Assembly: GCF_000968535.2 (NCBI RefSeq)
Contig: NC_016112.1
Location: 4,464,001 to 4,528,000, forward strand
DNA: 64,000 bases
Direction: 5' to 3'
DNA from: Methylotuvimicrobium alcaliphilum 20Z
Lineage (GTDB): Bacteria; Pseudomonadota; Gammaproteobacteria; Methylococcales; Methylomonadaceae
The notes beneath the pieces were generated by a model. It had not been told where the DNA came from and made no database searches. It worked only from the letters and a program-made list of their open reading frames with translations. The position numbers and the translations under genes are program-made. Numbering within the stretch: the stretch's first letter is position 1; each line of letters begins with the position of its first letter. This document shows, piece by piece, positions 1 through 64,000 of the stretch.

Positions 1-10
1 GCGCTCTTTA

Positions 11-81
11 GTTCGGTAACTGCGTTGTGAAAACAGTTACATAGCTTGCTATGCGCCTGTTTTCGCGCCTTGCTACCGAAC
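11..81. repeat. Nested inverted repeat (hairpin)
   Basis: GTTCGGTA at 11-18 pairs with TACCGAAC at 74-81, and inside it GAAAACAG (29-36) pairs with CTGTTTTC (57-64). The result is a double-arm hairpin in a gene-free region. No gene is recognisable between 1 and 972, which otherwise holds repeat copies. Confidence 0.6.
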
Positions 82-162
82 AAAATAGCATTGCCATAAA
101 AGCCGAAAACAGGCGAAGTATAGCACCGTAACGTTAGGGAAAATGGGCATACCTCACAAGCC

Positions 163-440
163 CAGCAATTCCCAGTTTGAGCATTTTCGCCGATCTTAGG
201 GTGTGGGGTATGCCTGTCGAGGAACGCCGTAAACCCATCCATGGGGAGCTTGGCGGCAGCTCGAACGCCACGGATGGCGTGTATTAGGGCAATGCAGGGC
301 AGAAAAATGCTCCTGCATTTTCTGCATTCATTACATCCATGTAACTCAGCAATTGCCGAGGAGCAAAAATCTGCCCTGCTGCCGACATCCTCGCCAAACA
401 CACCCCACACCCTTTTTGATCCCCAAATTGGGAATTGCTG
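163..440 (+). repeat. Dispersed repeat R2, long form
   Basis: The element starts CAGCAATTCCCAGTTTG and ends with the near inverse, CAAATTGGGAATTGCTG, so it has terminal inverted repeats of about 17 bp. Bases 163-262 match the reverse complement of roughly 9415-9516. The right part matches 9352-9415 and a fragment near 31703-31781. This copy carries about 110 bp of extra central sequence compared with the 165-bp form at 9352-9516. No transposase is present, so it looks like a non-autonomous element. Confidence 0.65.
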
Positions 441-461
441 TCACAAGCCGGTACAAACGAT

Positions 462-622
462 TTATACCCATCGCAGATCAAAATTCGGCACCAGGGTGTC
501 CGTCAAAGGACGCCGTGAATACATCCCTGTAGGCTCTATGCCAGCTCCATGCTGGCAAAGCCTTTGCCGCACACCCTGGCGCCTCCTCAGGCACTGCCCA
601 AATTTGAAGTGCGAAAGGTATA
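462..622 (+). repeat. Dispersed repeat R1
   Basis: This is a copy of a roughly 160-bp repeat with marks such as GGACGCCGTGAATAC, CATGCTGGCAAAGCC and GCGCCTCCT. It is nearly identical to 789-945. Other full or partial copies lie at 1785-1842, 9303-9655, 17262-17445, 28072-28149, 51945-52315, 55770-55815 and 55965-56015. It has no coding potential that I would defend. Confidence 0.7.
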
Positions 623-788
623 TTGAATTTTAAATTATGGCTGCATGTTAACCGAATAGCTAGGGTCGGAAAAATTATGACGAATAATTTACTCGACCAG
701 TGCACGAACTTCGAACATTATTTGGCTTACATACCGGAGTTTTTGTAATGATTTAAAGCGCGTTCAAGACTAAGAAAGTATTCAATTT

Positions 789-945
789 ACCCGTCGTAGA
801 TCAAAATTCGGCGCCGGGGTGTCCGCCAAAGGACGCCGTGAATACGTCCATGTAGGCTCTATGCCAGCTCCATGCTGGCAAAGCCTTTGCCGCACACCCC
901 GGCGCCTCCTCGGGCACTGCCGAAATTTAACTGGTAAAGGGTGTA
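789..945 (+). repeat. Dispersed repeat R1
   Basis: This second tandem-orientation copy of R1 lies about 165 bp after the first and differs from it by scattered substitutions. It ends next to the 3' end of the methyltransferase gene that runs leftwards to position 973. Confidence 0.7.
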
Positions 946-972
946 TTTGACTGGTTGCTTCCTGCTTACCCG

Positions 973-1713
973 TTAGGTCAAGGGCTCACAAGATGCAAAG
1001 AACCACGGAAATCGTTGGCGTTTAAGTATCGATGGCTGCCGTTCTTCAACAATATCAAAGCCACCGTGCAGCAGCAGCTCTCGAAGGCAACCGGGCGAAT
1101 AGAACCAGGTTCCATAACCACCCCGAATACTTGTCATGCCGCCCTGAGTTTTATCTTGGCGCCGCACAATAAATTTAGCCCAATTGCCGGGAATAGGCAG
1201 CACCTGAGATGTCTGCATAAGTAAGCGTTCCTTAGTCAGGCCTCCAATTTGACGCAATACAAACGCCGGGTCTGCAATGTGATAAAGCCCACCAAGACAA
1301 AGTACGACATCGAACGGCTCATCGAAATAATTTTCGATTTGATAGACATCGCCATGTATGAACTCGATTTTGCAATCAGATTTCAGTGTACTCGCTATAA
1401 ACTGAGCGCATTTGATCCGTTCTTCCGAGAACTCCACACCCACCACTTCTTTAGCGCCTGCAAGAGCAGCCATAATAGAAAACCCTCCATTGGCTGAAAA
1501 CAAATCTAAGACTCTTTTGCCTTTAACCGATTCAGTCACCCAATCGCTAACCATGGCCTGCTTCATTTCGTTATTTTCGGCGAGCTTTCGATTTGGGTGG
1601 ATAGGAGACTCCGCGTTTCGATATATAAATTGCGTAAACCATGATGTAGATGGAATCGCGGCCATAGCGGCTTTCTCACTTTCAGTTAACTCGATATCTA
1701 GTCGTACAGCCAT
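973..1713 (-). CDS. Class I SAM-dependent methyltransferase, CmoB/DUF1698-like
   Basis: The 246-residue protein has a Rossmann methyltransferase core: a glycine motif VLDLFSANGG for SAM binding, an acidic VVGVEFS strand end, and FDVVLCLGGLYHI as motif IV. The GLYH signature and the C-terminal GGYGTWFYSPGCLRELL stretch resemble the DUF1698/CmoB family of tRNA uridine-34 modifying enzymes and their small-molecule methylating relatives. I chose the ATG at 1713 because GGGGA lies 8 nt upstream; an in-frame start at 1755 would add 14 residues and has no good ribosome site. The substrate cannot be told. The gene stands alone between repeat copies, which allows recent acquisition. Confidence 0.75.
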   Translation of the reverse strand: MAVRLDIELTESEKAAMAAIPSTSWFTQFIYRNAESPIHPNRKLAENNEMKQAMVSDWVTESVKGKRVLDLFSANGGFSIMAALAGAKEVVGVEFSEERIKCAQFIASTLKSDCKIEFIHGDVYQIENYFDEPFDVVLCLGGLYHIADPAFVLRQIGGLTKERLLMQTSQVLPIPGNWAKFIVRRQDKTQGGMTSIRGGYGTWFYSPGCLRELLLHGGFDIVEERQPSILKRQRFPWFFASCEPLT

Positions 1714-1784
1714 AATGCAGTCCCCATTTTTTCTAAAATCGACAATTATACCCATAGCAGTGCAAAATTCAGCATTGAATGCAC

Positions 1785-1842
1785 ATCAAGGGTCCAGCAA
1801 CCCCTCGAGCACTGCCGAAATTAGAAGCGCGAAAGATAAAGC
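1785..1842. repeat. Partial R1 repeat
   Basis: The stretch around CGAGCACTGCCGAAATTAGAAGCGCGAAAG matches the right end of R1. Only the terminal third of the repeat is present. Confidence 0.5.
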
Positions 1843-1880
1843 GCTCGGACCGTACTTATTGTCGACCTTGTTTGCCCGAT

Positions 1881-2732
1881 TTATAACTCGAACTTTATCT
1901 TATCAAGTCGGCTTTCCAAGGCTGCCAACAACTCTTTTCCGGATTTGACCGTTCCAAAATCGGCCGGCTCTAGGCTTTTGCCGGTTAATACCGAAAATCG
2001 TGATAACAAATTTTTCAGGCGATTTTGTTCGCTTACGGTAAATCGATATTGCCGAATCCAGTGCTCGAAGTTAGGCGCTTCGAGGGAGTCAATAAGCTTG
2101 GCGCGTTCTTCGAGCTTATCGAGCAGGAGATCCAGAAGACCGATGTTGTTTCCTATCAATTGCTCAACGACTTTCGGATCGAGATTGCGTCCCGGCTCCA
2201 ACCGGTTGTCCGAAACGACTTTTAAGCACTGGATCAATTCGCCAGTCGAAAACCGCGCCGCCGTCTCAAAGAATGCCGACGCTTCCATGTCGCATAAGTG
2301 TTCGTGATTGTAGTCGAACTGAGGTTTAGAACTCGTCAACAGCGATGTTGCAGGACATGGCAAGCCGTAGATAGGCATCGGATAGTAATTTCTACCGGTA
2401 TCGGCATCGCTGATTTTATTGATTGTCCAAGCGCTACCGATATCATGCGTCCTGTGGCCTGCAACTCCAACATTGATAAATAGCGCATTTTCAAGGCAGG
2501 CACTAACGGCTTGCGTGTAGGCCAAACCTGCCGCCATTGCACTTTTTCCCGGTCCCGTAACGGTTAAATAAATCGCTTCATTTCGATACATTGCAAAAGC
2601 GCGCACCGCTGTGTCTTTTTTCAAACCGAAGTGTGCAACCAGCGGTTTCGCCTCGCATGGCAACGCAACCGCAAGAAAAATATTCGCCGCCAAAAGAATC
2701 AATCTCTCTTTAGATTTGTTGCAGAAACACAA
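1881..2732 (-). CDS. Nucleoside phosphorylase/nucleosidase-superfamily protein
   Basis: The roughly 280-residue protein is related to PNP/UDP phosphorylases and MTA/SAH nucleosidases. A glycine-rich TVTGPGKSAMAAGLAYT segment, INVGVAGH, and the nucleoside-binding signature CDMEASAFFETA (the DMEA motif) support this. The C-terminal 100 residues are helical and not part of the phosphorylase core. The start is uncertain: the frame has no ATG near its beginning. TTG at 2732 is possible, but family alignments would favour starting close to the LAVALPCEAKP strand. The gene diverges from rsd across a gap of about 120 bp. The substrate is unknown. Confidence 0.65.
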   Translation of the reverse strand: MCFCNKSKERLILLAANIFLAVALPCEAKPLVAHFGLKKDTAVRAFAMYRNEAIYLTVTGPGKSAMAAGLAYTQAVSACLENALFINVGVAGHRTHDIGSAWTINKISDADTGRNYYPMPIYGLPCPATSLLTSSKPQFDYNHEHLCDMEASAFFETAARFSTGELIQCLKVVSDNRLEPGRNLDPKVVEQLIGNNIGLLDLLLDKLEERAKLIDSLEAPNFEHWIRQYRFTVSEQNRLKNLLSRFSVLTGKSLEPADFGTVKSGKELLAALESRLDKIKFEL

Positions 2733-2852
2733 CGATAAAATTGATAATCTTGAACCATTTCACGAGAAAGTTTCATAATAATTAATAGATTGTTGCATTA
2801 TATTAAATTTTGGATTAGATTTGCATTACAACAACAAAATGAGGATCGACTG

Positions 2853-3299
2853 ATGAGCGCTGTTATGCAAACCTTTCCTGAAAGACGCCGGGGTACCGCA
2901 GCTTTAATCGATGAATTAAGAAAAGAACGGCATGAGGTGTGGGCAATGTATTGCCGTATTGCCGAGCTAAAGCCTTTTTCTGCCGGTAAAAAAGTTCAAA
3001 CTCGGCTGTCTGAATTTTCGCAATTACTAGTCGATTATGTGTCGCTTTGGCACTTCGGAATTTATGAGCGATTATTGTCCGGTAACGAAAAACGCCAAGC
3101 GTTGTTATCTTTTGCGAACGAACTCTATCCCGAGCTATCGAGAACCACCGATGCAGCTATCGTTTTCAACGATAAGTACGAACACGCCAAAAACCATTTA
3201 ACGCCCAGCGCTCTCGAGCAAGATCTGTCCGTTCTAGGCGAGCATTTGGCCATCCGCATGACCCTGGAAGACAAGCTTTGCAACATGTTGCTAAATTAA
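2853..3299 (+). CDS. rsd: Rsd/AlgQ family regulator of sigma-70
   Basis: The 148-residue helical protein matches Rsd/AlgQ. It shows a QLLVDYVSLWHFGIYERLL core, near-identical in pattern to the E. coli LVDYLSxxHFxIYER segment, and a C-terminal ALEDKL-like end (TLEDKLCNMLL). Rsd binds region 4 of the housekeeping sigma factor and shifts RNA polymerase toward alternative sigmas; AlgQ homologues affect alginate and iron genes in pseudomonads. The ATG at 2853 is preceded by GAGGA 7 nt upstream; an upstream in-frame start would add 21 residues unlike the family. A strong hairpin terminator follows 31 bp downstream. Confidence 0.85.
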   Translation: MSAVMQTFPERRRGTAALIDELRKERHEVWAMYCRIAELKPFSAGKKVQTRLSEFSQLLVDYVSLWHFGIYERLLSGNEKRQALLSFANELYPELSRTTDAAIVFNDKYEHAKNHLTPSALEQDLSVLGEHLAIRMTLEDKLCNMLLN

Positions 3300-3330
3300 A
3301 TCATAAAAAATGTATGCCCTATAAAATTTA

Positions 3331-3366
3331 AGCCGCTGTCGGCCAATTCGACAGCGGCTTTTTTTA
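3331..3366. terminator. Rho-independent terminator, possibly bidirectional
   Basis: AGCCGCTGTC pairs with GACAGCGGCT around a 9-nt loop and is followed by TTTTTTT. It ends rsd and sits just before the 3' end of the convergent UPF0182 gene, so it may serve both. Confidence 0.85.
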
Positions 3367-3371
3367 TCCTC

Positions 3372-6023
3372 TTATCTCGGCCGACCATTCTCCGGATCGA
3401 AAGTGGTCCCAGTGTCGTCCTCTTGTATTTTAATAAAGCGCTCTCTCAATCGTGAAAATGCATTCCATAGCGTGGTGTCCATGACGACTTCATTACCGAT
3501 CGATACGATCACCCTGGCCAATTCCGGTATTCGAGTTTTAGTCGCTATAAGATAGAGCGGCTGGACATAAAGAATCGAGTGTTCCATCGGCAAAATAATC
3601 ATTCGCCCCATTTCCACCCGGGAACCGCGCTGGTCCCAGAGCGAAAGCTGGGCCGAAATATCCGGGTCTTGCTCCATCAAGGCCTCGATCTGTGCCGGTC
3701 CGTTGACTTGGACTTCCTTCGCAAATTGGTAAACCGTGATACTTTTTTTGAAGGCATCGCCGCATTTTTCTCTATCCATTACACTGGCAACGCCGACCAT
3801 GCTCAAGTTCTGATTGTTGATCGGCGTCATCGGATTGATCATGACGAATTCTTCCTTGCCGCCGCAATGCCCTAAGTCTACCGTTTGGTAATAAGGCTTG
3901 ACCTCTTTGCCTCTCACTTCTGCAAAATTCCAAGTCTCGGCCTGTTGATAAAACAATGCCGGGTCACGCTGATGATATTTGGCATAGACTTTCATCTGCA
4001 AATAGAACAGATCGCGCGGAAAACGCAATTGTCGCTTTAATTCGGTCGGCATTTCGTCGATATCGCGGAATACCCCGGGATAAGCACGATCGTAAGCTTG
4101 AATGATCACATCCGACGGATCGGAAACATAAAAACGAGTGAAACCGCTGTAAGCATCGACGGTGATCTTGACCGAATTGCGGATATAGTTGAATTCCTTG
4201 CTGCCGTCTAAAAAATCATCCTCGGCCGATTTCGATACCGGATACCAATTCGACAAGGTATAGGCGTCTTGCACCCAATAGAAGCGGTTTTTCGTGACGA
4301 CTAAATAAGGATCCTTGTCTAAATGTAGAAAAGGCGCCAGATGACTGATCCGTTCGACGACATTACGACGAATCAACAGCCGGCTCTCTCGAGATATATT
4401 GGTCGAGAAAAATATTTTTTCGTCTTTGAAAAAAAATGAAAACAATGCCTTTCTGAACAGCGAAGGGATGGGTATTCCGCCGCTGCCAGTATAAACCGCA
4501 TCGATCACGGGATCCGGCCGAGTTCCCGAAAGCGCAACCACGTCGAGATTATTCGGTGTGATTGCGTATTTATAATCCTCCATTCCGTAATAAATATCGG
4601 GGTGTTTGACTTCTAATCCGACTGTGGAACTTAAATCCAAGTCCCGCAAAAACCAACGGATCGGATTACCCGCATCTTGCGCCGCAGGCGTCACCACCGC
4701 GCCGTAACCATGCGTAAAACGCAAATGCGTGTTTTCCCAGTTTTGTGCCTCTTCGGGGAGCTTGGAGATATTCATTTCCCGAGCGGCAAGATTGACCTGA
4801 CGTTTGAAACCGTCGATCAAATAACGGCCTTCGTCGACATCGAGAAAATGATAATACGGCCGGATACTTTGAATCTGGTTGTAAACATCGCTCAAAAATT
4901 CACGATCCCAAACCGGAATATTTTCGAAACGTCTTCGGGTACTCCAGGCTTCGATATCTTTGGTCGGATCAAGCGTCACCGTAAAATCGACGATATCGAT
5001 ATTTTTTAAATCATAAGCATCGAGCGTCGCGACAATATTATGATCGATAAAAGGGCGCTGCGTCCTAACCGGATTAGGCTTGACGATAAATTTATCGATC
5101 AATTGCGGTATAAACTTGACTTCTTGCAAGCCCAACGCACTGACAAAGACTCCCAATGAAATCAAAAACGGGACTTTGGTCCGCGTCGTTTCGGAGAAAT
5201 AATAAAACAGCAATGAAATCGCAGCAGCCAGAAACCCCAGAATCGAGAGCCAAATCAACGGTAGTTGATAGCGTATTTCGACGAAGCCGGGCCCTGAAAA
5301 CACCGGCTCGTGTCGGTCGACATAAAGCAGCGAAAACCGGTACAGCATGAAACCCCAAACGACGAAGAGCACGACAAAACCGAACAACACCGCCAGATGA
5401 ATTTTAGCGGCCTTCGGAAACTCTTTTGATTGACTTGGGATAAACGTATGCTGTACCCAATATTGAAAGGCGACCATTATAAAAATAATGATCGCTGTAG
5501 CCAGTAGCTCTTCTTGGATGAGTAAATAAATCGGGTAAGACAGTAAATAAAAACCGATATCTTGTCCGTAAACGGGCTCAACGATTCCGGATGATCCGCC
5601 GAAGAAATACAACAGCCCCGTTTCCCATTGATGATAAAAGGGAATTGCAATCGCAATGGCTAAAATCAATGCGACCGGCGTAGAAAATTTGAGCGACAAG
5701 CTCATGAATAAGTCGGCTAGGCGCTCGAAGCGCTTGCGCTTGGCCGAGTCCAGCAATACATCCTGATTGGGATTGAACCCCAGATAACGGGCCGCCAACC
5801 AAAAATGCAAAAAGAAAATCGAAAAGAAAACCGCTGTGACCGCGCCCGAAAGAAAAAAGCGGTAAAGCAATCTCAGCCAAAAATAGCCTTCAAACCTTAA
5901 TGCTTGAAACCACCAATAATCGACGATCAGATCGAGAAATACGAAATAGAATGCGACATAAACGACAAGCAATATGCCGAGGGTTGCCGCAATAATCTTG
6001 GTTAAATGTCTCGGAATCCGCAT
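3372..6023 (-). CDS. UPF0182 (COG1615) large integral membrane protein
   Basis: The 883-residue protein has the UPF0182 layout. About seven hydrophobic segments lie in the first ~320 residues (e.g. residues 12-34, 55-75, 115-135, 165-190, 205-230, 258-285). A long soluble region follows, with family blocks such as RPFIDHNI, TRRRFENIPVWD, FTHGYGAVVTPA and HSILYVQPLYL. The length is normal for the family. The function is not established; the topology suggests a membrane-anchored protein with a large extracytoplasmic domain. GAGGA 5 nt before the ATG at 6023 supports the start. The gene is monocistronic and convergent with rsd. Confidence 0.85.
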   Translation of the reverse strand: MRIPRHLTKIIAATLGILLVVYVAFYFVFLDLIVDYWWFQALRFEGYFWLRLLYRFFLSGAVTAVFFSIFFLHFWLAARYLGFNPNQDVLLDSAKRKRFERLADLFMSLSLKFSTPVALILAIAIAIPFYHQWETGLLYFFGGSSGIVEPVYGQDIGFYLLSYPIYLLIQEELLATAIIIFIMVAFQYWVQHTFIPSQSKEFPKAAKIHLAVLFGFVVLFVVWGFMLYRFSLLYVDRHEPVFSGPGFVEIRYQLPLIWLSILGFLAAAISLLFYYFSETTRTKVPFLISLGVFVSALGLQEVKFIPQLIDKFIVKPNPVRTQRPFIDHNIVATLDAYDLKNIDIVDFTVTLDPTKDIEAWSTRRRFENIPVWDREFLSDVYNQIQSIRPYYHFLDVDEGRYLIDGFKRQVNLAAREMNISKLPEEAQNWENTHLRFTHGYGAVVTPAAQDAGNPIRWFLRDLDLSSTVGLEVKHPDIYYGMEDYKYAITPNNLDVVALSGTRPDPVIDAVYTGSGGIPIPSLFRKALFSFFFKDEKIFFSTNISRESRLLIRRNVVERISHLAPFLHLDKDPYLVVTKNRFYWVQDAYTLSNWYPVSKSAEDDFLDGSKEFNYIRNSVKITVDAYSGFTRFYVSDPSDVIIQAYDRAYPGVFRDIDEMPTELKRQLRFPRDLFYLQMKVYAKYHQRDPALFYQQAETWNFAEVRGKEVKPYYQTVDLGHCGGKEEFVMINPMTPINNQNLSMVGVASVMDREKCGDAFKKSITVYQFAKEVQVNGPAQIEALMEQDPDISAQLSLWDQRGSRVEMGRMIILPMEHSILYVQPLYLIATKTRIPELARVIVSIGNEVVMDTTLWNAFSRLRERFIKIQEDDTGTTFDPENGRPR

Positions 6024-6081
6024 AGCTTCCTCATTAAATCTATGGATTTACGCATTGTACTTGTCGAAATGCCCGTATTCT

Positions 6082-6119
6082 AACATTCATCACCGAATTT
6101 GCCTCGTTATCGCGTCAAG
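6082..6119 (+). repeat. 38-bp direct repeat, left copy
   Basis: A 38-bp stretch containing CATCACCGAATTTG and CCTCGTTATCGCGTCAAG recurs at 9183-9220 with two mismatches. The two copies flank the multiheme cytochrome gene and its leader. Confidence 0.75.
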
Positions 6120-6287
6120 GCTATAGGTATCTATACATCATTTGTATACCCATCTCACTACAAATTTCGGCAATTGTGTATAAAGAAGCCGAGGGTGTTA
6201 GGTGAGGAATCATAAATCATGGATGATTTCCTAGCATCTGAATTATCCAAGTAATCAATCATAACCAATAGGCTATGGATTTTTTTG

Positions 6288-6449
6288 TGCTAGCCCTTTG
6301 AGGGGCGTTACGGCGCCGAAAGCGGGTTAGCAATAGGTATAGTGGACATAAATTCAATGAGTGAAAGGTTTTGAATTACGGCATATGACGCACTAGATGC
6401 GTGAAAGCACGCATGTTGAGTTATCCCAATGACTGACGCGGGAGTCATT
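6288..6449 (+). other. Run of four hairpins upstream of the cytochrome gene
   Basis: Four successive inverted repeats are visible: TGCTAGCCC (6288-6296) with GGGTTAGCA (6324-6332, one G-U pair); AATTCAA (6351-6357) with TTGAATT (6371-6377); ATGCGTG with CACGCAT (6397-6414); AATGACT (6428-6434) with AGTCATT (6443-6449). The second and third loops both contain GTGAAAG. This could be a structured RNA leader about 95-250 nt before the start codon, or the remnant of a folded mobile element. I do not recognise it as a known riboswitch. The rest of 6024-6543 shows nothing else. Confidence 0.45.
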
Positions 6450-6543
6450 ACCTACAAGAAATCATTGTATTATCAAACAAATAGTAATTTGGCATATTAA
6501 TTGACACATATTTATTCCGGTTATTTTATTTTTAAGGTAAACA

Positions 6544-8820
6544 ATGAAAAGTCGTAAACTTATTTTTATAGGCCTTTGTTGGCTGTTTATGTTGTTGTAT
6601 GGTTTTGGAGCCGTGGCGCAGTCCAAAGGTGGCGGTGGAGGCGGTAAAGACAGTACACCGGATGCGTTTGAGTTTGTCGATCAAACCGGTGTTGCGTTAA
6701 ATACCGCGATTACTTCCGACCCGATCACGATTACCGGCATCGATACCGGCTCCTCTATCGGCATCAGCGGTGGCAGCTATTCGCGCAACGGCGGCAGTTT
6801 CACCAGCAAGAAAGGAACTGCATACAATGGCGACAATATTCGCGTTCGGCTGACTTCGGCTAATACCTACGATACGACTAAAAGTACTACGCTCACAGTA
6901 GGCGGTGTGTCGGGAACATTCACGGTAATAACCTTGAGCGACACCTTGAATACCACGCCGGATGCTTTCGGCTTCACCGCACAAAGCGATGTCGAGCCGG
7001 GCAGTACCGTCACTTCCAATGCAATTACCGTTACTGGCATCAACGCCCCGACACCGATTAGCATTAGCGGCGGTTTGTATTCAGTCAACAACGGTACCTT
7101 CGTAGCAACGGCGGGTGAAGCCCATGTTAACGACAGCGTTCGTGTGCGGTTGTTGGCGTCCACTGAGCACGACGTTACGACCAGCGCGACACTAACGATC
7201 GGCGGCGTATCGGCCAGTTTCAATGTCACGACTAAACTCAACAGCAACGGCGCGTTTTTATTGCCGCCCGCTTCGCCAGGTAATCCCTCTTTTGAATCTG
7301 AACATTTTTCCGGTTCCAACAACTGCACGATGTGCCATAACAACCTGACTGATGAAAATGGTCGGGATGCTTCGATTGAAACGGATTGGTCTTCGACGAT
7401 GATGGCGAATTCGGCTCGAGATCCTCTGTGGAAAGCCAAAGTGCGTTCCGAATTGAACCGCAACCCTCACTTGGCTGATGTCATCAACGACAAATGCACG
7501 CGCTGCCATGCGCCGATGGCGAATTTCGAAGCGCGAAAAAAAGGCGAACCGCTGGAGATTCTCGATAACGGTTTTCTGAATGCCGACCATCCACGTCACA
7601 ACGAAGCGTTGAATGGCGTAAGCTGTACGGTCTGTCATCAAATCAAAAATTCACCGGATTTAGGTACCTTATCGAAATTCAGTGGCCAATATGATATTGA
7701 CGGCAGCAAGACGATCTATGGTCCCTACGATGATCTATTCCCAAATCCAATGATCATGAATACCGGATATACACCGGTGTATAGCGAACACGTCAAATCC
7801 TCGAAGCTGTGTGGGACTTGCCACAATTTAAAAACACCTTTTGTCGACGAGTCGGGAACTATTCTCAGCACGACACCGGAAAGTGAGTTCCCGGAACAAA
7901 TGCCGTATAGCGAATGGGAGCACAGCGATTTTGCCAGCACTACGCCAAGAAGCTGTCAGCAATGTCACATGTCACGCGTCAATGGCGTGCCTATTTCCAA
8001 TCGTCCGATGTGGTTGCAAAAACGAGACGATTTCGCCTTGCACGAGTTTGTCGGTGCCAATAAGTTAATGTTGGATATTTTCAACAATAACAAAGAGCAA
8101 TTGGGTATTTTGTCGAATAATTTCGAGGAAACCCTCCAAAAAACCCAAGATCAGTTAAATAAATCAGCGACGATTGAAACGGTTACGCAATCTTTAGCGA
8201 ATAATACGCTGGATTTCACGCTGAAAATCAATGCTCAAACCGGTCATAAACTACCGAGTGCGTATCCCTCGCGTCGTGTCGTACTACATGTGACGGTCAA
8301 AGATGCACAGGGCAAAGTAGTGTTCGAATCGGGCAAAATCAATCCTAACGGCAGCATCGAAGGCGTGGATGCCGATATGGATCGCACGACCTTTGAGCCG
8401 CATTACGATTTGATTACCAGCCCGGATCAAGTTCAGGTTTACGAGGCGATCATGGGCGACAGCACAGGCCAAGTGACCTATACCTTGCTGCGTGGCGCAC
8501 AGTATCTGAAAGACAACCGCTTACTACCTAAAGGCTTCAACAAAGCGACCGCGCCGAATGACATCAAAGTCGTGGGCGATGCGTTGACCGATGCCAACTT
8601 TGTCGGCGGCAGCGATCAAATCCGCTATCAAATCGGCGGCTTAAGCGGAAGCAGTTACAGCGTGGAAGCCGAGCTAGTGCATCAACCATTGGCCTATTCC
8701 TTCGCGCAAGATCTGTTCGTCGAACCCGATGCGGAAGTGCAGGATTTCAAGACGATGTTCAATGCATCGACTCAGAAAACCAGCCGTATCGTGCTACATA
8801 CTTTTAACGTCTCTCCATAA
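6544..8820 (+). CDS. Exported pentaheme c-type cytochrome with two Ig-like repeats
   Basis: The 758-residue protein has a signal peptide (residues 1-25, cut near AVAQS) and a glycine-rich linker. Two repeats of about 93 residues follow (about 38-131 and 138-231, each starting TPDAF and ending GGVS-F-V-T), which look like Ig/beta-sandwich modules. Five CxxCH haem sites follow at 261, 318, 361, 423 and 471. The C-terminal ~270 residues contain a TGHKLPSAYPSRR segment. It is probably periplasmic or surface-exposed and may act in electron transfer; copper-responsive surface multiheme cytochromes are known in Methylococcus. AAGGT lies 6-7 nt before the ATG. No maturation or partner genes adjoin it. 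Confidence 0.8.
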   Translation: MKSRKLIFIGLCWLFMLLYGFGAVAQSKGGGGGGKDSTPDAFEFVDQTGVALNTAITSDPITITGIDTGSSIGISGGSYSRNGGSFTSKKGTAYNGDNIRVRLTSANTYDTTKSTTLTVGGVSGTFTVITLSDTLNTTPDAFGFTAQSDVEPGSTVTSNAITVTGINAPTPISISGGLYSVNNGTFVATAGEAHVNDSVRVRLLASTEHDVTTSATLTIGGVSASFNVTTKLNSNGAFLLPPASPGNPSFESEHFSGSNNCTMCHNNLTDENGRDASIETDWSSTMMANSARDPLWKAKVRSELNRNPHLADVINDKCTRCHAPMANFEARKKGEPLEILDNGFLNADHPRHNEALNGVSCTVCHQIKNSPDLGTLSKFSGQYDIDGSKTIYGPYDDLFPNPMIMNTGYTPVYSEHVKSSKLCGTCHNLKTPFVDESGTILSTTPESEFPEQMPYSEWEHSDFASTTPRSCQQCHMSRVNGVPISNRPMWLQKRDDFALHEFVGANKLMLDIFNNNKEQLGILSNNFEETLQKTQDQLNKSATIETVTQSLANNTLDFTLKINAQTGHKLPSAYPSRRVVLHVTVKDAQGKVVFESGKINPNGSIEGVDADMDRTTFEPHYDLITSPDQVQVYEAIMGDSTGQVTYTLLRGAQYLKDNRLLPKGFNKATAPNDIKVVGDALTDANFVGGSDQIRYQIGGLSGSSYSVEAELVHQPLAYSFAQDLFVEPDAEVQDFKTMFNASTQKTSRIVLHTFNVSP

Positions 8821-8834
8821 GGGAATTTTCCTGA

Positions 8835-8856
8835 GCACAAGGATGTGCATTTTTTA
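8835..8856 (+). terminator. Probable rho-independent terminator
   Basis: GCACA (8835-8839) pairs with TGTGC (8844-8848) around a short loop, followed by ATTTTTTA, 15 nt after the cytochrome stop codon. Confidence 0.55.
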
Positions 8857-8939
8857 GAATTGTTAACTCACAGGAATCAAACAATAACCTGATTAGCAAG
8901 TTTCTTCAGCTAAAGCCCAAAGATCAGCATATCCCTAGC

Positions 8940-9008
8940 AGGACGGGGTTCGCAAGCCATGCGCGTCAAGCTAAAAACGGCCAACTCACATCACGCTCTT
9001 TCCCAAGC
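8940..9008 (-). repeat. Dispersed repeat R4
   Basis: The reverse complement matches 24994-25064 over about 70 bp, with shared blocks GGGAAAGAGCGTGATGTG and GGCCGTTTTTAGCTTGA. A degenerate third version is seen near 61433-61500. The 8821-9662 gap holds only repeats. Confidence 0.7.
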
Positions 9009-9182
9009 TCCAGAGACTGTGAAAGTATTGGCGAATATATCAAAAAATAATTTATTCACCATGAAGACAATGAATAAAAACCCTATAAAATCAACGATCT
9101 AACCATTCATGTCACTTCATGCTCTTCGTGGTTATTTGATAATATTGAATGCTTTCACAGTCTCTCCAGCTTGGGTAACAGC

Positions 9183-9220
9183 AACATCCATCACCGAATT
9201 TACCTCGTTATCGCGTCAAG
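9183..9220 (+). repeat. 38-bp direct repeat, right copy
   Basis: Matches 6082-6119 at 36 of 38 positions in the same orientation. Confidence 0.75.
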
Positions 9221-9351
9221 ACCTAAGTATATATATCTCGATTTAACCCAGCACGGACAAGCCGAAACCAGAGAGGAAATCATTTTCGTAAAGAGGCTAG
9301 ATCGTAGATCTAAATCGGCACCAGGGGCCTGTCAAAGAACGCCGTGACCCC

Positions 9352-9516
9352 CAGCAATTCGCAATTTGGGGATCAAAAAGGGTGTGGAGTGTGCTTGGCG
9401 AGGATGTCGGCAGCAGGGAGCTGCCGCCAAGCCCCCATGGATGGGTTTACGGCGTTCCTCGACAGGCATACCCCACACCCTAAGATCGGCGAAAATGCTC
9501 AAACTGGGAATTGCTG
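9352..9516 (+). repeat. Dispersed repeat R2, short form (165 bp), nested in R1
   Basis: It starts CAGCAATTCGCAATTTG and ends CAAACTGGGAATTGCTG. CCGTGACCCC occurs on both sides of it (about 9342 and 9517), the kind of duplication an insertion would leave. Confidence 0.65.
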
Positions 9517-9523
9517 CCGTGAC

Positions 9524-9588
9524 CCCAGCACCTAAATTATCCAAGGCAGTTAACCTTAGCCAACAGGCTATGGAATTTAGGTGCTGGG
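9524..9588 (+). repeat. 65-bp hairpin repeat H65
   Basis: CCCAGCACCTAAATT and AATTTAGGTGCTGGG form perfect 15-bp terminal inverted repeats. Three other copies of exactly 65 bp are at 13571-13635, 17547-17611 and 52192-52256. Confidence 0.85.
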
Positions 9589-9662
9589 CGAATACGTCCA
9601 TGTAGGCAAAGCCATTGCCGAGCAACCCGGAGCCGAAATTTGAACGGCAAAGGGTAAATCAT

Positions 9663-12311
9663 TCATGCCAAGCTTTTGCTTGCTACTTCATAAACATCTT
9701 TGGAAATCGCCTCAGTCGACATGATGCGTTCGAGCTCGCCTTTCATCAAAGCTTGACGGGCCTCGTCATAACGCCGCCATTGCGTCAGTGCGCCAATCAT
9801 CCTCGATGCGACTTGAGGGTTGAGCGTATTTAATTCAATAATTCTATCGGCTAAAAATCGATAACCTTGCCCGTTAGCTGCATGAAAATGCAATGGATTG
9901 GCCTGACTAAAAGAACCGACCAACGAACGAACGCGGTTAGGATTCTTTAAATCGAAGTCGGGGTGTTTCAAGAGGCGTTCCACCGCATCGAAAGTATCCG
10001 GCGGAGATGCTGTTGCTTGCAAAGCAAACCACTTGTCCAAGACCAGTGCTTCGTCGCGCCATTGCCGGTAAAAAGCATCCAAACAAGTTGCGCGGGCCGG
10101 ATGCTGCGTATTGACGATGACGCTCAATGCGGCGATTTGATCGGTCATATTTTTGGCCGTGTCGAATTGCTTGAGCGACCAACGCTGTATTTCGGTATCG
10201 TCCAGCTTACTCAAATAGCCGAGACAGACATTTTTAACGCGGCGCCGACCGATTGCTTTGGCATCGAAACAACCTGACTCGTCCCGGTGATTGTCCAGAT
10301 ATAAGCCTCTTAGATCGTCTTCAAGGTGCTTTGCAATTTGACAAGCGACAAATTCGCGTGCCGTATGAATCGCTTCGACATCGATGACCGGCATTTGTTC
10401 AGCCAGATAAATCTCCGAAGGCAGACTTAACAACAACGCGAAATACGATAAATCCAACCAGCAGTTTTGAGCGATTTTTAGATAGGCTTCGATCAAGACC
10501 GGATTAATCTCAAGCGAACGGCCGTTTTGCAAATCGTCGACTAGTTCGGCGATGACGCGACCGGCCAACAACTGGCCGGCTTCCCAGCGGTTGAACGTGT
10601 CCGGATCATGGCTCAGCAAAAATGCCAACTCTTCCAGCGAACGTTGCATCTTGAGTTTCACCGGCGCCGAAAAGCCGCGCAACAATGAAATCACCGGTTT
10701 TTGCGGCAATTGTTCGAATACAAAAGTTTGCTCTGTATCGGTCAGTTCGAGCACAATTTTATGACTGACTTGGTCGCTACCTTGCAATCGGCATTGCGCC
10801 AGATTACCGTCCGGCAGGATCAATCCGGTTTTAATCGGTATATGCAGCGGTTCCTTGCGAGGCTGGCCGGGCGTCGGCGGGTTGTCTTGCTTAAGGGTCA
10901 GCGATAATGTTTGCGCGTCGCTATCGTAATGTTCCGAAACAGTCAATACCGGCGTGCCCGCCTGTGAGTACCAACGCCGAAATTGCGTTAAGTCGACATC
11001 ATTGGCCGCTTCCATCGCATTGACGAAGTCGTCGCAAGTAACCGCCTGACCGTCATGACGCTGAAAATACAGATCGCAACCCTTGCGAAAACCTTGAGGG
11101 CCGAGCAGCGTATGCAGCATCCGGACGACTTCGGCGCCTTTTTCATAGACCGTCAAGGTATAAAAGTTATTAATCTCGATATAAGCGTCGGGCCGGATCG
11201 GATGTGCCAGCGGCCCTGCGTCCTCGGCAAACTGCCGGGTCCGCAATGCATTTACGTCTTCGATGCGTTTGACTGCTTTCGAGGTCCGGTCGCCGGTGAA
11301 CTCCTGATCGCGAAATACGGTAAATCCCTCCTTCAGGCTCAACTGAAACCAATCCCGGCAAGTCACGCGGTTACCGCTCCAGTTATGAAAATATTCATGA
11401 CCGATCACGCCTTCGATATGCTCGTAATCGCTATCGGTGGCTGTATCCGGGCGCGCCAAGACGAATTTGGTGTTGAATATGTTCAGGCCTTTGTTCTCCA
11501 TCGCGCCCATGTTGAAATGGCCGACCGCGACGATCATGTACAAATCCAGATCGTATTCGAGTCCGTAAGTCTTCTCGTCCCAGCTCATTGCATTTTTTAG
11601 CGACTGCATCGCATGATCGCACTTATCGAGATCGTGGGCTTCGACATAGATTTCAAGCGCTATCCTTCGCCCCGATTGCGTGATAAAGCTATCTCTGACG
11701 CATTCCAACTGCCCCGCCACCAATGCAAACAAATAACATGGCTTATTAAACGGGTCTTCCCAGGTAACCCAGTGTTTATTATCGGGCAGTTCGCCTTGAG
11801 CTTTTTTGTTGCCGTTCGACAGCAATACCGGATATTTATCCTTGTCGCCGACCAGCGTGGTCGTGAAGCGGCTCATCACATCGGGCCGGTCGAGATAATA
11901 AGTAATCTTGCGAAAGCCTTCCGCTTCGCATTGCGTACACAGCATGTTTTTCGAGAGATACAAGCCTTCTAGTGCCGTGTTGGCTTTGGGATTGAGTGTA
12001 TTTTCGATCGTGACGACGAATTTTTCGTGCTGCGGTACGTCGTGAATGACTAAGGCTTCCGGCGTTTGCAAATAGCGATCGGTACTTAATATGTCGCCAT
12101 TCAACTGAACGCCGACCAAGGTCAGATTTTCGCCCAGCAATGTTAAGGCACTGTCATCGGCTTTCGAGGCCGGATTTCTGCTCATCGTCAACGAGGCAAC
12201 GACACGCGTGCTTTCGTTATCCAGCGTGAAATTCAAGTCGGTATCGTGGATGAGATATTCCGGCGGTTTGTAGTCTTTGAGATAGATCGTTTGTGGAGAG
12301 GCGTCACGCAT
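9663..12311 (-). CDS. pepN: Aminopeptidase N (M1 family zinc metallopeptidase)
   Basis: The 882-residue enzyme matches bacterial PepN in length and motifs. GAMEN exopeptidase motif is at residues 269-273, the zinc site HEYFH at 305-309, and the third ligand Glu328 lies in SLKEGF. It removes N-terminal residues from peptides in the cytoplasm. The N-terminal beta domain, catalytic domain and long helical C-terminal domain are all present, with no gap. The ATG at 12311 has no clear Shine-Dalgarno sequence; the N-terminal YLKDYKPPEYLI segment is typical of the family and fits this start. It is transcribed alone. Confidence 0.95.
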   Translation of the reverse strand: MRDASPQTIYLKDYKPPEYLIHDTDLNFTLDNESTRVVASLTMSRNPASKADDSALTLLGENLTLVGVQLNGDILSTDRYLQTPEALVIHDVPQHEKFVVTIENTLNPKANTALEGLYLSKNMLCTQCEAEGFRKITYYLDRPDVMSRFTTTLVGDKDKYPVLLSNGNKKAQGELPDNKHWVTWEDPFNKPCYLFALVAGQLECVRDSFITQSGRRIALEIYVEAHDLDKCDHAMQSLKNAMSWDEKTYGLEYDLDLYMIVAVGHFNMGAMENKGLNIFNTKFVLARPDTATDSDYEHIEGVIGHEYFHNWSGNRVTCRDWFQLSLKEGFTVFRDQEFTGDRTSKAVKRIEDVNALRTRQFAEDAGPLAHPIRPDAYIEINNFYTLTVYEKGAEVVRMLHTLLGPQGFRKGCDLYFQRHDGQAVTCDDFVNAMEAANDVDLTQFRRWYSQAGTPVLTVSEHYDSDAQTLSLTLKQDNPPTPGQPRKEPLHIPIKTGLILPDGNLAQCRLQGSDQVSHKIVLELTDTEQTFVFEQLPQKPVISLLRGFSAPVKLKMQRSLEELAFLLSHDPDTFNRWEAGQLLAGRVIAELVDDLQNGRSLEINPVLIEAYLKIAQNCWLDLSYFALLLSLPSEIYLAEQMPVIDVEAIHTAREFVACQIAKHLEDDLRGLYLDNHRDESGCFDAKAIGRRRVKNVCLGYLSKLDDTEIQRWSLKQFDTAKNMTDQIAALSVIVNTQHPARATCLDAFYRQWRDEALVLDKWFALQATASPPDTFDAVERLLKHPDFDLKNPNRVRSLVGSFSQANPLHFHAANGQGYRFLADRIIELNTLNPQVASRMIGALTQWRRYDEARQALMKGELERIMSTEAISKDVYEVASKSLA

Positions 12312-12433
12312 AATTTAATTCGATATTTTTTGTGAAAGGGAGTTTTCAGTAAAGTTTACCGTAAAAAAGAGCCAATTGATGCTTTGTTCGGTTTAGTCGC
12401 TTGTTTTTATAGGCTAACGATCATGACCAAGCT

Positions 12434-12480
12434 GTCATCACCCCGGCAAATAAAAGTCCGAGGGGTGGTTAGGGTGCAGG
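12434..12480 (+). repeat. Short dispersed repeat
   Basis: The CATCACCCCGGCAAATAAAAG stretch and the following GTGG...GGTGC block recur in diverged form at 17477-17523. Confidence 0.45.
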
Positions 12481-12541
12481 AAGACGAAAAAAATAGACCG
12501 CTCTCGTTTAATCGTGACCTCGGTGTTTTATTATTCGCTTT

Positions 12542-12919
12542 CTACCGCTGCTCTTTGGCGGCATATAAGGCCAACGTCACCCACCCGGCGATGAATGCCA
12601 GACCGCCGAATGGCGTAATCATGCCCAACCATTTTTGGTCAAGCAAAGTCAAAAGGTACAAACTGCCCGAAAAGAGCACGATACCGGCAAACATTAGCCA
12701 AGCCGACCATGACAACAGCGCTTGCCGAGGATTTTGCCGATGCAGCAGGCCGATTGCGCACAAACCTAACGCATGCCACATCTGGTACGTTACACCGGTT
12801 TTGTAAACTTCGAGCATATCGGGGCTTAGCACCGCTTTTAAACCGTGCGCGCCGAATGCCCCCAAGCCGACGCCAATGCCTGCACATAGCGCGCCGACGA
12901 CTAAAAAATCCCAACGCAT
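12542..12919 (-). CDS. DUF423 (YgdD-like) inner-membrane protein
   Basis: The 125-residue protein has four hydrophobic segments and the DUF423 signature GLGAFGAHGLK near residue 18, then VTYQMWHALGL. Length and pattern fit YgdD. The function is unknown. It starts 1 nt after the moaB stop codon, so the two are co-transcribed. Confidence 0.85.
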   Translation of the reverse strand: MRWDFLVVGALCAGIGVGLGAFGAHGLKAVLSPDMLEVYKTGVTYQMWHALGLCAIGLLHRQNPRQALLSWSAWLMFAGIVLFSGSLYLLTLLDQKWLGMITPFGGLAFIAGWVTLALYAAKEQR

Positions 12920-12920
12920 G

Positions 12921-13439
12921 TTATCGCTCCTTTAAACGCGGCATTAACTGTACTAGATTACATGGCTTGGTTCGAAAATCCAGTTGAGCCTCGATCAATT
13001 CGTCCCAAGCCGTCTTGCAAGCATGCGACGAACCCGGCAAACAAAAAATGTAGGTTCCGTTGGCGACGCCAGCGACTGCACGCGACTGTATCGTCGACGT
13101 TTTGATCGTTTGGTAGGAAATCATTCGGAAGACTTCGCCGAACCCGTCTAAGGTTTTATCGAGCAACGGCTCTACCGCTTCCGGCGTTCCGTCTCGACCG
13201 GTTACGCCGGTGCCGCCGGTGGTTAAAACCGCATCGACCGAGTCATCGGCGATCCAATGCGATAGCGCCGCTCTGATTCGATAAATATTATCCGAAACGA
13301 TTTTTTTTTCGGCAATTCGATGACCCGATGCCAGCGCCTTGTCGACCAGGATTTTACCCGAAACGTCATCGGCTTCGTTACGGGTATCGGATACCGTCAA
13401 CACGGCAAGATTGAGCGGAATAAAGGTTCGTTCGGTCAT
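12921..13439 (-). CDS. moaB: Molybdenum cofactor biosynthesis protein MoaB
   Basis: The 172-residue protein is of the MoaB/MogA fold, with LAVLTVSDTRN at the N-terminus and the MPT-binding GGTGVTGRDGTPEA loop. It acts in molybdopterin adenylylation, or as a MoaB-type protein of uncertain activity. LPGSSHACKTAWDELI is the usual C-terminal block. It is upstream of the DUF423 gene with a 1-nt gap; no other mo- genes are nearby. Confidence 0.92.
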   Translation of the reverse strand: MTERTFIPLNLAVLTVSDTRNEADDVSGKILVDKALASGHRIAEKKIVSDNIYRIRAALSHWIADDSVDAVLTTGGTGVTGRDGTPEAVEPLLDKTLDGFGEVFRMISYQTIKTSTIQSRAVAGVANGTYIFCLPGSSHACKTAWDELIEAQLDFRTKPCNLVQLMPRLKER

Positions 13440-13570
13440 TGATTTTGTCGTCAGTGATTTAAAAAATGGTAATTATTCAGCATAAGTCATGTATGAGAAG
13501 GTGTCAGGGATTGATTTATAAGGCTGTCTGCAACAGGACGTTGCAGTCAGAGCTTACAGGGATGTATTCA

Positions 13571-13635
13571 CCCAGCACCTAAATACCATAATCCATTTGC
13601 TATGATAAACAATTTTGGATTATTTAGGTGCTGGG
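13571..13635 (-). repeat. 65-bp hairpin repeat H65
   Basis: A copy in the opposite orientation to that at 9524. It is flanked by GATGTATTCA on the left and TTCACGCGTCC on the right, which are remnants of the R1 site in which the other copies also sit. Confidence 0.8.
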
Positions 13636-13703
13636 TTCACGCGTCCTTAGAAATCAATGCCTGACACCAACCTACCGCATGCGCTGAATAGTTACAAAAA
13701 ATG

Positions 13704-15059
13704 CTATTTCAAAACCAAGAAGAAGGCTTCTTCGCCGCGCTGTATATTGATCAACAATGCGTTATTGGGATTGGCGACTTGAGCAAGTTCTTCTATGGTG
13801 CGAATCCGATAGCGATTGGCTGAAACGATAATGTCGCCCGGTCGTAACCCGGCTCGCCAAGCGTAGGAGTTTGTTGCTATCTGTTCGAATAAAACCCCTT
13901 CGATTTGATTTTTTTGCGTCGAGCTTAACACGGTACCGTCAAGACGAGGATGAATCGTTTTACCGGCTAAATGAGGTCGCTGCGGCTTGCCGATTTCAGC
14001 CTGAACCAACATTTTTTTATCATCACGCATAATGCCGATATCGACTTTGGCACCGATTTTCATTAAACCGATCATATTACGAATATCGTGACTGCCTTTG
14101 ATTTTTTGTCCATTGACTTCGGTGATAATATCGCCTGGCTCGAGTCCTGCTTTTGCCGCGGGAGAATTTCCGGCCACTTTGCTGATTACGGCGCCATGTT
14201 TGGTTTTTAAATTGAAGGCTTTAACCAGTTCGGGAGTCAAGTCCTGAGTCGTGACCCCTAACAAGCCGCGCCGCACTTCGCCATGAGTGACCAGAGACTC
14301 CTTGATCGTCATCGCCATATTGGCCGGAATCGCAAAGCCGATACCGACATTACCGCCGCCCGGCGCCAATATCGCGGTATTCATGCCGACAAATTCGCCG
14401 CGCAAATTGACTAACGCTCCGCCGGAATTTCCCGGATTGATCGACGCATCGGTTTGAATGAAGTCCTCATAGCCTTCGATACCTAAACCGGATCGACCCA
14501 GCGCACTGACGATACCCGAAGTAACTGTCTGACTCAGGCCGAATGGACTACCGATCGCAATGACGAAATCTCCGACTCTCAATTCGTCGGAGTTGGAAAT
14601 AGGCAAAGCAACCAAGTTATCGGCGGCAATTTGTACGACCGCAACATCGGCTTCAGGATCGGTTCCGATCAATTTGGCATCGAGCTGGCGTCCGTCGTGC
14701 AATGTCACCATGATTTTATCGGCTTTGTCGATGACATGGTTATTAGTCAACACATAGCCTTTCTCGCTATCGATAATGACTCCGGATCCCAAGCTGTTGC
14801 GTTGTTGCCGGCGAGGCCGGTCCGGTAATTGAAAAAAATGCCGGAAAAACGGATCTTGCAATAACGGATTTTCCCTCACCTGAATATTAGTTGATGTCGA
14901 TATATTCACGACTGCCGGCATGCTGCGTTCGAGAATGGGCGACAGCGACGGCAAGGGCTGTCCCTCCACCGCAACAGGCAATCCTGCCGATACTTGCGTG
15001 ACAGCTAAAAACCCGAATGCTAAGGTCAATATTAAATGACCGAATAAGTGATTCTTCAT
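13704..15059 (-). CDS. Do-family periplasmic serine protease/chaperone (DegP/MucD-like)
   Basis: The 451-residue protein has a signal peptide (residues 1-25). A trypsin-like domain follows with His108 (NNHVID), Asp138 (EADVAVV) and Ser212 (INPGNSGGAL). Two PDZ domains follow (about 258-345 and 365-450). It degrades or refolds damaged envelope proteins. A proline/arginine-rich LA-loop segment near residues 65-86 is typical of DegP/DegQ/MucD. GAGGA lies 6-7 nt before the ATG at 15059. It is divergent from the cyclic-nucleotide-domain gene. I cannot separate DegP, DegQ and MucD from sequence alone, so no symbol is given. Confidence 0.93.
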   Translation of the reverse strand: MKNHLFGHLILTLAFGFLAVTQVSAGLPVAVEGQPLPSLSPILERSMPAVVNISTSTNIQVRENPLLQDPFFRHFFQLPDRPRRQQRNSLGSGVIIDSEKGYVLTNNHVIDKADKIMVTLHDGRQLDAKLIGTDPEADVAVVQIAADNLVALPISNSDELRVGDFVIAIGSPFGLSQTVTSGIVSALGRSGLGIEGYEDFIQTDASINPGNSGGALVNLRGEFVGMNTAILAPGGGNVGIGFAIPANMAMTIKESLVTHGEVRRGLLGVTTQDLTPELVKAFNLKTKHGAVISKVAGNSPAAKAGLEPGDIITEVNGQKIKGSHDIRNMIGLMKIGAKVDIGIMRDDKKMLVQAEIGKPQRPHLAGKTIHPRLDGTVLSSTQKNQIEGVLFEQIATNSYAWRAGLRPGDIIVSANRYRIRTIEELAQVANPNNALLINIQRGEEAFFLVLK

Positions 15060-15328
15060 GAAAGTCCTCGACAGGCTTTAAAGTCAACGTAGACAATATA
15101 AGGCAAAAAATGTTTAAAACAAGTCAAAAAACTGAAAATATGGCCGCGCGAATTATATGATCATCAGGCCCTCGTTATCCTAAATTCGGCATTTTAACCA
15201 TGAAGCACATTAAGTCTTTCAACGGCTTGCCAAACTTATAAAATGCACGTTCCTTATTCTTAATGGTGAAATGCTTTATCTAGAATAATGAGCTATATTA
15301 GTCACTTTACTCCTTCCAATGAATTTGA

Positions 15329-16699
15329 ATGGCTGTAGATATCAGCTCCGCAGACGCACAAGCAATTCGTAAACTTGTTCCACTGTCCACTCTGCCCGGA
15401 CCTCATTTCGAAGCATTGTGCGCCGAAATCACCATCGAAACGGCAGAGCGCGATTCGGTATTATTCAAAAAAGGAGACACGGAGGCGGACTTATTTTATT
15501 TATTGAGCGGCCAAGTTTCCTTGCAGGCTCAAGGCCTAAAGGTCGAAATAATTGATGCGGAAAGCGAATCGGCCCGCTTTGCATTAGCTCACCAACTACC
15601 CAGAAAAATCGATGCCGTGGCATGCAGTAGCATTCGATTTTTAAGGCTGCCCACGGAAACACTGAGTTATTTATCGTCGCTAAGTTATGAAGAGGAAAGT
15701 AGTTACATGGTTATAGTCGAACCGGAAGACAACTCTGATGACTGGATGACAACTCTATTGAGGTCTCCGATATTTCAAAGACTGCCGCCGGCCAATCTAC
15801 AAAAAATAATAATGAGCCTCGAAGAAGTCATCTTTGAAAAAGGCGAAGCCGTTTTCCATCAAGGCGATCCGGGCGATTATTATTATTTGATCAAATCCGG
15901 CCAATGCTTGCTGACTCGCAAACCTTCCGAAAATGCCAAGGAGATCAAATTAGCGCTTCTAAGAACGAGCGATACTTTCGGAGAAGACTCTCTGTTATCG
16001 GATAAACCCAGGAATGTTACGATTACAGCCATCAGCAAGTTATCTCTGTTACGTCTTTCCAGACAGCATTTTATAACACTGATCAAAGAACCCGCGCTGA
16101 AATACATCGACTTCGAGCAAATGCAGCAAGAACAAGCCAATGGGGCGATCTTATTGGACGTCCGCTCGACCGAGGACTATAACCAATACCATTTAGACGA
16201 CAGCATTAGCGCGCCGTTCTTTACTCTACGAATGCAATTGAAAACGCTCAATCGCGCCCGCACCGTCGTGGTCGTTTGCGCTAACGGCAAAACCAGCGAG
16301 GCGGCTGCATTTTTGTTGCTCCGCAATAAATTCAAAGCGTTTATTTTGGAAGGCGGCATGCAAAAGGTCTCGCCTGAACTTAAAAAAACGGCGGCTCTCT
16401 TCACGATCGACGATGGCTTCGAAACCACGTTTCGCAATGCCGAAAACTCGGAAACAAACCCGGAAAAAGAAGACGCTCCGACCGCGACGCATAAAGCGAA
16501 TTCCGCTGACGAGGGATTGCTCGAGCAGGTCGAACAGCTAAAAGCACAGAACGAGGCCTTATCGGATAAAAATCAGGAACTTATTGAGAGGTGTAAGCAA
16601 CTGGAAGCTGCCAAGGAAGATGCCATCAAGCAATACCGAATATTATTCAAACAAACGGAAAAGCTAAAAGAAGTTTTAGATAAACTGAAAAAACAATGA
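15329..16699 (+). CDS. Tandem cyclic-nucleotide-binding domain protein with rhodanese domain and coiled coil
   Basis: The 456-residue cytoplasmic protein begins with two CAP-like effector domains (about 15-115 and 145-265). The second is the better preserved, with HQGDPGDYYYLIKSG and FGEDSLLSDKPRNVT. A rhodanese domain follows (about 270-350), with LLDVRS and an active-site loop VCANGKTS that keeps the cysteine. A charged coiled coil occupies about 400-456. There is no DNA-binding domain. This looks like a signalling or sulfur-relay adaptor. The phosphate cassette of the first domain is degenerate, so only one domain may bind nucleotide. The ligand is unknown. Confidence 0.8.
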   Translation: MAVDISSADAQAIRKLVPLSTLPGPHFEALCAEITIETAERDSVLFKKGDTEADLFYLLSGQVSLQAQGLKVEIIDAESESARFALAHQLPRKIDAVACSSIRFLRLPTETLSYLSSLSYEEESSYMVIVEPEDNSDDWMTTLLRSPIFQRLPPANLQKIIMSLEEVIFEKGEAVFHQGDPGDYYYLIKSGQCLLTRKPSENAKEIKLALLRTSDTFGEDSLLSDKPRNVTITAISKLSLLRLSRQHFITLIKEPALKYIDFEQMQQEQANGAILLDVRSTEDYNQYHLDDSISAPFFTLRMQLKTLNRARTVVVVCANGKTSEAAAFLLLRNKFKAFILEGGMQKVSPELKKTAALFTIDDGFETTFRNAENSETNPEKEDAPTATHKANSADEGLLEQVEQLKAQNEALSDKNQELIERCKQLEAAKEDAIKQYRILFKQTEKLKEVLDKLKKQ

Positions 16700-16714
16700 T
16701 TGCGGCGCTAGACG

Positions 16715-16752
16715 AAAAAGCCACGGCGCTGTATGCGTAACCGCGGCTTTTC
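16715..16752. terminator. Probable bidirectional terminator
   Basis: GAAAAAGCCACGG and CCGCGGCTTTTC form an imperfect stem (one A-C mismatch) with A and T tracts at its ends. It lies between the convergent ends of the cyclic-nucleotide-domain gene and rpmG. Confidence 0.6.
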
Positions 16753-16779
16753 GGGCAACGAAAGAAGTATCGTCAAAAA

Positions 16780-16935
16780 TTATTTGATTTTAGCTTCTTT
16801 GTACATCACATGCTTGCGAACAACAGGATCGAATTTTTTGATCTCCATTTTCTCAGGCATTGTGCGTTTGTTTTTTGTCGTGGTATAAAAATGTCCGGTG
16901 CCTTCGGATGAAACGAGTTTGATTTTATCGCGCAT
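16780..16935 (-). CDS. rpmG: 50S ribosomal protein L33
   Basis: The 51-residue basic protein begins [20 protein letters not shown] and ends KEAKIK, the normal L33 pattern including [13 protein letters not shown]. It is a component of the large ribosomal subunit. It lies 11 nt downstream of rpmB, the usual rpmB-rpmG pair. This is a zinc-independent type: the CxxC pairs are missing. GGGGAT lies before the ATG. Confidence 0.95.
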
Positions 16936-16946
16936 GGTTGATCCCC

Positions 16947-17183
16947 TTATGCCTTAATACCTTGTTTACGCAAATCGGCCAAAACGGCATCGATGCCTCT
17001 TTTGTCGATAACGCGCATGCCTTTCGTGGAAACACGCAGGCGAACCCAGCGATTCTCGCTTTCTACCCAAAAACGATGATGCTGTAGATTGGGGCAGAAA
17101 CGTCTTCTGGTTTTATTGTTTGCGTGCGATACATTATTACCGGTTACGGGACGTTTTCCTGTAACCTGACAGACTCTGGACAT
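16947..17183 (-). CDS. rpmB: 50S ribosomal protein L28
   Basis: The 78-residue protein has the classic L28 N-terminus [20 protein letters not shown], then [12 protein letters not shown] and the C-terminal [10 protein letters not shown]. It is part of the large ribosomal subunit. It is the first gene of the rpmB-rpmG operon. Confidence 0.97.
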
Positions 17184-17261
17184 GATTAACCTCTTTGTTT
17201 GCCATTATTCAAAAATTAGCCGGCTTTTATACCAAAATTTAGTCGTCAGGTAAACCTTTTA

Positions 17262-17445
17262 TACCTTTCGCACTTCAAATTTCGGCAGTGCCAGAGTAGG
17301 AGCCTGGGTGTCCGATAAAGGCTTTGCCAGCATGGAGCTGACATAGAGCCTACACAGACGTATTCACGGCGTCCTTTAACGGACACCCAGGCGCCTCCTT
17401 GGGGCGCTGTCGAATTTTGGAGTGCGGAAGGTTTATATGGAGTAT
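17262..17445 (-). repeat. Dispersed repeat R1
   Basis: Its ends are inverted copies of each other (CGCACTTCAAATTTCGGCAG and CGAATTTTGGAGTGCGGAAG). The inner block GGACACCCAGGCGCCTCC repeats in inverse as well, so the element is palindromic overall. The 17184-17905 gap holds only this repeat, a diverged short repeat at 17477-17523 and an H65-bearing fragment. Confidence 0.7.
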
Positions 17446-17546
17446 TCGCAAAAAGTAACGTTCATGAAGGCCTAGCCATCGCCCCGGCAAATGAAAGTTC
17501 TCTGGTGGCGGAAGGTGCGGTCACTCGCCCGACAGGACGCCGTGAA

Positions 17547-17611
17547 CCCAGCACCTAAATTATCCAAGATAGTCAACCATAGCTAACGAGCTATGGAATT
17601 TAGGTGCTGGG
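17547..17611 (+). repeat. 65-bp hairpin repeat H65
   Basis: The same terminal 15-bp inverted repeats as the other copies. It is flanked by GACGCCGTGAA on the left and TGAATACGTCCATGTAGG on the right, so TGAA is duplicated around it inside R1 sequence. Confidence 0.85.
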
Positions 17612-17905
17612 TGAATACGTCCATGTAGGCTCGACGGCGGCTCCCTGCCGCCGACGCCTGTCGATCGAGCAACCGCACCCTCTTCGGAACCGACATTGTT
17701 TTTTCATATCGAAAAAATAGATAAGGAATGCAAAACTGCGAACTTTCACAGTTAAAGAATAGATAGATTTGCATGCGGCATAGATCATTGAAACCTCATT
17801 ACCATCGCATAACAAGCTAAAACATTCTTTCCCAAGACCTCTGAAACCGCTATAGTTGACGCCTTATTGCCACCCCTTTTTAATTTCGGATTATTGAGAG
17901 TTTTT

Positions 17906-18853
17906 ATGTCTATAAAATTCGGCATGGTCATGGACCCGATCGATCGCATCAACATCAAGAAAGATACAAGCTTTGCAATGCTTCTTGAAGCTCAAAGCAG
18001 AGGGTGGGAGTTGCATTATATGGAGCTTAACGATCTTTATATGCGTAACGGACGCGCCTATGCGCGTACCCGTTTATTGGAAGTTCAAAGAAACCCGGAG
18101 CGTTGGCATCGATTTTCCGGCGAACAGGATATCGCCCTGGATCGACTCGATGTAATCATGATGCGCAAAGACCCGCCTTTCGATCAAGAGTACATCTATG
18201 CGACTTATCTGCTCGAGCGCGCCGAAGCCTTGGGCGCTTATGTAATCAATAAGCCTCAGTCTTTGCGTGACGCCAATGAAAAATTGTATACCGCATGGTT
18301 TCCGCAGTGCTGCGCGGAAACCATGGTTGCCCGCGATCCGAAACGAATCCGCGAGTTTTTGGCGGAACAAGGCGAGATTATCTTAAAACCGCTAGACGGT
18401 ATGGGCGGTACGTCGATTTTTCATTTGCGCAAGGACGATCCCAATTTAAGTGTCATTTTGGAAACCATGACGCAATACAATTGTCGTTATGTGATGGCGC
18501 AAAAATATCTACCCGAGATTAAAAACGGCGATAAACGTATTCTGATCGTCGACGGTGAAGCGGTACCTTACGCGCTGGCTAGAATTCCGGCTCAAGGAGA
18601 AACTCGCGGCAATCTGGCTGCCGGCGGCAATGCGGAAGGCCGTGTGCTAACCGCTCGAGATTCTTGGATTGCCAAGCAAATAGGCCCGACCTTACGCGAA
18701 AAAGGTTTAATTTTTGTCGGCCTCGATGTCATCGGCGATTATCTCACCGAAATCAACGTCACTAGCCCGACTTGCGTACAAGAACTGGATAAGCAATTCG
18801 GATTGAACATTGCCGGACAATTGATGGATCATATTGAATTAAAACTTCGCTGA
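17906..18853 (+). CDS. gshB: Glutathione synthetase
   Basis: The 315-residue ATP-grasp ligase joins glycine to gamma-glutamylcysteine. The sequence has the GshB N-terminus (KFGMVMDPIDRINIKKDT), the ATP-binding LKPLDGMGGTSIF loop, RILIVDGE, and the metal site EINVTSPT. The ATG at 17906 gives the family N-terminus and follows GAGAG; an in-frame start 13 codons upstream does not. As in Pseudomonas, gshB comes directly before tonB, yqgE, yqgF and pyr genes, here separated by 335 bp that includes an R6 repeat. Confidence 0.96.
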   Translation: MSIKFGMVMDPIDRINIKKDTSFAMLLEAQSRGWELHYMELNDLYMRNGRAYARTRLLEVQRNPERWHRFSGEQDIALDRLDVIMMRKDPPFDQEYIYATYLLERAEALGAYVINKPQSLRDANEKLYTAWFPQCCAETMVARDPKRIREFLAEQGEIILKPLDGMGGTSIFHLRKDDPNLSVILETMTQYNCRYVMAQKYLPEIKNGDKRILIVDGEAVPYALARIPAQGETRGNLAAGGNAEGRVLTARDSWIAKQIGPTLREKGLIFVGLDVIGDYLTEINVTSPTCVQELDKQFGLNIAGQLMDHIELKLR

Positions 18854-19025
18854 ATTTCTTGACAATTTGTCGTGTTCAAATTCGAAACCGAAAAAAGTTT
18901 TCAAAATGCAGCGATCGGCTGTCATCTTTTCTCAATCAAGACCTTTCTCAGATCTATACCGATCGTTTAAGTTCGCGGAGTAAATGTTTCTGTTGATAGT
19001 CATAGTCAAGAAAAGAAAGCGAGGC

Positions 19026-19098
19026 CGGGCAATTCAACCCGTCCCAAACGTTTTGGTTTGCTTTGGGCATGGTCGAAACGTATAGGGCAGGGGCAAAC
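19026..19098 (-). repeat. Dispersed repeat R6
   Basis: The reverse complement matches 61483-61556 and 62453-62536, with shared blocks ACGTTTCGAC, AAAGCAAA and GGGTTGAAT. It fills part of the gshB-tonB gap, where nothing else is recognised. Confidence 0.65.
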
Positions 19099-19188
19099 CA
19101 TGTCCTGCAAGATACTTCCTTTAAGCTAGAGTTTATAGTTTAATGAAAAAATCACGGATTCCATTTAGTCTTTAGCAATCAAAAGATT

Positions 19189-20070
19189 ATGACAGCTTCG
19201 AACACTTTCTTGAATAGAGCTACCAACACATCGGAAAACGATGCGTTATTGATCACGCTATTTATTGCCGCTTTACTTCATATTGGAGTCATCCTAGGCA
19301 TCAATTTTTCAATGCCCAAACAGGAAGAGACTCATCGTGCAATCGAGATCACTTTAGCCACGACGCCGGCACAAAAAGCGCCTAAACAGGCCAGTTTCCT
19401 AGCCCAGGAAAACCAAATCGGCGCCGGCAAACAAAAAACCAAACCGGAACCCCCCAAGCAAAAACTACCCAGCCGCGGGGCCATGCCAAACAAACAACCG
19501 CAAAGCAAGCCGGTTCAACGTCAAACCGCAGCTCCCCAAAAAATAATCAGCACGATTCGCCCCGCCGAAACAAAAGCGCCTCCCGCACCGACTAAAGTCC
19601 CGGTTGAGCCGCAAAGCAAACCGGTTCCGAAAATTACCGCCGCAGCCTTGCAACAACAAATTGCGCAGCTGGGCACCGAAGTCCGGCAACAGCAACTCAG
19701 CGCCGACATCAGCAAAATCAAGCATGTCAATGCTGTGAGCACTCATAAATATGTTGCTTCGCAATATGAGATGGACTGGAAAAAAAAGGTGGAAGCGACC
19801 GGTAATCTTAATTATCCTGAAGTCGCCCGCAAAAAAAACTTTTTCGGCACGTTGACGATGGAAGTCGGCATCAATCCGGACGGTACGATATATAATATCC
19901 GAATTAAACGTCCTTCAGGCAATGCAGCCTTAGACGAAGCCGCCAAAAGAATCGTTCGTTTAAGCGCGCCGTTTCCGCCTTTGCCTCAAGAATTGCTCAA
20001 GGAATTGGATGTTTTAGTGATTACCCGGGTTTGGAAGTTTTCGGACGAATCGGGAATGTCAGCACGTTAA
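19189..20070 (+). CDS. tonB: Energy transducer TonB
   Basis: The 293-residue protein has one N-terminal membrane anchor (about residues 23-42), a long proline/lysine/glutamine-rich periplasmic spacer (about 60-160) and a C-terminal TonB domain (about 205-285: LNYPEVARKKNFFGT, then VGINPDGTI and ITRVWKF). It couples inner-membrane proton motive force to outer-membrane transporters. Its place between gshB and yqgE matches the tonB3 gene of Pseudomonas. No exbBD genes are in the window. Confidence 0.9.
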   Translation: MTASNTFLNRATNTSENDALLITLFIAALLHIGVILGINFSMPKQEETHRAIEITLATTPAQKAPKQASFLAQENQIGAGKQKTKPEPPKQKLPSRGAMPNKQPQSKPVQRQTAAPQKIISTIRPAETKAPPAPTKVPVEPQSKPVPKITAAALQQQIAQLGTEVRQQQLSADISKIKHVNAVSTHKYVASQYEMDWKKKVEATGNLNYPEVARKKNFFGTLTMEVGINPDGTIYNIRIKRPSGNAALDEAAKRIVRLSAPFPPLPQELLKELDVLVITRVWKFSDESGMSAR

Positions 20071-20090
20071 CTCAATTAACTCGCGCAGCC

Positions 20091-20672
20091 ATGAACACAC
20101 TTACCGATATGACCGATACGACTTATTTAAACAATCAATTTCTGATCGCGATGCCTAATCTGACCGATCCGGGGTTTTTTCATACCGTGACCTACCTATG
20201 TCAACATAACGCCGATGGCGCATTAGGGATTGTGATCAATCGGCAGATCGACATGAAGCTAGGCGACATCTTCAAACAAATGCAAATCAATGTGACCTTT
20301 TTGGCCGCTGCGGAAGCTCCGGTATTTTTCGGCGGCCCGGTGCAACAGGAGCGCGGCTTTGTGATCCACAATCCATGCGGAAGATGGGATTCCTCGATCT
20401 CGATATCGGATGAAATCTCGCTAACGACGTCGCGCGATATTCTCGAAGCCATCGCGATCGGCGAAGGCCCCGAACAATATCTAGTCGCCTTGGGCTATGC
20501 CGGCTGGGGCGAAGGCCAATTGGAGCAAGAAATCGTCAATAATGCTTGGCTGAATACGCCTAGCGGCAATGACATCATCTTCAATACGCCGGTCAATCAA
20601 CGCTGGCAGGCCGCAGCTCATCAAATCGGCATCGACATCAATCAATTAACCGCGCCGGCAGGACATGGCTAA
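20091..20672 (+). CDS. yqgE: UPF0301/AlgH family protein YqgE
   Basis: The 193-residue protein has the family blocks QFLIAMPNLTDPGFFHTVTY, GALGIVINR and FFGGPVQQERGFVIH. AlgH was named in Pseudomonas alginate studies; the biochemical role remains unclear. The ATG at 20091 is 20 nt after the tonB stop; a second Met six codons later could also serve. Its end overlaps yqgF by 8 nt, so the two are translationally coupled. Confidence 0.92.
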   Translation: MNTLTDMTDTTYLNNQFLIAMPNLTDPGFFHTVTYLCQHNADGALGIVINRQIDMKLGDIFKQMQINVTFLAAAEAPVFFGGPVQQERGFVIHNPCGRWDSSISISDEISLTTSRDILEAIAIGEGPEQYLVALGYAGWGEGQLEQEIVNNAWLNTPSGNDIIFNTPVNQRWQAAAHQIGIDINQLTAPAGHG

Positions 20673-21111
20673 ACACGACCCGCTAGCTCCTCGCAATCAC
20701 GACACCTACCTCGGTTTCGATTTCGGTAATAAAAAAATCGGCGTGGCGGTTGGACAAACCACGACCGGAACGGCCAATGCCTTATCGACTTTACGCTCGG
20801 TTAATCAAGCACCGGATTGGACGGCTATTGGCCGGCTTATTCAAGAATGGCAACCGGCGGGCTTAGTCGTCGGTATTTCCCGGCAAAGCGATGGCCAGGA
20901 TAATCCGATTACCCCGCGTATGCTCAAATTTTGCCGGCAATTGGAAGGACGCTTTCAACTGCCGGTTTTTCAGCAGGATGAAACCCTGACGACTTTTGAA
21001 GCCAAACAAATGCTGTACGACGACTTGCGAGTCAGCGCCGGCAAGCTCTGGGAAGTGCAAGACCGGCTTGCCGCACAGCTCATATTACAAACTTGGCTCA
21101 ACACTCAATAA
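20665..21111 (+). CDS. ruvX: Holliday-junction resolvase-like RNase YqgF/RuvX
   Basis: The 148-residue RNase H-fold protein has the first acidic strand YLGFDFGNKKIGVAVG, the middle Glu in QQDETLTTFEA, and the third acidic site in WEVQDRLAAQLIL. YqgF homologues are linked to 16S rRNA 5'-end processing. It overlaps yqgE by 8 nt and precedes pyrR by 9 nt. Confidence 0.92.
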   Translation: MAKHDPLAPRNHDTYLGFDFGNKKIGVAVGQTTTGTANALSTLRSVNQAPDWTAIGRLIQEWQPAGLVVGISRQSDGQDNPITPRMLKFCRQLEGRFQLPVFQQDETLTTFEAKQMLYDDLRVSAGKLWEVQDRLAAQLILQTWLNTQ

Positions 21112-21120
21112 CCCCAACAT

Positions 21121-21639
21121 ATGACCCATCAAAAACTCGATATTACTGAATTATTGATTCGGCTGGAGTCGGCTATCGGCAATATAATCATTACCAGAAA
21201 GCTTGAAAATCCGTTGATGATCGGCATTCGTACCGGCGGCGTCTGGATTGCCGAACGCCTCCATCAACGCTTGGGTTTGACAGAGCCTTTAGGGCTATTG
21301 GATATCACGTTTTACCGCGACGATTTTTCGCAAATCGGCGTGCATCCGAATGTCAAGCCGAGCGCCTTGCCGAACACGATCGAGGGCCGCGATATTATTC
21401 TGGTCGACGATGTCTTTTACACCGGACGAACGATTCGTGCCGCACTCAACGAAATCTTCGATTACGGCCGGCCTAATCAAGTCGTGTTGGCGGTATTGAT
21501 CGAACGCGACGGGCGGCAAATTCCGTTGCGTCCGGATTGTATCGGCACCACGATACAACTCGACGCCAATCAACGCATCAAATTGACTGGCCCGGATCCC
21601 TTGGATATCCATATTCAAACTCTTGACGCAGCGGCTTAA
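21121..21639 (+). CDS. pyrR: PyrR bifunctional regulator/uracil phosphoribosyltransferase
   Basis: The 172-residue type I phosphoribosyltransferase has the PRPP loop IILVDDVFYTGRTIRAAL at about residues 90-107, and LGLLDITFYRDDF as in PyrR. In Gram-positives it attenuates pyr operons by binding RNA. In the Pseudomonas-type cluster its regulatory role is less clear. I see no anti-terminator hairpin in the short gaps here. It is followed by pyrB after 3 nt. Confidence 0.93.
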   Translation: MTHQKLDITELLIRLESAIGNIIITRKLENPLMIGIRTGGVWIAERLHQRLGLTEPLGLLDITFYRDDFSQIGVHPNVKPSALPNTIEGRDIILVDDVFYTGRTIRAALNEIFDYGRPNQVVLAVLIERDGRQIPLRPDCIGTTIQLDANQRIKLTGPDPLDIHIQTLDAAA

Positions 21640-21642
21640 GGC

Positions 21643-22605
21643 ATGAGTCACAATTTACAATTAAACCCCGAAGGTAAATTAAAGCACTTTCTAACAATTG
21701 ACGGACTCGACAAAGCACTGTTAACCGAAATTCTCGATACTGCCGAATCGTTTGCCGAAATGTCGGGGCATCATGTGAAAAAAGTCCCCTTATTAAGGGG
21801 TAAAACCATCGTTAATCTGTTTTTCGAAAACAGCACGCGTACCCGAACGACCTTCGAACTCGCGGCCAAAAGACTCTCGGCCGATGTCATCAGCATGAAT
21901 ATCGCGACATCGGCCACCTCGAAAGGCGAAAGCCTGCTTGATACGATTCGTAATCTGGAAGCGATGTTCGTCGATATGTTCGTCGTACGTCATGGAACCA
22001 GCGGCGCCGCGCATTTTATCGCCGAACATACCGCGCCGCATATCAGCGTGATCAATGCCGGCGACGGCCGGCACAGTCATCCGACGCAGGCAATGCTGGA
22101 TATGTTCACGATTCGGCAGTTCAAGCCGAATTTCAGCACACTGAGAGTCGCGATCATCGGCGATATTCTGCATTCCAGAGTTGCGCGCTCGCAAATTCTT
22201 GCACTCAATACGTTGGGTGCGGCCGAAGTTCGGGTTATCGCACCGAAAACCTTACTCCCCGCACATGTCGAAACGCTCGGCGTCACGGTCTGTCATAACT
22301 TGACCGAGGGACTCAAAGACATCGATGTCATCATCATGCTGCGCTTACAAAAAGAGCGCATGACCTCGGCTCTGCTACCCAGCGAAAGCGAGTACTTCAA
22401 ATGTTTCGGTTTGACGCCTGAAAAACTGGAAATCGCCAAGCCCGATGCGATCGTGATGCACCCGGGACCGATCAATCGCGGCGTCGAAATCGATACGCGC
22501 GTGGCCGACGGTCCGCAGTCGGTCATATTACGACAAGTCAGTAACGGCATCGCGATACGTATGGCAGTCATGTCGATGGCGATGCAAACTCAAGGAGCGG
22601 CCTGA
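21643..22605 (+). CDS. pyrB: Aspartate carbamoyltransferase catalytic subunit
   Basis: The 320-residue enzyme forms carbamoyl aspartate in pyrimidine synthesis. The carbamoyl-phosphate loop [13 protein letters not shown] is at about residues 61-73; [14 protein letters not shown] and MLRLQKERM (240s-loop equivalent) are present. It has an N-terminal extension compared with the E. coli chain, as in class A ATCases that assemble with a PyrC-like partner. The pyrC' start codon overlaps its stop. Confidence 0.96.
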
Positions 22606-23894
22606 TGAAAAGAATCCTGATCGAACAAGGACGCGTGATCGATCCGGCCCACTCGATCGATCGAACCGGTCCGGTTTACGTTGCCGACGGCAAAATCCTT
22701 GCCTTGTTCGAGAAACCCAACGGCTTTGAACCCGATAGCGTCATCGACGCTTCCGGCCAAATCGTCTGCCCCGGCTTTATCGATATCAGCACTCGCTTGC
22801 GCCAACCGGGCCAAAGCCATAAGGCCACGTTTCAAACCGAAACCAAGGCGGCCGCGGCCGGCGGCATTACGACTTTGATTTTACAACCCGATACGCGGCC
22901 GGTTATCGATACGCCGGCAATTACCGAATTGGTCAAGGAATTGGCTGAAAATTCCAATTACCGGCAAATCCTCCCAGTCGGCGCGCTAACGCAAAACCTC
23001 GAAGGCCAAGAACTCAGTTCGATGCTGGCACTGCAGGAAGCCGGCTGCATAGCGGTCGGCAACGGCGGCAGACCGATAAGCAATCTACTGGTATTGAGGC
23101 GCGCGATGGAATATGCCGCCAGTCATGATTTGTTGTTGATCTACCGGCCCAATGAGCACAGTCTCAGCAATGAAGGCTGCGCGCATGAAGGAGCATTTGC
23201 GACCCGCTACGGTTTGCCCGGAATTCCTGAAACCGCCGAAACGATCGCGTTGTCGCAATGTCTCGAACTCGCCGAATTGACCGGCTGCCGCGTGCATTTC
23301 GGACAACTCAGTTGCCGACGCTCGGTGATCAAAATCCAGCAAGCCCAAAAATACGGATTATCGGTCAGTGCCGATATCGCGGCGCATCAGTTGCATCTGA
23401 CCGAAAACGACATGAAGCCTTTCGATAGCGCTTACCATGTTTTACCCCCGTTACGGAGCAAGCAGGATAAACTCTTTCTAAGAAAGGCATTGATGCAAGG
23501 CACTATCGGCACGCTGTGTTCGGATCACCAACCGCACGACCTCGATGCTAAATTAGGCGCATTTCCGGAAACCGAGCCGGGCATATCGGCGCTTGAAACG
23601 TTACTGCCGCTGATGCTGAAACTGGTCGATGAAAAATTGATTACCCTCTCCCAAGGCATTGCCGCGTTAACGCAAACCCCCGCCAAGGTACTGCGTTTGG
23701 AAAGCGGTACATTGACGCCGGGGAAATCCGCCGATATTTGCATATTCGACCCTGGCCGTCGATGGCAAGTCGACCATTCGACTTGGTATAGCAAAGGTAT
23801 CAATACGCCCTATTGGGGAGAAACATTAACCGGCCGCGTCAGCGCCACACTGCAATCCGGTAAAATTATTTTTCAAGGAGTGTTTCATGATTAA
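22605..23894 (+). CDS. pyrC': Non-catalytic dihydroorotase homologue (PyrC')
   Basis: The 429-residue protein has the full amidohydrolase fold, but the zinc motif is lost. The usual DxHxHxR reads D60-I-S62-T-R64-L-R66, so both histidines are replaced. The lysine/histidine positions further on are also altered (YRPNEHS for an AHCE-type block, FGQLS for a CHVS-type block). Asp in CSDHQPHD is kept. In Pseudomonas the equivalent PyrC' is inactive and needed to assemble the ATCase dodecamer; synteny and the pyrB overlap argue for the same role. An active dihydroorotase must be encoded elsewhere. Confidence 0.88.
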   Translation: MKRILIEQGRVIDPAHSIDRTGPVYVADGKILALFEKPNGFEPDSVIDASGQIVCPGFIDISTRLRQPGQSHKATFQTETKAAAAGGITTLILQPDTRPVIDTPAITELVKELAENSNYRQILPVGALTQNLEGQELSSMLALQEAGCIAVGNGGRPISNLLVLRRAMEYAASHDLLLIYRPNEHSLSNEGCAHEGAFATRYGLPGIPETAETIALSQCLELAELTGCRVHFGQLSCRRSVIKIQQAQKYGLSVSADIAAHQLHLTENDMKPFDSAYHVLPPLRSKQDKLFLRKALMQGTIGTLCSDHQPHDLDAKLGAFPETEPGISALETLLPLMLKLVDEKLITLSQGIAALTQTPAKVLRLESGTLTPGKSADICIFDPGRRWQVDHSTWYSKGINTPYWGETLTGRVSATLQSGKIIFQGVFHD

Positions 23895-24189
23895 GATCAT
23901 GCTCGTTTCGGCCTTTTTTATATTAGCGGCTTGTACCCGCGACTATACGCCTGCCTCCTCGGCAACCGGCGAAAGCATCTTCAAGGAAGCTTGTGCAGAA
24001 TGTCATCAACCCAAAGACCCGGCAGTCCCGCAAGTCGTTTTTTCACTCAACGAGAAAAATGCTAATGAAAGGTATATCACTCACAAAGTGCAGGGCGGCT
24101 CGCTGATGATGCCCAAGTTCCCGAAAATCACCGGTAGCAAAATGCGCTCGCTCAGTACTTACGTGCTCAATCATAGCGTAACCCAATAA
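23887..24189 (+). CDS. Small monoheme c-type cytochrome, probable lipoprotein
   Basis: The 100-residue protein has a hydrophobic leader ending in a lipobox-like LAAC (Cys about 16), one CAECH haem site at about residues 36-40, and a distal methionine candidate in GSLMMPKFP. It resembles the cytochrome c class I fold. It overlaps pyrC' by 8 nt, so it is read as part of the pyr operon. Its electron partner is unknown. Confidence 0.85.
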   Translation: MIKIMLVSAFFILAACTRDYTPASSATGESIFKEACAECHQPKDPAVPQVVFSLNEKNANERYITHKVQGGSLMMPKFPKITGSKMRSLSTYVLNHSVTQ

Positions 24190-24193
24190 AGCG

Positions 24194-24922
24194 ATGAAAA
24201 CCCCAAACAAGCAACACGATACCGCCAGCATCATCGATGATGTCAAAGGCGATCAATCTTGGCGAATTTTCAGGATTATCAGCGAATTTACCGAAGGTTT
24301 CGACCGGTTATCCGGTTTAAGCGATGCAATTTCTATTTTCGGTTCCGCGCGCATACAACCGGATCATCATTATTATTTGAAAACGGTCGAAATTGCCGGA
24401 TTACTCGGCCAGCATAATTTCGCGGTTATCAGCGGCGGTGGCCCCGGAATCATGGAAGCCGCAAACAAGGGTGCGAAAACGCAGAAACCGCCCGCGGTCG
24501 GCTTGAATATCGAATTGCCTATGGAACAACGCCCTAATCCTTATCAGGATATCTCGCTGAATTTTCGCTACTTTTTCGTCAGAAAAGTCATGTTCGTGCG
24601 CCATTCGATGGGCTATGTCTGCATGCCGGGCGGATTCGGCACGCTCGATGAGTTTTTCGAATCGCTAACCTTGATGCAAACGCATAAAATTTATCCGTTG
24701 CCTTTAGTGTTATTCGGCAGCGATTATTGGCAAGGCTTAATGGATTGGGTACGAACAACAATGATCGAATACGGTACGATTTCGGAAGAAGACCTCAATT
24801 TCATAACGCTCACCGACGATCCGCAGGAAGTCGTCGATATCATGGTCAGGCACCGCGAATGGAAAAATCAACAGAGAAGAGAAAGCTTAGGGTCCAACAA
24901 TATCGACTATAGGTACAGTTGA
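24194..24922 (+). CDS. LOG-family (TIGR00730) nucleotide phosphoribohydrolase-like protein
   Basis: The 242-residue Rossmann-fold protein carries the LOG motif PGGFGTLDE and SGGGPGIMEAANKGA. Family members cleave AMP-type nucleotides, or cytokinin ribotides in plants; they were formerly annotated as lysine decarboxylases. It starts 4 nt after the cytochrome stop, so it ends the gene string that began with tonB. A repeat follows. Confidence 0.88.
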   Translation: MKTPNKQHDTASIIDDVKGDQSWRIFRIISEFTEGFDRLSGLSDAISIFGSARIQPDHHYYLKTVEIAGLLGQHNFAVISGGGPGIMEAANKGAKTQKPPAVGLNIELPMEQRPNPYQDISLNFRYFFVRKVMFVRHSMGYVCMPGGFGTLDEFFESLTLMQTHKIYPLPLVLFGSDYWQGLMDWVRTTMIEYGTISEEDLNFITLTDDPQEVVDIMVRHREWKNQQRRESLGSNNIDYRYS

Positions 24923-24993
24923 TCGCGCAAGTGCATAGCCTTTGCTTTTAGCAGCAGCGGGGCCGATTATTTATTCAACCCGCATCCGCTCTT

Positions 24994-25064
24994 TGCTTGG
25001 GAAAGAGCGTGATGTGGGTTGGCCGTTTTTAGCTTGATGCGCATGGGTTGTAAACCCCCCGTTC
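24994..25064 (+). repeat. Dispersed repeat R4
   Basis: Matches the reverse complement of 8940-9008 over about 70 bp. It lies between the convergent ends of the LOG gene and the FAD enzyme gene. Confidence 0.7.
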
Positions 25065-25082
25065 TACCATTGGTGAAAACCC

Positions 25083-26654
25083 TTAACTCGCCTTTTCCAA
25101 TTTCCTCATTTCGACCGGCGCAACCCTGCCATTCGAGGAAACTTTATCGTAGACTTCATCGAAAGCCTGCCGGCAGTGAGGCAAATGCTCCCGAATCCGA
25201 TCGTAACTGCTATGATCGAACATTCTTCTAAAATCATCCCGGCTCATGAAGGTCCTCGCATAGAGTGCTTGATAACCGCTATGTTCGATCACGAATTTTT
25301 CCAGCAACGGGAGAGCTTCGGCATTATCGAAACCGCTCTTCGCCGGCGTACCGTAAGCGCCGATGTCGACATAGAGTTCGTCAATTTCGCCATTTTCAGC
25401 CTTATACGGCTGCACAAATCCGCCTTGTCCGCCGTTGTCTTTGATCGCCATCGGCGATAGCCACAAAGGGTATAAACGGAAATGCTTATCGAAATAATCG
25501 ATGGACGTTTCCAGAAAACGCATCGGTACCAGCATATCCTGAACTACATGATATTTTTCCCTTAGCCGCTGAGTGGTTCGCGTTTCGGTATACTTCAATA
25601 ACTCGATCCGGGGCGGCAAAGCCCAGCCCAACAAAGCCCTGAAAATGGGATGATTGCCGAAAGGAATGATTTCCTCCATCGCCCAAAAATAACTGCGCGT
25701 GTGGCGATGGTAATAATCCCGCACCGGCAGATATTCGACGCCTTCCTTATTACTCTGCAGATAGCTTTGAACATGCTTAAAAAACCAAGGTTTATACCAC
25801 CTTCCAATAGCGTTTAAAGAACCGTCCTGTCCGACGGCATCGACGAATTTACCGGTCATGATAACCGCCTCGTCGCGCCCATAGACCAAAGCTTCAACGA
25901 AATCGTTTTTTTCGGTATCGCGCGAGGCTTGCTCGAACACGCTTACTAGATGATCCAAGCTTTGAACAGGCCGGTAGCGAACCCTGACAAATTTTTTGAC
26001 CGGGATGATTTTCAACTCGGCAGCTACCAGAAAGCCCAGCGTGCCGTGACTCCACGGAATTTGATAAAACAGCTCGGGGTTTTCCGATGCGCTACATTTG
26101 ACCAACTTGCCTTCCGCCGTCACGATTTCGAAGGCTTCGCAAATATGTTGAAACAAGCCGTATTTATGGCTGCTGGTTTCGACGCCGAAGCCCATGATCA
26201 AACCGCCTACCGTTAGGCTGTCCAGTTCCGGAACCACCGGTAAGGTCCAACCTTGCGAGATAAGCGTTCGTGAGAGCTGCCCCATGCTAACGAGGGGCTC
26301 TACCCGAACGATACCGCGCTGCGCGTCGATTTCCAACACGTCGTACAGTCCGATATCGATCTTGCGATGAGACAATTTGTACTTGGGCACCAGCTCGCTC
26401 ATGGTTTTCCAGCCCGACCTCGCCGTACATAGTTTTTGCCCGACTCCTTGCGCTTTCCAATCTTCTATTTGCCGAATGACGCTGGCAACGCGGGTTTCAT
26501 GTTTTGCCGGGGCGCTACTGAGACGAAATGACAGCCAATTGCGAAATCCGGAATAGGCTCCGTAAACAGCCGAAATCGGCAGTAAAAAAACGGTAGCGAA
26601 TTGCCCCCGGTAATGGGTCAGTAGGTGTTCGAATAGCTGTTCAGTTTTGATCAT
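25083..26654 (-). CDS. FAD-binding oxidoreductase, DHCR24/DWF1 (delta-24 sterol reductase) type
   Basis: The 523-residue protein has an N-terminal hydrophobic segment (about 18-36) and a PCMH-type FAD domain with PLVSMGQLSRTL and VVPELDSLTVGGLIMGFGVE. The C-terminal half closely follows eukaryotic DHCR24/Diminuto: YVDIGAYG, HSGYQALYARTFMSR and FRRMFDHSSYDRIR. Eukaryotic relatives reduce the C24 double bond of sterols. Type I methanotrophs make sterols, so a sterol side-chain role is plausible. No other sterol gene is in the window, and the family also has non-sterol members. The start at 26654 has no clear Shine-Dalgarno sequence. Confidence 0.82.
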   Translation of the reverse strand: MIKTEQLFEHLLTHYRGQFATVFLLPISAVYGAYSGFRNWLSFRLSSAPAKHETRVASVIRQIEDWKAQGVGQKLCTARSGWKTMSELVPKYKLSHRKIDIGLYDVLEIDAQRGIVRVEPLVSMGQLSRTLISQGWTLPVVPELDSLTVGGLIMGFGVETSSHKYGLFQHICEAFEIVTAEGKLVKCSASENPELFYQIPWSHGTLGFLVAAELKIIPVKKFVRVRYRPVQSLDHLVSVFEQASRDTEKNDFVEALVYGRDEAVIMTGKFVDAVGQDGSLNAIGRWYKPWFFKHVQSYLQSNKEGVEYLPVRDYYHRHTRSYFWAMEEIIPFGNHPIFRALLGWALPPRIELLKYTETRTTQRLREKYHVVQDMLVPMRFLETSIDYFDKHFRLYPLWLSPMAIKDNGGQGGFVQPYKAENGEIDELYVDIGAYGTPAKSGFDNAEALPLLEKFVIEHSGYQALYARTFMSRDDFRRMFDHSSYDRIREHLPHCRQAFDEVYDKVSSNGRVAPVEMRKLEKAS

Positions 26655-27045
26655 GGGGTTATTTGGAATCCAAGATTTAAAAGCGCCAAAGCGCGGTCAT
26701 CGCTTGATTCTGCGTCGAAGCGACGACATCGCGCTACGTTGCACAGAGAATCAAAAAAACTCTAATTTTAGCCTTGTTGACCTCGAATAGCGACAGTCAT
26801 TCGGTGAAACTGCTTGATCCTATCGGAGTCAGTGCGCCTGGTCGGCAGGGGCTCATGCTCGAGACGCATGCCTTTCGAAATACAGCCAAACAAGACCGGC
26901 GAAATTGGTACCGAAAAAAATACCGTCGAAAGCCGGGGCAATTTACATGGATAGGCAATTTGTCTGGATTGTGAGTTAATAACAAGCTATCAATGGAATT
27001 ATGCTCGGTTTGGCTCGTTCCAACAGAAAACCTGAAAATGTTTTG
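26655..27045. other. Gene-free 391-bp interval
   Basis: It separates the FAD enzyme start from the end of the GDSL hydrolase gene. Two short overlapping reading frames around 26774-26985 lack homology, ribosome sites and codon bias. I see no repeat or hairpin of note; it presumably holds the promoter of the FAD enzyme gene. Confidence 0.4.
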
Positions 27046-28056
27046 CTAATCGCTTAATTCACTCAAAAAAGCATCCCATAGCATATCCCCGATTATGGCC
27101 TGACCTTTTAAATTTGGATGAACACAATCAGCGGCCAAATATTCTTTCCAGTCTTGATTCATTTGAGGCAAATTCTCTGTGAGTGCGATTTTGCCTTGAA
27201 AGACTGAGTAGGGTAGTTGCCGACCTCGTATTTGCTCGACTTCATCTGAAAGCAGCTGATTCATTTCAGCGGCGGTTTGCTGTAAACGGAACATTTCCTC
27301 CGGATCGGTGTACACCGATTTAAACAAACCATAAGCGCGTTCTTGAATATCTCGGCAAGTCGTTGTCGGAAAGCCTATAAAAGCCGGAATACTGACGGTA
27401 TCGGTCAATGCCGAGATCGGGGATGGGTCTTGCAGCGGCGTCACGATAATTTGGCTATGCGGATAACGCCGGATCAATAGGTTGAAAAAATCTTTGACAT
27501 TGCTTTTAAAGCTATCAGGGGTATCGCCTGAAACAACATCGATGATATTGAAGTTCACCAAAATGTAATCTGGCCTTCTACCTGCCAACCTATTTCTTAG
27601 TCGACGCAATTGATGTCGGCCGAATTTATAGGAACCGGCCAGAAAGCCAACATTCAAGACTCTGACCGGTTTATTAGTGTGTTGTCTTAAACGGGAGGCA
27701 AACGAATAACTTTGATTACCCGCTGTAGCGGAAAGCTGATTGTTTGCCGTGAATCTAAATTTTCGTTCCATCAAACGACTATAAGCCATCAAATTATTTT
27801 CTGGTTGTTGAATCAAAGCCAGCTGGGCAGGTCTTAACTTTTCTAGGCGCCGTATGGCCTTATTGGCACTTAAATAAAAATCCAGTCCCGGGTTACCCAA
27901 GGTTGAATTGGCCCAGACGCCTTGTGTGACACTGTCACCCAGAACGGCCACGATGATCCTCTTGCCGGATGCCGCCGAGCTGGACATTGAAAACAGCAAT
28001 AGCCATAAGGCGATTAAAATTTTGTATGTCTTGAATTTTGTTTTCAGCATGATCAT
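27046..28056 (-). CDS. Exported SGNH/GDSL-type hydrolase
   Basis: The 336-residue protein has a signal peptide (about residues 12-30, AASGKR after the cut). The catalytic Ser42 is in AVLGDSVTQG, block III Asn in LVNFNIIDVV, and the Asp-x-x-His pair in ADCVHPNLKGQA near residue 315. It is probably a periplasmic esterase or acyl hydrolase acting on lipid or polysaccharide esters. ATG codons at 28056 and 28050 are both possible. Repeats lie immediately upstream. Confidence 0.85.
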   Translation of the reverse strand: MIMLKTKFKTYKILIALWLLLFSMSSSAASGKRIIVAVLGDSVTQGVWANSTLGNPGLDFYLSANKAIRRLEKLRPAQLALIQQPENNLMAYSRLMERKFRFTANNQLSATAGNQSYSFASRLRQHTNKPVRVLNVGFLAGSYKFGRHQLRRLRNRLAGRRPDYILVNFNIIDVVSGDTPDSFKSNVKDFFNLLIRRYPHSQIIVTPLQDPSPISALTDTVSIPAFIGFPTTTCRDIQERAYGLFKSVYTDPEEMFRLQQTAAEMNQLLSDEVEQIRGRQLPYSVFQGKIALTENLPQMNQDWKEYLAADCVHPNLKGQAIIGDMLWDAFLSELSD

Positions 28057-28071
28057 CCGATTGGCAAGATT

Positions 28072-28149
28072 TATAGCTTTCGAACTTCAAATTTCGGCAG
28101 TGCCTAAGGAGGCGTCGGGGCGCTCGGTTCCTCACCTAACGCTAGGCGA
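28072..28149 (-). repeat. Truncated R1 repeat
   Basis: The CGAACTTCAAATTTCGGCAG and GGAGGCG blocks match an R1 end. The copy breaks off next to the 134-bp element. Confidence 0.6.
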
Positions 28150-28283
28150 CACTGCCATTAAGTTAAGCCGTTCGTGGTGAGCCTGTCGAACCATGGACGG
28201 CTTAACTTATCGACCCAGGATTTTTCCATTCACCCTTCGACAGGCTCAGGGCGAACGGAAAAATCCTTAACTTAATGGCAGTG
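28150..28283. mobile_element. 134-bp palindromic MITE with target duplication (M134)
   Basis: The ends CACTGCCATTAAGTTAAG and CTTAACTTAATGGCAGTG are inverted repeats, and the inner arms (GTGAGCCTGTCGAACC and CCTTCGACAGGCTCAGG) also pair. AACGCTAGGCGA occurs on both sides, a 12-bp direct repeat that looks like a target duplication. A second copy at 52033-52165 differs by three or so bases. There is no coding capacity, so mobilisation would be in trans. The inner TTCGACAGGCTCAGG motif is widespread in bacterial REP-like repeats. Confidence 0.8.
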
Positions 28284-28340
28284 AACGCTAGGCGAGGAAA
28301 CAGAAAACGGGGTCAGGCCTTAGGAGCAGCCCTGTATTCC

Positions 28341-30356
28341 CTAGTATTGCGATGCGCTGGCTTGTATGGGGTCGGCAGGCAGGCGGTCGGCGCCCCAGCT
28401 CTGGTAAATATGATCTTTGACTCTGTTGAGCTCCTCGGCACTCACCTGGGCTAACTCGCCCCTTTCCAAAGGGTCGTAATGGAAAATGTATAGCCGGGAA
28501 GCGAATTGTTCGAAAGGCAGTGACGCCTCGCCAAAACGTTCGCCATTGCCCGAGGTGTCAACCTCTACTCCATTGCCCCAATTCTGGCCGCTGTCATTAT
28601 TGGGATTGTAGAAATAGACACGCATTTCCTCTTTAGGATCCAGCGCTACTCGCAGGATGGTGATGGCGTGCCAGCCCACAAATCGCCCCGCGCTGTCGGT
28701 AACGGCAATACCGGCGGGTTGAGGGTGGATCAGCGGTTGATTGCCGTTGTAATAGGGGTGGTAGCTGGCGTAAAAGTGGCGCAGAAAATCTTCCAGTTGA
28801 TCCAGCTTTCCGGTTTTCACATCCACATTGATGCGAAAGCCCCGGCCCGACCACCAGCCATGAAACTCTGGGTTAACCCAGCGGTGTGGATCGCCTTCCC
28901 GTTCACTGCAGCGCCGTCCCATTTCCGCATATATGCGATCCAGGTGCGGTACCACCAGAAGTGAAACCGGGTCCAGATCCAAGGGAAGTTCCTTGGCAAC
29001 CCCGGAAACACTTTCCCGCGAGGAAATCGGCTGCCCCTCAAAGTGAATAATGATTTCGTCGTCCCGGGCGGCCCAGACCACCATTTGCAGCATATAATCC
29101 GGGTCGTTGTAGGCCCACATGGAGAGGGCTCGAGCCGATTGGCAGGTGGGGTTATTGCCTTGTCCGACCCCCATGGGTAGGCCCAACATACAGAGTACGC
29201 CCTGCATCAACCAGGCTCGAGCCATGGGTTCGGGGCCAAAGGCCTGTACCAGACGCTGTTCACAGTAAGGTGAAATGGGTAATGACAGTTGGCGCCATAG
29301 TGCCGGTGCCACAGGAGGTTGATACAAAACCCCCCGCTCCAGAAGCAATGCCAGGCCGTAAATAGCTTGGGCAGTTTGAGGATACACAGTTTCATTGATC
29401 ATAGCGCGCACCAGATCACCATAACAGAGCAGGCAATCGCGGCCAGTACTGGACAATCCTAGGGCCTCGGAAAGGAGGTGGTCGCCATGCTCCTGCAGGT
29501 AACGCAACAGTACGGCGTGATAAGGCGAAACCAGACCGGTATCGTGCATGGCCCGGGCAAAACCGGTGGCCTCGTACTGAAGAGCGCTGGAATCCATACT
29601 ACTCAAGCGCTGACGGTAAACCTCGACGCCGGGATCCTCTCGGCATGCCTGGGTGGCGCCATAAAGGCTGCTGATCAACCGATCCGCGCCCTGACCGCTG
29701 ATTCCGAGGTCGATATCCGGGTTGGCCTGACAGACGGCGATCTGGGTAATCATCTGCTTAACGCTGTCCACCTGTATGGGCCGCTGTTGCAGAATGCGCC
29801 AAATTTCCTCAATCAATCTATCGATCACATGCTCGTAACCGATGCGCTCAGCCAGATGTCGGAACAAATTTCGGGGCAGCCGTGACAACTTACCCTGCTG
29901 CTCCCGCTCCGCCTCACTGGGACTACCAAATAACAAGCCCAGGTTGATAGCCAAGACCTGAGTCAGATAGTGATGCGCCTGCTCCAAGGACATGCAGGGG
30001 TGAAGGTAGTCACCCATGGCAATAGCGAGCAAGCGAAGCTCACTCAGTGCCTCTACCACCACCGTATCGGCATTGCTACTTTTGAGCGAGTGGCAGGTCA
30101 AGCTAGGAATCAGAAGCTGGGGCTCGTCCCAATCCGAGCCTAAAAACACCCCGGCTTCCTCAATCTGCCGAGCACGGGCCTCAACTCTGGCACACCCACC
30201 CTCCAGCAGCATCAGTAGTCGCGCCGTGTCGAAAACCCGGCGAATGCGAGTGATTTTTGCAAAGTCACTGACTTCGGCCAGGGCTTGTAGTGCCTTGTCT
30301 AGTTTTTCCGACAAGCTGTCTAGCCTGGCAATATCGAGTGTGTCAGAATCAGTCAA
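28341..30356 (-). CDS. Uncharacterised papain-like (thiol hydrolase fold) protein paired with an ATP-grasp ligase
   Basis: The 671-residue protein has no signal peptide. Residues 1-380 are largely helical with no motif I recognise. The C-terminal part has a plausible papain-like catalytic set: Gln399 (GVGQGNN), Cys405 (PTCQSAR), His563 (GWHAITI) and Asn584 (YNPNND), in the order and spacing of C39/transglutaminase-type folds. Translation starts at TTG (30356) behind a strong AAGGAGG. It follows the ATP-grasp gene by 28 nt. Base and codon use (many CTG, GCC, GGG) differ from the neighbours, and repeats border the pair, so transfer is likely. The function is unknown; hydrolase, amidase or transpeptidase are all possible. 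Confidence 0.6.
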   Translation of the reverse strand: MTDSDTLDIARLDSLSEKLDKALQALAEVSDFAKITRIRRVFDTARLLMLLEGGCARVEARARQIEEAGVFLGSDWDEPQLLIPSLTCHSLKSSNADTVVVEALSELRLLAIAMGDYLHPCMSLEQAHHYLTQVLAINLGLLFGSPSEAEREQQGKLSRLPRNLFRHLAERIGYEHVIDRLIEEIWRILQQRPIQVDSVKQMITQIAVCQANPDIDLGISGQGADRLISSLYGATQACREDPGVEVYRQRLSSMDSSALQYEATGFARAMHDTGLVSPYHAVLLRYLQEHGDHLLSEALGLSSTGRDCLLCYGDLVRAMINETVYPQTAQAIYGLALLLERGVLYQPPVAPALWRQLSLPISPYCEQRLVQAFGPEPMARAWLMQGVLCMLGLPMGVGQGNNPTCQSARALSMWAYNDPDYMLQMVVWAARDDEIIIHFEGQPISSRESVSGVAKELPLDLDPVSLLVVPHLDRIYAEMGRRCSEREGDPHRWVNPEFHGWWSGRGFRINVDVKTGKLDQLEDFLRHFYASYHPYYNGNQPLIHPQPAGIAVTDSAGRFVGWHAITILRVALDPKEEMRVYFYNPNNDSGQNWGNGVEVDTSGNGERFGEASLPFEQFASRLYIFHYDPLERGELAQVSAEELNRVKDHIYQSWGADRLPADPIQASASQY

Positions 30357-30384
30357 GCTGCCTCCTTATAATCGTAGCGGCAGA

Positions 30385-31626
30385 TTATACATAAAAATCG
30401 AGGTCTTCCTGATGCTTCAATAAGTCTCTCATAACGTGAGGATCGTGACCGAAAAAGTAAACCAGTCCCCAGTGAGTGCCAAAGGCGGTGCGTTTGGTCA
30501 CGGTTTCTTCCAGAGGTGGTGTCAATTCGTGAGACTCGAAATACTCGTGCTCTTCGGTCTCCTCGGGGATCTCCAGTTTACTAACCACGCGACGCCGTGG
30601 ATAGACCCCAAAACAGCCGGCAACACCTTTGGCATCGACTACTTCTTTGGGGAAAAATGCAGTGATTTCTTCTTCGGTGGTTTTCGGGTCGAAGGACAAG
30701 ATCAGACCCTGATAGGCATTGAAGCCATAGGCTCGTTCAAGCAGCTCGAATACCTTGAATCCGGGTGGTCGATAGGCCACCTCACCGAAGTACATTTCGC
30801 CATCGTTGGTTACAAAGTACTCAGGATGGACAAAGCCGAAATCGATATCGAATGCCTTGATCAGTTTTTCAATTTGGGTGGTAATCTGGGCCCGGTATTT
30901 TTCTAGTTCAGGGGTGGCGGGAACAAACACCGAATAACCCAGGGTCACGTACTCGGAAATATTCAAAAAGTGAATTTTGCCGTTATGAATCCAGGCTTCT
31001 ACTGCGAATTCCCAGCCGTCCAAGTGGGATTCCATGAGCACGGGGAATTCTTCATCGGGAATGGTATCCACCTCGTCGGGCGTGCGAATCACTCTGTGCC
31101 CCAAACATCCGGCCTTGTCGAAGGCTTTGAGATGAATGGGGTCGTTGGGGTCACCATCCAGTTTGAGCAGCGTTTGGTTCACGCGTTTGAGAAAACGCAC
31201 CACGTCCTCTCTATCGTGTGCCTCCTCGAAAATACCCACGCGGATACCGCCGAGTTGAGCACGCCGTTTCATTAGCGCCTTGTCGCGCAATAACATGGCT
31301 TGGCCGAAAAGGCGAGGGTTATCCAGCAGTACCGAATTGATCGCGCCGGCCCATTCCACCGTTTCTTCGAACAGCGGAATTGAAACATCCACCCCCATGT
31401 CTTTCAAGGTTTGCGCAATTTCCATGGAGCGATCGTTAAGCCGCTCAAAGTTCCAGGGAATATAGGGAATATCGTGTTCTTTGCAGTAATTCTCGGCCCA
31501 ATCGGGAGCCACCACCACATAGCGTCGGTCAAAACGATCAGCGGCTTCAATGGCGTTAATGCTCCAGCCAAGAAGAGCTACATAACCTTTTTCGGGATTA
31601 AAGTTTTCTTTTCGATTCGTACTCAT
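30385..31626 (-). CDS. ATP-grasp superfamily ligase
   Basis: The 413-residue protein has a pre-ATP-grasp N-terminal domain (GYVALLGWSINAIEAADRF) and an ATP-grasp fold. HLKAFDKAGCLGH is near residue 170, VLMESHLDGWEFAVEAW near 205, and a metal-binding GEVAYRPPG near 310 stands where family members have an E-x-N-x-R motif. It resembles carboxylate-amine ligases of the carbamoyl-phosphate synthase/PurK type that form amide bonds on peptides or small molecules. ATG at 31626 follows AGAGG by 9 nt; the frame extends 79 codons upstream through repeat sequence and is not used. It is the first gene of the pair with the papain-like protein. Confidence 0.75.
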   Translation of the reverse strand: MSTNRKENFNPEKGYVALLGWSINAIEAADRFDRRYVVVAPDWAENYCKEHDIPYIPWNFERLNDRSMEIAQTLKDMGVDVSIPLFEETVEWAGAINSVLLDNPRLFGQAMLLRDKALMKRRAQLGGIRVGIFEEAHDREDVVRFLKRVNQTLLKLDGDPNDPIHLKAFDKAGCLGHRVIRTPDEVDTIPDEEFPVLMESHLDGWEFAVEAWIHNGKIHFLNISEYVTLGYSVFVPATPELEKYRAQITTQIEKLIKAFDIDFGFVHPEYFVTNDGEMYFGEVAYRPPGFKVFELLERAYGFNAYQGLILSFDPKTTEEEITAFFPKEVVDAKGVAGCFGVYPRRRVVSKLEIPEETEEHEYFESHELTPPLEETVTKRTAFGTHWGLVYFFGHDPHVMRDLLKHQEDLDFYV

Positions 31627-31702
31627 AAATGATTGCCTCTGCATCCATTGGCATTTATACACTACTCTTTTTTTTCCACTTTGGCCAATTGGTCCCCTAT
31701 GG

Positions 31703-31781
31703 CTGCAATTCCCAATTTGAGGATAATAAGGGTGCGCGGTGTGCTTGGCGAGTATGTCGGCAGCAGGGCAGATTTTTGCCC
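31703..31781 (-). repeat. R2 repeat fragment
   Basis: Sequence from GCAATTCCCAATTTGAGGAT to GGCAGCAGGGCAG matches an end of R2 (compare 360-440 reversed). It marks the right border of the ATP-grasp island. Confidence 0.6.
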
Positions 31782-31917
31782 CATGCAAAATCTGCATTAA
31801 CGCATCTTGTTGCATTGGTCGACCGTACTCGGGTACTGCGTTGCACCTTTCCCCAAGGGCCATTGATCGTCGCTCGCCTCTATTAATCCGGCGACTCTTT
31901 GCAATCAGAAAAAACGT

Positions 31918-33225
31918 TTAATTTCTTTTTCCCCCGACCCGGCGCGCTTTCGGAAAAACCACCGATATAGCCGTGCCTTCGCCGGGTTTACTGCGAATTT
32001 TGAGTTTCCAGCCGAAACGATTGCAGAGCCGCTTGACTATCGTCAAACCTAAGCCGTGGCCGTTTTGACCGTCTTGAGCGCGATAAAAGGGTTCGAAAAC
32101 CTGTTTGAGTTGTTTTTGCTCCATGCCGATGCCGGTATCCGCGATCGTGACGCGATTTTCGTCGATCGTAATGCAAACCGTGCCTGCCTGGGTATAGCTA
32201 AATGCGTTGCGCAGTAAATTGGTCAGTAAGATACTCAAGACTTTTTCAGCGGCCGGCACCGACAACAAACAATTTTGTTCGATTTCGACACTGATTTTAT
32301 CGTTGGTGACCGCCCGGCCGACTTGCTCGATTAGATTGCTGAGCAGATCATTGATCAGCACGTCGTCTTCGGGCAGCGGTGAAGATTCCTCGCGGGCCAA
32401 TAATAACAGCGTATCGATCAGGCCTTCCATGTCGCGTAGCGTACTTTCAATCGTTAGCAACGATCGTTGTTCGTTCGGTTGGTAATCCGAGCGCTTATGC
32501 AGCAAGGCCAACGAGCTTTTGATGACGGCCAGCGGCGTTCTGAGCTCGTGGCTGGCGTCGCGGGTGAAATTTCGTTCGCGTTCGATGAACAATTCCAAGC
32601 GCTCGGTAAAGTGGTCTAAAGCATCGACCAGCTTGGCGACATCGCTGTCGGTGGTTTGCCGTAACTCGCTCAAATCCAGTTCCGCGAGTCCTTGTTTTTT
32701 GAAATCGAAACTTTCGACGATATGCGCGAGTGAGATCACCGGCGAGATCGCGTCCCTCGATTGGCGATAAGACATCCAGGCGAACACGTAAATCAGAACC
32801 AACACTAAGCTCAGCGGCACGACACCGAAATAAAACGACAAGGCTGCGACTTGCTGTTCATCGAAGACTAAATACAGTCGCGAATCGTCATTATCCTCGA
32901 TATACACGATCGGCTGCCGTCCCTCTATTAAAGCACGACCGAAGCCGGGCTGCAGCGGTCGTAATGCTCCTGGAACCTTAGAAAAATCGCCGTTGGAAGC
33001 CAGATAACCGCTCATATTGAGCGTATCGGGCGCGGGAAAATTTCGATTTTGCCGGTAGCGTTCCCAAAAATGACCGGCTTCGCCTTGTAAGGCTTCGCGG
33101 ACCAGAACATCTTCGACGATTTTAGCGGCGGCAAATACACCCATCAGTGTCGCAATACTGATCATCAGAATCTGCAGTAAAAAAGCCTTAATCAGTTTAT
33201 ATTGCAGACCTTGCTTGCTCATCAT
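31918..33225 (-). CDS. Sensor histidine kinase
   Basis: The 435-residue kinase has two membrane segments (about 14-36 and 130-152) around a periplasmic sensor of about 95 residues. The phospho-acceptor His226 is in DASHELRTPL; the N box is LLRNAFSYT, and G boxes are IADTGIGM and GHGLGLTIV. It is the last gene of the lipid operon: its ATG overlaps the stop of the DUF1295::methyltransferase fusion by 4 nt, so it is translationally coupled. No response regulator is adjacent. The OmpR-type regulator at 47709-48437 is the only one in the window and might be its partner, but that is a guess. Confidence 0.9.
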   Translation of the reverse strand: MMSKQGLQYKLIKAFLLQILMISIATLMGVFAAAKIVEDVLVREALQGEAGHFWERYRQNRNFPAPDTLNMSGYLASNGDFSKVPGALRPLQPGFGRALIEGRQPIVYIEDNDDSRLYLVFDEQQVAALSFYFGVVPLSLVLVLIYVFAWMSYRQSRDAISPVISLAHIVESFDFKKQGLAELDLSELRQTTDSDVAKLVDALDHFTERLELFIERERNFTRDASHELRTPLAVIKSSLALLHKRSDYQPNEQRSLLTIESTLRDMEGLIDTLLLLAREESSPLPEDDVLINDLLSNLIEQVGRAVTNDKISVEIEQNCLLSVPAAEKVLSILLTNLLRNAFSYTQAGTVCITIDENRVTIADTGIGMEQKQLKQVFEPFYRAQDGQNGHGLGLTIVKRLCNRFGWKLKIRSKPGEGTAISVVFPKARRVGGKRN

Positions 33226-35051
33226 TCACTCGGCCTGATAAAGCGATAGTGCGTAACCAACCATTCGTTCCCGCCCCGATAGCCGAACAGTTCGGCACAA
33301 GCCATAAAAAACAACCGCCAACGCTGCCGCCAAACGGCCGCTTGTTCATGCCCGTAGGTTTCCGCAAAAATCCGATCGATTTCGGACGGGTATCGGTCCA
33401 TGTTGCTCAACCAAGCTTCGGACGTTTTTTGATAATGCTGGCCGGAAACGTCCCATTGGCATTCTATCCTGAGCCGGTCTTGAAAATGCAGTAGCGTGTC
33501 ACGAGCCGGCATCAATCCGCCGGTGAAAAAATAGCGTCCCATCCAATTATCGTCGCCTTCGGTTTCGAACGGATAGGCCAAATAACGGTGACAAAAAATA
33601 TGCACGAACAACTTGCCGCCGGGTTTCAACCAGCTGGCGATATTGCTCATCAGATGTCCGTAATTGCGCATATGTTCGAACATCTCCACCGAAACGACGC
33701 GATCGTACCGTTCAGTCAATGACAAGCGATTCACGTCGCAGGTGATTACATCGAGATTGCGTAAGCCTCTTAGCTCCGCCTGTTCGAGGATATATTCGCG
33801 TTGACTATTCGAGTTCGATACTGCCGTAATTGTACTGCCGGGATAATGTTCGGCCATCCATAATGTCAACGAACCCCATCCGCACCCCAGCTCGAGTATT
33901 TGCTGGCCGCCCGCCAATTCCGCTCGTTCGCAGGTCAGCTTTAGCATGCGTGTTTCGGCTTCATCGAGCGTTCGAGTCGTTTCGTCCCAATAGCAAGAAG
34001 AATACTTCAGATGCTTGCCGAGTGCATGGCGATAAAAAGCCGCAGGGACTTCGTAATGTTGGCGGTTTGCCGCATCGGTTTCTATCGCGATAGGGCTTTC
34101 TCTCAGCGTTTGTAATAACGACAGATAACGCAAGCTTTGCTTTTCGACATCATTGGCGCATTCGTCTTTAAGACGTTGCCTCAACAAATTTCGGATACCG
34201 ATTCGCATCAATGAATCAGGAATTAAACCACGCTCAGCCAGTTCGATCGCATTCAACATAGAAAATCGATTTTGCAAAGGAGAAGTCGATTTTGGATGCC
34301 ATGGCAAAAATTTGCTGGTGGTTTGTTGATAGCGCCGGTAATCATCGCCGCGAGAACGCAAGGCTTGTTGTTCGGTATAAGGAATACCGGTCAGAAAATA
34401 CAAAAAGCAAAACATCACGACCGGTGCGAGCCATAGCCAGTATTGATATTCGCCGCCCCAACCCATCAACGGGTAAGCGAACCAGTGCAGCCATTCGAAA
34501 AAATAATTCGGATGCCGGGAATAACGCCACCAACCGGTTCGGCACGTCAGTCCGCGATTATCGGGATTTTTCCGAAATTCGGCCAATTGCCGGTCTGCCG
34601 TGGTTTCGCCCCATAAGGCCACACATGCCACCAGTAAAGCGAAAAACACCATAAGCGGATTGGGATCGCGGGTATGCGCGACCGCCCAAAACGGGAGGGA
34701 CAACACCCAGATAAAACCGGCTTGCAATAAAAAAAACTGCAAAAACCCGCTATCGGCCTTATTCTGCATTGCTGCCCGCATTGCTTGGTAACGGCCGTCT
34801 TCCGGCTCTCCGAACACCCGTGCAGACAAATGACTTCCCAATCGTAAAAACCAGGCGAACGTCAGTAAGGCCAGACTGAGCTGTAAATATAGAGGGGCGG
34901 TTCCCGTCAACGCATACCAAGGCCCCGCCAACATCATTCCGAATGACCAAATCACATCAACGATACCGGCATTTTTGTGGTTTTGCTGCCACACCCAAGC
35001 CATTAACATCGCCACGGTACTTAGTACCGCGATTACGATTAAACTAAACAT
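33222..35051 (-). CDS. Fusion of DUF1295 membrane reductase-like domain with cyclopropane-synthase-like methyltransferase
   Basis: The 609-residue protein combines two families. Residues 1-255 are a DUF1295/steroid 5-alpha-reductase-like membrane domain with about six hydrophobic helices and the signature RYSRHPNYFFEW (177-188). Residues 270-609 are a SAM methyltransferase of the CFA-synthase superfamily, with ILELGCGWG at 385-393, VSVEMFEHM near 440 and FVHIFCHRYLAYPF. These domains are usually separate neighbouring genes in this operon type. The start overlaps the DUF2878 gene by 8 nt. The reaction is unknown; modification of an unsaturated or cyclopropane acyl chain is the natural guess. 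Confidence 0.85.
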   Translation of the reverse strand: MFSLIVIAVLSTVAMLMAWVWQQNHKNAGIVDVIWSFGMMLAGPWYALTGTAPLYLQLSLALLTFAWFLRLGSHLSARVFGEPEDGRYQAMRAAMQNKADSGFLQFFLLQAGFIWVLSLPFWAVAHTRDPNPLMVFFALLVACVALWGETTADRQLAEFRKNPDNRGLTCRTGWWRYSRHPNYFFEWLHWFAYPLMGWGGEYQYWLWLAPVVMFCFLYFLTGIPYTEQQALRSRGDDYRRYQQTTSKFLPWHPKSTSPLQNRFSMLNAIELAERGLIPDSLMRIGIRNLLRQRLKDECANDVEKQSLRYLSLLQTLRESPIAIETDAANRQHYEVPAAFYRHALGKHLKYSSCYWDETTRTLDEAETRMLKLTCERAELAGGQQILELGCGWGSLTLWMAEHYPGSTITAVSNSNSQREYILEQAELRGLRNLDVITCDVNRLSLTERYDRVVSVEMFEHMRNYGHLMSNIASWLKPGGKLFVHIFCHRYLAYPFETEGDDNWMGRYFFTGGLMPARDTLLHFQDRLRIECQWDVSGQHYQKTSEAWLSNMDRYPSEIDRIFAETYGHEQAAVWRQRWRLFFMACAELFGYRGGNEWLVTHYRFIRPSE

Positions 35052-35589
35052 GTTTTGCCTCCAGTGAATGATCTTTTTGTCTGATTACACGCGCCATCCA
35101 TAACAAAAGCGGTAGCGCCGCTGCCCAGCTCAAAGCCAGGCCGAAGATCCAAACTCCGGAGTTCTCAGTGATAGTGAGCGCACCGAGTCTTGCCGCCGCC
35201 CAATAAGAAAACGGACACGTAATGCCGCCGAGCAGTCCGGCCAACCAAAGACGCGATTGCAACCAGGCCAGCGAATGATTCAAGGTGAGCGCCAAGCCGA
35301 TCCACAACAGCAAAATCCATAAAGGTGCATAATCGGTATCCGGCCAAGGAGAAGCATATTCGAGCCAACCGAACCTAACCCAGCTGCTATCCAAAATCAT
35401 GCCAAGCACGACCGCAGCCGGCACCAAACGAAAATCGCCGGCGACATGAATCGCAGGGCGGGTATGCCAAAGCCCGAACAACACTAAAATAACCGGTGCC
35501 GGCCAATACTGGCTTGACGCCGCCGACAAGACCGCTGCAAACCACAAGCCTTGCATCCAAGCTATATTAATGAGGTTATTGCGATTCAT
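35044..35589 (-). CDS. DUF2878 integral membrane protein
   Basis: The 181-residue protein has five or six hydrophobic segments, with PCFSYW-like (CPFSYWAAARLG) and WLEYASPWPD blocks that fit DUF2878. The function is unknown, but the family sits next to CFA synthase, DUF1365 and the FAD oxidoreductase in many proteobacteria. It overlaps the CFA synthase gene by 14 nt and the fusion gene by 8 nt. Confidence 0.82.
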   Translation of the reverse strand: MNRNNLINIAWMQGLWFAAVLSAASSQYWPAPVILVLFGLWHTRPAIHVAGDFRLVPAAVVLGMILDSSWVRFGWLEYASPWPDTDYAPLWILLLWIGLALTLNHSLAWLQSRLWLAGLLGGITCPFSYWAAARLGALTITENSGVWIFGLALSWAAALPLLLWMARVIRQKDHSLEAKHV

Positions 35590-36841
35590 GACGCGGCAGC
35601 CATTGTTCGCGGCGATTGCCGGGTTTGGCCAGCAGCAATTGCACGTTGGAAATCGATTTTTCCCAAAAGCCGCCTTCGCAATAACACAGATAAAACTCCC
35701 ACATCCTGATGAATTGTTCGTCGTAGCCTTGCTCCCGAACCTTATCGAGCGAAGCCATGAAACGTTCCCGCCAAGCTTTTAATGTTAGCGCATAACTTTC
35801 GCCTTGATCTTCTAGATTGATCAAGCGCAAATCGGTGCTCCGCGACGCGCTCGCGATAATCGCGTTGACGCACGGAATGAAACTGCCAGGAAAAATATAG
35901 CGTTTGATAAAATCGACACTCTTCAGCGCCTGTTTATAGCGCTGATCTTCGATCGTTATCGCCTGAATCAAGGCCAGACCGTTCGGTTTTAATAAGTTCG
36001 CACACTGCTTGAGGTAAGTATCGAGATAATGATGCCCAACCGCTTCGATCATTTCTATCGACACCAGTTTGTCGTAATGGCCGCTGAGATCGCGATAATC
36101 CTCCATTAGTACCGTCACGCGATCGGCGACTCCTTCATCGTCGATGCGTTGTCGAGCGGCATCGAACTGTTCTTTCGAGATCGTCGTGGTCGTTATGCGG
36201 CACCCGTAATGCTTGGCGGCATAAGTCGCAAAGCCCCCCCAGCCGGTGCCGATTTCGAGGACATGGTCGCTTGGCTTTAAATCCAATTTTCGGCAAATAC
36301 GCTCCAACTTGGCTGTCGAGGCTTCTTCGAGGCTTAGCTCCAAGTCGTGATAAGTTGCCGACGAATACATGCCATGTTTGTCTAAAAACAACGAGAACAA
36401 ATCATTACCCAAGTCGTAATGCGCGGCGATATTTTTGCGCGAGCCATGCTTGGAGTTTCGGCGCGCGAAATGCCAGAATTTAAGTAAGGTGTTGGTCAAG
36501 GTTGCCAGCCCGCCTTCCATGCTGTCTAGCAGGTCTCTATTGCGCACCAAAATACGGATCACCGAAGTCAAATCGTCGGTTTGCCATAATTTGTCCATAT
36601 AGGATTCGGCGGCGCCGATCGACCCGCCTAACGATATCTGCCGGTAAGAACTCATATCGAAGACTTCGATATCGGCGCTGAGGCCATCCTGACCGGGTCT
36701 ACCGAGTACGACTTTGCCGAGCGGGTCGGTCACCGTTAATTGAGCATCTTGCAAATGACTGAGTTTATTCAGCAGCGCTTTGCGCAGCAGCAAATCGAAT
36801 CTAGCCGGATTCTTGCTTAATTCGGCGGTTGCGGCATTCAT
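35576..36841 (-). CDS. cfa: Cyclopropane-fatty-acyl-phospholipid synthase family protein
   Basis: The 421-residue enzyme uses SAM to add a methylene bridge to unsaturated membrane acyl chains. It shows AHYDLGNDLFSLFLD, MYSSATY, the SAM loop VLEIGTGWGGFA (about 196-207), VSIEMIEAVGHHY, and FIKRYIFPGSFIP near the active site. Length and motifs are those of the long CFA-synthase family. It is in the middle of a seven-gene overlapping operon that starts with a desaturase, which would supply the double bond. Confidence 0.93.
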   Translation of the reverse strand: MNAATAELSKNPARFDLLLRKALLNKLSHLQDAQLTVTDPLGKVVLGRPGQDGLSADIEVFDMSSYRQISLGGSIGAAESYMDKLWQTDDLTSVIRILVRNRDLLDSMEGGLATLTNTLLKFWHFARRNSKHGSRKNIAAHYDLGNDLFSLFLDKHGMYSSATYHDLELSLEEASTAKLERICRKLDLKPSDHVLEIGTGWGGFATYAAKHYGCRITTTTISKEQFDAARQRIDDEGVADRVTVLMEDYRDLSGHYDKLVSIEMIEAVGHHYLDTYLKQCANLLKPNGLALIQAITIEDQRYKQALKSVDFIKRYIFPGSFIPCVNAIIASASRSTDLRLINLEDQGESYALTLKAWRERFMASLDKVREQGYDEQFIRMWEFYLCYCEGGFWEKSISNVQLLLAKPGNRREQWLPRHESQ

Positions 36842-36866
36842 TCTTATCTCCTTGATCTAATTCGGT

Positions 36867-37625
36867 TTATTTATCGGGATGCGAATAAAACGGAATGCCT
36901 TTCAGCCAAAGCCGGAAAGCATGCCAATAAATCCTTACAACGATGGCGCAAGTGATAATAGGATATTGCAACGGCACCGAGCGCATCGTGTTCGGGGACG
37001 GATCGAGCATGTCCAGTTTCAGGGTAGCATCGAAACAGCATTGCGCTAGGCGGTACAATTGCATGTGTATCGTCAACTTATCGCCGGATAAGGCGAAACG
37101 CCACCGGTAATCGATGTCCATCGGCATGAACGGCGAGACATGAAAAGCTTTGCCTAACTCGAAGGTCCATTTACCGTTTTGAGCCGTGCTTTGCCGAGTA
37201 TCCAAGACATAACAAAACCGTTCGCCCCAGGGTGTATTGGTAATTTCGGCGAGAATGAAGCGGGGCTGATCCTCGCTGTCAGGAAAACAAAAATAAAAAC
37301 TGACCGGATTGAATGCAAAACCTAAATATCGCAGATGCGTCAGCAAACAAATACGCCCTTCAAATATTTCACCGCTTTGTTGTTTAATTCGGGCTTTTAC
37401 CGCGTCTCGCAAATCCGAATCCGTAGGCCCGAGATAGTCTTCGCGGTAATAGGCGACCAGATTAAAGCGTTGCTTCGACCAAAAACGACTTTTATCGACG
37501 ACCTGATCTAATTCGTCGAGATCGAGCCACGTCATGAACAAGGGATAGCGGAAAGCATGCGGTTTCGGCAGGTGGCGCCGGTGGCGCACCCAACCTTTGG
37601 CGATGCGACTGTGCAGCGCGTTCAT
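36867..37625 (-). CDS. DUF1365 family protein
   Basis: The 252-residue protein opens with GWVRHRRHLPKPHAFRYPLF and contains LLTHLRYLGFAFNPVSFYFC and FHVSPFMPMD, the standard DUF1365 blocks. The role is unknown, but it co-occurs with the FAD oxidoreductase and CFA synthase, and in alphaproteobacteria this gene set belongs to a singlet-oxygen (RpoE-ChrR) response. Its start overlaps the preceding FAD gene by 4 nt. Confidence 0.9.
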   Translation of the reverse strand: MNALHSRIAKGWVRHRRHLPKPHAFRYPLFMTWLDLDELDQVVDKSRFWSKQRFNLVAYYREDYLGPTDSDLRDAVKARIKQQSGEIFEGRICLLTHLRYLGFAFNPVSFYFCFPDSEDQPRFILAEITNTPWGERFCYVLDTRQSTAQNGKWTFELGKAFHVSPFMPMDIDYRWRFALSGDKLTIHMQLYRLAQCCFDATLKLDMLDPSPNTMRSVPLQYPIITCAIVVRIYWHAFRLWLKGIPFYSHPDK

Positions 37626-38863
37626 GACGGCGCGTTCAATTTATCGATCGCCAACTGCGCACTGGCCGCGCCGTCTTCATGAAATCCCCAACCCCAATAG
37701 GCGCCTGCATAAAACGTGCGGTTAAGGCCGTTAATTTCGGCATGCCTTTTTTGCGCGGCTAAGCTTTCCGCCGTGTACACCGGATGCCGATAATGCCGCT
37801 GCATCAAAATTTTTGACGGATCGATGCGGTCCGTGCAATTCAGCGACACCAGCAACGGCTCGGGCGCGTCTAGATTTTGCAGCAAATTCATATAATAAGT
37901 CACAGTGCAATTCGCTTGAGCCTCGGTAGGTTTCAACGCATTCCAACTCGCCCAGGCCTTCGGATGCCTCGGCATCAACCGCGCATCGGTATGCAGTACC
38001 GTATCGTTGTCCTGAAATGAGAACGCACCGAGTATTTCGTTCTCTTCCGGACTCGGATCGGACAAGAGCCGAAGCGTCTGATCGCCGTGACAAGCAATGA
38101 CGACGTGGTCGAAACGCCGCTCGCCGCTCTCGTCGATGATAGTGACGCCGTCATAGTCCCGTGCGATCGAGCGAACCGGACTATTTAGCCGCAGTTCGCC
38201 GCCGAAGCGCTGCTTGAATGCTTCGACATAGGTCGACGAGCCGCCATTGACCGTGCGCCATAAAGGGCGGTCATCGATCTTCAGCATGCGGTGATTGTTC
38301 ATGAATGCAACGAAATAGCGTGCCGGAAAGTTTTTCAGGCTTTCCGGCGGTCCCGACCATAAGGCGCAGGCCATCGGCAAAATATGGTCGTCGATGAAGG
38401 CTTCGCTGTAACGGTTTTCTTGCAAGTACTCGCCCAAGGTCAATGTATCGTCGCCGCTTTTCAATAAGGCCGGCGCTTCGCGGTAAAAGCGAAAAATATC
38501 CGCGATCATCCGATAAAAGCGTGGGCTGAACAGATTGCGGCGCTGACAGAATAACTTGTCGATCGTCGTAGCATTGTATTCGAGACCGGTTTTCGCATCG
38601 GCCACGCTAAAACTCATATCCGAAGGCTGCGAAGCAATCCCTAATTCGTTCAAGAAGCGGCAGAAATGAATGTAGTTGTGTTCGTTGAACACGATGAAGC
38701 CGGTATCGACTGCAAATTGGCGGTCGTGCAAGACGATATTATGCGTATCGGTATGACCGCCCAAATAGGTGTTGGCTTCGTAGATCGTAACCTCGTGTTG
38801 CTTGGCCAAGTAATGGGCCGCATAAATACCGGAGATGCCGCTCCCGACGATCGCTATTTTCAT
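37622..38863 (-). CDS. NAD(P)/FAD-dependent oxidoreductase (COG2907, amine-oxidase fold)
   Basis: The 413-residue flavoprotein starts with the dinucleotide motif IAIVGSGISGIYAA and continues HEVTIYEANTYLGGHTDT. The C-terminal FAD block is FYAGAYWGWGFHEDG. It is conserved next to DUF1365 and CFA-like genes and may act on lipids. It overlaps both neighbours by 4 nt, so the operon is translationally coupled. Confidence 0.9.
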   Translation of the reverse strand: MKIAIVGSGISGIYAAHYLAKQHEVTIYEANTYLGGHTDTHNIVLHDRQFAVDTGFIVFNEHNYIHFCRFLNELGIASQPSDMSFSVADAKTGLEYNATTIDKLFCQRRNLFSPRFYRMIADIFRFYREAPALLKSGDDTLTLGEYLQENRYSEAFIDDHILPMACALWSGPPESLKNFPARYFVAFMNNHRMLKIDDRPLWRTVNGGSSTYVEAFKQRFGGELRLNSPVRSIARDYDGVTIIDESGERRFDHVVIACHGDQTLRLLSDPSPEENEILGAFSFQDNDTVLHTDARLMPRHPKAWASWNALKPTEAQANCTVTYYMNLLQNLDAPEPLLVSLNCTDRIDPSKILMQRHYRHPVYTAESLAAQKRHAEINGLNRTFYAGAYWGWGFHEDGAASAQLAIDKLNAPS

Positions 38864-39807
38864 TCGCTGCTTCCTGCATCCAGGCGTTTAGAATTGAGGC
38901 GCGCAACCGGAACCGGCTGCAAGTCCCAGATCAAACCGCACCACGACATCAGTTTCAGCAAGTAATAACTAATATCGATCTCCCACCAATAAAAGCCTTG
39001 GCGAGCCGAGACCGGATAATGGTGATGATTGTTGTGCCAGCCTTCGCCGAGCGTGATCAGCGCCAGAAAACCGTTGTTGCGGCTGTCGTCGCCGGTTTGG
39101 TAACGTTGATTGCCCCAGACATGCGACAGCGAATTGATGGATAGCGTGCAGTGCAGTAATACTATCGTCGATACGAAATATCCCCAGACCAACATTTGCC
39201 AGCCTGTCGTGCCGAGCTCCGGAAAGCTCACCTCGAGCCATTTTCCAAGTCCCCATAGCGCAACCGCGTAGAGCAACGGTATTACGACGTCGAAGCGGTC
39301 TAGGAAGCGCAGTTCCGGAAATTTGATCAGATCGCGCACCCATTGTTCGCGGGTCGGAAAATGTTTCGAGCTCAAAAACCAGCCCATGTGGCTCCACCAA
39401 AAGCCTTTGCGTGGACTATGTATGTCGCGCTCGGTATCGGAATATCGGTGATGGCGTCGGTGATGCGAAGCCCACCAAATCGGGCCTCGTTGCGTCGCCG
39501 TTGCGCCAAGCATGCCGAAAAGAAACTGACATACGCGACTGGTTCGAAAAGCCTTGTGCGAGAAGTAGCGATGATAGAACGCAGTGATCGCGAACATACG
39601 AATGAAATAGGAAAAAAGTGCCACGATGATCACAATCGGGCTCCAGCCGACTACGAAAACCAACAGACACGCGACATGAACCAGGATAAATGGAAACACG
39701 CGCAGCCAGTCGACCTTTTCGCTTTCGGTATCTTTAATTTTGACTCGACTGCTGTCGAACCAACTGAAAAATTTGGTTAATGCGGCTTGTATAAACATTG
39801 TAGTCAT
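38860..39807 (-). CDS. Acyl-CoA/acyl-lipid delta-9-type desaturase
   Basis: The 315-residue membrane di-iron enzyme has three histidine boxes: HRYFSH (79-84), HHRRHH (115-120) and HNNHHH (in GEGWHNNHHHYP). Four or so hydrophobic helices flank them. It introduces a double bond into saturated acyl chains, which the downstream CFA synthase could then methylenate. It is the first gene of the operon and diverges from a lipoprotein gene over a 151-bp region with an inverted repeat. Confidence 0.93.
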   Translation of the reverse strand: MTTMFIQAALTKFFSWFDSSRVKIKDTESEKVDWLRVFPFILVHVACLLVFVVGWSPIVIIVALFSYFIRMFAITAFYHRYFSHKAFRTSRVCQFLFGMLGATATQRGPIWWASHHRRHHRYSDTERDIHSPRKGFWWSHMGWFLSSKHFPTREQWVRDLIKFPELRFLDRFDVVIPLLYAVALWGLGKWLEVSFPELGTTGWQMLVWGYFVSTIVLLHCTLSINSLSHVWGNQRYQTGDDSRNNGFLALITLGEGWHNNHHHYPVSARQGFYWWEIDISYYLLKLMSWCGLIWDLQPVPVARLNSKRLDAGSSE

Positions 39808-39873
39808 CCCATAAAGCTTACTCTTTCATTTAAGAGCATAGGTTTTATTAGAATGCTAAGCGCGTGAAAAACA

Positions 39874-39902
39874 TGTGAACGCTTGCATCCGATTTGTTCA
39901 CA
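39874..39902. promoter_or_regulatory. Inverted repeat in divergent promoter region
   Basis: TGTGAAC (39874-39880) and GTTCACA (39896-39902) form a perfect 7-bp inverted repeat with 15 bp between. It lies between the desaturase operon and the divergent lipoprotein gene, so it is a candidate operator for both. The half-site spacing is wide for a simple dimer site. Confidence 0.4.
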
Positions 39903-39958
39903 CAATAGTGCATAGGGATCGGTAACACTCTACAGAAAATTGAATAACGGAGTGGACG

Positions 39959-40507
39959 ATGAAACGAATGACATCATTATTCGGCATACTACTGGCGCTG
40001 ACCGGCTGCAGCAGCATCGAACCGAATCCGATGCGCGAGTATTTAGCGATGGCTCCGGCCGAACAGAATGCCGGAAAACATCCTAAAATCAGGCATTTTG
40101 TCGAGTTATACGACAACTTGGAAGTGTTGCCGATAAAGACTAAGGTTGAAAATACCTATGCCGAGCAACTGTATTTTAACGATACGCTCGTAACCCTGCA
40201 TGACCGGCAAGCCCTACAGAGTTATCTCGAACAAACCCAGAAAAACCTCGATTCGATCAGTATTGAAGTTATGTCGGTATTCGAACAAGGCGACGATGCG
40301 TTTGTGCGCTGGAACATGCGAACTCGGTTCACGCTGTTGGGTCGAAGCAAGGATGTCACGACGATAGGCTTTAGCCATTTGCGTTTCGACGATCATGGCA
40401 AAATCGTCCTGCATCAAGACTACTGGGACAGCACGCAAGGCTTTTTTCTACAGGTTCCGATTATCGGAGGAGTATTACAATGGATAAAAAACGGTTTACA
40501 CGACTAG
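39959..40507 (+). CDS. Lipoprotein with NTF2/SnoaL-like domain
   Basis: The 182-residue protein has a lipoprotein signal (LALTGC, Cys17). It then has an NTF2-like fold: HFVELYDNLEV, DRQALQSYLEQT, EQGDDAFVRWNMRT and HLRFDDHGKIVLHQDYWD, typical of SnoaL-like small-ligand pockets. Such proteins accompany the DUF1365/CFA gene set elsewhere. Its end overlaps the next gene by 28 nt. A lipid-related binding role is inference. Confidence 0.8.
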   Translation: MKRMTSLFGILLALTGCSSIEPNPMREYLAMAPAEQNAGKHPKIRHFVELYDNLEVLPIKTKVENTYAEQLYFNDTLVTLHDRQALQSYLEQTQKNLDSISIEVMSVFEQGDDAFVRWNMRTRFTLLGRSKDVTTIGFSHLRFDDHGKIVLHQDYWDSTQGFFLQVPIIGGVLQWIKNGLHD

Positions 40508-41034
40508 CGATCTTGTTAGGCTTAATGTCGTTCGGCAATGTATACGCCGAAGATTTATCGCCCCCGAGCATCAACAATCAGCAGGCCGAACTACCGCGTT
40601 GCAGTAAGGGTGAATTGAAAGCTTTCCGCTGGATTCATGTCGGTTATGCCGAACTTTATCTAAACAACTGCAAGAACCCGATCGATGTTTTCAACGATTC
40701 TCCGAAACAATTACGCTTTATTTACGAGCGCTCGATTCCGGCCAAGGCCTTCCGCGAGGCTTCCGAGGAATATCTAAAAGCGAACTTAGGCGATCGATAT
40801 CAGGCTTGGCGTAGCGCTTTCGATCGATTCAATCGCCAATATAAGGACATTGATAAAGGCGATTTTTACGATTTAATTTATGATGCCGAAAACGGTTTGA
40901 GACTTTTTCTGAACAATGAACTGCTCGGAGCTCTAGAAGACCCCGAACAAGGGCTGGCTTATTTCAATATCTGGTTCGGCAAAGACCCGTTCTCGAATGC
41001 GCTGAAAGAGGCTTTACTGACGCCGGAAATGTAA
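40480..41034 (+). CDS. Exported chalcone-isomerase-like protein
   Basis: The 184-residue protein has a signal peptide (about residues 1-23, cut after VYA). It has the bacterial chalcone-isomerase-like pattern: FRWIHVGYAELYL, RFIYERSIPAKAFREAS and, near the end, WFGKDPFSNALKEALL. The family binds fatty acids in plants, and bacterial members occur beside lipid genes. It overlaps the lipoprotein gene by 28 nt and presumably shares its transcript. Confidence 0.82.
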   Translation: MDKKRFTRLAILLGLMSFGNVYAEDLSPPSINNQQAELPRCSKGELKAFRWIHVGYAELYLNNCKNPIDVFNDSPKQLRFIYERSIPAKAFREASEEYLKANLGDRYQAWRSAFDRFNRQYKDIDKGDFYDLIYDAENGLRLFLNNELLGALEDPEQGLAYFNIWFGKDPFSNALKEALLTPEM

Positions 41035-41182
41035 TATCTACAGCCACGCTTTTGTGTATGCCGAGCTTAAAAAAGCTCTATTTGCGTTAATCCAAATTCG
41101 TTAGTTTGTCTCGTTCCTAAGTTCCAGGAGCGCTTGGGAAAGAGACAACAGAGAAAAAATAAAAAATCCCTGTCCGCCGCGC

Positions 41183-41210
41183 ACCAATATGGTTATTTAA
41201 CCATATTGGT
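41183..41210. promoter_or_regulatory. Perfect 28-bp palindrome, probable BrnA operator
   Basis: ACCAATATGGTTA and TAACCATATTGGT form 13-bp perfect arms around TT. The palindrome ends 15 nt before the brnT start codon, where a promoter should be. BrnA antitoxins are DNA-binding autorepressors, so this is the likely operator. Confidence 0.7.
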
Positions 41211-41224
41211 GATATCTTCTCTCC

Positions 41225-41509
41225 ATGAGTGAAACTAGCTTTGAGTGGGATGAGATCAAAAATAAGGAAAACCAGCGCAAACATGGTGTTTCATTCTATG
41301 AAGCACAGTACGCATTTGTGGATAAGAGACGCGTCATTGCTGAAGACCTAAACCACAGCCAAGATGAAAAGCGTTATTATTGTTTTGGCTTAAACGAAGC
41401 AGGTACAGGCATACTCACTGTCAGGTTCACTTATCGGTCCGGTTTCATTCGTATTATTGGCGCAGGTTATTGGCGAAAAGGTAAGAAGATCTATGAGCAA
41501 AGTAATTAA
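41225..41509 (+). CDS. brnT: BrnT family toxin
   Basis: The 94-residue protein matches BrnT ribonuclease toxins: FEWDEIKNKENQRKHGVSF near the start, LNHSQDEKRYYCFGL in the middle and IRIIGAGYWRKGKKIYEQ at the end. BrnT has a RelE-like fold and blocks translation by cutting RNA. It overlaps the antitoxin start by 17 nt, the standard toxin-first order. The frame is intact, unlike the second brnT in this window at 58916-59185. Confidence 0.85.
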   Translation: MSETSFEWDEIKNKENQRKHGVSFYEAQYAFVDKRRVIAEDLNHSQDEKRYYCFGLNEAGTGILTVRFTYRSGFIRIIGAGYWRKGKKIYEQSN

Positions 41510-41729
41510 GTACAGTGATGAGCCCATTGGTGATTTAAAGCTGGTAACAGACTTTCTTCCATCACCTGAAGAGCTTTCACTTAAAAAAGAGAACACAAAA
41601 GTCACAATTTCCCTCAGTTCCGAAAGCGTAGTCTATTTCAAGGAAGTGGCAAAAAAGCATCATCTGCAATATCAAACAATCATCAGGACATTACTTGATG
41701 AATATGTGGCCCATCAAAAGCGCCGCTAA
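41493..41729 (+). CDS. brnA: BrnA family antitoxin
   Basis: The 78-residue protein has a toxin-binding N-terminal part and a C-terminal ribbon-helix-helix: KVTISLSSESVVYFKEVAKK followed by YQTIIRTLLDEYVAHQ. It neutralises BrnT and represses the operon. ATG at 41493 lies inside brnT and gives the family N-terminus. Confidence 0.82.
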   Translation: MSKVIKYSDEPIGDLKLVTDFLPSPEELSLKKENTKVTISLSSESVVYFKEVAKKHHLQYQTIIRTLLDEYVAHQKRR

Positions 41730-41739
41730 CAAAATTGCT

Positions 41740-41765
41740 CACTCCCAAACTCTTGTTTGGGAGTG
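41740..41765. terminator. Hairpin after brnTA
   Basis: CACTCCCAAAC and GTTTGGGAGTG form an 11-bp perfect stem with a 4-nt loop 10 nt after brnA. No T tract follows, so termination is plausible but not certain. Confidence 0.5.
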
Positions 41766-42011
41766 TCTACCGTCAAGCTCCGCTTGGCGAACGATAAGCA
41801 GAGCTTAAAGGTAAGCATTCCCAAGTAGAACTTGGGAACGAAACAAGTTAATGAACCAAATCGCGGGTTAGATTAATGGCTGCGTTACTACATTCATGCC
41901 TGAAATCAAACAAAGCGATGGGTTTCCGCTTCGCTACTACCCATCCTACATCACTCCATTGCTCTGTCTCGCTCCTAAGTTCCAGCTTCGGTCCGAGACA
42001 ACGGGCATGGG

Positions 42012-43482
42012 TTAAAACGACAAATCCCACTGCAACCAAAACCGCTGATCCGATTGGCGGATGCCATGCCCCGGTTCTTCCACGATCAAATGACTGACCT
42101 GAAAATTCACTTTATTGGCATGGCCATTGAAGAAATAGGTCATCACGCCACTGAATTCTTGTTGCCGGTCGTTATCGACGTCGACATTGGGATCGACAAA
42201 GGCATATCGTCCGGCAAACTCCAGATTTTTCGGAATGATCGCCAGTAGGTAATGCGGAAAATAGCCGGCTTGGATTAAGCCCCCCATGAGATTCGTTTCT
42301 CTCCCTCTGGCGCCTTGGGCTCTTAACGTATCGATAACTTCCTTCCAGTGCATTTCATGTTGAATCGATAAGCCTTGCCATTTAAAACGGACTTCTTCCA
42401 TCATTTGATTGATGCGGTATTGTCCGTCTTCGCCTACGTTAAAGCCGGGCAGTGCTCGGCAGCTTCGGTTATCGGTTTCGAAGGCGGTGCATCGACTTTG
42501 ATTGGTCGCCGCCGCGAACGCGAAATTGAGGGCCGGATTTTCATGAAATTCGAGATCGGATTGGGAAAACGGCATCTCTCCACCCAAGGCATTCCACTGC
42601 AAGCGGCCGGAATACATCATGTTGTTGTCGTCATTATTGCGCTCGCCGACGCCGAGTCCGGCATAGACGCCGGCATAATAACTGATATCGTGCCAGGTGC
42701 CGGGGAATAGATTGCCGAAGATCTGTACCCCTTGTTGCCGGTCTACTGTAAATATGTCGTTGACGATCGACCGGTTGACGAATTGCTGATTGCCGGAAGA
42801 GGTCACCCGTTCGTCGTTATACAAAACCTTGCCGCGGCCGAACCATAATTTGGCCCATTGATATTTGTCCACGGTCAAGTTCAAATCGCGTAAAACCGGT
42901 TGGGACCAGTCGTATTGCAGATAGTATTTCAACCATGGCCAATAGGCATGACCTCTGAGCTTGGTCCGCGCGCGGCGGATCATGAAGGTGCTTTGGTCGC
43001 GGTTCAAGGCATCATTCAAGCCGCCGATCGCTGTCGAAAGGATTGGCATAGCGGGCTTGTATCCGGTTTTGGATGGCCAAGGCGAATTTGCCGTCATCGG
43101 TCTTGAATTCAAAGCCGTTCTTGCCGTAACTGACGCCGGAGGGCAGGTTACTCTGGGTTTTAGGCTTCGGCTCATCGGACTTGGCCTCAGCTTCGGCTTG
43201 GGTAAGCGCAGTTTGATCGTCTTTTTTCGGTAGCCCATGCTCCGATTTACTAGCCGCGACGGGTTGCGCCGCTTCTAATTGTTCGAGCCGTTTCAGTTTT
43301 TCATCCAAGGCTTGCAGCTTAGCATCGAGACGTTTTTCGATTGCCAGCAATTCCTGCATATAGCGTTCCGGATCTTTGGGTTCAGCGGCGGCAACGACTC
43401 CGGACAAAAATAGCCCGAACAGCGCGCCCGGAAAAACGCGTGCAAAGGGCCTATAGCTAGATGGCATTTTCATGTATTGCAC
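42012..43482 (-). pseudogene. Frameshifted outer-membrane porin (OprO/OprP-like)
   Basis: Two overlapping frames together make one porin. The first (43482 leftwards) encodes a signal peptide, a coiled-coil segment (residues about 40-70, AIEKRLDAKLQALDEKLKRL) and the first barrel strands GFEFKTDDGKFALAIQNRIQ, then stops at 43012. The second frame continues with LNDALNRDQSTFMIRRARTK and barrel strands to a C-terminal WLQWDLSF (terminal aromatic). Joining needs one base removed near 43026. The combined length of about 480 residues is normal for phosphate-selective-type porins. It may be a true decay event, phase variation or a sequence error. Confidence 0.75.
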
Positions 43483-43616
43483 TGACTTCGCAAGAAAAAA
43501 TGCGAATTATGACAAATTTGTGACAATCACATGAAAATAATGGTGATCCGATAGTGGAATTTCAAAAAATTATGGGGGTTTGACGAGGATGTCGGCAATT
43601 GGAACGAGAAGAACAC

Positions 43617-44717
43617 TTATTTCGTACCGGCCTGCTTAACCAATAGCATACGCCCCAAACGGCGCAACCCGTCGGACGATATGTCTAATCCGAGCGGCGA
43701 GCCGATGGCTTCAAGCTCGTACAGCAAATCGGTTGCGGCGATAAACGTCAGAAAGCGCAAGCCCTCTGTACTGGGTACGTCTTTAGCTATCGTTCGCAGC
43801 ACCGGCGCCACTCGATCCCATGAATCGTTGAAAAACATCCGGACCGGATCGCCGCCGCTCGTGTCGTTGCTCGTCAAACCCTTGTGGAAGGCCGATTTAG
43901 CCGCAAGTAAAGTCTCCAAAAGCGTATCGCGAACGTCCTCGGAAACCCTATCTTCCGCGGCTCGATCGATCGCTTGAAATAATGAAGCGTTCCAGCGTTG
44001 CCAGGCTACATTCCATTGTTGCATTTCGCTTTCGTTGAATACCGGCGCGGCCTGCTTGTTTGCTCTTGCATTCGCCTGCGGAACCTCAAAAGCGACTTTT
44101 AAGCCCAAACCGGTTTCGCCGGCCTTGACTTCGCTGAATCGTAACGAGCTCAATAAGGCTTGCACCGCCGCTTTATTTTCCGGAGTCGTGACGGGTACCA
44201 GCGTTTTTTCGATATCGCCGCGCACTTCTTGAAGGTCGAGTTTAACCGATGCCAATTTCGGTTCGGCAAAACGCTTAAGTAAATCCTGCAACTGATCGAT
44301 TCTCAATGCTTGTCCGCCCGGGTCGTAAGCAACCGCCTTGTCGATCGGAAAGCGTAGAACAGTACCGCCGTTCTCCAGTACCGCGCGTTGAAAAGTTTCG
44401 AGCTTGCCTGTCCAATCCAACACGGTTAGGCACTCGCCGCCCATGAGGGTGCCGATGCGCGCATGTACGTCATTGACGATTCGAACGAGGCCTTGTTGCC
44501 CGTCGATTTTTGGGTTGGACATATCGAGTAAACTACAGCCGCTTTTATCCTTCCATAAATGGGCAGTCCGATTGGCGCCGGTGTAGAGCTGTTCAACCAG
44601 CACATTTCGAATCAAGCGGTAATCGATCGGTAGCGGTATGGTCTTCTGACTTGCGCTAAGGCTTCCCGAATAGACGATTAGGATTCCAAGATAAGCGCTT
44701 AGCAAAGTTTTTTTCAT
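43617..44717 (-). CDS. Uncharacterised exported protein
   Basis: The 366-residue protein has a signal peptide (MKKTLLSAYLGILIVYSGS, cut near SLSAS). I do not recognise a family. Notable are CSLLDMSNPKIDG, a LMGGECLTVLDWTG segment, and a helical C-terminal half (about 240-366). Two cysteines about 40 residues apart could form a disulfide. A start 12 nt upstream (44729) is also possible. It stands alone between the broken porin and the divergent mechanosensitive channel gene. Confidence 0.55.
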   Translation of the reverse strand: MKKTLLSAYLGILIVYSGSLSASQKTIPLPIDYRLIRNVLVEQLYTGANRTAHLWKDKSGCSLLDMSNPKIDGQQGLVRIVNDVHARIGTLMGGECLTVLDWTGKLETFQRAVLENGGTVLRFPIDKAVAYDPGGQALRIDQLQDLLKRFAEPKLASVKLDLQEVRGDIEKTLVPVTTPENKAAVQALLSSLRFSEVKAGETGLGLKVAFEVPQANARANKQAAPVFNESEMQQWNVAWQRWNASLFQAIDRAAEDRVSEDVRDTLLETLLAAKSAFHKGLTSNDTSGGDPVRMFFNDSWDRVAPVLRTIAKDVPSTEGLRFLTFIAATDLLYELEAIGSPLGLDISSDGLRRLGRMLLVKQAGTK

Positions 44718-44868
44718 CGTATGACTCATATAATCGGTTATGCCCCATGCGGCTTAAGTAGGTTACCATTATTCCCAGTGATATCGTTTTAGTCCAATCA
44801 TGACTTTCGACGTATTTGTTCAGTCAAATGCATTTAGCAGTTTAATGAATTTCTTTTAGGAGTGATCA

Positions 44869-46104
44869 GTGTTTGATACGGCTACACAATGGCTGCAAGA
44901 CTTAAATCTGGAACCTAGCACCAAAGTGGCAATCGCTCTGGCGGCCATCGTTGTCATTGCAATATTAACCCACCTCATTTTGCATTATGTCTTTCTGCGT
45001 TTGGTTGAAAAACTGGCCTACCGCAGCAAATGGGTTTGGAAGCGCGCCTTATTCGAGCAAAATTTATTCAATCGCATTGCTTTCGTATTTCAGGCCATGT
45101 TGGTTCGCTGGCAAGCGCAGCTATGGCTGGCCCAGGAGTCATTGTTTTTATCCGGCATCGAATTAGCCGCTAAATTGTGGATCTTGTTTTATTTGCTCTT
45201 AAGCTTGTTTTCCTTGCTCGACACCTTGCTGTACTTGGCGCATCAATACCGCGTCGCACGGCATTGGCCTTTGCGCGGCGTCTTCCAAAGCATTAAGCTG
45301 ATTGCATCCGGTTTTGCCTGTATCTTATTCGTTTCGATCATCACCGACAAATCGCCGGTGATTTTGCTCAGCAGTTTGGGCGCGATGACGGCGGTCTTGC
45401 TCTTGGTGTTCAAGGATTCGTTATTGGGCCTGGCTGCCGGCATTCAACTGTCGGCCAATAAAATGTTGAGCGTCGGCGATTGGCTGGAAATGCCCAAATA
45501 CGGCGCCGACGGGGATGTGATCGATATCGGCCTAACCACCGTCAAGGTGCAGAATTGGGACCGTACAATTACCACGATCCCGACTTACGCCTTGATATCC
45601 GATTCGTTTAAAAACTGGCGCGGCATGCAAGAATCGGGCGGCCGACGCATCATGCGCAGTATTCGCATTGATGTCAGTAGCGTGGCGTTTTTATCCGAAG
45701 AAGATATCGTCCGTTTGCGCAAAACCAAACTACTGACCGACTATATCGAACGAAAACTAGCCGAAATCAACAAGGCCAATGCCGAGGAGCGTGCCGATTT
45801 ATCTTGTCCTGCGAATGGCCGGCGGCTGACTAATTTAGGTACGTTCCGCGCCTATTTGAATGCCTATCTCAAGGCGCATCCCGGTATTCATCAAGCGATG
45901 ATTTTGATGGTACGACAATTGGAACCCGATGCGCATGGCCTTCCGATTCAGATCTATGCGTTCAGCAATGATACGCGCTGGGTCAATTATGAAAGTATTC
46001 AAGCCGATATTTTCGACCATATATTAGCGGTCGTGCAGGAATTCGGCCTGCGCGTCCATCAAATGCCGAGCGGCCAGGATTTGCAAGCGTTGTTGAGAAA
46101 CTAA
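44869..46104 (+). CDS. MscS-family mechanosensitive channel (YbdG-like)
   Basis: The 411-residue protein has about five hydrophobic helices in residues 1-185. An MscS pore/beta core follows: ITDKSPVILLSSLGAMTAV, LGLAAGIQLSANKMLSVGDWL, VKVQNWDRTITTIPTY. A C-terminal cytoplasmic domain follows, containing FRAYLNAYLKAHPGIH. This layout is that of the YbdG/YbiO-like large MscS relatives and protects against osmotic downshock. Translation starts at GTG (44869), with TAGGAG 7 nt before it. Confidence 0.9.
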   Translation: MFDTATQWLQDLNLEPSTKVAIALAAIVVIAILTHLILHYVFLRLVEKLAYRSKWVWKRALFEQNLFNRIAFVFQAMLVRWQAQLWLAQESLFLSGIELAAKLWILFYLLLSLFSLLDTLLYLAHQYRVARHWPLRGVFQSIKLIASGFACILFVSIITDKSPVILLSSLGAMTAVLLLVFKDSLLGLAAGIQLSANKMLSVGDWLEMPKYGADGDVIDIGLTTVKVQNWDRTITTIPTYALISDSFKNWRGMQESGGRRIMRSIRIDVSSVAFLSEEDIVRLRKTKLLTDYIERKLAEINKANAEERADLSCPANGRRLTNLGTFRAYLNAYLKAHPGIHQAMILMVRQLEPDAHGLPIQIYAFSNDTRWVNYESIQADIFDHILAVVQEFGLRVHQMPSGQDLQALLRN

Positions 46105-46114
46105 TGATTACATA

Positions 46115-46131
46115 GGGTTAATGAATAACCC
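46115..46131. repeat. Short inverted repeat GGGTTA/TAACCC
   Basis: GGGTTA, five bases, TAACCC, 10 nt after the channel stop and upstream of the abrB-like gene. The GGGTT-GAAT-AACCC theme recurs in the R6 family and near 49690, so it may be a repeat remnant as well as a weak terminator or operator. Confidence 0.35.
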
Positions 46132-46204
46132 CGTTTTCTATTCAAGATTTGCCAGTTAGGTAAATATGTCTTACAGTAAAGATGTTTTACATCGGGAGGT
46201 CGAT

Positions 46205-46435
46205 ATGTCTCAACTTGCAAAAATCAGCAGCAAAGGTCAAGTGACCATCCCCGCGGATGTCCGAAAAAAACTCCATCTTGAAGCTGGTGATACCATCGTT
46301 TGGGAAACTAGCGAAGATGGCCGCATCTGGGTGCGACGAATAAATCCTCTAGATGTAGAATATCTGAGCGCAGTGAGCGGCACTTTGTCCGAATGGAGTA
46401 GCGTCGAAGATGATGAGGCTTATCGTGACTTATAA
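46205..46435 (+). CDS. AbrB/MazE-type antitoxin
   Basis: The 76-residue protein starts with a SpoVT/AbrB swapped-hairpin domain (LAKISSKGQVTIPADVRKKL, then LEAGDTIVWE) and has an acidic C-terminal tail (SVEDDEAYRDL) that would bind the toxin. ATG at 46205 has GGGAGG 6 nt upstream, which settles the start against an earlier one at 46166. Its end overlaps the toxin gene by 26 nt. Confidence 0.85.
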   Translation: MSQLAKISSKGQVTIPADVRKKLHLEAGDTIVWETSEDGRIWVRRINPLDVEYLSAVSGTLSEWSSVEDDEAYRDL

Positions 46436-46763
46436 CCGTTTCGACATAGTCAAAGTTCCCTTCCCATTTACCGATCGTCAAGCTGTCAAACATAGACCCG
46501 CGTTAGTTTTATCCGACGAAGCCCAGTTTAATTCGCGTATTGGTCACATTGTTATGGCCATGATTACCAGTGCCAAACATTCGGATTGGCCGCTCGATAC
46601 ATCAATACAAGACTTGGATTCCGCAGGCTTAAAAGCCGCATCCAAAATTCGTCTAAAGCTATTTACTTTGGATGATCGCTTAATTCTATGTCGTCTCGGC
46701 AAACTAAGTCAGATCGATCAAGCGAATTTTGAGAGAAATCTACAAAGTTTGCTAGGCGTATGA
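46410..46763 (+). CDS. MazF/PemK family endoribonuclease toxin
   Basis: The 117-residue protein has the PemK fold: YNRFDIVKVPFPFTD, KHRPALVLS, VMAMITSAKHSDWPL and KAASKIRLKLFTLDD. MazF toxins cleave mRNA at specific sites. The order antitoxin then toxin with a 26-nt overlap is standard. A start one codon on (46413) is equally possible. Confidence 0.85.
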   Translation: MMRLIVTYNRFDIVKVPFPFTDRQAVKHRPALVLSDEAQFNSRIGHIVMAMITSAKHSDWPLDTSIQDLDSAGLKAASKIRLKLFTLDDRLILCRLGKLSQIDQANFERNLQSLLGV

Positions 46764-46906
46764 CTATAACAAAAGGATAAAAAAGCCGGTAAATACGCAG
46801 CCGCATTGCCGAATAAGATGATGAGCGGCAACCTTAAGAGCGCTTCACTCAACCGCTAATGGCGTGATCCCATTTTCCCCGAATGGTTAAATTGCCGGAT
46901 TTAGGC

Positions 46907-47686
46907 TTAACTGATTTCTCCTTGCCGGCGCGCCAATAGATGGATATAACGCCCCATGTCGCGGTAGGTCGGCATTCGGCAATAACGGTATTCCAATTCG
47001 AATAATTCGGCCGGATCGCTGCCGTCTAAAGTGTCTTTGCTTACATAATCGTGAAACACGCGAATACCGGTATGCGCCGTAACGCTAAATCCCTGGCTTT
47101 GCAATCGATCGATGACTTCGTGGGGATATTGAGGATTGGGCGGCGTTAGTTTTTTGCCTTTGCCGAGATAGGTATCGTCAAGCAAGTTTCTCCAGCGCCA
47201 ATGGCCTTTCAAGGCATTGGTATAAACCATCGCATTACGGTTATAGAACAACAGCGACAAATAGCCGCCGGGCTTGACCTTTTCCATAACGATTTGCAAG
47301 GCCGGGAGCGGTTCGCCGAGCCATTCGATTACCGCATGAAATAAAACCAAATCGAATAGGGGAAGTTTGGCCGCAAGCGTTTGTAAGGGTTCATGATGAA
47401 ATTCGGCGATCAGGCCGGCTTCGGAAAAATGCTGCCGCGCCCGCATCAACATCTTTTCCGACACGTCACATATCGTCAGATGATGGCCTTGTCCGGCGAG
47501 CCATTGGCTGATTTGCGCAAAACCGCACCCGGCATCCCATATCGACAGAGGTTCGGCAGCCCGGTAAAGCTCGTCAAGGTCTTCCTTCAGCAACTTGAGC
47601 CGCCAATCGCCTTTGGACGTACCGTAGACTTTTTGTTCGAATTTTTCGACAACCGGGTCGAAATTGCGGTCTTTCAGTGGTTTCAT
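46907..47686 (-). CDS. cmoM: tRNA 5-carboxymethoxyuridine methyltransferase CmoM
   Basis: The 259-residue protein matches CmoM (formerly SmtA): KDRNFDPVVEKFEQKVYGTSKG at the start, SAM loop IWDAGCGFAQISQWL, LVLFHAVIEWL, LSLLFYNRNAM, GIRVFHDYV and the C-terminal YCRMPTYRDMGRYIHLLARR. It forms the methyl ester of cmo5U34 in tRNA. It lies 22 nt after the response regulator gene, so the two probably share a transcript. Confidence 0.9.
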   Translation of the reverse strand: MKPLKDRNFDPVVEKFEQKVYGTSKGDWRLKLLKEDLDELYRAAEPLSIWDAGCGFAQISQWLAGQGHHLTICDVSEKMLMRARQHFSEAGLIAEFHHEPLQTLAAKLPLFDLVLFHAVIEWLGEPLPALQIVMEKVKPGGYLSLLFYNRNAMVYTNALKGHWRWRNLLDDTYLGKGKKLTPPNPQYPHEVIDRLQSQGFSVTAHTGIRVFHDYVSKDTLDGSDPAELFELEYRYCRMPTYRDMGRYIHLLARRQGEIS

Positions 47687-47708
47687 CGGGCAGGAGCTGC
47701 AAAGACGG

Positions 47709-48437
47709 TTAATTCGGTTCGATCAGCCGATAACCGATCCCCGATTGGGTTTCGAGCAAGGGCACAGCAAACGGCTTGTCGATTTTTTTGCGCAGTTTGT
47801 ATAAATGGCTTCGAAGCGTGTCGCTGTCCGGGATTAATTCTCCCCAAAGTTCATGTTCCAATTGCTCTCGGGTAACCAGGTTGGGCGATTCGCGCATCAA
47901 GATACGCAGTATCCGCAAACACGTCGGCGACAATTGAATAATCCGGCCCTGGCGCATGACCTGCATCGTGTTGGTATTGAACGTCAAATCGTGAATTTGA
48001 TAAACGGACTCGTCTAATTCGCCGCGTTCGCGGCGGATCAAGGCATTGATGCGGGCTTCGAGCTCCGGCATTTCGAATGGTTTCACCAAATAATCGTCGG
48101 CGCCGCGTTGAAATCCTTCCAATTTGTCTTGTAATTGATCGCGAGCGGTCAGCATTAATATCGGCGTCGACAAACGCGCGTCTTTACGCAGTCTCCGGCA
48201 TATTTCCAAACCGTCGATGCCCCCGGGCAGCGTGATATCGAGAATGATGGCGTCATAGCGTTGCGTTGCTGCAAGATGCAGTGCGCATAATCCGTCGTAG
48301 GCATAATCCATCGTAAAGCCGCTGCTTTCCAGATAGGCCCCGACCGCTTGAGCCAGATTTTTATGATCTTCGACCAGCAGCAATGAGGCATTCCGCGGGC
48401 TCGGCTGATTTTGAGGATTGGCTGGAGAAACGTCCAT
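47709..48437 (-). CDS. OmpR-family response regulator
   Basis: The 242-residue protein has a receiver domain (LLLVEDHKNLAQAV, phospho-acceptor Asp in IILDITLPG, Thr in MLTARD, Lys in YLVKPFEMPELEARI) and a winged-helix domain (LSPTCLRILRILM, REQLEHELWG, LRSHLYKLRKKI). The ATG at 48437 gives the correct N-terminus; the frame stays open 93 codons further but overlaps the Tim44 gene. No kinase gene is adjacent; the orphan kinase at 31918-33225 is a possible partner. Confidence 0.9.
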   Translation of the reverse strand: MDVSPANPQNQPSPRNASLLLVEDHKNLAQAVGAYLESSGFTMDYAYDGLCALHLAATQRYDAIILDITLPGGIDGLEICRRLRKDARLSTPILMLTARDQLQDKLEGFQRGADDYLVKPFEMPELEARINALIRRERGELDESVYQIHDLTFNTNTMQVMRQGRIIQLSPTCLRILRILMRESPNLVTREQLEHELWGELIPDSDTLRSHLYKLRKKIDKPFAVPLLETQSGIGYRLIEPN

Positions 48438-48452
48438 ATTTTGGAAAGTGTG

Positions 48453-48480
48453 AAGGTTCGGCGAAGGCCCGCCGAACCTT
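48453..48480. repeat. Perfect 10-bp-stem hairpin between Tim44-like and regulator genes
   Basis: AAGGTTCGGC and GCCGAACCTT flank an 8-nt loop in the 61-bp gap. With no T tract it may be an mRNA-stability or attenuator hairpin rather than a terminator. Confidence 0.5.
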
Positions 48481-48498
48481 GTATCGGTAATGTTAAGG

Positions 48499-49485
48499 TT
48501 ATTCTTCGACTTGCTGAATACCGTCCAGGTACCATTTCGGCTGCAGGCTATTTCTCGGCTTAACGAAATGCCAGACTTCGCGAACAGCTTGCTCCGGTCC
48601 GTAAATGTCTTCGCGCAGTAAGGAATCGAACAATACGGTCGCTTCCAATTCGCTACCGGATTCGCGGACGTCGAGCAATTCGGCTTGAACACTGACGACC
48701 TCGGTTCGGTTGTCATCGGTCGAGGCCTTGAGTTGATCCTGTATTTCGGCGAACACGCGGTCGGTAGTCAGGCCTCTGATTTCGGCTAGATCGCGATCGT
48801 CCCACGCGGCTTGTAAAGCTCTAAATGCATTTTCGGCACCGTTTAAAAAAGCGTGCTCATCGAAACCTTCCGGCAAAATCAGCTCGCGATTTTCGATAGC
48901 AGGCTCGAACCCCGAATCGTTATTGGCTTGAGGGCCTTTCTTAAACAATAAGTCGGTATTGAAACCCGAATTACCGACCGAAGCGCGTGATGGCTCTTGG
49001 GCTTGCGGCACTTCATAATCGCTATAGGCGGAAGTTGAGCGCTGTTGCGGTTCATAGCTGTCGCGGCTATAGGCCGGTACCGGGCGCGGGGCATTTTTGG
49101 CGCGGGCGGCAAACAATTTATAGAGTAAAAACGCGATACCGCCGAAGACTAAAATATCCATGAAATTGAAGTTCTCGAAGGCACCGCCGAACAACATAGC
49201 GCCAAGCAACCCGCCCAAAGCCAGGCCGCCGAGCATGCCCATCAAGCCGCCGCGACTGGCGAGTTTTTGTTTGGCCGCTTGGTTTTGAGCCTGTGCTTGT
49301 TGCTGTTGACGTGTTGGGGCGGCTTTTGCCGGTGTGGCGGAGCGTTGATACGGTTTATTGAACGAGGATTTGCCGCCGAACGAGCCGCCTCCGCCGAACC
49401 GTTTGGCTTCGGCATCCGAGACGCCGCCCAATCCGAGGGATAGTCCGATGATCAAGGTTGTCACTATGCTGGTTAATTTATTCAT
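48499..49485 (-). CDS. Tim44-like domain membrane protein
   Basis: The 328-residue protein has a signal or first membrane segment (about 5-25), a glycine-rich FGGGGSFGGKSSF stretch, a Q/A-rich linker, two close membrane helices (about 80-125) and a C-terminal Tim44-like domain (about 205-325: AFRALQAAWDDRDLAEIRG, VREVWHFVK, WYLDGIQQVEE). Bacterial Tim44-like proteins are poorly characterised; import or lipid-binding roles are only suggested by the fold. Confidence 0.85.
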   Translation of the reverse strand: MNKLTSIVTTLIIGLSLGLGGVSDAEAKRFGGGGSFGGKSSFNKPYQRSATPAKAAPTRQQQQAQAQNQAAKQKLASRGGLMGMLGGLALGGLLGAMLFGGAFENFNFMDILVFGGIAFLLYKLFAARAKNAPRPVPAYSRDSYEPQQRSTSAYSDYEVPQAQEPSRASVGNSGFNTDLLFKKGPQANNDSGFEPAIENRELILPEGFDEHAFLNGAENAFRALQAAWDDRDLAEIRGLTTDRVFAEIQDQLKASTDDNRTEVVSVQAELLDVRESGSELEATVLFDSLLREDIYGPEQAVREVWHFVKPRNSLQPKWYLDGIQQVEE

Positions 49486-49750
49486 AGGTAAGTTTTTGAG
49501 TTTTGTTGATTAAGGCAAGAGAAATAATTGGGCTGTTCATTGTATAGCGCAGTCTTTCGCCCTTTTAACCGCGCATTAAAGATTCTCGTTTACGACACGG
49601 CAAGAACTGATTGAGTTCCATCGATAGATTCATGGCAAACAGTCAAAACCCCCATCTTTCTTAGTATGAAGTGAATTAAGCAATATGGGGTTAAATCAGG
49701 GCGGGTTGAATAACCCACCGCCGCGCCTCAATTTTTCAGGTAATGGCGAA

Positions 49751-51115
49751 TTAAAACTCCTTCACCACAAAGAAAGTAATGTCGCTTCCGCCACGTTCGT
49801 CATCCCTTAGTACGTTAAAATTATGGGTAACATCCACGACCAACATCGATTCGCCGAGAAAACCGGTCGCGAGCCGTCCGCCCACCGCGCTATAAAACGT
49901 TTCTTTTCTCTTAAATTCGCCGCCGATATTGCGTACCGGATTCAACCAACCCGCAGTTCCGTGCAAGCTGAAATAACTGAAAAAAATCGGCTCCCAGCGG
50001 TATTCGGCATTACCGATCAAATAGTGTTCGGGATAATATTCCCATACCGAAGCGCCGGGGAGCACGGGCATGGCAGTCGAGGCAAAATCCCACCCCATCG
50101 GATTGACCCCGCCTCCGATGCGTTGCGCCGAAAACCGGTCCAGATTGGCGCCCGTACCGCCATGGACGGAGCCTAATAGCCGGTGTCTATCGCTATCGAT
50201 AAACGGAACGCCGGTGGCGCCTAAAGCATAGGCGTCGAATCTCAAATGATCCCGAGAATCGCTAGCGCGGTATTGATTGCCCTCAAGTCCCCAGTCGCGC
50301 CAATTCACGCGGTGTCCGTAGACCAGGTTTCCGCCGGCGGCAAAACCTTCGTGAGCCAGCCACAATATATTCCGTTTTAGCCCATCGTATTTCACTTCCA
50401 GGCGTGAGCCGAGCTCAACGGTATCGCGGGGCGCGAGAAGATTATCGGCGGCTTCGCTGCCTTTGCTGAAATATAAAAACCCCGGCTCGAAATACAGATT
50501 GGCCATGAAGATATTATCGTTATAGCCGGGATCGACTTGAGTTCGATAGCCGAGACCGATATCCCATTGTAAACGCCCCCAGTACATTTCTTCATCGAGT
50601 ACCCTTCGCCCGTCGACAGCCTCGCTCATCGCGGTCGGCGGTGTAAAATTCCTAAATGCTAATGCATATTGAAAATCGCCCCAATCGGGCAACTGTTCGC
50701 CGTAGAACAAATCGTTATATGCTCCGGCAATATTTGCATAAAACAATTTGCTTTGTTCGGGTTGCCGCCAAAAATACAGACTGCCTATTGGAAAGATGTC
50801 CCGATCGTCGGGCCCCGGCGTGTTGTACTGAAGGCCAAGCATCCAAGCATTCACCGATGTTCTATCACGAGGATCGACAATAATTTCTTCGCCGAGAAAC
50901 TCGGTTCTGAAACCTTCTCCGGCCAATGGGGTTTTATAATTTTTCGAATCCCGGTCCAGGTAGGGGAGCTCTTGTTCAATAGCGGATTGAATAGCGTCAT
51001 CTGACGCTATTGCTTCAGTTTGCTGAGCCATAGCCGATGAATTAAAGCACAACAATCCGAACAAGGTTATGGATAGTGGGTAGAATTGCCGAGTGATTAG
51101 ATCATAGCTAGCCAT
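49751..51115 (-). CDS. Outer-membrane beta-barrel protein, family unknown
   Basis: The 454-residue protein has a signal peptide (to about SSAMAQQ) and a soluble stretch with LPYLDRDSKNYKTP. Amphipathic strands rich in aromatic residues follow, ending SDITFFVVKEF, a C-terminal Phe typical of BAM substrates. ATG at 51115 has GGAG 8 nt upstream; a GTG start seven codons earlier is less likely. I cannot name a family; surface transport or a lipase-associated barrel are possible. It is not obviously in an operon. Confidence 0.65.
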   Translation of the reverse strand: MASYDLITRQFYPLSITLFGLLCFNSSAMAQQTEAIASDDAIQSAIEQELPYLDRDSKNYKTPLAGEGFRTEFLGEEIIVDPRDRTSVNAWMLGLQYNTPGPDDRDIFPIGSLYFWRQPEQSKLFYANIAGAYNDLFYGEQLPDWGDFQYALAFRNFTPPTAMSEAVDGRRVLDEEMYWGRLQWDIGLGYRTQVDPGYNDNIFMANLYFEPGFLYFSKGSEAADNLLAPRDTVELGSRLEVKYDGLKRNILWLAHEGFAAGGNLVYGHRVNWRDWGLEGNQYRASDSRDHLRFDAYALGATGVPFIDSDRHRLLGSVHGGTGANLDRFSAQRIGGGVNPMGWDFASTAMPVLPGASVWEYYPEHYLIGNAEYRWEPIFFSYFSLHGTAGWLNPVRNIGGEFKRKETFYSAVGGRLATGFLGESMLVVDVTHNFNVLRDDERGGSDITFFVVKEF

Positions 51116-51239
51116 TTCATATACTCCAAAAAACACGTACTAGATCGTACAATAATTTAGTATAGAGGGTTTCCCATATCCAACTAAAGCAGGACTCGAT
51201 ATTCCGCCAGGAATGACCGAAAAATAGACCTAGTTAATG

Positions 51240-51875
51240 CTATCGATAAATCGCTTTATAACTGATATAAAACGCACAGAACGTAACCGGCATGATTACG
51301 ATCATCGCCAAACCAATCGTGATGATAGACAGTACTGCAAAGAGTATCAAAAACAGATAAATCGTGATCATCGCCGAAATATGGCGTCCGCAATTGTAAT
51401 AACTACTTTTAATTGCATCGACCGGCTTGCTGTCGCTGAACATCACTTGGGGTACTGAATACAACAACGCTGAAATGACCAAGATACCCAATGGCGCAGC
51501 TAGTATCAGTGCCGTGAAAGGTCCAAGTGTTACGGTTAATCCCGCTTCAATAATTTCGAAGAATACCATTAACAAACCGAGAATCAACAAAGGTTTCAGC
51601 TTGGTCGAATCGATGAAGCCTTGGAAAAAATGGCTGATTTTCACCTTTCGCTGCTCGTCGACTTCTCGAATTGCATACAAAAATCCGCCATACATCACCG
51701 GAAAGATCAAAGCGTCTAATATCTCACCGATTACTGGAAGTAGTGCTAGCAGGACTTCCAGAAGAATCCAGATCACGGTGCCGAGAATTAGCATCAGCGG
51801 GTTTTTAGTAAACAGCTTCCAACCATCGACAAACCACTGCCTGCCGTCTTTCATTGTATAACCTGTATCTTCCAT
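51240..51875 (-). CDS. BPSS1780-family inner-membrane protein
   Basis: The 211-residue protein has five or six hydrophobic segments after an amphipathic GRQWFVDGWKLFTKNPLML start, which is the mark of the BPSS1780/YciC-like family. VFSDSKPVDAIKSS-like and LGILVISALLYSVP blocks follow. The function is unknown. ATG at 51875 has AGGAG 6 nt upstream. Confidence 0.75.
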   Translation of the reverse strand: MEDTGYTMKDGRQWFVDGWKLFTKNPLMLILGTVIWILLEVLLALLPVIGEILDALIFPVMYGGFLYAIREVDEQRKVKISHFFQGFIDSTKLKPLLILGLLMVFFEIIEAGLTVTLGPFTALILAAPLGILVISALLYSVPQVMFSDSKPVDAIKSSYYNCGRHISAMITIYLFLILFAVLSIITIGLAMIVIMPVTFCAFYISYKAIYR

Positions 51876-52032
51876 CACGCTCTCCTAAAATTATTATTGT
51901 CTATCGACATCTATTTTAAGTCGATTCAATCAATCATACCTTTCGTATACCTTTCACACTTCAAATTTCGGCAGTGCCAGAGGAGGCGCCTGGGTGTCCG
52001 AGGCTTTGCCAGCATGGAGCTAGCTAGAGCCT

Positions 52033-52165
52033 CACTGCCATTAAGTTAAGCCGTTCGTGGTGAGCCTGTCGAACCATGGACGGCTTAACTTATCGATCCA
52101 GGCTTTTCCATTCACCCTTCGACAGGCTCAGGGCGAACGGAAAAATCCTTAACTTAATGGCAGTG
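52033..52165. mobile_element. M134-type MITE, second copy (133 bp)
   Basis: Almost identical to 28150-28283, with the same CACTGCCATTAAG ends. AGCTAGAGCCT stands on both sides, an 11-bp duplication of R1 sequence, which shows insertion into R1. Confidence 0.85.
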
Positions 52166-52191
52166 AGCTAGAGCCTACATGGACGTATTCA

Positions 52192-52256
52192 CCCAGCACC
52201 TAAATTCCATAGCCCATTGGCTATGATTAATTTTCTTAGATAATTTAGGTGCTGGG
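52192..52256 (-). repeat. 65-bp hairpin repeat H65
   Basis: The fourth copy, in the opposite orientation to 9524 and matching the inverted orientation of its host R1, flanked by GTATTCA and TTCACGGCGTCC. Confidence 0.85.
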
Positions 52257-52442
52257 TTCACGGCGTCCTTTAGCGGACACCCAGGCGCCGAATTTTGAGC
52301 TACGACGGGTATAGAAACGAATGCTCATGAAAACAAAGGTCTTACGCTTCAGTATACCGACAACCCGGGATCGGTCCAAATTCGGCACACTCCGTTTAGT
52401 AAAAAGATTCGTCAGCATTAAATGTGTAATTATTCACCCCCC

Positions 52443-52709
52443 TATCGTTCCCACGCAGAGCGCTCATCGTTATACATAAATTGTAGGGTACGCTGCGCGT
52501 ACCAAAGCCGTGCCCGGGCGGCTCGGTTGGCACATGAACATCGCGGGGTTACCATGGTACGCACAGCGTACCCTACGCGGATCGCCTAGCGCTAGGTGAT
52601 CCGCGAGTGTTAAGTGACAGTAAATGGTATCGAGGTCTCATTGGCTAAGATTGCAAAAGGGTAATTTTTGACTTATGTATAACGATGAGCGCAGAGCGTG
52701 GGAACGATA
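52443..52709. mobile_element. 267-bp palindromic element with three nested inverted repeats
   Basis: The outer arms of 37 bp (52443-52479 and 52673-52709) match at about 34 positions (TATCGTTCCCACGC start; CTCATCGTTATACATAA inner end). Inside are 22-bp arms with one mismatch (52483-52504 and 52555-52576, GTAGGGTACGCTG). Next to these lies a 30-bp near-perfect palindrome (52576-52605) centred on CCTAGCGCTAGG. There is no coding capacity. It looks like a MITE, or a REP-type insertion into one, just upstream of gnd. Confidence 0.75.
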
Positions 52710-52805
52710 ATTGCCGGGGGACTGGATAGTTACTTAAATGTAGCCGTGCAAAAAAACGCCCCCGTGCTACTATGAAGCTTAGAACAGGTTTTGGGAGCAC
52801 GTAAT

Positions 52806-54251
52806 ATGAAAGCGAATATCGGTTTAATCGGCCTGGCGGTCATGGGCCAGAATTTAGTTCTCAACATCAATGACAATGGTTTTAAGGTAGCCGTCTACAA
52901 CCGCACGACAGAAAAGACCGACGAGTTCCTCACGGGGCCGGCCAAGGGCACCGAAATCGTCGGAACTTACTCGATCGAAGATCTCGTGCAGAAACTGGAA
53001 ACGCCGCGCATCGTGATGTTAATGGTCAAAGCCGGAACCGTGGTCGATCATTATATCGAGCAACTAGTACTGCTACTCGATGCCGGCGATATCATCATCG
53101 ACGGCGGCAATTCGCTATTTACCGACACCGACCGACGCACAAAGGCGCTAAAGGAAAAAGGCTTGCTTTATATCGGCACCGGCGTATCGGGCGGAGAGGA
53201 AGGCGCGAGGCACGGGCCCTCGATCATGCCCGGCGGTCACCCGGATGCCTGGAACCGAGTCAAACCGGTATTGCAGGCGATCAGCGCAAAAGTCGACGGC
53301 CAGCCTTGCTGTGAATGGGTCGGCTATGGCGGCGCGGGCCACTATGTCAAAATGATCCATAACGGCATCGAATACGGCGACATGCAAATCATTTGCGAAG
53401 CCTATCAACTGATGTCCGAAGGGCTCGGCCTTTCTGCCGATGAGATTTCCTCTATTTTCGCCGAATGGAACAGCGCGGAACTCAGTTCCTACCTAGTCGA
53501 AATCACGGCCAATATTCTTGCCTATAAAGACGAAGACGGCAGTCCGCTCCTTGACAAGATCCTCGACACAGCCGGCCAAAAAGGCACCGGTAAATGGACC
53601 GGCATCAATGCACTGGATTTGGGCATTCCGCTGACGCTGATCGGCGAATCGGTCTTCGCACGCTGCCTGTCGGCGATGAAAGACGAACGCATCAATGCCT
53701 CGCAAAAGCTGCCTAAACCGGTCAACCGTTTTGAGGGAAACCGGCAAGAAGCCCTCGAAACCATCCGCAATGCCTTGTATGCATCGAAAATCATTTCTTA
53801 CGCGCAGGGGTTCCGGCTCATGCGCGAAGCGGCGAAAGAATACGGCTGGACGTTGAACTACGGTAAAATCGCACTGATGTGGCGGGGCGGCTGTATTATT
53901 CGCAGCGCATTTTTAAACGATATCAAACAAGCATACGATAGCAATCCTGATTTGGAAAATTTGCTGCTGGCCGATTTCTTCGTCGATGCTATGCGGCAGG
54001 CCGAACCCGGCTGGCGTAAAGCCGTCATACTCAGTATCGAACTCGGTATTCCGGCCCCGGCGTTTTCCAGTGCGCTAGCGTTTTACGACGGCTACCGGAC
54101 GGCACGCTTGCCCGCCAATCTGTTGCAGGCTCAACGCGATTATTTCGGCGCGCACAGTTACGAACGCACCGACCGTCCGCGCGGCGAGTTTTTTCATACC
54201 GACTGGACCGGGCACGGCGGTAAAACCGCATCGTCTACTTATAACGTTTAA
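52806..54251 (+). CDS. gnd: 6-phosphogluconate dehydrogenase (decarboxylating)
   Basis: The 481-residue enzyme makes ribulose 5-phosphate, CO2 and NADPH. It has the Rossmann start IGLIGLAVMGQNLVLNI, the NADP-site YNRTTEKTDEF, the signature IIDGGNSLFTDTDRR and GVSGGEEGARHGPSIMPGG. The catalytic Lys is in YVKMIHNGIEYGDMQ and the C-terminal tail is GKTASSTYNV. ATG at 52806 fits the family start, with GGGAG upstream. It is followed 27 nt later by zwf, giving an oxidative pentose-phosphate operon that in methanotrophs serves the dissimilatory RuMP cycle. Confidence 0.96.
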   Translation: MKANIGLIGLAVMGQNLVLNINDNGFKVAVYNRTTEKTDEFLTGPAKGTEIVGTYSIEDLVQKLETPRIVMLMVKAGTVVDHYIEQLVLLLDAGDIIIDGGNSLFTDTDRRTKALKEKGLLYIGTGVSGGEEGARHGPSIMPGGHPDAWNRVKPVLQAISAKVDGQPCCEWVGYGGAGHYVKMIHNGIEYGDMQIICEAYQLMSEGLGLSADEISSIFAEWNSAELSSYLVEITANILAYKDEDGSPLLDKILDTAGQKGTGKWTGINALDLGIPLTLIGESVFARCLSAMKDERINASQKLPKPVNRFEGNRQEALETIRNALYASKIISYAQGFRLMREAAKEYGWTLNYGKIALMWRGGCIIRSAFLNDIKQAYDSNPDLENLLLADFFVDAMRQAEPGWRKAVILSIELGIPAPAFSSALAFYDGYRTARLPANLLQAQRDYFGAHSYERTDRPRGEFFHTDWTGHGGKTASSTYNV

Positions 54252-54278
54252 ACTATACGCCTAACACGAGTCGATTCT

Positions 54279-55769
54279 ATGTCTGCTGAACCCTGTACCT
54301 ACGTCATTTTCGGCGCAACCGGCAATTTGTCCCGAATTAAACTGATGCCGGCGCTTTATCATTTGGATCTCGAAAACAAACTGCCGGAAGGCAGTCGTAT
54401 CGTGGGCATTGGCCGACGGCCTTGGGACCAAAAAAAATGGCTTGAGGAAGTTCGGGAAATGATCGGCGCAAAGGTTCGTGAAGGTATCGACGAGACTGTA
54501 TTCGCCCGGTTCAGCGATCGGCTTTCCTATCATCGCGGCGATCTCGGTGAAGCGGAATGCTATAGCGGACTGGCCGCTACCTTGAGTAAGGATGAAGATT
54601 TTTCCAAAAACATCGCATTTTATCTCGCGATCAGTCCCGAGGATTTCGGTAATGTCATCGAATCGCTTAGCAAAGTCGACTTACTGAATCAAGAATACGG
54701 CTGGAAACGCGTTATCATCGAAAAGCCCTTCGGTTACGATCTGGACAGCGCGCAATCGTTGCAAAAACGGATCGGCCGTTTTTTAAGCGAAGAACAGATC
54801 TACCGGATCGATCATTATCTCGGCAAAGGCATGGTGCAGAATGTATTGGTGTTCCGCTTCGCGAATGTCATGCTAGAGCCGCTGTGGAACCGCAACTACA
54901 TCGACCATGTTCAAATTACTCATGCCGAGGATATCGGTATCGACACGCGCGGCGGCTACTACGATGGGGCCGGAGCTTTGCGCGACATGCTGCAAAGCCA
55001 TTTGCTGCAACTGATGACGCTGGTTGCAATGGAACCGCCCGCATCGATGGAAGCGGAATCGCTGCGCGACGAGAAAGTCAAGGTCTTAAAATCGATTCGC
55101 CCAATACCCAAATCGGCGGTACACGCGCATGCCTATCGCGGCCAATACGCCAAAGGCACGGTCGGCAAGGAAAAGGTCAAAGGCTATTTGGAGGAAGAGA
55201 ACATTCCGCCAACCAGCATTACCGAAACCTATGCCGCCGTAAAATTATTCATCGATAATTGGCGCTGGCGGGGCGTGCCGTTTTATCTACAGACCGGCAA
55301 ACGACTGGCCAAAGGTCAATCGGTCGTCTCGATTTGCTTTCGCCATCCGCCGCTGCAGTTTTTTCGCGATACGCATGTGCAATGCATGAATCCGAATTGG
55401 GTACTGTTGAGCATTCAACCCGAAGAACGCATTCGCATGGAAATGACCGTAAAAGAACCGGGCCTGGAAATGCGCACGCGCACCAGCAGCCTGGACGCCG
55501 GTTTTCGAAACAGCGATGAAAAAGCGATCGACGCCTATGAAGATTTATTGCTCGATGTCATGAAAGGTGACAGCTCGTTGTTCCTGCGCTTCGATGAAGT
55601 CGAATATGCTTGGCGCATCGTCGACCCGATTCTGCAAACCTGGGCCGTAGAGCGCGACTTCATCCCGACTTATCCGGCCGGCAGTTGGGGCCCCGCCGAA
55701 AGCCGCCGTTTGTTCGAAAAAGAAGATCAATTCTGGCGCACCTCGTTGACGCCGGAGTGGTGCCAGTAA
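54279..55769 (+). CDS. zwf: Glucose-6-phosphate 1-dehydrogenase
   Basis: The 496-residue enzyme oxidises glucose 6-phosphate to the lactone, making NAD(P)H. It shows [20 protein letters not shown] at the start, [16 protein letters not shown] and the active-site block [16 protein letters not shown]. Most homologues read LGKE at that place, here LGKG, a minor departure. The [10 protein letters not shown] segment is normal. It is co-transcribed with gnd. Confidence 0.96.
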
Positions 55770-55826
55770 ACCTAAATTCGGCAGTTTATACCTTTCGCAT
55801 TTCTAAATTCAGTAGTGGAAGTAGAA

Positions 55827-55911
55827 TGTAGCCCATATGCAGCGCAAGCGGTTACGCGAAGAGCACGGCTTCGAAGCCCCGGATTTCGTGCTGCTCTATC
55901 CAGGCTACGAC
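55827..55911 (+). repeat. Dispersed repeat R5
   Basis: About 85 bp (TGTAGCCC, CCCGGATTTCG, CTGCTCTATCCAGGCTACG) recur at 58614-58698 with scattered differences. Partial R1 ends lie on both sides (55770-55815 and 55965-56015). Confidence 0.7.
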
Positions 55912-56052
55912 CTGCATGACGTTTTTATAGTTTTTACCAAGTAAAAGCTTATGATACTGCTCTATACCTTTAGCACTTCAAATTTCGGTAGTGCCGGAGG
56001 AGGCGCCGGGGCGTTCGGGCTCCAAGTTCAGTTCTCGAGCGAATTGCGTCTG

Positions 56053-56301
56053 TTCTTCGATGTAGTCTTCCAAAAGCAAGAAAAAAAGACAGCGAACACC
56101 GTTCCTAGTTGTTCCCATGTAACTATGAGTTATCCACATGCCCCTTTCCTTTTTGCGTAACATTAAGGTAAGGGACGCGTCACTTTGACCGACTTATTAG
56201 GCCGGTAAACAAACCCCAAGGCTAAAAAGCTACCCGCCAAAACGAATTTAGGGGTTTCACTCTGTACCCAATTCTTAATGACAAATGTAAGACCTGCCCC
56301 G
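56053..56301 (-). repeat. Cassette-like modules b and a
   Basis: Block b (56053-56161) and block a (56163-56301) recur, in exchanged order, at 60367-60475 and 60218-60362. On the minus strand block a ends in GTTACGC, immediately followed by AAAAAGGAAAG and an ATG of block b. The same junction is seen after the site at 60469. Exchange of module order at such a core is what integron-type recombination gives. A 76-codon frame (56163-56393) covers block a, but the other copy is frameshifted, so I do not call a gene. Confidence 0.5.
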
Positions 56302-56431
56302 ACGCTCTTGCGACGCTTGCTAAATTGCCAATACTCGCGATTGACTAACATTATTTGCACGGTAGCCTTATTGTTATACTTTTCGTACTTCAACTGATTT
56401 TTTTAGGTTGATTGACCATTGAGGACGAGCC

Positions 56432-57112
56432 ATGCGTAAAATTTTGATCATAGGTGCTAGCAGTGGTATCGGCGCGGCTCTTACCCGCTTGGCTCAGGGG
56501 CAATTCCAAACTTATTCCGTCAGTCGTTCAGACGCAGAACCGGGTTTGTCGGAACATTTTAACTGCGATGTCTTAACCGACCCCTTACCGGCTTTGGACG
56601 AGCCATTGGCCGGCTTGGTTTATTGTCCCGGCAGTATCAACTTAAAACCCTTCGCAACGATCAAACTCGATCAGTTTCGGCAGGATTTGGAACTCAATCT
56701 GCTGGGCGCGGTGCGCTGCTTGCAGCATTATCAGCGTAATCTTCAGGCTGCGGATACGGCCTCGGTCGTGCTTTTCAGCACCGTAGCGGTGAATACCGGT
56801 TTTCCATACCATGCCACAGTGGCGGCCGCTAAAGGCGCGGTGGAAGGTTTGACCCGCTCCTTGGCTGCGGAATGGGCTCCGAAGATACGCGTCAATGCGA
56901 TTGCTCCGTCATTAACCAACACCCCGTTAGCCGAACGTTTGATACGCGAAGACGCTAAAAAACAGGCTGCCGCCGCGCGCCATGCGCTGAATCGCATCGG
57001 TGAAGCCGAGGACATCGCTCAGATGGCCTTGTTTTTATTGTCCGACAAAGCCGGTTGGATTACCGGTCAAATCATGCGTGTCGACGGTGGAATATCGGCA
57101 GTCAGGACTTAG
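56432..57112 (+). CDS. Short-chain dehydrogenase/reductase family protein lacking the usual catalytic Tyr
   Basis: The 226-residue SDR has the cofactor motif IIGASSGIGAAL (residues 6-17), a VYCPGSI block for NNAG, Ser in FSTVAVN, and the C-terminal GWITGQIMRVDGG. Where the YxxxK motif is expected, the sequence reads TVAAAK: Lys is present, but the Tyr position is Val. The nearest Tyr is four residues earlier. Either the enzyme uses another acid or it has a non-redox role. GAGGA lies before the ATG. The FAD enzyme follows after 71 nt. Confidence 0.85.
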   Translation: MRKILIIGASSGIGAALTRLAQGQFQTYSVSRSDAEPGLSEHFNCDVLTDPLPALDEPLAGLVYCPGSINLKPFATIKLDQFRQDLELNLLGAVRCLQHYQRNLQAADTASVVLFSTVAVNTGFPYHATVAAAKGAVEGLTRSLAAEWAPKIRVNAIAPSLTNTPLAERLIREDAKKQAAAARHALNRIGEAEDIAQMALFLLSDKAGWITGQIMRVDGGISAVRT

Positions 57113-57183
57113 TCGCTTGGAATTCGCCTCAGCCTTACGTTTGCTGGTTCATGGGTTCACTTTTTGAAAAGGAGAAGGCGGTC

Positions 57184-58446
57184 ATGAGTAAAAAGTACCA
57201 TACGGTTGTGATCGGCGGCGGTTGTCTGGGCGCTGCCTGTAGTTTTTCGATAAGGCGCAAGCTCGGCAACAAAGCAGAAAAGGTGGCTATTGTAGAGAAA
57301 AAAGTATTGGGTGCGGGTTTGAGTTCTCGCCATAGCGCGATTGTCCGCTCGGCCAATGCGTCGCCAATGGCGGCAAGGATGGCCAAAATAGCCACACAGT
57401 ATTGGAAAAATCTGCAACCGATTTGGGGTGTCGATATCCCTTTTGAACAGTCAGGGGCTATTTGGATCGCCGAGAGTCATTCCGGAAAGTCCTCAAAAAA
57501 TTGGATGGACTTAGAGCAAGCAATGCAAAAAGAAGGCATCGATTTTACGATGATTTCTCATCAAGATGTGACCGAACTCACTCGGAATGCGGTTAAAATC
57601 GTCCCGGAAGAAATCTATTATTATGAGCCTGACGTTCTTCAGTTGGATTCCCCGCAAATCTTGAATGCAATGCAGACGGCCGCTCAAAAAAATAACATCG
57701 ACATTTTAGAGCATTGCGAGGTCTTTGATTTTGAGCAAGATACTCGGAATGATATTACCGCCTTACACACCAGCCAGGGCAAAATCCTGACGAAGCATGT
57801 GGTCAATGCCGCAGGCGGTTGGAGTTCGGAATTGTTTGCCGGCATCGGTTTGCGCATTCCCGTGGCATTGGAGCCCGTGTACGCGGCTAATTTTTTGGTG
57901 AGTGTCAACGATATTCCGGAATCCATGCCGATTATCGCCGACTATGTCAATCAAGCCTATTTTAGACGCTGGCGCGGCAGTATTTTGCATATGCACCAAC
58001 CGAGACGGCGCAATGCTAAAGATATTGCCCGTTCATTCAGCCGAGCAGCGATGAATCCCGACGGTGCCAATGTCATTTACGACGCATTGAGTTTTAATGT
58101 TAATCATCAGCAACTCGACAACTATCTAGGCAAAATCATCAGCCGTTTTCCAAGAATCGGAAAACCCGTTTATGCCGGAGGCTATCATTCATTTTTCGAT
58201 ATTACGCCCGATTTAAAATTCATTCTGGGGTCTGACACGCGAGTAAGTAATCTCTATCACTGCTTGGGCGCCGGCCAAGCTTTGAAATATGCGCCGATTT
58301 TCGGCGAAATCATCGCTGAATTAATCGTTGAAAAGCGCATGCCGGCCGATTCGATAGACATTGAGGAATTTTCCATAGCGCGATTCGCCGATAAAGACTT
58401 GTCTGAATATTGGCGTAGCGATTCTTTACAACCGAGTGCTTTGTAG
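57184..58446 (+). CDS. DAO-type FAD-dependent oxidoreductase
   Basis: The 420-residue flavoprotein of the D-amino-acid/sarcosine oxidase family starts YHTVVIGGGCLGAACSFSI. It has the FAD ribose Glu in AIVEKKVLGAG, SSRHSAIVRSANAS, VVNAAGGWSSELF, and a C-terminal LYHCLGAGQALKYAP block. It oxidises amines or hydroxy acids; the substrate cannot be told. ATG at 57184 follows AAGGAGAAGG. The frame is open 43 codons further back into the SDR gene, but that start lacks support. Confidence 0.85.
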   Translation: MSKKYHTVVIGGGCLGAACSFSIRRKLGNKAEKVAIVEKKVLGAGLSSRHSAIVRSANASPMAARMAKIATQYWKNLQPIWGVDIPFEQSGAIWIAESHSGKSSKNWMDLEQAMQKEGIDFTMISHQDVTELTRNAVKIVPEEIYYYEPDVLQLDSPQILNAMQTAAQKNNIDILEHCEVFDFEQDTRNDITALHTSQGKILTKHVVNAAGGWSSELFAGIGLRIPVALEPVYAANFLVSVNDIPESMPIIADYVNQAYFRRWRGSILHMHQPRRRNAKDIARSFSRAAMNPDGANVIYDALSFNVNHQQLDNYLGKIISRFPRIGKPVYAGGYHSFFDITPDLKFILGSDTRVSNLYHCLGAGQALKYAPIFGEIIAELIVEKRMPADSIDIEEFSIARFADKDLSEYWRSDSLQPSAL

Positions 58447-58613
58447 GTCGATAAGCAAACGTTATCCGATCGGAAGTGTGGTGCTTCTGCGATAAAAAGT
58501 AACTTGACTACTTTTATAGAGCGCATCCCCCATGATGTAAAAGTAAGGACTGATCACTCACTTTTCTGACTTCGCTCTTCCTATTAGGGCGCTAATTGTT
58601 AGGGATTGAACTA

Positions 58614-58698
58614 TGTAGCCCGTACCAGCGCATACGGCTTACGCGAAGGCCATGGCTCGAAACCCCGGATTTCGCGCTGCTCTATCCAGGCTACGGCC
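58614..58698 (+). repeat. Dispersed repeat R5
   Basis: The second copy of the element at 55827-55911. The two R5 copies bracket the SDR and FAD oxidoreductase genes in direct orientation. Confidence 0.7.
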
Positions 58699-58725
58699 TA
58701 CCTAGCTGTCGGTTCCTACCCCGAA

Positions 58726-58926
58726 TTATATTGCCATGCCATGTTCTTTTGCATATTCACGTAATGCCTTATTAACGGACTCTGAAGTTGGGAATAGTTT
58801 ATGTAATTCAGGAGAGATAACCATAATATTAGTTCCTTCCCTATAGCGTTTAACATATTTTCCTCGCACCCCTGATTTGATAAGCTCTTCCGGGTACTCT
58901 TCTCGTAATGTATCTTCATTGTTCAT
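58726..58926 (-). CDS. BrnA-like antitoxin of a broken BrnT pair
   Basis: The 66-residue protein has a charged N-terminus (NNEDTLREEYPEELIKSGVR) and a short C-terminal helix pair. It lies directly after a BrnT reading frame and overlaps it by 11 nt, the usual antitoxin place. It is not similar in detail to the BrnA at 41493; it belongs to the second antitoxin type seen with BrnT. The gene is intact. Confidence 0.7.
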   Translation of the reverse strand: MNNEDTLREEYPEELIKSGVRGKYVKRYREGTNIMVISPELHKLFPTSESVNKALREYAKEHGMAI

Positions 58927-59185
58927 ATGCTTTATGCTCTCGATTAGTCATGCGCCTTGCAGATATAATGCGAATGTTATCACCTCTTTCTGTGAAAGAA
59001 ACCACTAGAGGCGTACCCTTTTATGAAACACCAAAAAGCAAATAGCGTTCTTCCTCGTAAGAGTGGTCCGGGTCTAAAACACAGGATGAAAAATCATCGT
59101 TAAACACTTCGCTGGCTTCAAAAAAAGAAATGCCATGCTTTTTCTGATTAGAAAATGCTTTGGTTTCATCCCATTCAAAATCCAT
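58916..59185 (-). pseudogene. brnT: BrnT-type toxin gene with in-frame stop codon
   Basis: Translation from ATG 59185 gives MDFEWDETKAFSNQKKHGIS, then FFEASEVFND and DPDHSYEEERYLLFGVS. It then hits TAA at 59023-59021 (codon 55) and continues in the same frame KGTPLVVSFTERGDNIRIIS, ARRMTNREHKAYEQ and a normal stop at 58918. Both halves are clear BrnT sequence, 89 codons in all. A single nonsense change has therefore inactivated the toxin while the antitoxin stays open. Confidence 0.85.
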
Positions 59186-59433
59186 GAGTACTTTTATCGT
59201 TTAGGTTAAAAAGTTTTGTTGAATGAGTATAACGAGTGATATAAAGCTTTAAAAGCAATAACAAACAAATCTTTTGTACACGACAAACCGTTTAAAAATT
59301 TTATAAAACGATCGGGATTCGTGTGATCAATGTTGCTCGCCAAATCTTTGTGGCGTCATACCTTCTCTCAACGACACCGCTCTTTATACCGCTGACCGTG
59401 ATGCTTTGCTTGATTATTGATGAATTGAGTTCG

Positions 59434-59460
59434 GGAAAAAACATCCATCAGGATTTTTTC
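59434..59460 (-). terminator. Possible terminator after higBA
   Basis: On the minus strand ATCC-TGAT-GGAT with flanking A and T runs ends in GTTTTTTC, about 120 bp after the higA stop. The rest of 59186-59576 shows no gene. Confidence 0.4.
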
Positions 59461-59576
59461 AGCATGCTATTTGAGGCTGGGGGATAACGTGGGGGGATTT
59501 TACTATTCGACAAATAACTGCGGGTTTGGGCTGGTTTTTACAGGAGCGGAGCGACGACTTCCATTGGAGCCCATTG

Positions 59577-59867
59577 CTATATGCCCGCAGCAACCAAAGA
59601 CTCGACATGATACTCAGGTCTATGAGCCGACAGATCATGAGTCGATTGCAGATTAAGCCAAAATTCAGGGGACGTATTGAAAGCCTCAGAAAGTAGCCAG
59701 GCAGTATCTGGCGTAATACCACGTTTACCACGTACAATCTCATTAACGCGTTGAACGGATATACCTAAATGAATAGCCAGGGCTTTTTGGGTAATCTCAA
59801 GAGGCTCAAGAAACTCTTTAAGTAATATCGTACCTGGGTGTGTTGCAGTTCTGTTCGTCGGAATCAT
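59577..59867 (-). CDS. higA: HigA family antitoxin
   Basis: The 96-residue helix-turn-helix protein opens NRTATHPGTILLKEFLEP and continues LEITQKALAIHLGISVQRVNEIV, RGITPDTAWLLSEAF and PEFWLNLQ, the standard HigA pattern. It binds HigB and represses the operon. It lies 14 nt after higB. Confidence 0.92.
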   Translation of the reverse strand: MIPTNRTATHPGTILLKEFLEPLEITQKALAIHLGISVQRVNEIVRGKRGITPDTAWLLSEAFNTSPEFWLNLQSTHDLSAHRPEYHVESLVAAGI

Positions 59868-59881
59868 ACGTCACCTCACTA

Positions 59882-60172
59882 TTAGTGATAGTCCATAATT
59901 TGGACATCATGAGCTGCATTGGCCTCCCAACGGAAAACAATGCGCCATTGATTGTTTATACGGATACTGTGAAAACCCTTGAGATCACCTTTGAGTGGTT
60001 CCAGTCTGTTTGCAGGCGGAGATTTAAGATCGTCAAGGTTTTGAGCAGCATTGATTATGTCCAGCTTATACAGCGCCAATTCATGAATCTGGTTGGGCAG
60101 TTTTCTAGCTTTGTTGCTGGAAATTCCGTGAAACAAGTCTGAAGTGGCCTTATCACTGAATGAAACAATCAT
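59882..60172 (-). CDS. higB: HigB/RelE-type toxin
   Basis: The 96-residue protein has the HigB pattern: MIVSFSDKATSDLFHGISS, LDDLKSPPANRLEPLKG, and GFHSIRINNQWRIVFRWE near the C-terminus. It is a ribosome-dependent mRNA interferase of the RelE fold. ATG at 60172 is the family start. A cassette-type core (TTAACGC on the minus strand) lies about 45 nt upstream, so higBA may be a captured cassette. Confidence 0.9.
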   Translation of the reverse strand: MIVSFSDKATSDLFHGISSNKARKLPNQIHELALYKLDIINAAQNLDDLKSPPANRLEPLKGDLKGFHSIRINNQWRIVFRWEANAAHDVQIMDYH

Positions 60173-60217
60173 GATGCCGATATTAACGGATTCACGGTAT
60201 TCATGCAATTTTTAGCG

Positions 60218-60475
60218 TTAAGGTAAGGGCCGCGTCCCTTTGACCGACTTATTAGGCCGGCAAACAAACCCCAAGGCTAAAAAGCTACCCGCCAAAACAA
60301 AAATTTAGGGTTTTCACTCTGTGCCCAATTATTAATGACAAATGTAAGGCCTGACCTCGATGCTCCTTCTTCGATGTAGTCTTCCAGAAGCAAGAAAAAA
60401 GACAGCGAACACCGTTCCTGGTTGTTCCCACGTAACTGTGAGTTATCCACATGGCTACTTTCCTTTTTGCGTAAC
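60218..60475 (-). repeat. Cassette-like modules a and b, second copy
   Basis: Block a (60218-60362) and block b (60367-60475) are about 90 percent like 56163-56301 and 56053-56161. On the minus strand block b starts right after a GTTACGC core, and block a ends in a TTAACGC core just before higB. Confidence 0.55.
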
Positions 60476-60546
60476 GCCGCCATAAACGGCGCGAGCTTGC
60501 GAGCGTCCGGCGACCGTAGGGAGCGAATTTAATGGCCTTGTTAGGC
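60469..60546 (-). other. attC-like recombination site (78 bp)
   Basis: On the minus strand the site starts GCCTAAC (60546-60540) and ends GTTACGC (60475-60469). GGCCATTAAA near one end pairs with TTTATGGC near the other, and the GC-rich centre also folds. This is the imperfect-palindrome layout of integron attC sites (RYYYAAC...GTTRRRY, with one departure at the right core). The stop codon of the next gene lies inside GCCTAAC, as is common in cassettes. No integrase is in the window. Confidence 0.55.
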
Positions 60547-60921
60547 GATTTCATGACCAAGCCCAATACGATGCCAAGCCTCTTTGAATTGTGGCTGATC
60601 ATAAGAAGTGGGTTGCAACCAGTAAGACACGCGGCCCTCTTTTTCACCGCAATGAGCCAATGATTTTATCTCTTCAGGTAAAAGAACAAAAACATTTGGC
60701 TCTTTTGCGACATTATTTACGATGAGCCAGAAGTCACCCATAACTTTTTCAAGTGAGTTTCCGAGCGGAACTGGGTTTCGTTTTGAAAGCGCCTTTACTT
60801 GAACCCCGATAAAGTCAGTGCCTTCTTTATTGTATGCAATTATGTCAATGCCTCTTGCATTTCTGGCAGTTGGCATAACATTCCAGCCCATGCACGACAG
60901 TTTATAACAGGCATAGTACAT
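60541..60921 (-). CDS. Cassette-type protein with PD-(D/E)XK-like core
   Basis: The 126-residue protein contains NARGIDIIAYN and FIGVQVKALSKR, a D-x(n)-(Q)-x-K layout like PD-(D/E)XK nucleases. VSYWLQPTSYDQPQFKEAWHRIGL closes it. I recall such proteins as uncharacterised cassette-borne genes, sometimes misnamed aspartate-ammonia lyase. Open sequence KLETQVTGNIG precedes the ATG at 60921 and looks like part of the protein. An AAGGAG and a second core GTTAGGC (60980-60974) lie just before it, but no start codon is there, so the original start may have been lost. Confidence 0.55.
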   Translation of the reverse strand: MYYACYKLSCMGWNVMPTARNARGIDIIAYNKEGTDFIGVQVKALSKRNPVPLGNSLEKVMGDFWLIVNNVAKEPNVFVLLPEEIKSLAHCGEKEGRVSYWLQPTSYDQPQFKEAWHRIGLGHEIA

Positions 60922-60973
60922 GCCGATATTGCCAGTTACTTGAGTCTCTAATTTCGCGCTGGACTCCTTGTGC

Positions 60974-60980
60974 GCCTAAC
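60974..60980 (-). other. Upstream cassette boundary core GTTAGGC
   Basis: GTTAGGC on the minus strand, followed by GCACAAGGAG, marks the likely 5' boundary of the cassette that ends at the attC-like site 60469-60546 (about 505 bp). Confidence 0.4.
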
Positions 60981-61218
60981 AAGTTATTGTCCCGACCTGT
61001 CTAACATACGGCTTTTCCTGCTTGATTGTCAAGAATGCAGCTACAACGCTAGATTTTCTGAACTGTATAATCTGCATTTAATTCATGATAAACCGATCGG
61101 AATAATACCAAAGCTACGTTTTGAATTTCCGCTATGACCAACATAAGCGACAATTGAATATCCAAATGCATAAACAGAAATAAAAAGGATAAGATCGAAA
61201 TTAGGTCATATCGCGTAC

Positions 61219-61370
61219 TTTCCCGTATTCCTCTATGGGCTAGGTGCTTTAACAGTAGTTTGGTGCGCATCGCGCGTCTAATGGTGTTACTCACGCTGCA
61301 GATTGGGTAATCTGTAGAGGAAGCTCTAGCTTTCCGACGATAAAGGAAAAATTGAATGAGCGAGTCGAGG
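61219..61370 (+). repeat. Repeat R8, interrupted copy
   Basis: TTCCCGTATTCC, GTGCTTTAA, GAAGCTCTAGCTT and CGACGAT blocks match 63708-63800, with about 60 bp of extra sequence in the middle here. A short open frame over it (61049-61294) is not convincing as a gene. The 60981-61692 gap otherwise holds an R4 remnant and an R6 copy. Confidence 0.5.
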
Positions 61371-61482
61371 TTGGTTGATGTTGTGCCGGTCTCTGGAAGC
61401 CGGATGGAGCTTGGTAAAGATCGGGATGCGGGTTGGGCGTTTTAGTTTGAGGCGTATGGGCTTTATAGCCTACAGCACGGAA

Positions 61483-61556
61483 TTTGTAACCCCGTCCTAA
61501 ACGTTTCGACTGTGGCTAAAGCAAATCAAAACGTTCGGGGCGGGTTGAATAAACCG
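61483..61556 (+). repeat. Dispersed repeat R6
   Basis: TTTGTAACCCCGTCCTAAAC, then GCTAAAGCAAATCAAAACG and GCGGGTTGAATAA, near-identical to 62453-62536 and inverse to 19026-19098. Confidence 0.75.
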
Positions 61557-61692
61557 CCACGCGCGAAATATCTTCACTTCGCTGGTGCTCTGTTTCCAAG
61601 ATTTTCAGCTAAGGACAATTCGATTTGTTCGGCAAATCCGCCAGGCGACCCTTGTCCGTTAATTGCTGATGGCGCCGTAATCATTCAAGCTG

Positions 61693-62244
61693 TTATTCCT
61701 GGAGTATGGATTCTAAAATCAATGGCTCTCGTTGATCATAGGCTTCATATTCGCCACTAATCACTTTAAACAACAAGCTATAGGAGACTTTCCAGCGCCC
61801 GGTTTTACACTGTAACGTAACGGTTTTGGGATTCAAGCGAATCACTTTGCCGTACATTTCCACGTTCTCCCGTGTGTTCAAAAAGCCCAAAATTTCGCCA
61901 ATACCGACCTCATGACGCTGTAAGCCAGTGCCCTTGCTGTTATTAATCGCCGTGTCGGCCTGTTCAATATTCAACCAAAAATAGGGCAACTTCCACCTTT
62001 TGCCGTCCGTCAGGTTTTGCACCAATACTTTGGTTTTATTACATTCCAATAAAATCGCTTTGATAGGCGCATTATGGACCGCATCGAAGTATTCAACCTC
62101 CTGGCCAATGCGTAATTCACGTTTGATGGCCGAAATACGTTTAGGGTCATCGAGCATACGCCGGATCGCGACATTCAATCGATAAAGATCAAACGGCGAT
62201 GCCGTATCAAGCATTTTGATCACTTCGCTGAAATTAACAGACAT
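61693..62244 (-). CDS. Conserved-looking protein of unknown function with two SH3-like segments
   Basis: The 183-residue protein is not one I recognise. An N-terminal helical part (DLYRLNVAIRRMLDDPKRIS) is followed by two similar beta-rich stretches: GQEVEYFDAVHNAPIKAILL with TKVLVQNLTDGKRWKLPY, and REN-VEMYGKVIRLNPKTVTLQC with GRWKVSYSLLFKV. These resemble KOW/Tudor-type small barrels and suggest nucleic-acid or protein binding. AAGGTG lies before the ATG at 62244. R6 repeats lie on both sides. Confidence 0.6.
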   Translation of the reverse strand: MSVNFSEVIKMLDTASPFDLYRLNVAIRRMLDDPKRISAIKRELRIGQEVEYFDAVHNAPIKAILLECNKTKVLVQNLTDGKRWKLPYFWLNIEQADTAINNSKGTGLQRHEVGIGEILGFLNTRENVEMYGKVIRLNPKTVTLQCKTGRWKVSYSLLFKVISGEYEAYDQREPLILESILQE

Positions 62245-62404
62245 ATTTCTTCACCTTAATAAATGGTTTCCATCAGAGTACAGCTCGTATGGGCTTTAAT
62301 GACAGCATACTGCACAGGTTAATGAAAAACCACCATAGTTTTTCATGGTTGACGAGATGAAATGACATCGTAGTTATAAGCGGATAGGCGCTTCCCTGGC
62401 GTTC

Positions 62405-62429
62405 AGGACGGGTTTAACCAACCCGTCCT
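62405..62429. repeat. Perfect 10-bp-stem hairpin
   Basis: AGGACGGGTT, five bases, AACCCGTCCT. It adjoins the R6 copy and carries the same ACGGGTT theme. Confidence 0.6.
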
Positions 62430-62452
62430 ACTGAAGTCCGGTATAATCGGGA

Positions 62453-62536
62453 TTTGTAACCCCGTCCTAAACGTTTCGACTGTAGCTAAAGCAAATCAAA
62501 ACGCGCGGAGCGGGTTGAATAACCCGCTCCGCGCGA
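62453..62536 (+). repeat. Dispersed repeat R6 ending in a strong hairpin
   Basis: Near-identical to 61483-61556. Its right end holds GCGCGGAGCGGGTT and AACCCGCTCCGCGC, a perfect 14-bp stem with a GAAT loop (62503-62534), 7 nt after the stop of the minus-strand membrane protein gene. It may act as that gene's terminator. Confidence 0.75.
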
Positions 62537-62541
62537 AGTAA

Positions 62542-63243
62542 TTAGATTAACTCTAAAAGAAGTACAAAAACCAAAGCCAAACCTAAACCGCAATGGATTA
62601 CGCCCTTTACACTTGCCAATGGCCCCATAAAACCGGCAGACGGCAATTTCTGCGCAAAACCGTATCGGGAAAGCGCCTTGCGTGACGCATTGTATTGGAG
62701 ACCGAGAATCGCTGCGAAAATCAAAAGGATACTGAGCGTTCCGGAATCATAATGAGGATAATGAGCGGAGGCGCCCATGAAAAATAACATCGGGACTGAA
62801 AACAATACATTCGTTCTAGAAGCCAGCCCCGCTTGCGCTGCTGCATCAGCTGCTTCAGGTATGGCCGCTTCGCCTTTCGCGGTTTTTTCGGTGGATGCGA
62901 TTACTATTTTTTGATTCGGCCAAATGATTAACCAAACGTTTAAGAACATTAAAGTACCGAGCATAGCGCCGATATAGATATCGACCGACCACCCGCTGCC
63001 GCGGATTCCCATAATGCCGAGTCCTGTTAGAAAAGTCAGCATGGCTCCCCAGCGAAACCACCATAATGCGCGCGGCACCAACTTTTGAACAACATCTGAT
63101 TTAGCCGAAGCTTCCGCCTCCTTAAAATACTCTCCTTGCACGAAATTGAAATAGTAAAGCAACCCAATCCAGGTTATTCCGGCCAAAAAATGTCCCCATC
63201 GAAACAGCATTTCCAGACCGGGTTGTGTTGTAAAAATGTCCAT
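62542..63243 (-). CDS. PuuD/urate hydroxylase N-terminal-type membrane protein
   Basis: The 233-residue protein has about six hydrophobic helices and the family start LEMLFRWGHFLAGITWIGLLYYFNFVQ. WWFRWGAMLTFLTGLGIM, FLNVWLIIWPNQKIVIAS and SVPMLFFMGASAHYPHY follow. It matches the membrane part of PuuD (Urate_ox_N), without the C-terminal cytochrome c domain of urate-oxidising PuuD. No purine-degradation genes are nearby, so a urate role is doubtful; conserved His and Trp residues could hold haem. Confidence 0.75.
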   Translation of the reverse strand: MDIFTTQPGLEMLFRWGHFLAGITWIGLLYYFNFVQGEYFKEAEASAKSDVVQKLVPRALWWFRWGAMLTFLTGLGIMGIRGSGWSVDIYIGAMLGTLMFLNVWLIIWPNQKIVIASTEKTAKGEAAIPEAADAAAQAGLASRTNVLFSVPMLFFMGASAHYPHYDSGTLSILLIFAAILGLQYNASRKALSRYGFAQKLPSAGFMGPLASVKGVIHCGLGLALVFVLLLELI

Positions 63244-63885
63244 TAAAACCTCCCCTCATTAATTGATTATTGTTATTTTACGCAATGATTTTTTGTCTAG
63301 CCCAAGGGTTAATTCTTTATTGACAACAATGACGAAGTCGTATCCCTGGGTCAGCGTTTGGATGGTCGCTAAGTTTTTCCTGGCTGTCAAGTCAGAAAAA
63401 GCATTAATAATTAATAATTTACTACCTTTGTTATAAGAATCGGCTCAGAAGTAAGTTAAGGCATTATGTATTAATAAAGAAAACTTCGTAGGGAGGCCGC
63501 AGACAACATAACCTCGAAATAATTGGAGCGATAATGAGGGGAAAAAAGCTTTTCTGGACAACAGAATGCTGGGCTTGGGGGGTAACCATAATCATCAAGC
63601 TAAGCGCAGATCCCCGTTGCTAAATCATTATCGACCGCTTTCGGCGAGTCTAAGGGGTGTAGCCGGGATGGATCGCAGGGCAATCCGGGAAGTTCGAAGC
63701 CACGCCATTCCCGTATTCCGCTATGCTGCATACGGGCTACGTGCTTTAAAAGCAGGAAGCTCTAGCTTCTCGACGATCAAGGCGGATTGAACAAGCGATT
63801 CGGCCGGCTCCTTTCGCCTTTTCACGCAAGATTAAAAAACATTATCAAACGGGGGCGCCTTGAAACTTTTTCAAACTCAAAAAAA
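63244..63885. other. Gene-free interval with an R8 repeat
   Basis: Contains the R8 copy at about 63708-63800 (CCGTATTCCGCTATGCTGC, GTGCTTTAAAAGCAGGAAGC). An open frame at 63566-63790 runs through this repeat and is not accepted. The rest shows no gene or clear structure. Confidence 0.45.
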
Positions 63886-64000
63886 TCAGCTTTCCCCCAT
63901 TTTCAATTTCCCTTTGCGGATGATTTTTTTGGCTTCAGCTCCTTTGATAACTTCTCCATTTTTCTCCAGCCAAACGATGGCGCCCGTGGGACATCGTTGG
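63886..64000 (-). CDS. C-terminal end of a ferredoxin-like 4Fe-4S protein (partial)
   Basis: The last 37 residues read QRCPTGAIVWLEKNGEVIKG and AEAKKIIRKGKLKMGES before the stop at 63888-63886. CPTGAI is the typical last cysteine motif of a 4Fe-4S cluster domain. The gene starts beyond the window's right edge, so length and partners are unknown. Confidence 0.6.
   Translation of the reverse strand, partial: QRCPTGAIVWLEKNGEVIKGAEAKKIIRKGKLKMGES

Follow-up and report, generated by a model that had tools for sequence, protein, structure and literature searches.

Among described systems, the closest to the gene pair considered here are glutathionylspermidine synthetase/amidase (GspSA), in which an ATP-grasp synthetase is joined to a papain-like amidase of the CHAP type; BtrJ and BtrH, an ATP-grasp ligase and a papain-like acyltransferase of butirosin biosynthesis; and PuuA and PuuD, a glutamine-synthetase-like enzyme and a class I amidotransferase of the gamma-glutamyl-polyamine pathway. 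Sections of PMC10318531 place glutathionylspermidine amidase, deconjugases, and acyltransferases such as BtrH among the papain-like enzymes and folds, and make no mention of the present pair; nor was a description of it recognised in those parts of the literature reached by a full-text search.

The pair lies in a 64,000-nt stretch of the Methylotuvimicrobium alcaliphilum 20Z genome (the window). Both genes are on the minus strand: GRASP, encoding a 413-aa ATP-grasp ligase (30385-31626, start codon ATG), is followed after a gap of 28 nt (30357-30384) by PAP, encoding a 671-aa putatively papain-like protein (28341-30356). The PAP start codon, TTG, comes 4 nt past a Shine-Dalgarno sequence read within this gap (AAGGAGG, 30361-30367, minus strand). 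The original prediction had described co-directional genes with this spacing and this start, and the ORF coordinates and sequence agree with it. No signal peptide was seen in either protein on inspection by eye. We propose, with a probability of about one half and on the basis of sequence comparison, that the two may form a cytoplasmic amide pathway of two enzymes, found mainly in halophilic and marine Gammaproteobacteria.

The pairing of GRASP with PAP is genuine and widely conserved. In two whole-genome samples, in which 2-5 first-look candidates were scored per genome, both were present in 10 of 321 and 11 of 398 genomes, and either alone in none. Of 80 relatives retained in a tblastn count, 76 have GRASP immediately upstream of PAP. 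Adjacency was taken from tblastn; in the gene-cluster maps, most frames in the large clusters c0 and c3-c5 seem to be antisense to the two genes, and some short frames are mislabelled as GRASP or TlyA. The predicted co-occurrence therefore held in both samples, and separation of the homologues in most genomes was tested for and not seen. Presence in the same genomes, together with the constant order at nearly all loci, argues for a single pathway. Named carriers at these 80 loci come from groups known from marine, saline, or soda-lake habitats.

Described at first as a repeat-bordered island, the pair is not a rare island system: 587 stretches encoding relatives were found in a scan, and the island with its repeat borders is a trait of this genus. 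Plasmid-borne cargo was rejected as an explanation, a single record of 72,556 (a 1.8 Mb Halomonas replicon) carrying either protein. A defence system or phage gene was likewise rejected: PADLOC models gave no family for either protein at E up to 1, PHROGs gave none for PAP, and PAP was absent from 50,697 phage records. Among viral contigs, 40 pattern matches yielded no confirmed relative; GRASP has one PHROGs match, with an E of 0.26. A paralogue within the same genome was also set aside: the genome has one place for PAP, and three ATP-grasp_4 places besides GRASP, of which one (L001) is a different gene and the others (L003, L004) score under the family cut-off.

Within this genus the pair has the appearance of a horizontal acquisition, as originally suggested: codon use, flanking repeats, an empty site in one congener, and trees all fit. 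The two genes rank 2nd and 3rd in codon-use distance among the 35 window ORFs of at least 200 aa, in keeping with a codon use said to be unlike that of their neighbours; the ranking first used a 492-aa GRASP frame, and the ranks are unchanged with the exact 413-aa gene. GC3 (0.56 for GRASP and 0.62 for PAP, vs a mean of 0.56, sd 0.05) is unremarkable alone. Dispersed repeats are indeed present on both sides: downstream of PAP, 28066-28302, with a partly palindromic element inside it (about 28150-28284), matches an element with more than 30 rows among the matches listed in the congener G004, and upstream of GRASP, 31699-31803 matches another dispersed repeat, as a copy or as a fragment. In the GRASP tree, the long branch of one row (L023) was disregarded, as that row is a wrong open frame and not GRASP.

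PAP belongs to a protein family absent from the catalogues searched (Pfam, NCBIfam, PADLOC, and PHROGs, with 0 families at E up to 1), and matched no PDB sequence. When 24 members of the family were scanned against Pfam, six families appeared, each in one or two members with a best E of 0.022, and none is a peptidase family by name. The predicted set of active-site residues is present in PAP and is identical in all 24 rows of a first alignment and all 106 rows of a larger one (frames of at least 600 aa only, mostly Halomonadaceae, with the window protein and near copies included). These are Gln399 (codon 29160-29162), at a papain-like oxyanion-hole position; Cys405 (29142-29144), the putative nucleophile; His563 (28668-28670), the putative base, which aligns with the C1 family His; and Asn584 (28605-28607), a candidate third residue, all on the minus strand. 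Loss of Cys405 or His563 among homologues was looked for and not seen. Asn587 is kept in 102 of the 106 rows, and the profile alignment places the papain Asn opposite it, not opposite Asn584, so that both are candidates for the third catalytic residue. The order of Cys, His, oxyanion Gln, and third Asn is that of clan CA/C1, and the six-residue spacing from Gln399 to Cys405 (Gln-x5-Cys) is also that of papain. About 380 further residues precede the papain-like part. In one relative (L009) the C-terminal end of PAP differs from the other rows, perhaps by a frameshift, and was left unaltered.

The family resemblance was examined by profile comparison. Residues 380-640 of PAP matched a C1 papain profile built from 9 rows at 53.6%, with E 1.3e-4 for one comparison, and full-length PAP at 44.9%. 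Other profiles gave 0.10% (C39_2), 0.05% (BtrH_N, a 4-row profile), 0.3% (HDAC), and 4.8% (GRASP), and column-shuffled controls at most 1.0% (n = 15). Membership in the C39 peptidases was rejected on its score, as was membership in the BtrH acyltransferases, also lacking a Pfam match. The papain-like assignment of the original prediction thus stands in part: the residue set is invariant, but the C1 match is modest and covers only the His/Asn half of the domain, the Gln-Cys half alone scoring 0.3%.

GRASP reaches the gathering score of Pfam ATP-grasp_4 (27.6 bits vs 27), consistent with the full ATP-grasp core attributed to it. In the PDB its closest sequences are two L-amino acid ligases, 3vot and 4wd3, with weak similarity (E 3.5e-4 and 1.4e-3). 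Glu269, Glu282, and Arg286, which do not vary in either of two alignments (23 of 23 rows and 35 of 35), align to matching positions of 3vot; such conserved core residues presumably bind metal and phosphate. The relatives of GRASP in the first of these alignments are 78-95% identical to the window protein, and form a tight family of their own that accompanies PAP.

From these resemblances we infer the following chemistry. GRASP would activate a carboxylate with ATP, an amino acid being its most likely source, and would then join it to an amine, for which a polyamine or diamine is the most likely choice. Cys405 of PAP, aided by Gln399, His563, and an Asn, would attack the resulting or a related amide, and PAP would then free the amine or hand the acyl group on, acting as a thiol amidase or acyltransferase. 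In this way the two enzymes might share one small amide as substrate, in a cycle of make-and-break or make-and-transfer that would be similar in function to GspSA.

The pairing has other possible explanations. PAP may be an acyl- or aminoacyl-transferase, not a hydrolase, finishing a product started by GRASP in the manner of BtrJ and BtrH. Strict co-occurrence fits consecutive steps of this kind, and acyltransferases such as BtrH are found among papain-like folds; the arguments against it are that the BtrH_N profile, of only 4 rows, does not match PAP, and that no carrier-protein gene was noticed in passing beside the pair. On balance we consider this possible, if doubtful. It is rather unlikely that the pair makes or recycles a non-polyamine amide compatible solute or osmoadaptation metabolite (a dipeptide, for example), which PAP would degrade on osmotic downshift. 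The habitats given above for the named carriers favor such a role, as does the activity on free amino acids of ATP-grasp ligases of GRASP's class, in keeping with their PDB molecule names, and as do BCCT or BCCT-like genes near the pair in three loci. One of these genes (L122) adjoins PAP, and passes a BCCT subfamily model while scoring 675.1 bits with the BetT model, whose cut-off is 695; L089 has another gene of its cluster near PAP, and in L171 a BCCT-like gene, named by eye, and a GRASP copy are 2.6 kb apart. Halophiles commonly have BCCT genes, however, making their proximity weak evidence, and the neighborhood maps showed no recurrent solute-synthesis gene beside the pair.

Modification of a protein, with GRASP attaching an amino acid or an amine at a side chain or at a terminus, and with PAP stripping the tag, seems improbable. 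A ligase with a papain-like deconjugase is a recurring logic, and the HDAC-like and RimI-like GNAT genes found near the pair in some lineages can act on proteins; but no co-conserved candidate substrate protein was seen beside the pair in the neighborhood maps, and the nearest PDB relatives of GRASP are amino acid ligases.

For the preferred reading, a pathway acting on a small amide, a polyamine is the leading guess for the amine, though a weak one. The hints come from neighboring genes: Pot-like genes of a putrescine-type transporter, an HDAC-like (deacetylase-like) gene, a GNAT resembling spermine/spermidine acetyltransferases, and an L-piperidine-6-carboxylate dehydrogenase, which adjoins GRASP in one locus (L126). 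In L134 and L264, PotF/PotG/PotI-like genes stop 3 nt short of a PAP paralogue, and in L261-L263 the distance is about 1.1 kb; the PotF, PotG, and PotI equivalog models scored under their cut-offs, a polyamine ATPase subfamily model alone being passed. A polyamine transporter was rejected as a general partner: within one Marinobacter subfamily, 5 of 19 loci have PotI-like genes, with 90-92% identity to the fifth in the four compared, and these genes abut PAP in two. In six loci (L012, L013, L121, L127, L136, L290) the HDAC-like gene is the direct neighbor of PAP, and in two loci from one genus (L181, L182) it adjoins a GNAT; the best PDB matches of the L182 GNAT are spermine/spermidine acetyltransferases, and its best NCBIfam match is RimI, under cut-off. 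The HDAC-like subfamily is absent from the window genome and four other carriers. Such polyamine-type neighbors are rare and lineage-bound, which counts against the polyamine reading. Its fullest form is unlikely: a conjugation cycle of halophilic Gammaproteobacteria in which GRASP would make an amino acid-polyamine (or diamine) amide, PAP, as a new papain-like amidase family, would open it, and some lineages would tune it with the HDAC-like deacetylase and polyamine acetyltransferases. BCCT, fatty-acid desaturase, sorbosone-dehydrogenase-type, MFS, and TlyA-like methyltransferase neighbors suggest other themes or plain synteny. Named by eye, the TlyA-like gene comes after the pair in many loci of Halomonadaceae and seldom outside them; it is therefore read as local synteny, and was rejected as a third partner.

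Public genomes hold hundreds of stretches related to this two-gene unit; its putative active sites are conserved, and neither sample contains a genome in which it is split. A ligase/amidase cycle, if true, would be expected to yield a new metabolite of importance to bacteria adapted to salt, among them genera employed in making ectoine.

Set against known systems, the pair resembles PuuA/PuuD in possibly combining a ligase and an amidase on a polyamine conjugate, although neither Puu family was found on GRASP or PAP in the Pfam scan. With BtrJ/BtrH it shares an ATP-grasp ligase paired with a papain-like enzyme, and differs in the missing BtrH_N match. The L-amino acid ligases (BL00235, PDB 3vot; PDB 4wd3) are the best PDB matches of GRASP and have the core Glu, Glu, and Arg in common with it, but the similarity is weak, and GRASP is a separate tight family linked with PAP. 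C1 papains (Peptidase_C1, PF00112) share with PAP the order Gln-x5-Cys, His, Asn, and a stretch of theirs aligns with its N-x-x-G-x-x-W-G (587-594); PAP differs in its lack of a Pfam match or visible signal peptide, and in a profile match to half the domain. The GspSA synthetase and CHAP domains are absent, Pfam at E up to 1 giving only ATP-grasp_4, on GRASP. GspSA is nonetheless alike in joining an ATP-grasp amide ligase to a papain-like cysteine amidase, with a possible polyamine link, while here the two are encoded by separate genes and PAP carries its extra N-terminal residues, about 380 in number.

The pair lies on the minus strand of the window: the upstream gene, GRASP (31626-30385), encodes a 413-aa ATP-grasp_4 protein, and the downstream gene, PAP (30356-28341), a 671-aa protein. 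PAP begins at a TTG behind AAGGAGG, 28 nt from GRASP, an arrangement given in the original prediction and borne out by the sequence. GRASP scores just above the Pfam ATP-grasp_4 threshold (27.6 vs. 27 bits), and in two alignments, of 23 and 35 rows, its Glu269, Glu282, and Arg286 are unchanged in every row. Searched as a single sequence, it comes closest in the PDB to the L-amino acid ligases 3vot (E 3.5e-4) and 4wd3 (E 1.4e-3); these matches were weaker for a GRASP profile. A different ATP-grasp_4 gene of the same genome (locus L001, C2 3134444-3137860) lies between genes that by eye are WbqC-like and methyltransferase genes.

A scan of genome contigs found relatives of PAP in at least 587 stretches. 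Adjacency was counted by tblastn in the best 80 of these: 76 have a co-directional GRASP immediately upstream of PAP, and the remaining four (L019, L066, L086, and L088) have none adjoining PAP within the available stretch. Of 321 genomes sampled from the class, 10 carry PAP (cut-off E 1e-3) and the identical 10 carry GRASP (cut-off E 1e-100); in a phylum sample of 398, they again shared their carriers, 11 in number (GRASP cut-off E 1e-60), including G391, which belongs to a different class. GRASP cut-offs were strict because other ATP-grasp proteins exist, and all accepted matches were at 1e-240 or better. The samples overlap, with a few first-look candidates scored per genome, and their union contains 20 genomes with both genes and none with a single one, in line with the co-occurrence expected of homologues.

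Outside the genus of the window genome, most loci seen show the pair as a plain two-gene unit; in a minority the genes are divergent, or separated (by ~55 kb in genome G346). PAP is rare among the window genome's kin (3 of 61 genomes searched), occurring in two of six genomes of its genus, itself included. In a genus taken as Marinobacter it occurs in 78 of 90 genomes, many of them multi-copy; loci L261-L298 from this group have several PAP paralogue subfamilies per genome, some next to a fatty-acid desaturase (five loci) or a sorbosone-dehydrogenase-type protein (four loci) and some with a divergent GRASP. The named carriers among the best 80 of the at least 587 loci belong to marine, saline, or soda-lake groups, and a possible link of the pair to salt rests on these names and the habitats of the groups.

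Lateral acquisition of a repeat-bordered island had been proposed for the window pair. Dispersed repeats do flank it on both sides, one family partly palindromic (28066-28302; more than 30 rows in congener G004 among the matches listed) and a second at 31699-31803. GRASP and PAP rank second and third of 35 window ORFs in codon-use distance from the rest, while their GC3 is ordinary. Five congeners (G001-G005) were compared. In G005 the pair occupies the corresponding site, with 95% identity; in G002 the flanks (window 26843 and 31742) are 530 bases apart, without it; in G003 the two flanks lie apart, and the draft G001 has one flank among the matches listed. In G004, other frames, of 397 and 535 aa (locus L313, about 3789-7025 of the reverse complement), occupy the site between window 28073 and 31929, which suggests a variable insertion spot. 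In both protein trees the window pair groups with Marinimicrobium and L013, a metagenome-derived gammaproteobacterium, and stands apart from G058 of its own order (five-row node support 98/92 for PAP, and 91/86, below the star threshold, for GRASP). Codon use, repeats, congener sites, and trees together make horizontal gain in this genus well supported.

Two other features of the window may be recorded here. A GDSL-like hydrolase gene (27046-28056) adjoins the pair and comes fifth among the 35 ORFs by codon-use distance; its region is retained in G004, where the pair is absent, and is missing at the site in G005, where the pair is present. At 33222-35051, DUF1295 and a cyclopropane-fatty-acid-synthase-type (CMAS) domain are joined in one protein of 609 aa; the same run of genes also encodes DUF2878, another CMAS protein, DUF1365, and an amine oxidoreductase.

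PAP matched no family in Pfam, NCBIfam, PADLOC, or PHROGs at E up to 1, and no PDB sequence at E up to 10, either singly or as a profile; 24 homologues scanned individually gave scattered matches to two NCBIfam and six Pfam families, each in 1-2 of the 24 (best E 0.022). In an alignment of 106 rows, window protein included and down to 41% identity to it, Gln399, Gly400, Cys405, His563, Asn584, and Gln591 are identical throughout, as predicted for Cys405 and His563, and Asn587 is kept in 102. With hhalign and profiles built in this analysis, residues 380-640 matched Peptidase_C1 (9 rows) at 53.6% probability (E 1.3e-4; 44.9% for full-length PAP), compared with 0.10% for C39_2 (25 rows), 0.05% for BtrH_N (4 rows), 0.3% for HDAC, 4.8% for GRASP, and 1.0% at most for 15 column-shuffled controls. 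In this match His563 falls opposite the C1 His, and residues 587-594 cover the N-x-x-G-x-x-W-G stretch of the C1 family. The match lies in the His/Asn half: residues 545-620 alone gave 62.9%, and the Gln-Cys part alone 0.3%. PAP is thus likely to be distantly related to the C1 papains, and its third catalytic residue could be either Asn584 or Asn587.

No universal third gene was found beside the pair in maps of 106 and 53 regions, and neighbors of the following types are few among these. In six loci (L012, L013, L121, L127, L136, and L290) the gene next to PAP belongs to an HDAC-like subfamily (PF00850), whose best PDB match is HDAC6, with bacterial HDAH and the polyamine deacetylase HDAC10 lower. 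A second, different HDAC-type gene lies a few kb off in six Halomonadaceae loci. Among 22 pair carriers in a survey of 50 chosen genomes, 14 (including the query's own) have an HDAC-like match of at least 65% identity, three (G318, G217, and G327) one of 47-50% over nearly full length, and five, among them the window genome, just 39-43%. The best match in the 28 non-carriers was 47% (residues 48-335); these were picked from earlier listings without balancing for kinship, and some of the association may thus reflect shared ancestry. The HDAC-like gene adjoins a GNAT gene in four loci: L181 and L182, which come from one genus, L177, and L290. In L182 the top PDB matches of the GNAT are spermine/spermidine acetyltransferases (E about 8e-12), with RimI best in NCBIfam, below cut-off; those of L177 and L290 are of another type, their RimI match likewise below cut-off.

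Genes resembling PotF, PotG, and PotI lie ahead of a PAP paralogue in five of 19 examined loci of one Marinobacter subfamily, at 3 nt (L134 and L264) or about 1.1 kb (L261-L263). In L134, the one checked, these NCBIfam models are top-scoring but below cut-offs, and a polyamine ATPase subfamily model is above its own. An L-piperidine-6-carboxylate dehydrogenase adjoins GRASP in L126 (749.5 bits vs. a cut-off of 730), and a BCCT transporter is among the neighbors in L122. A fatty-acid desaturase lies within 1.6 kb of PAP in five loci, a sorbosone-dehydrogenase-type protein in four, and an MFS transporter in five (one a fragment, one beside GRASP).

The co-occurrence and mostly fixed gene order argue for a single pathway, and the combination of an ATP-grasp ligase with a cysteine enzyme bearing papain-type residues argues that the pair may make and break, or transfer, an amide. 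A secreted peptidase is disfavored, since by eye neither protein has a signal peptide. The favored reading is that the pair would act on a small-molecule amide. A polyamine or diamine is the leading candidate substrate, unproven and tentative. The fullest version, a novel polyamine/diamine conjugation cycle of halophilic Gammaproteobacteria, would have GRASP ligate, the new papain-like amidase family open the conjugate, and HDAC-like deacetylase and acetyltransferases tune it in some lineages; we put its probability at roughly 0.2.

The combination of a ligase with a thiol amidase has known precedent. In a 2023 classification of papain-like families, 21 families are reported as new (PMC10318531), and the PAP family is not mentioned in main-text parts of it. 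No description of the pair was recognized in full-text literature searches, as judged from listings and abstract openings, and within these sources both the pair and PAP's papain-like family appear undescribed. Although its domains were not found in GRASP or PAP by Pfam, glutathionylspermidine synthetase/amidase has the nearest known logic to that of the pair.
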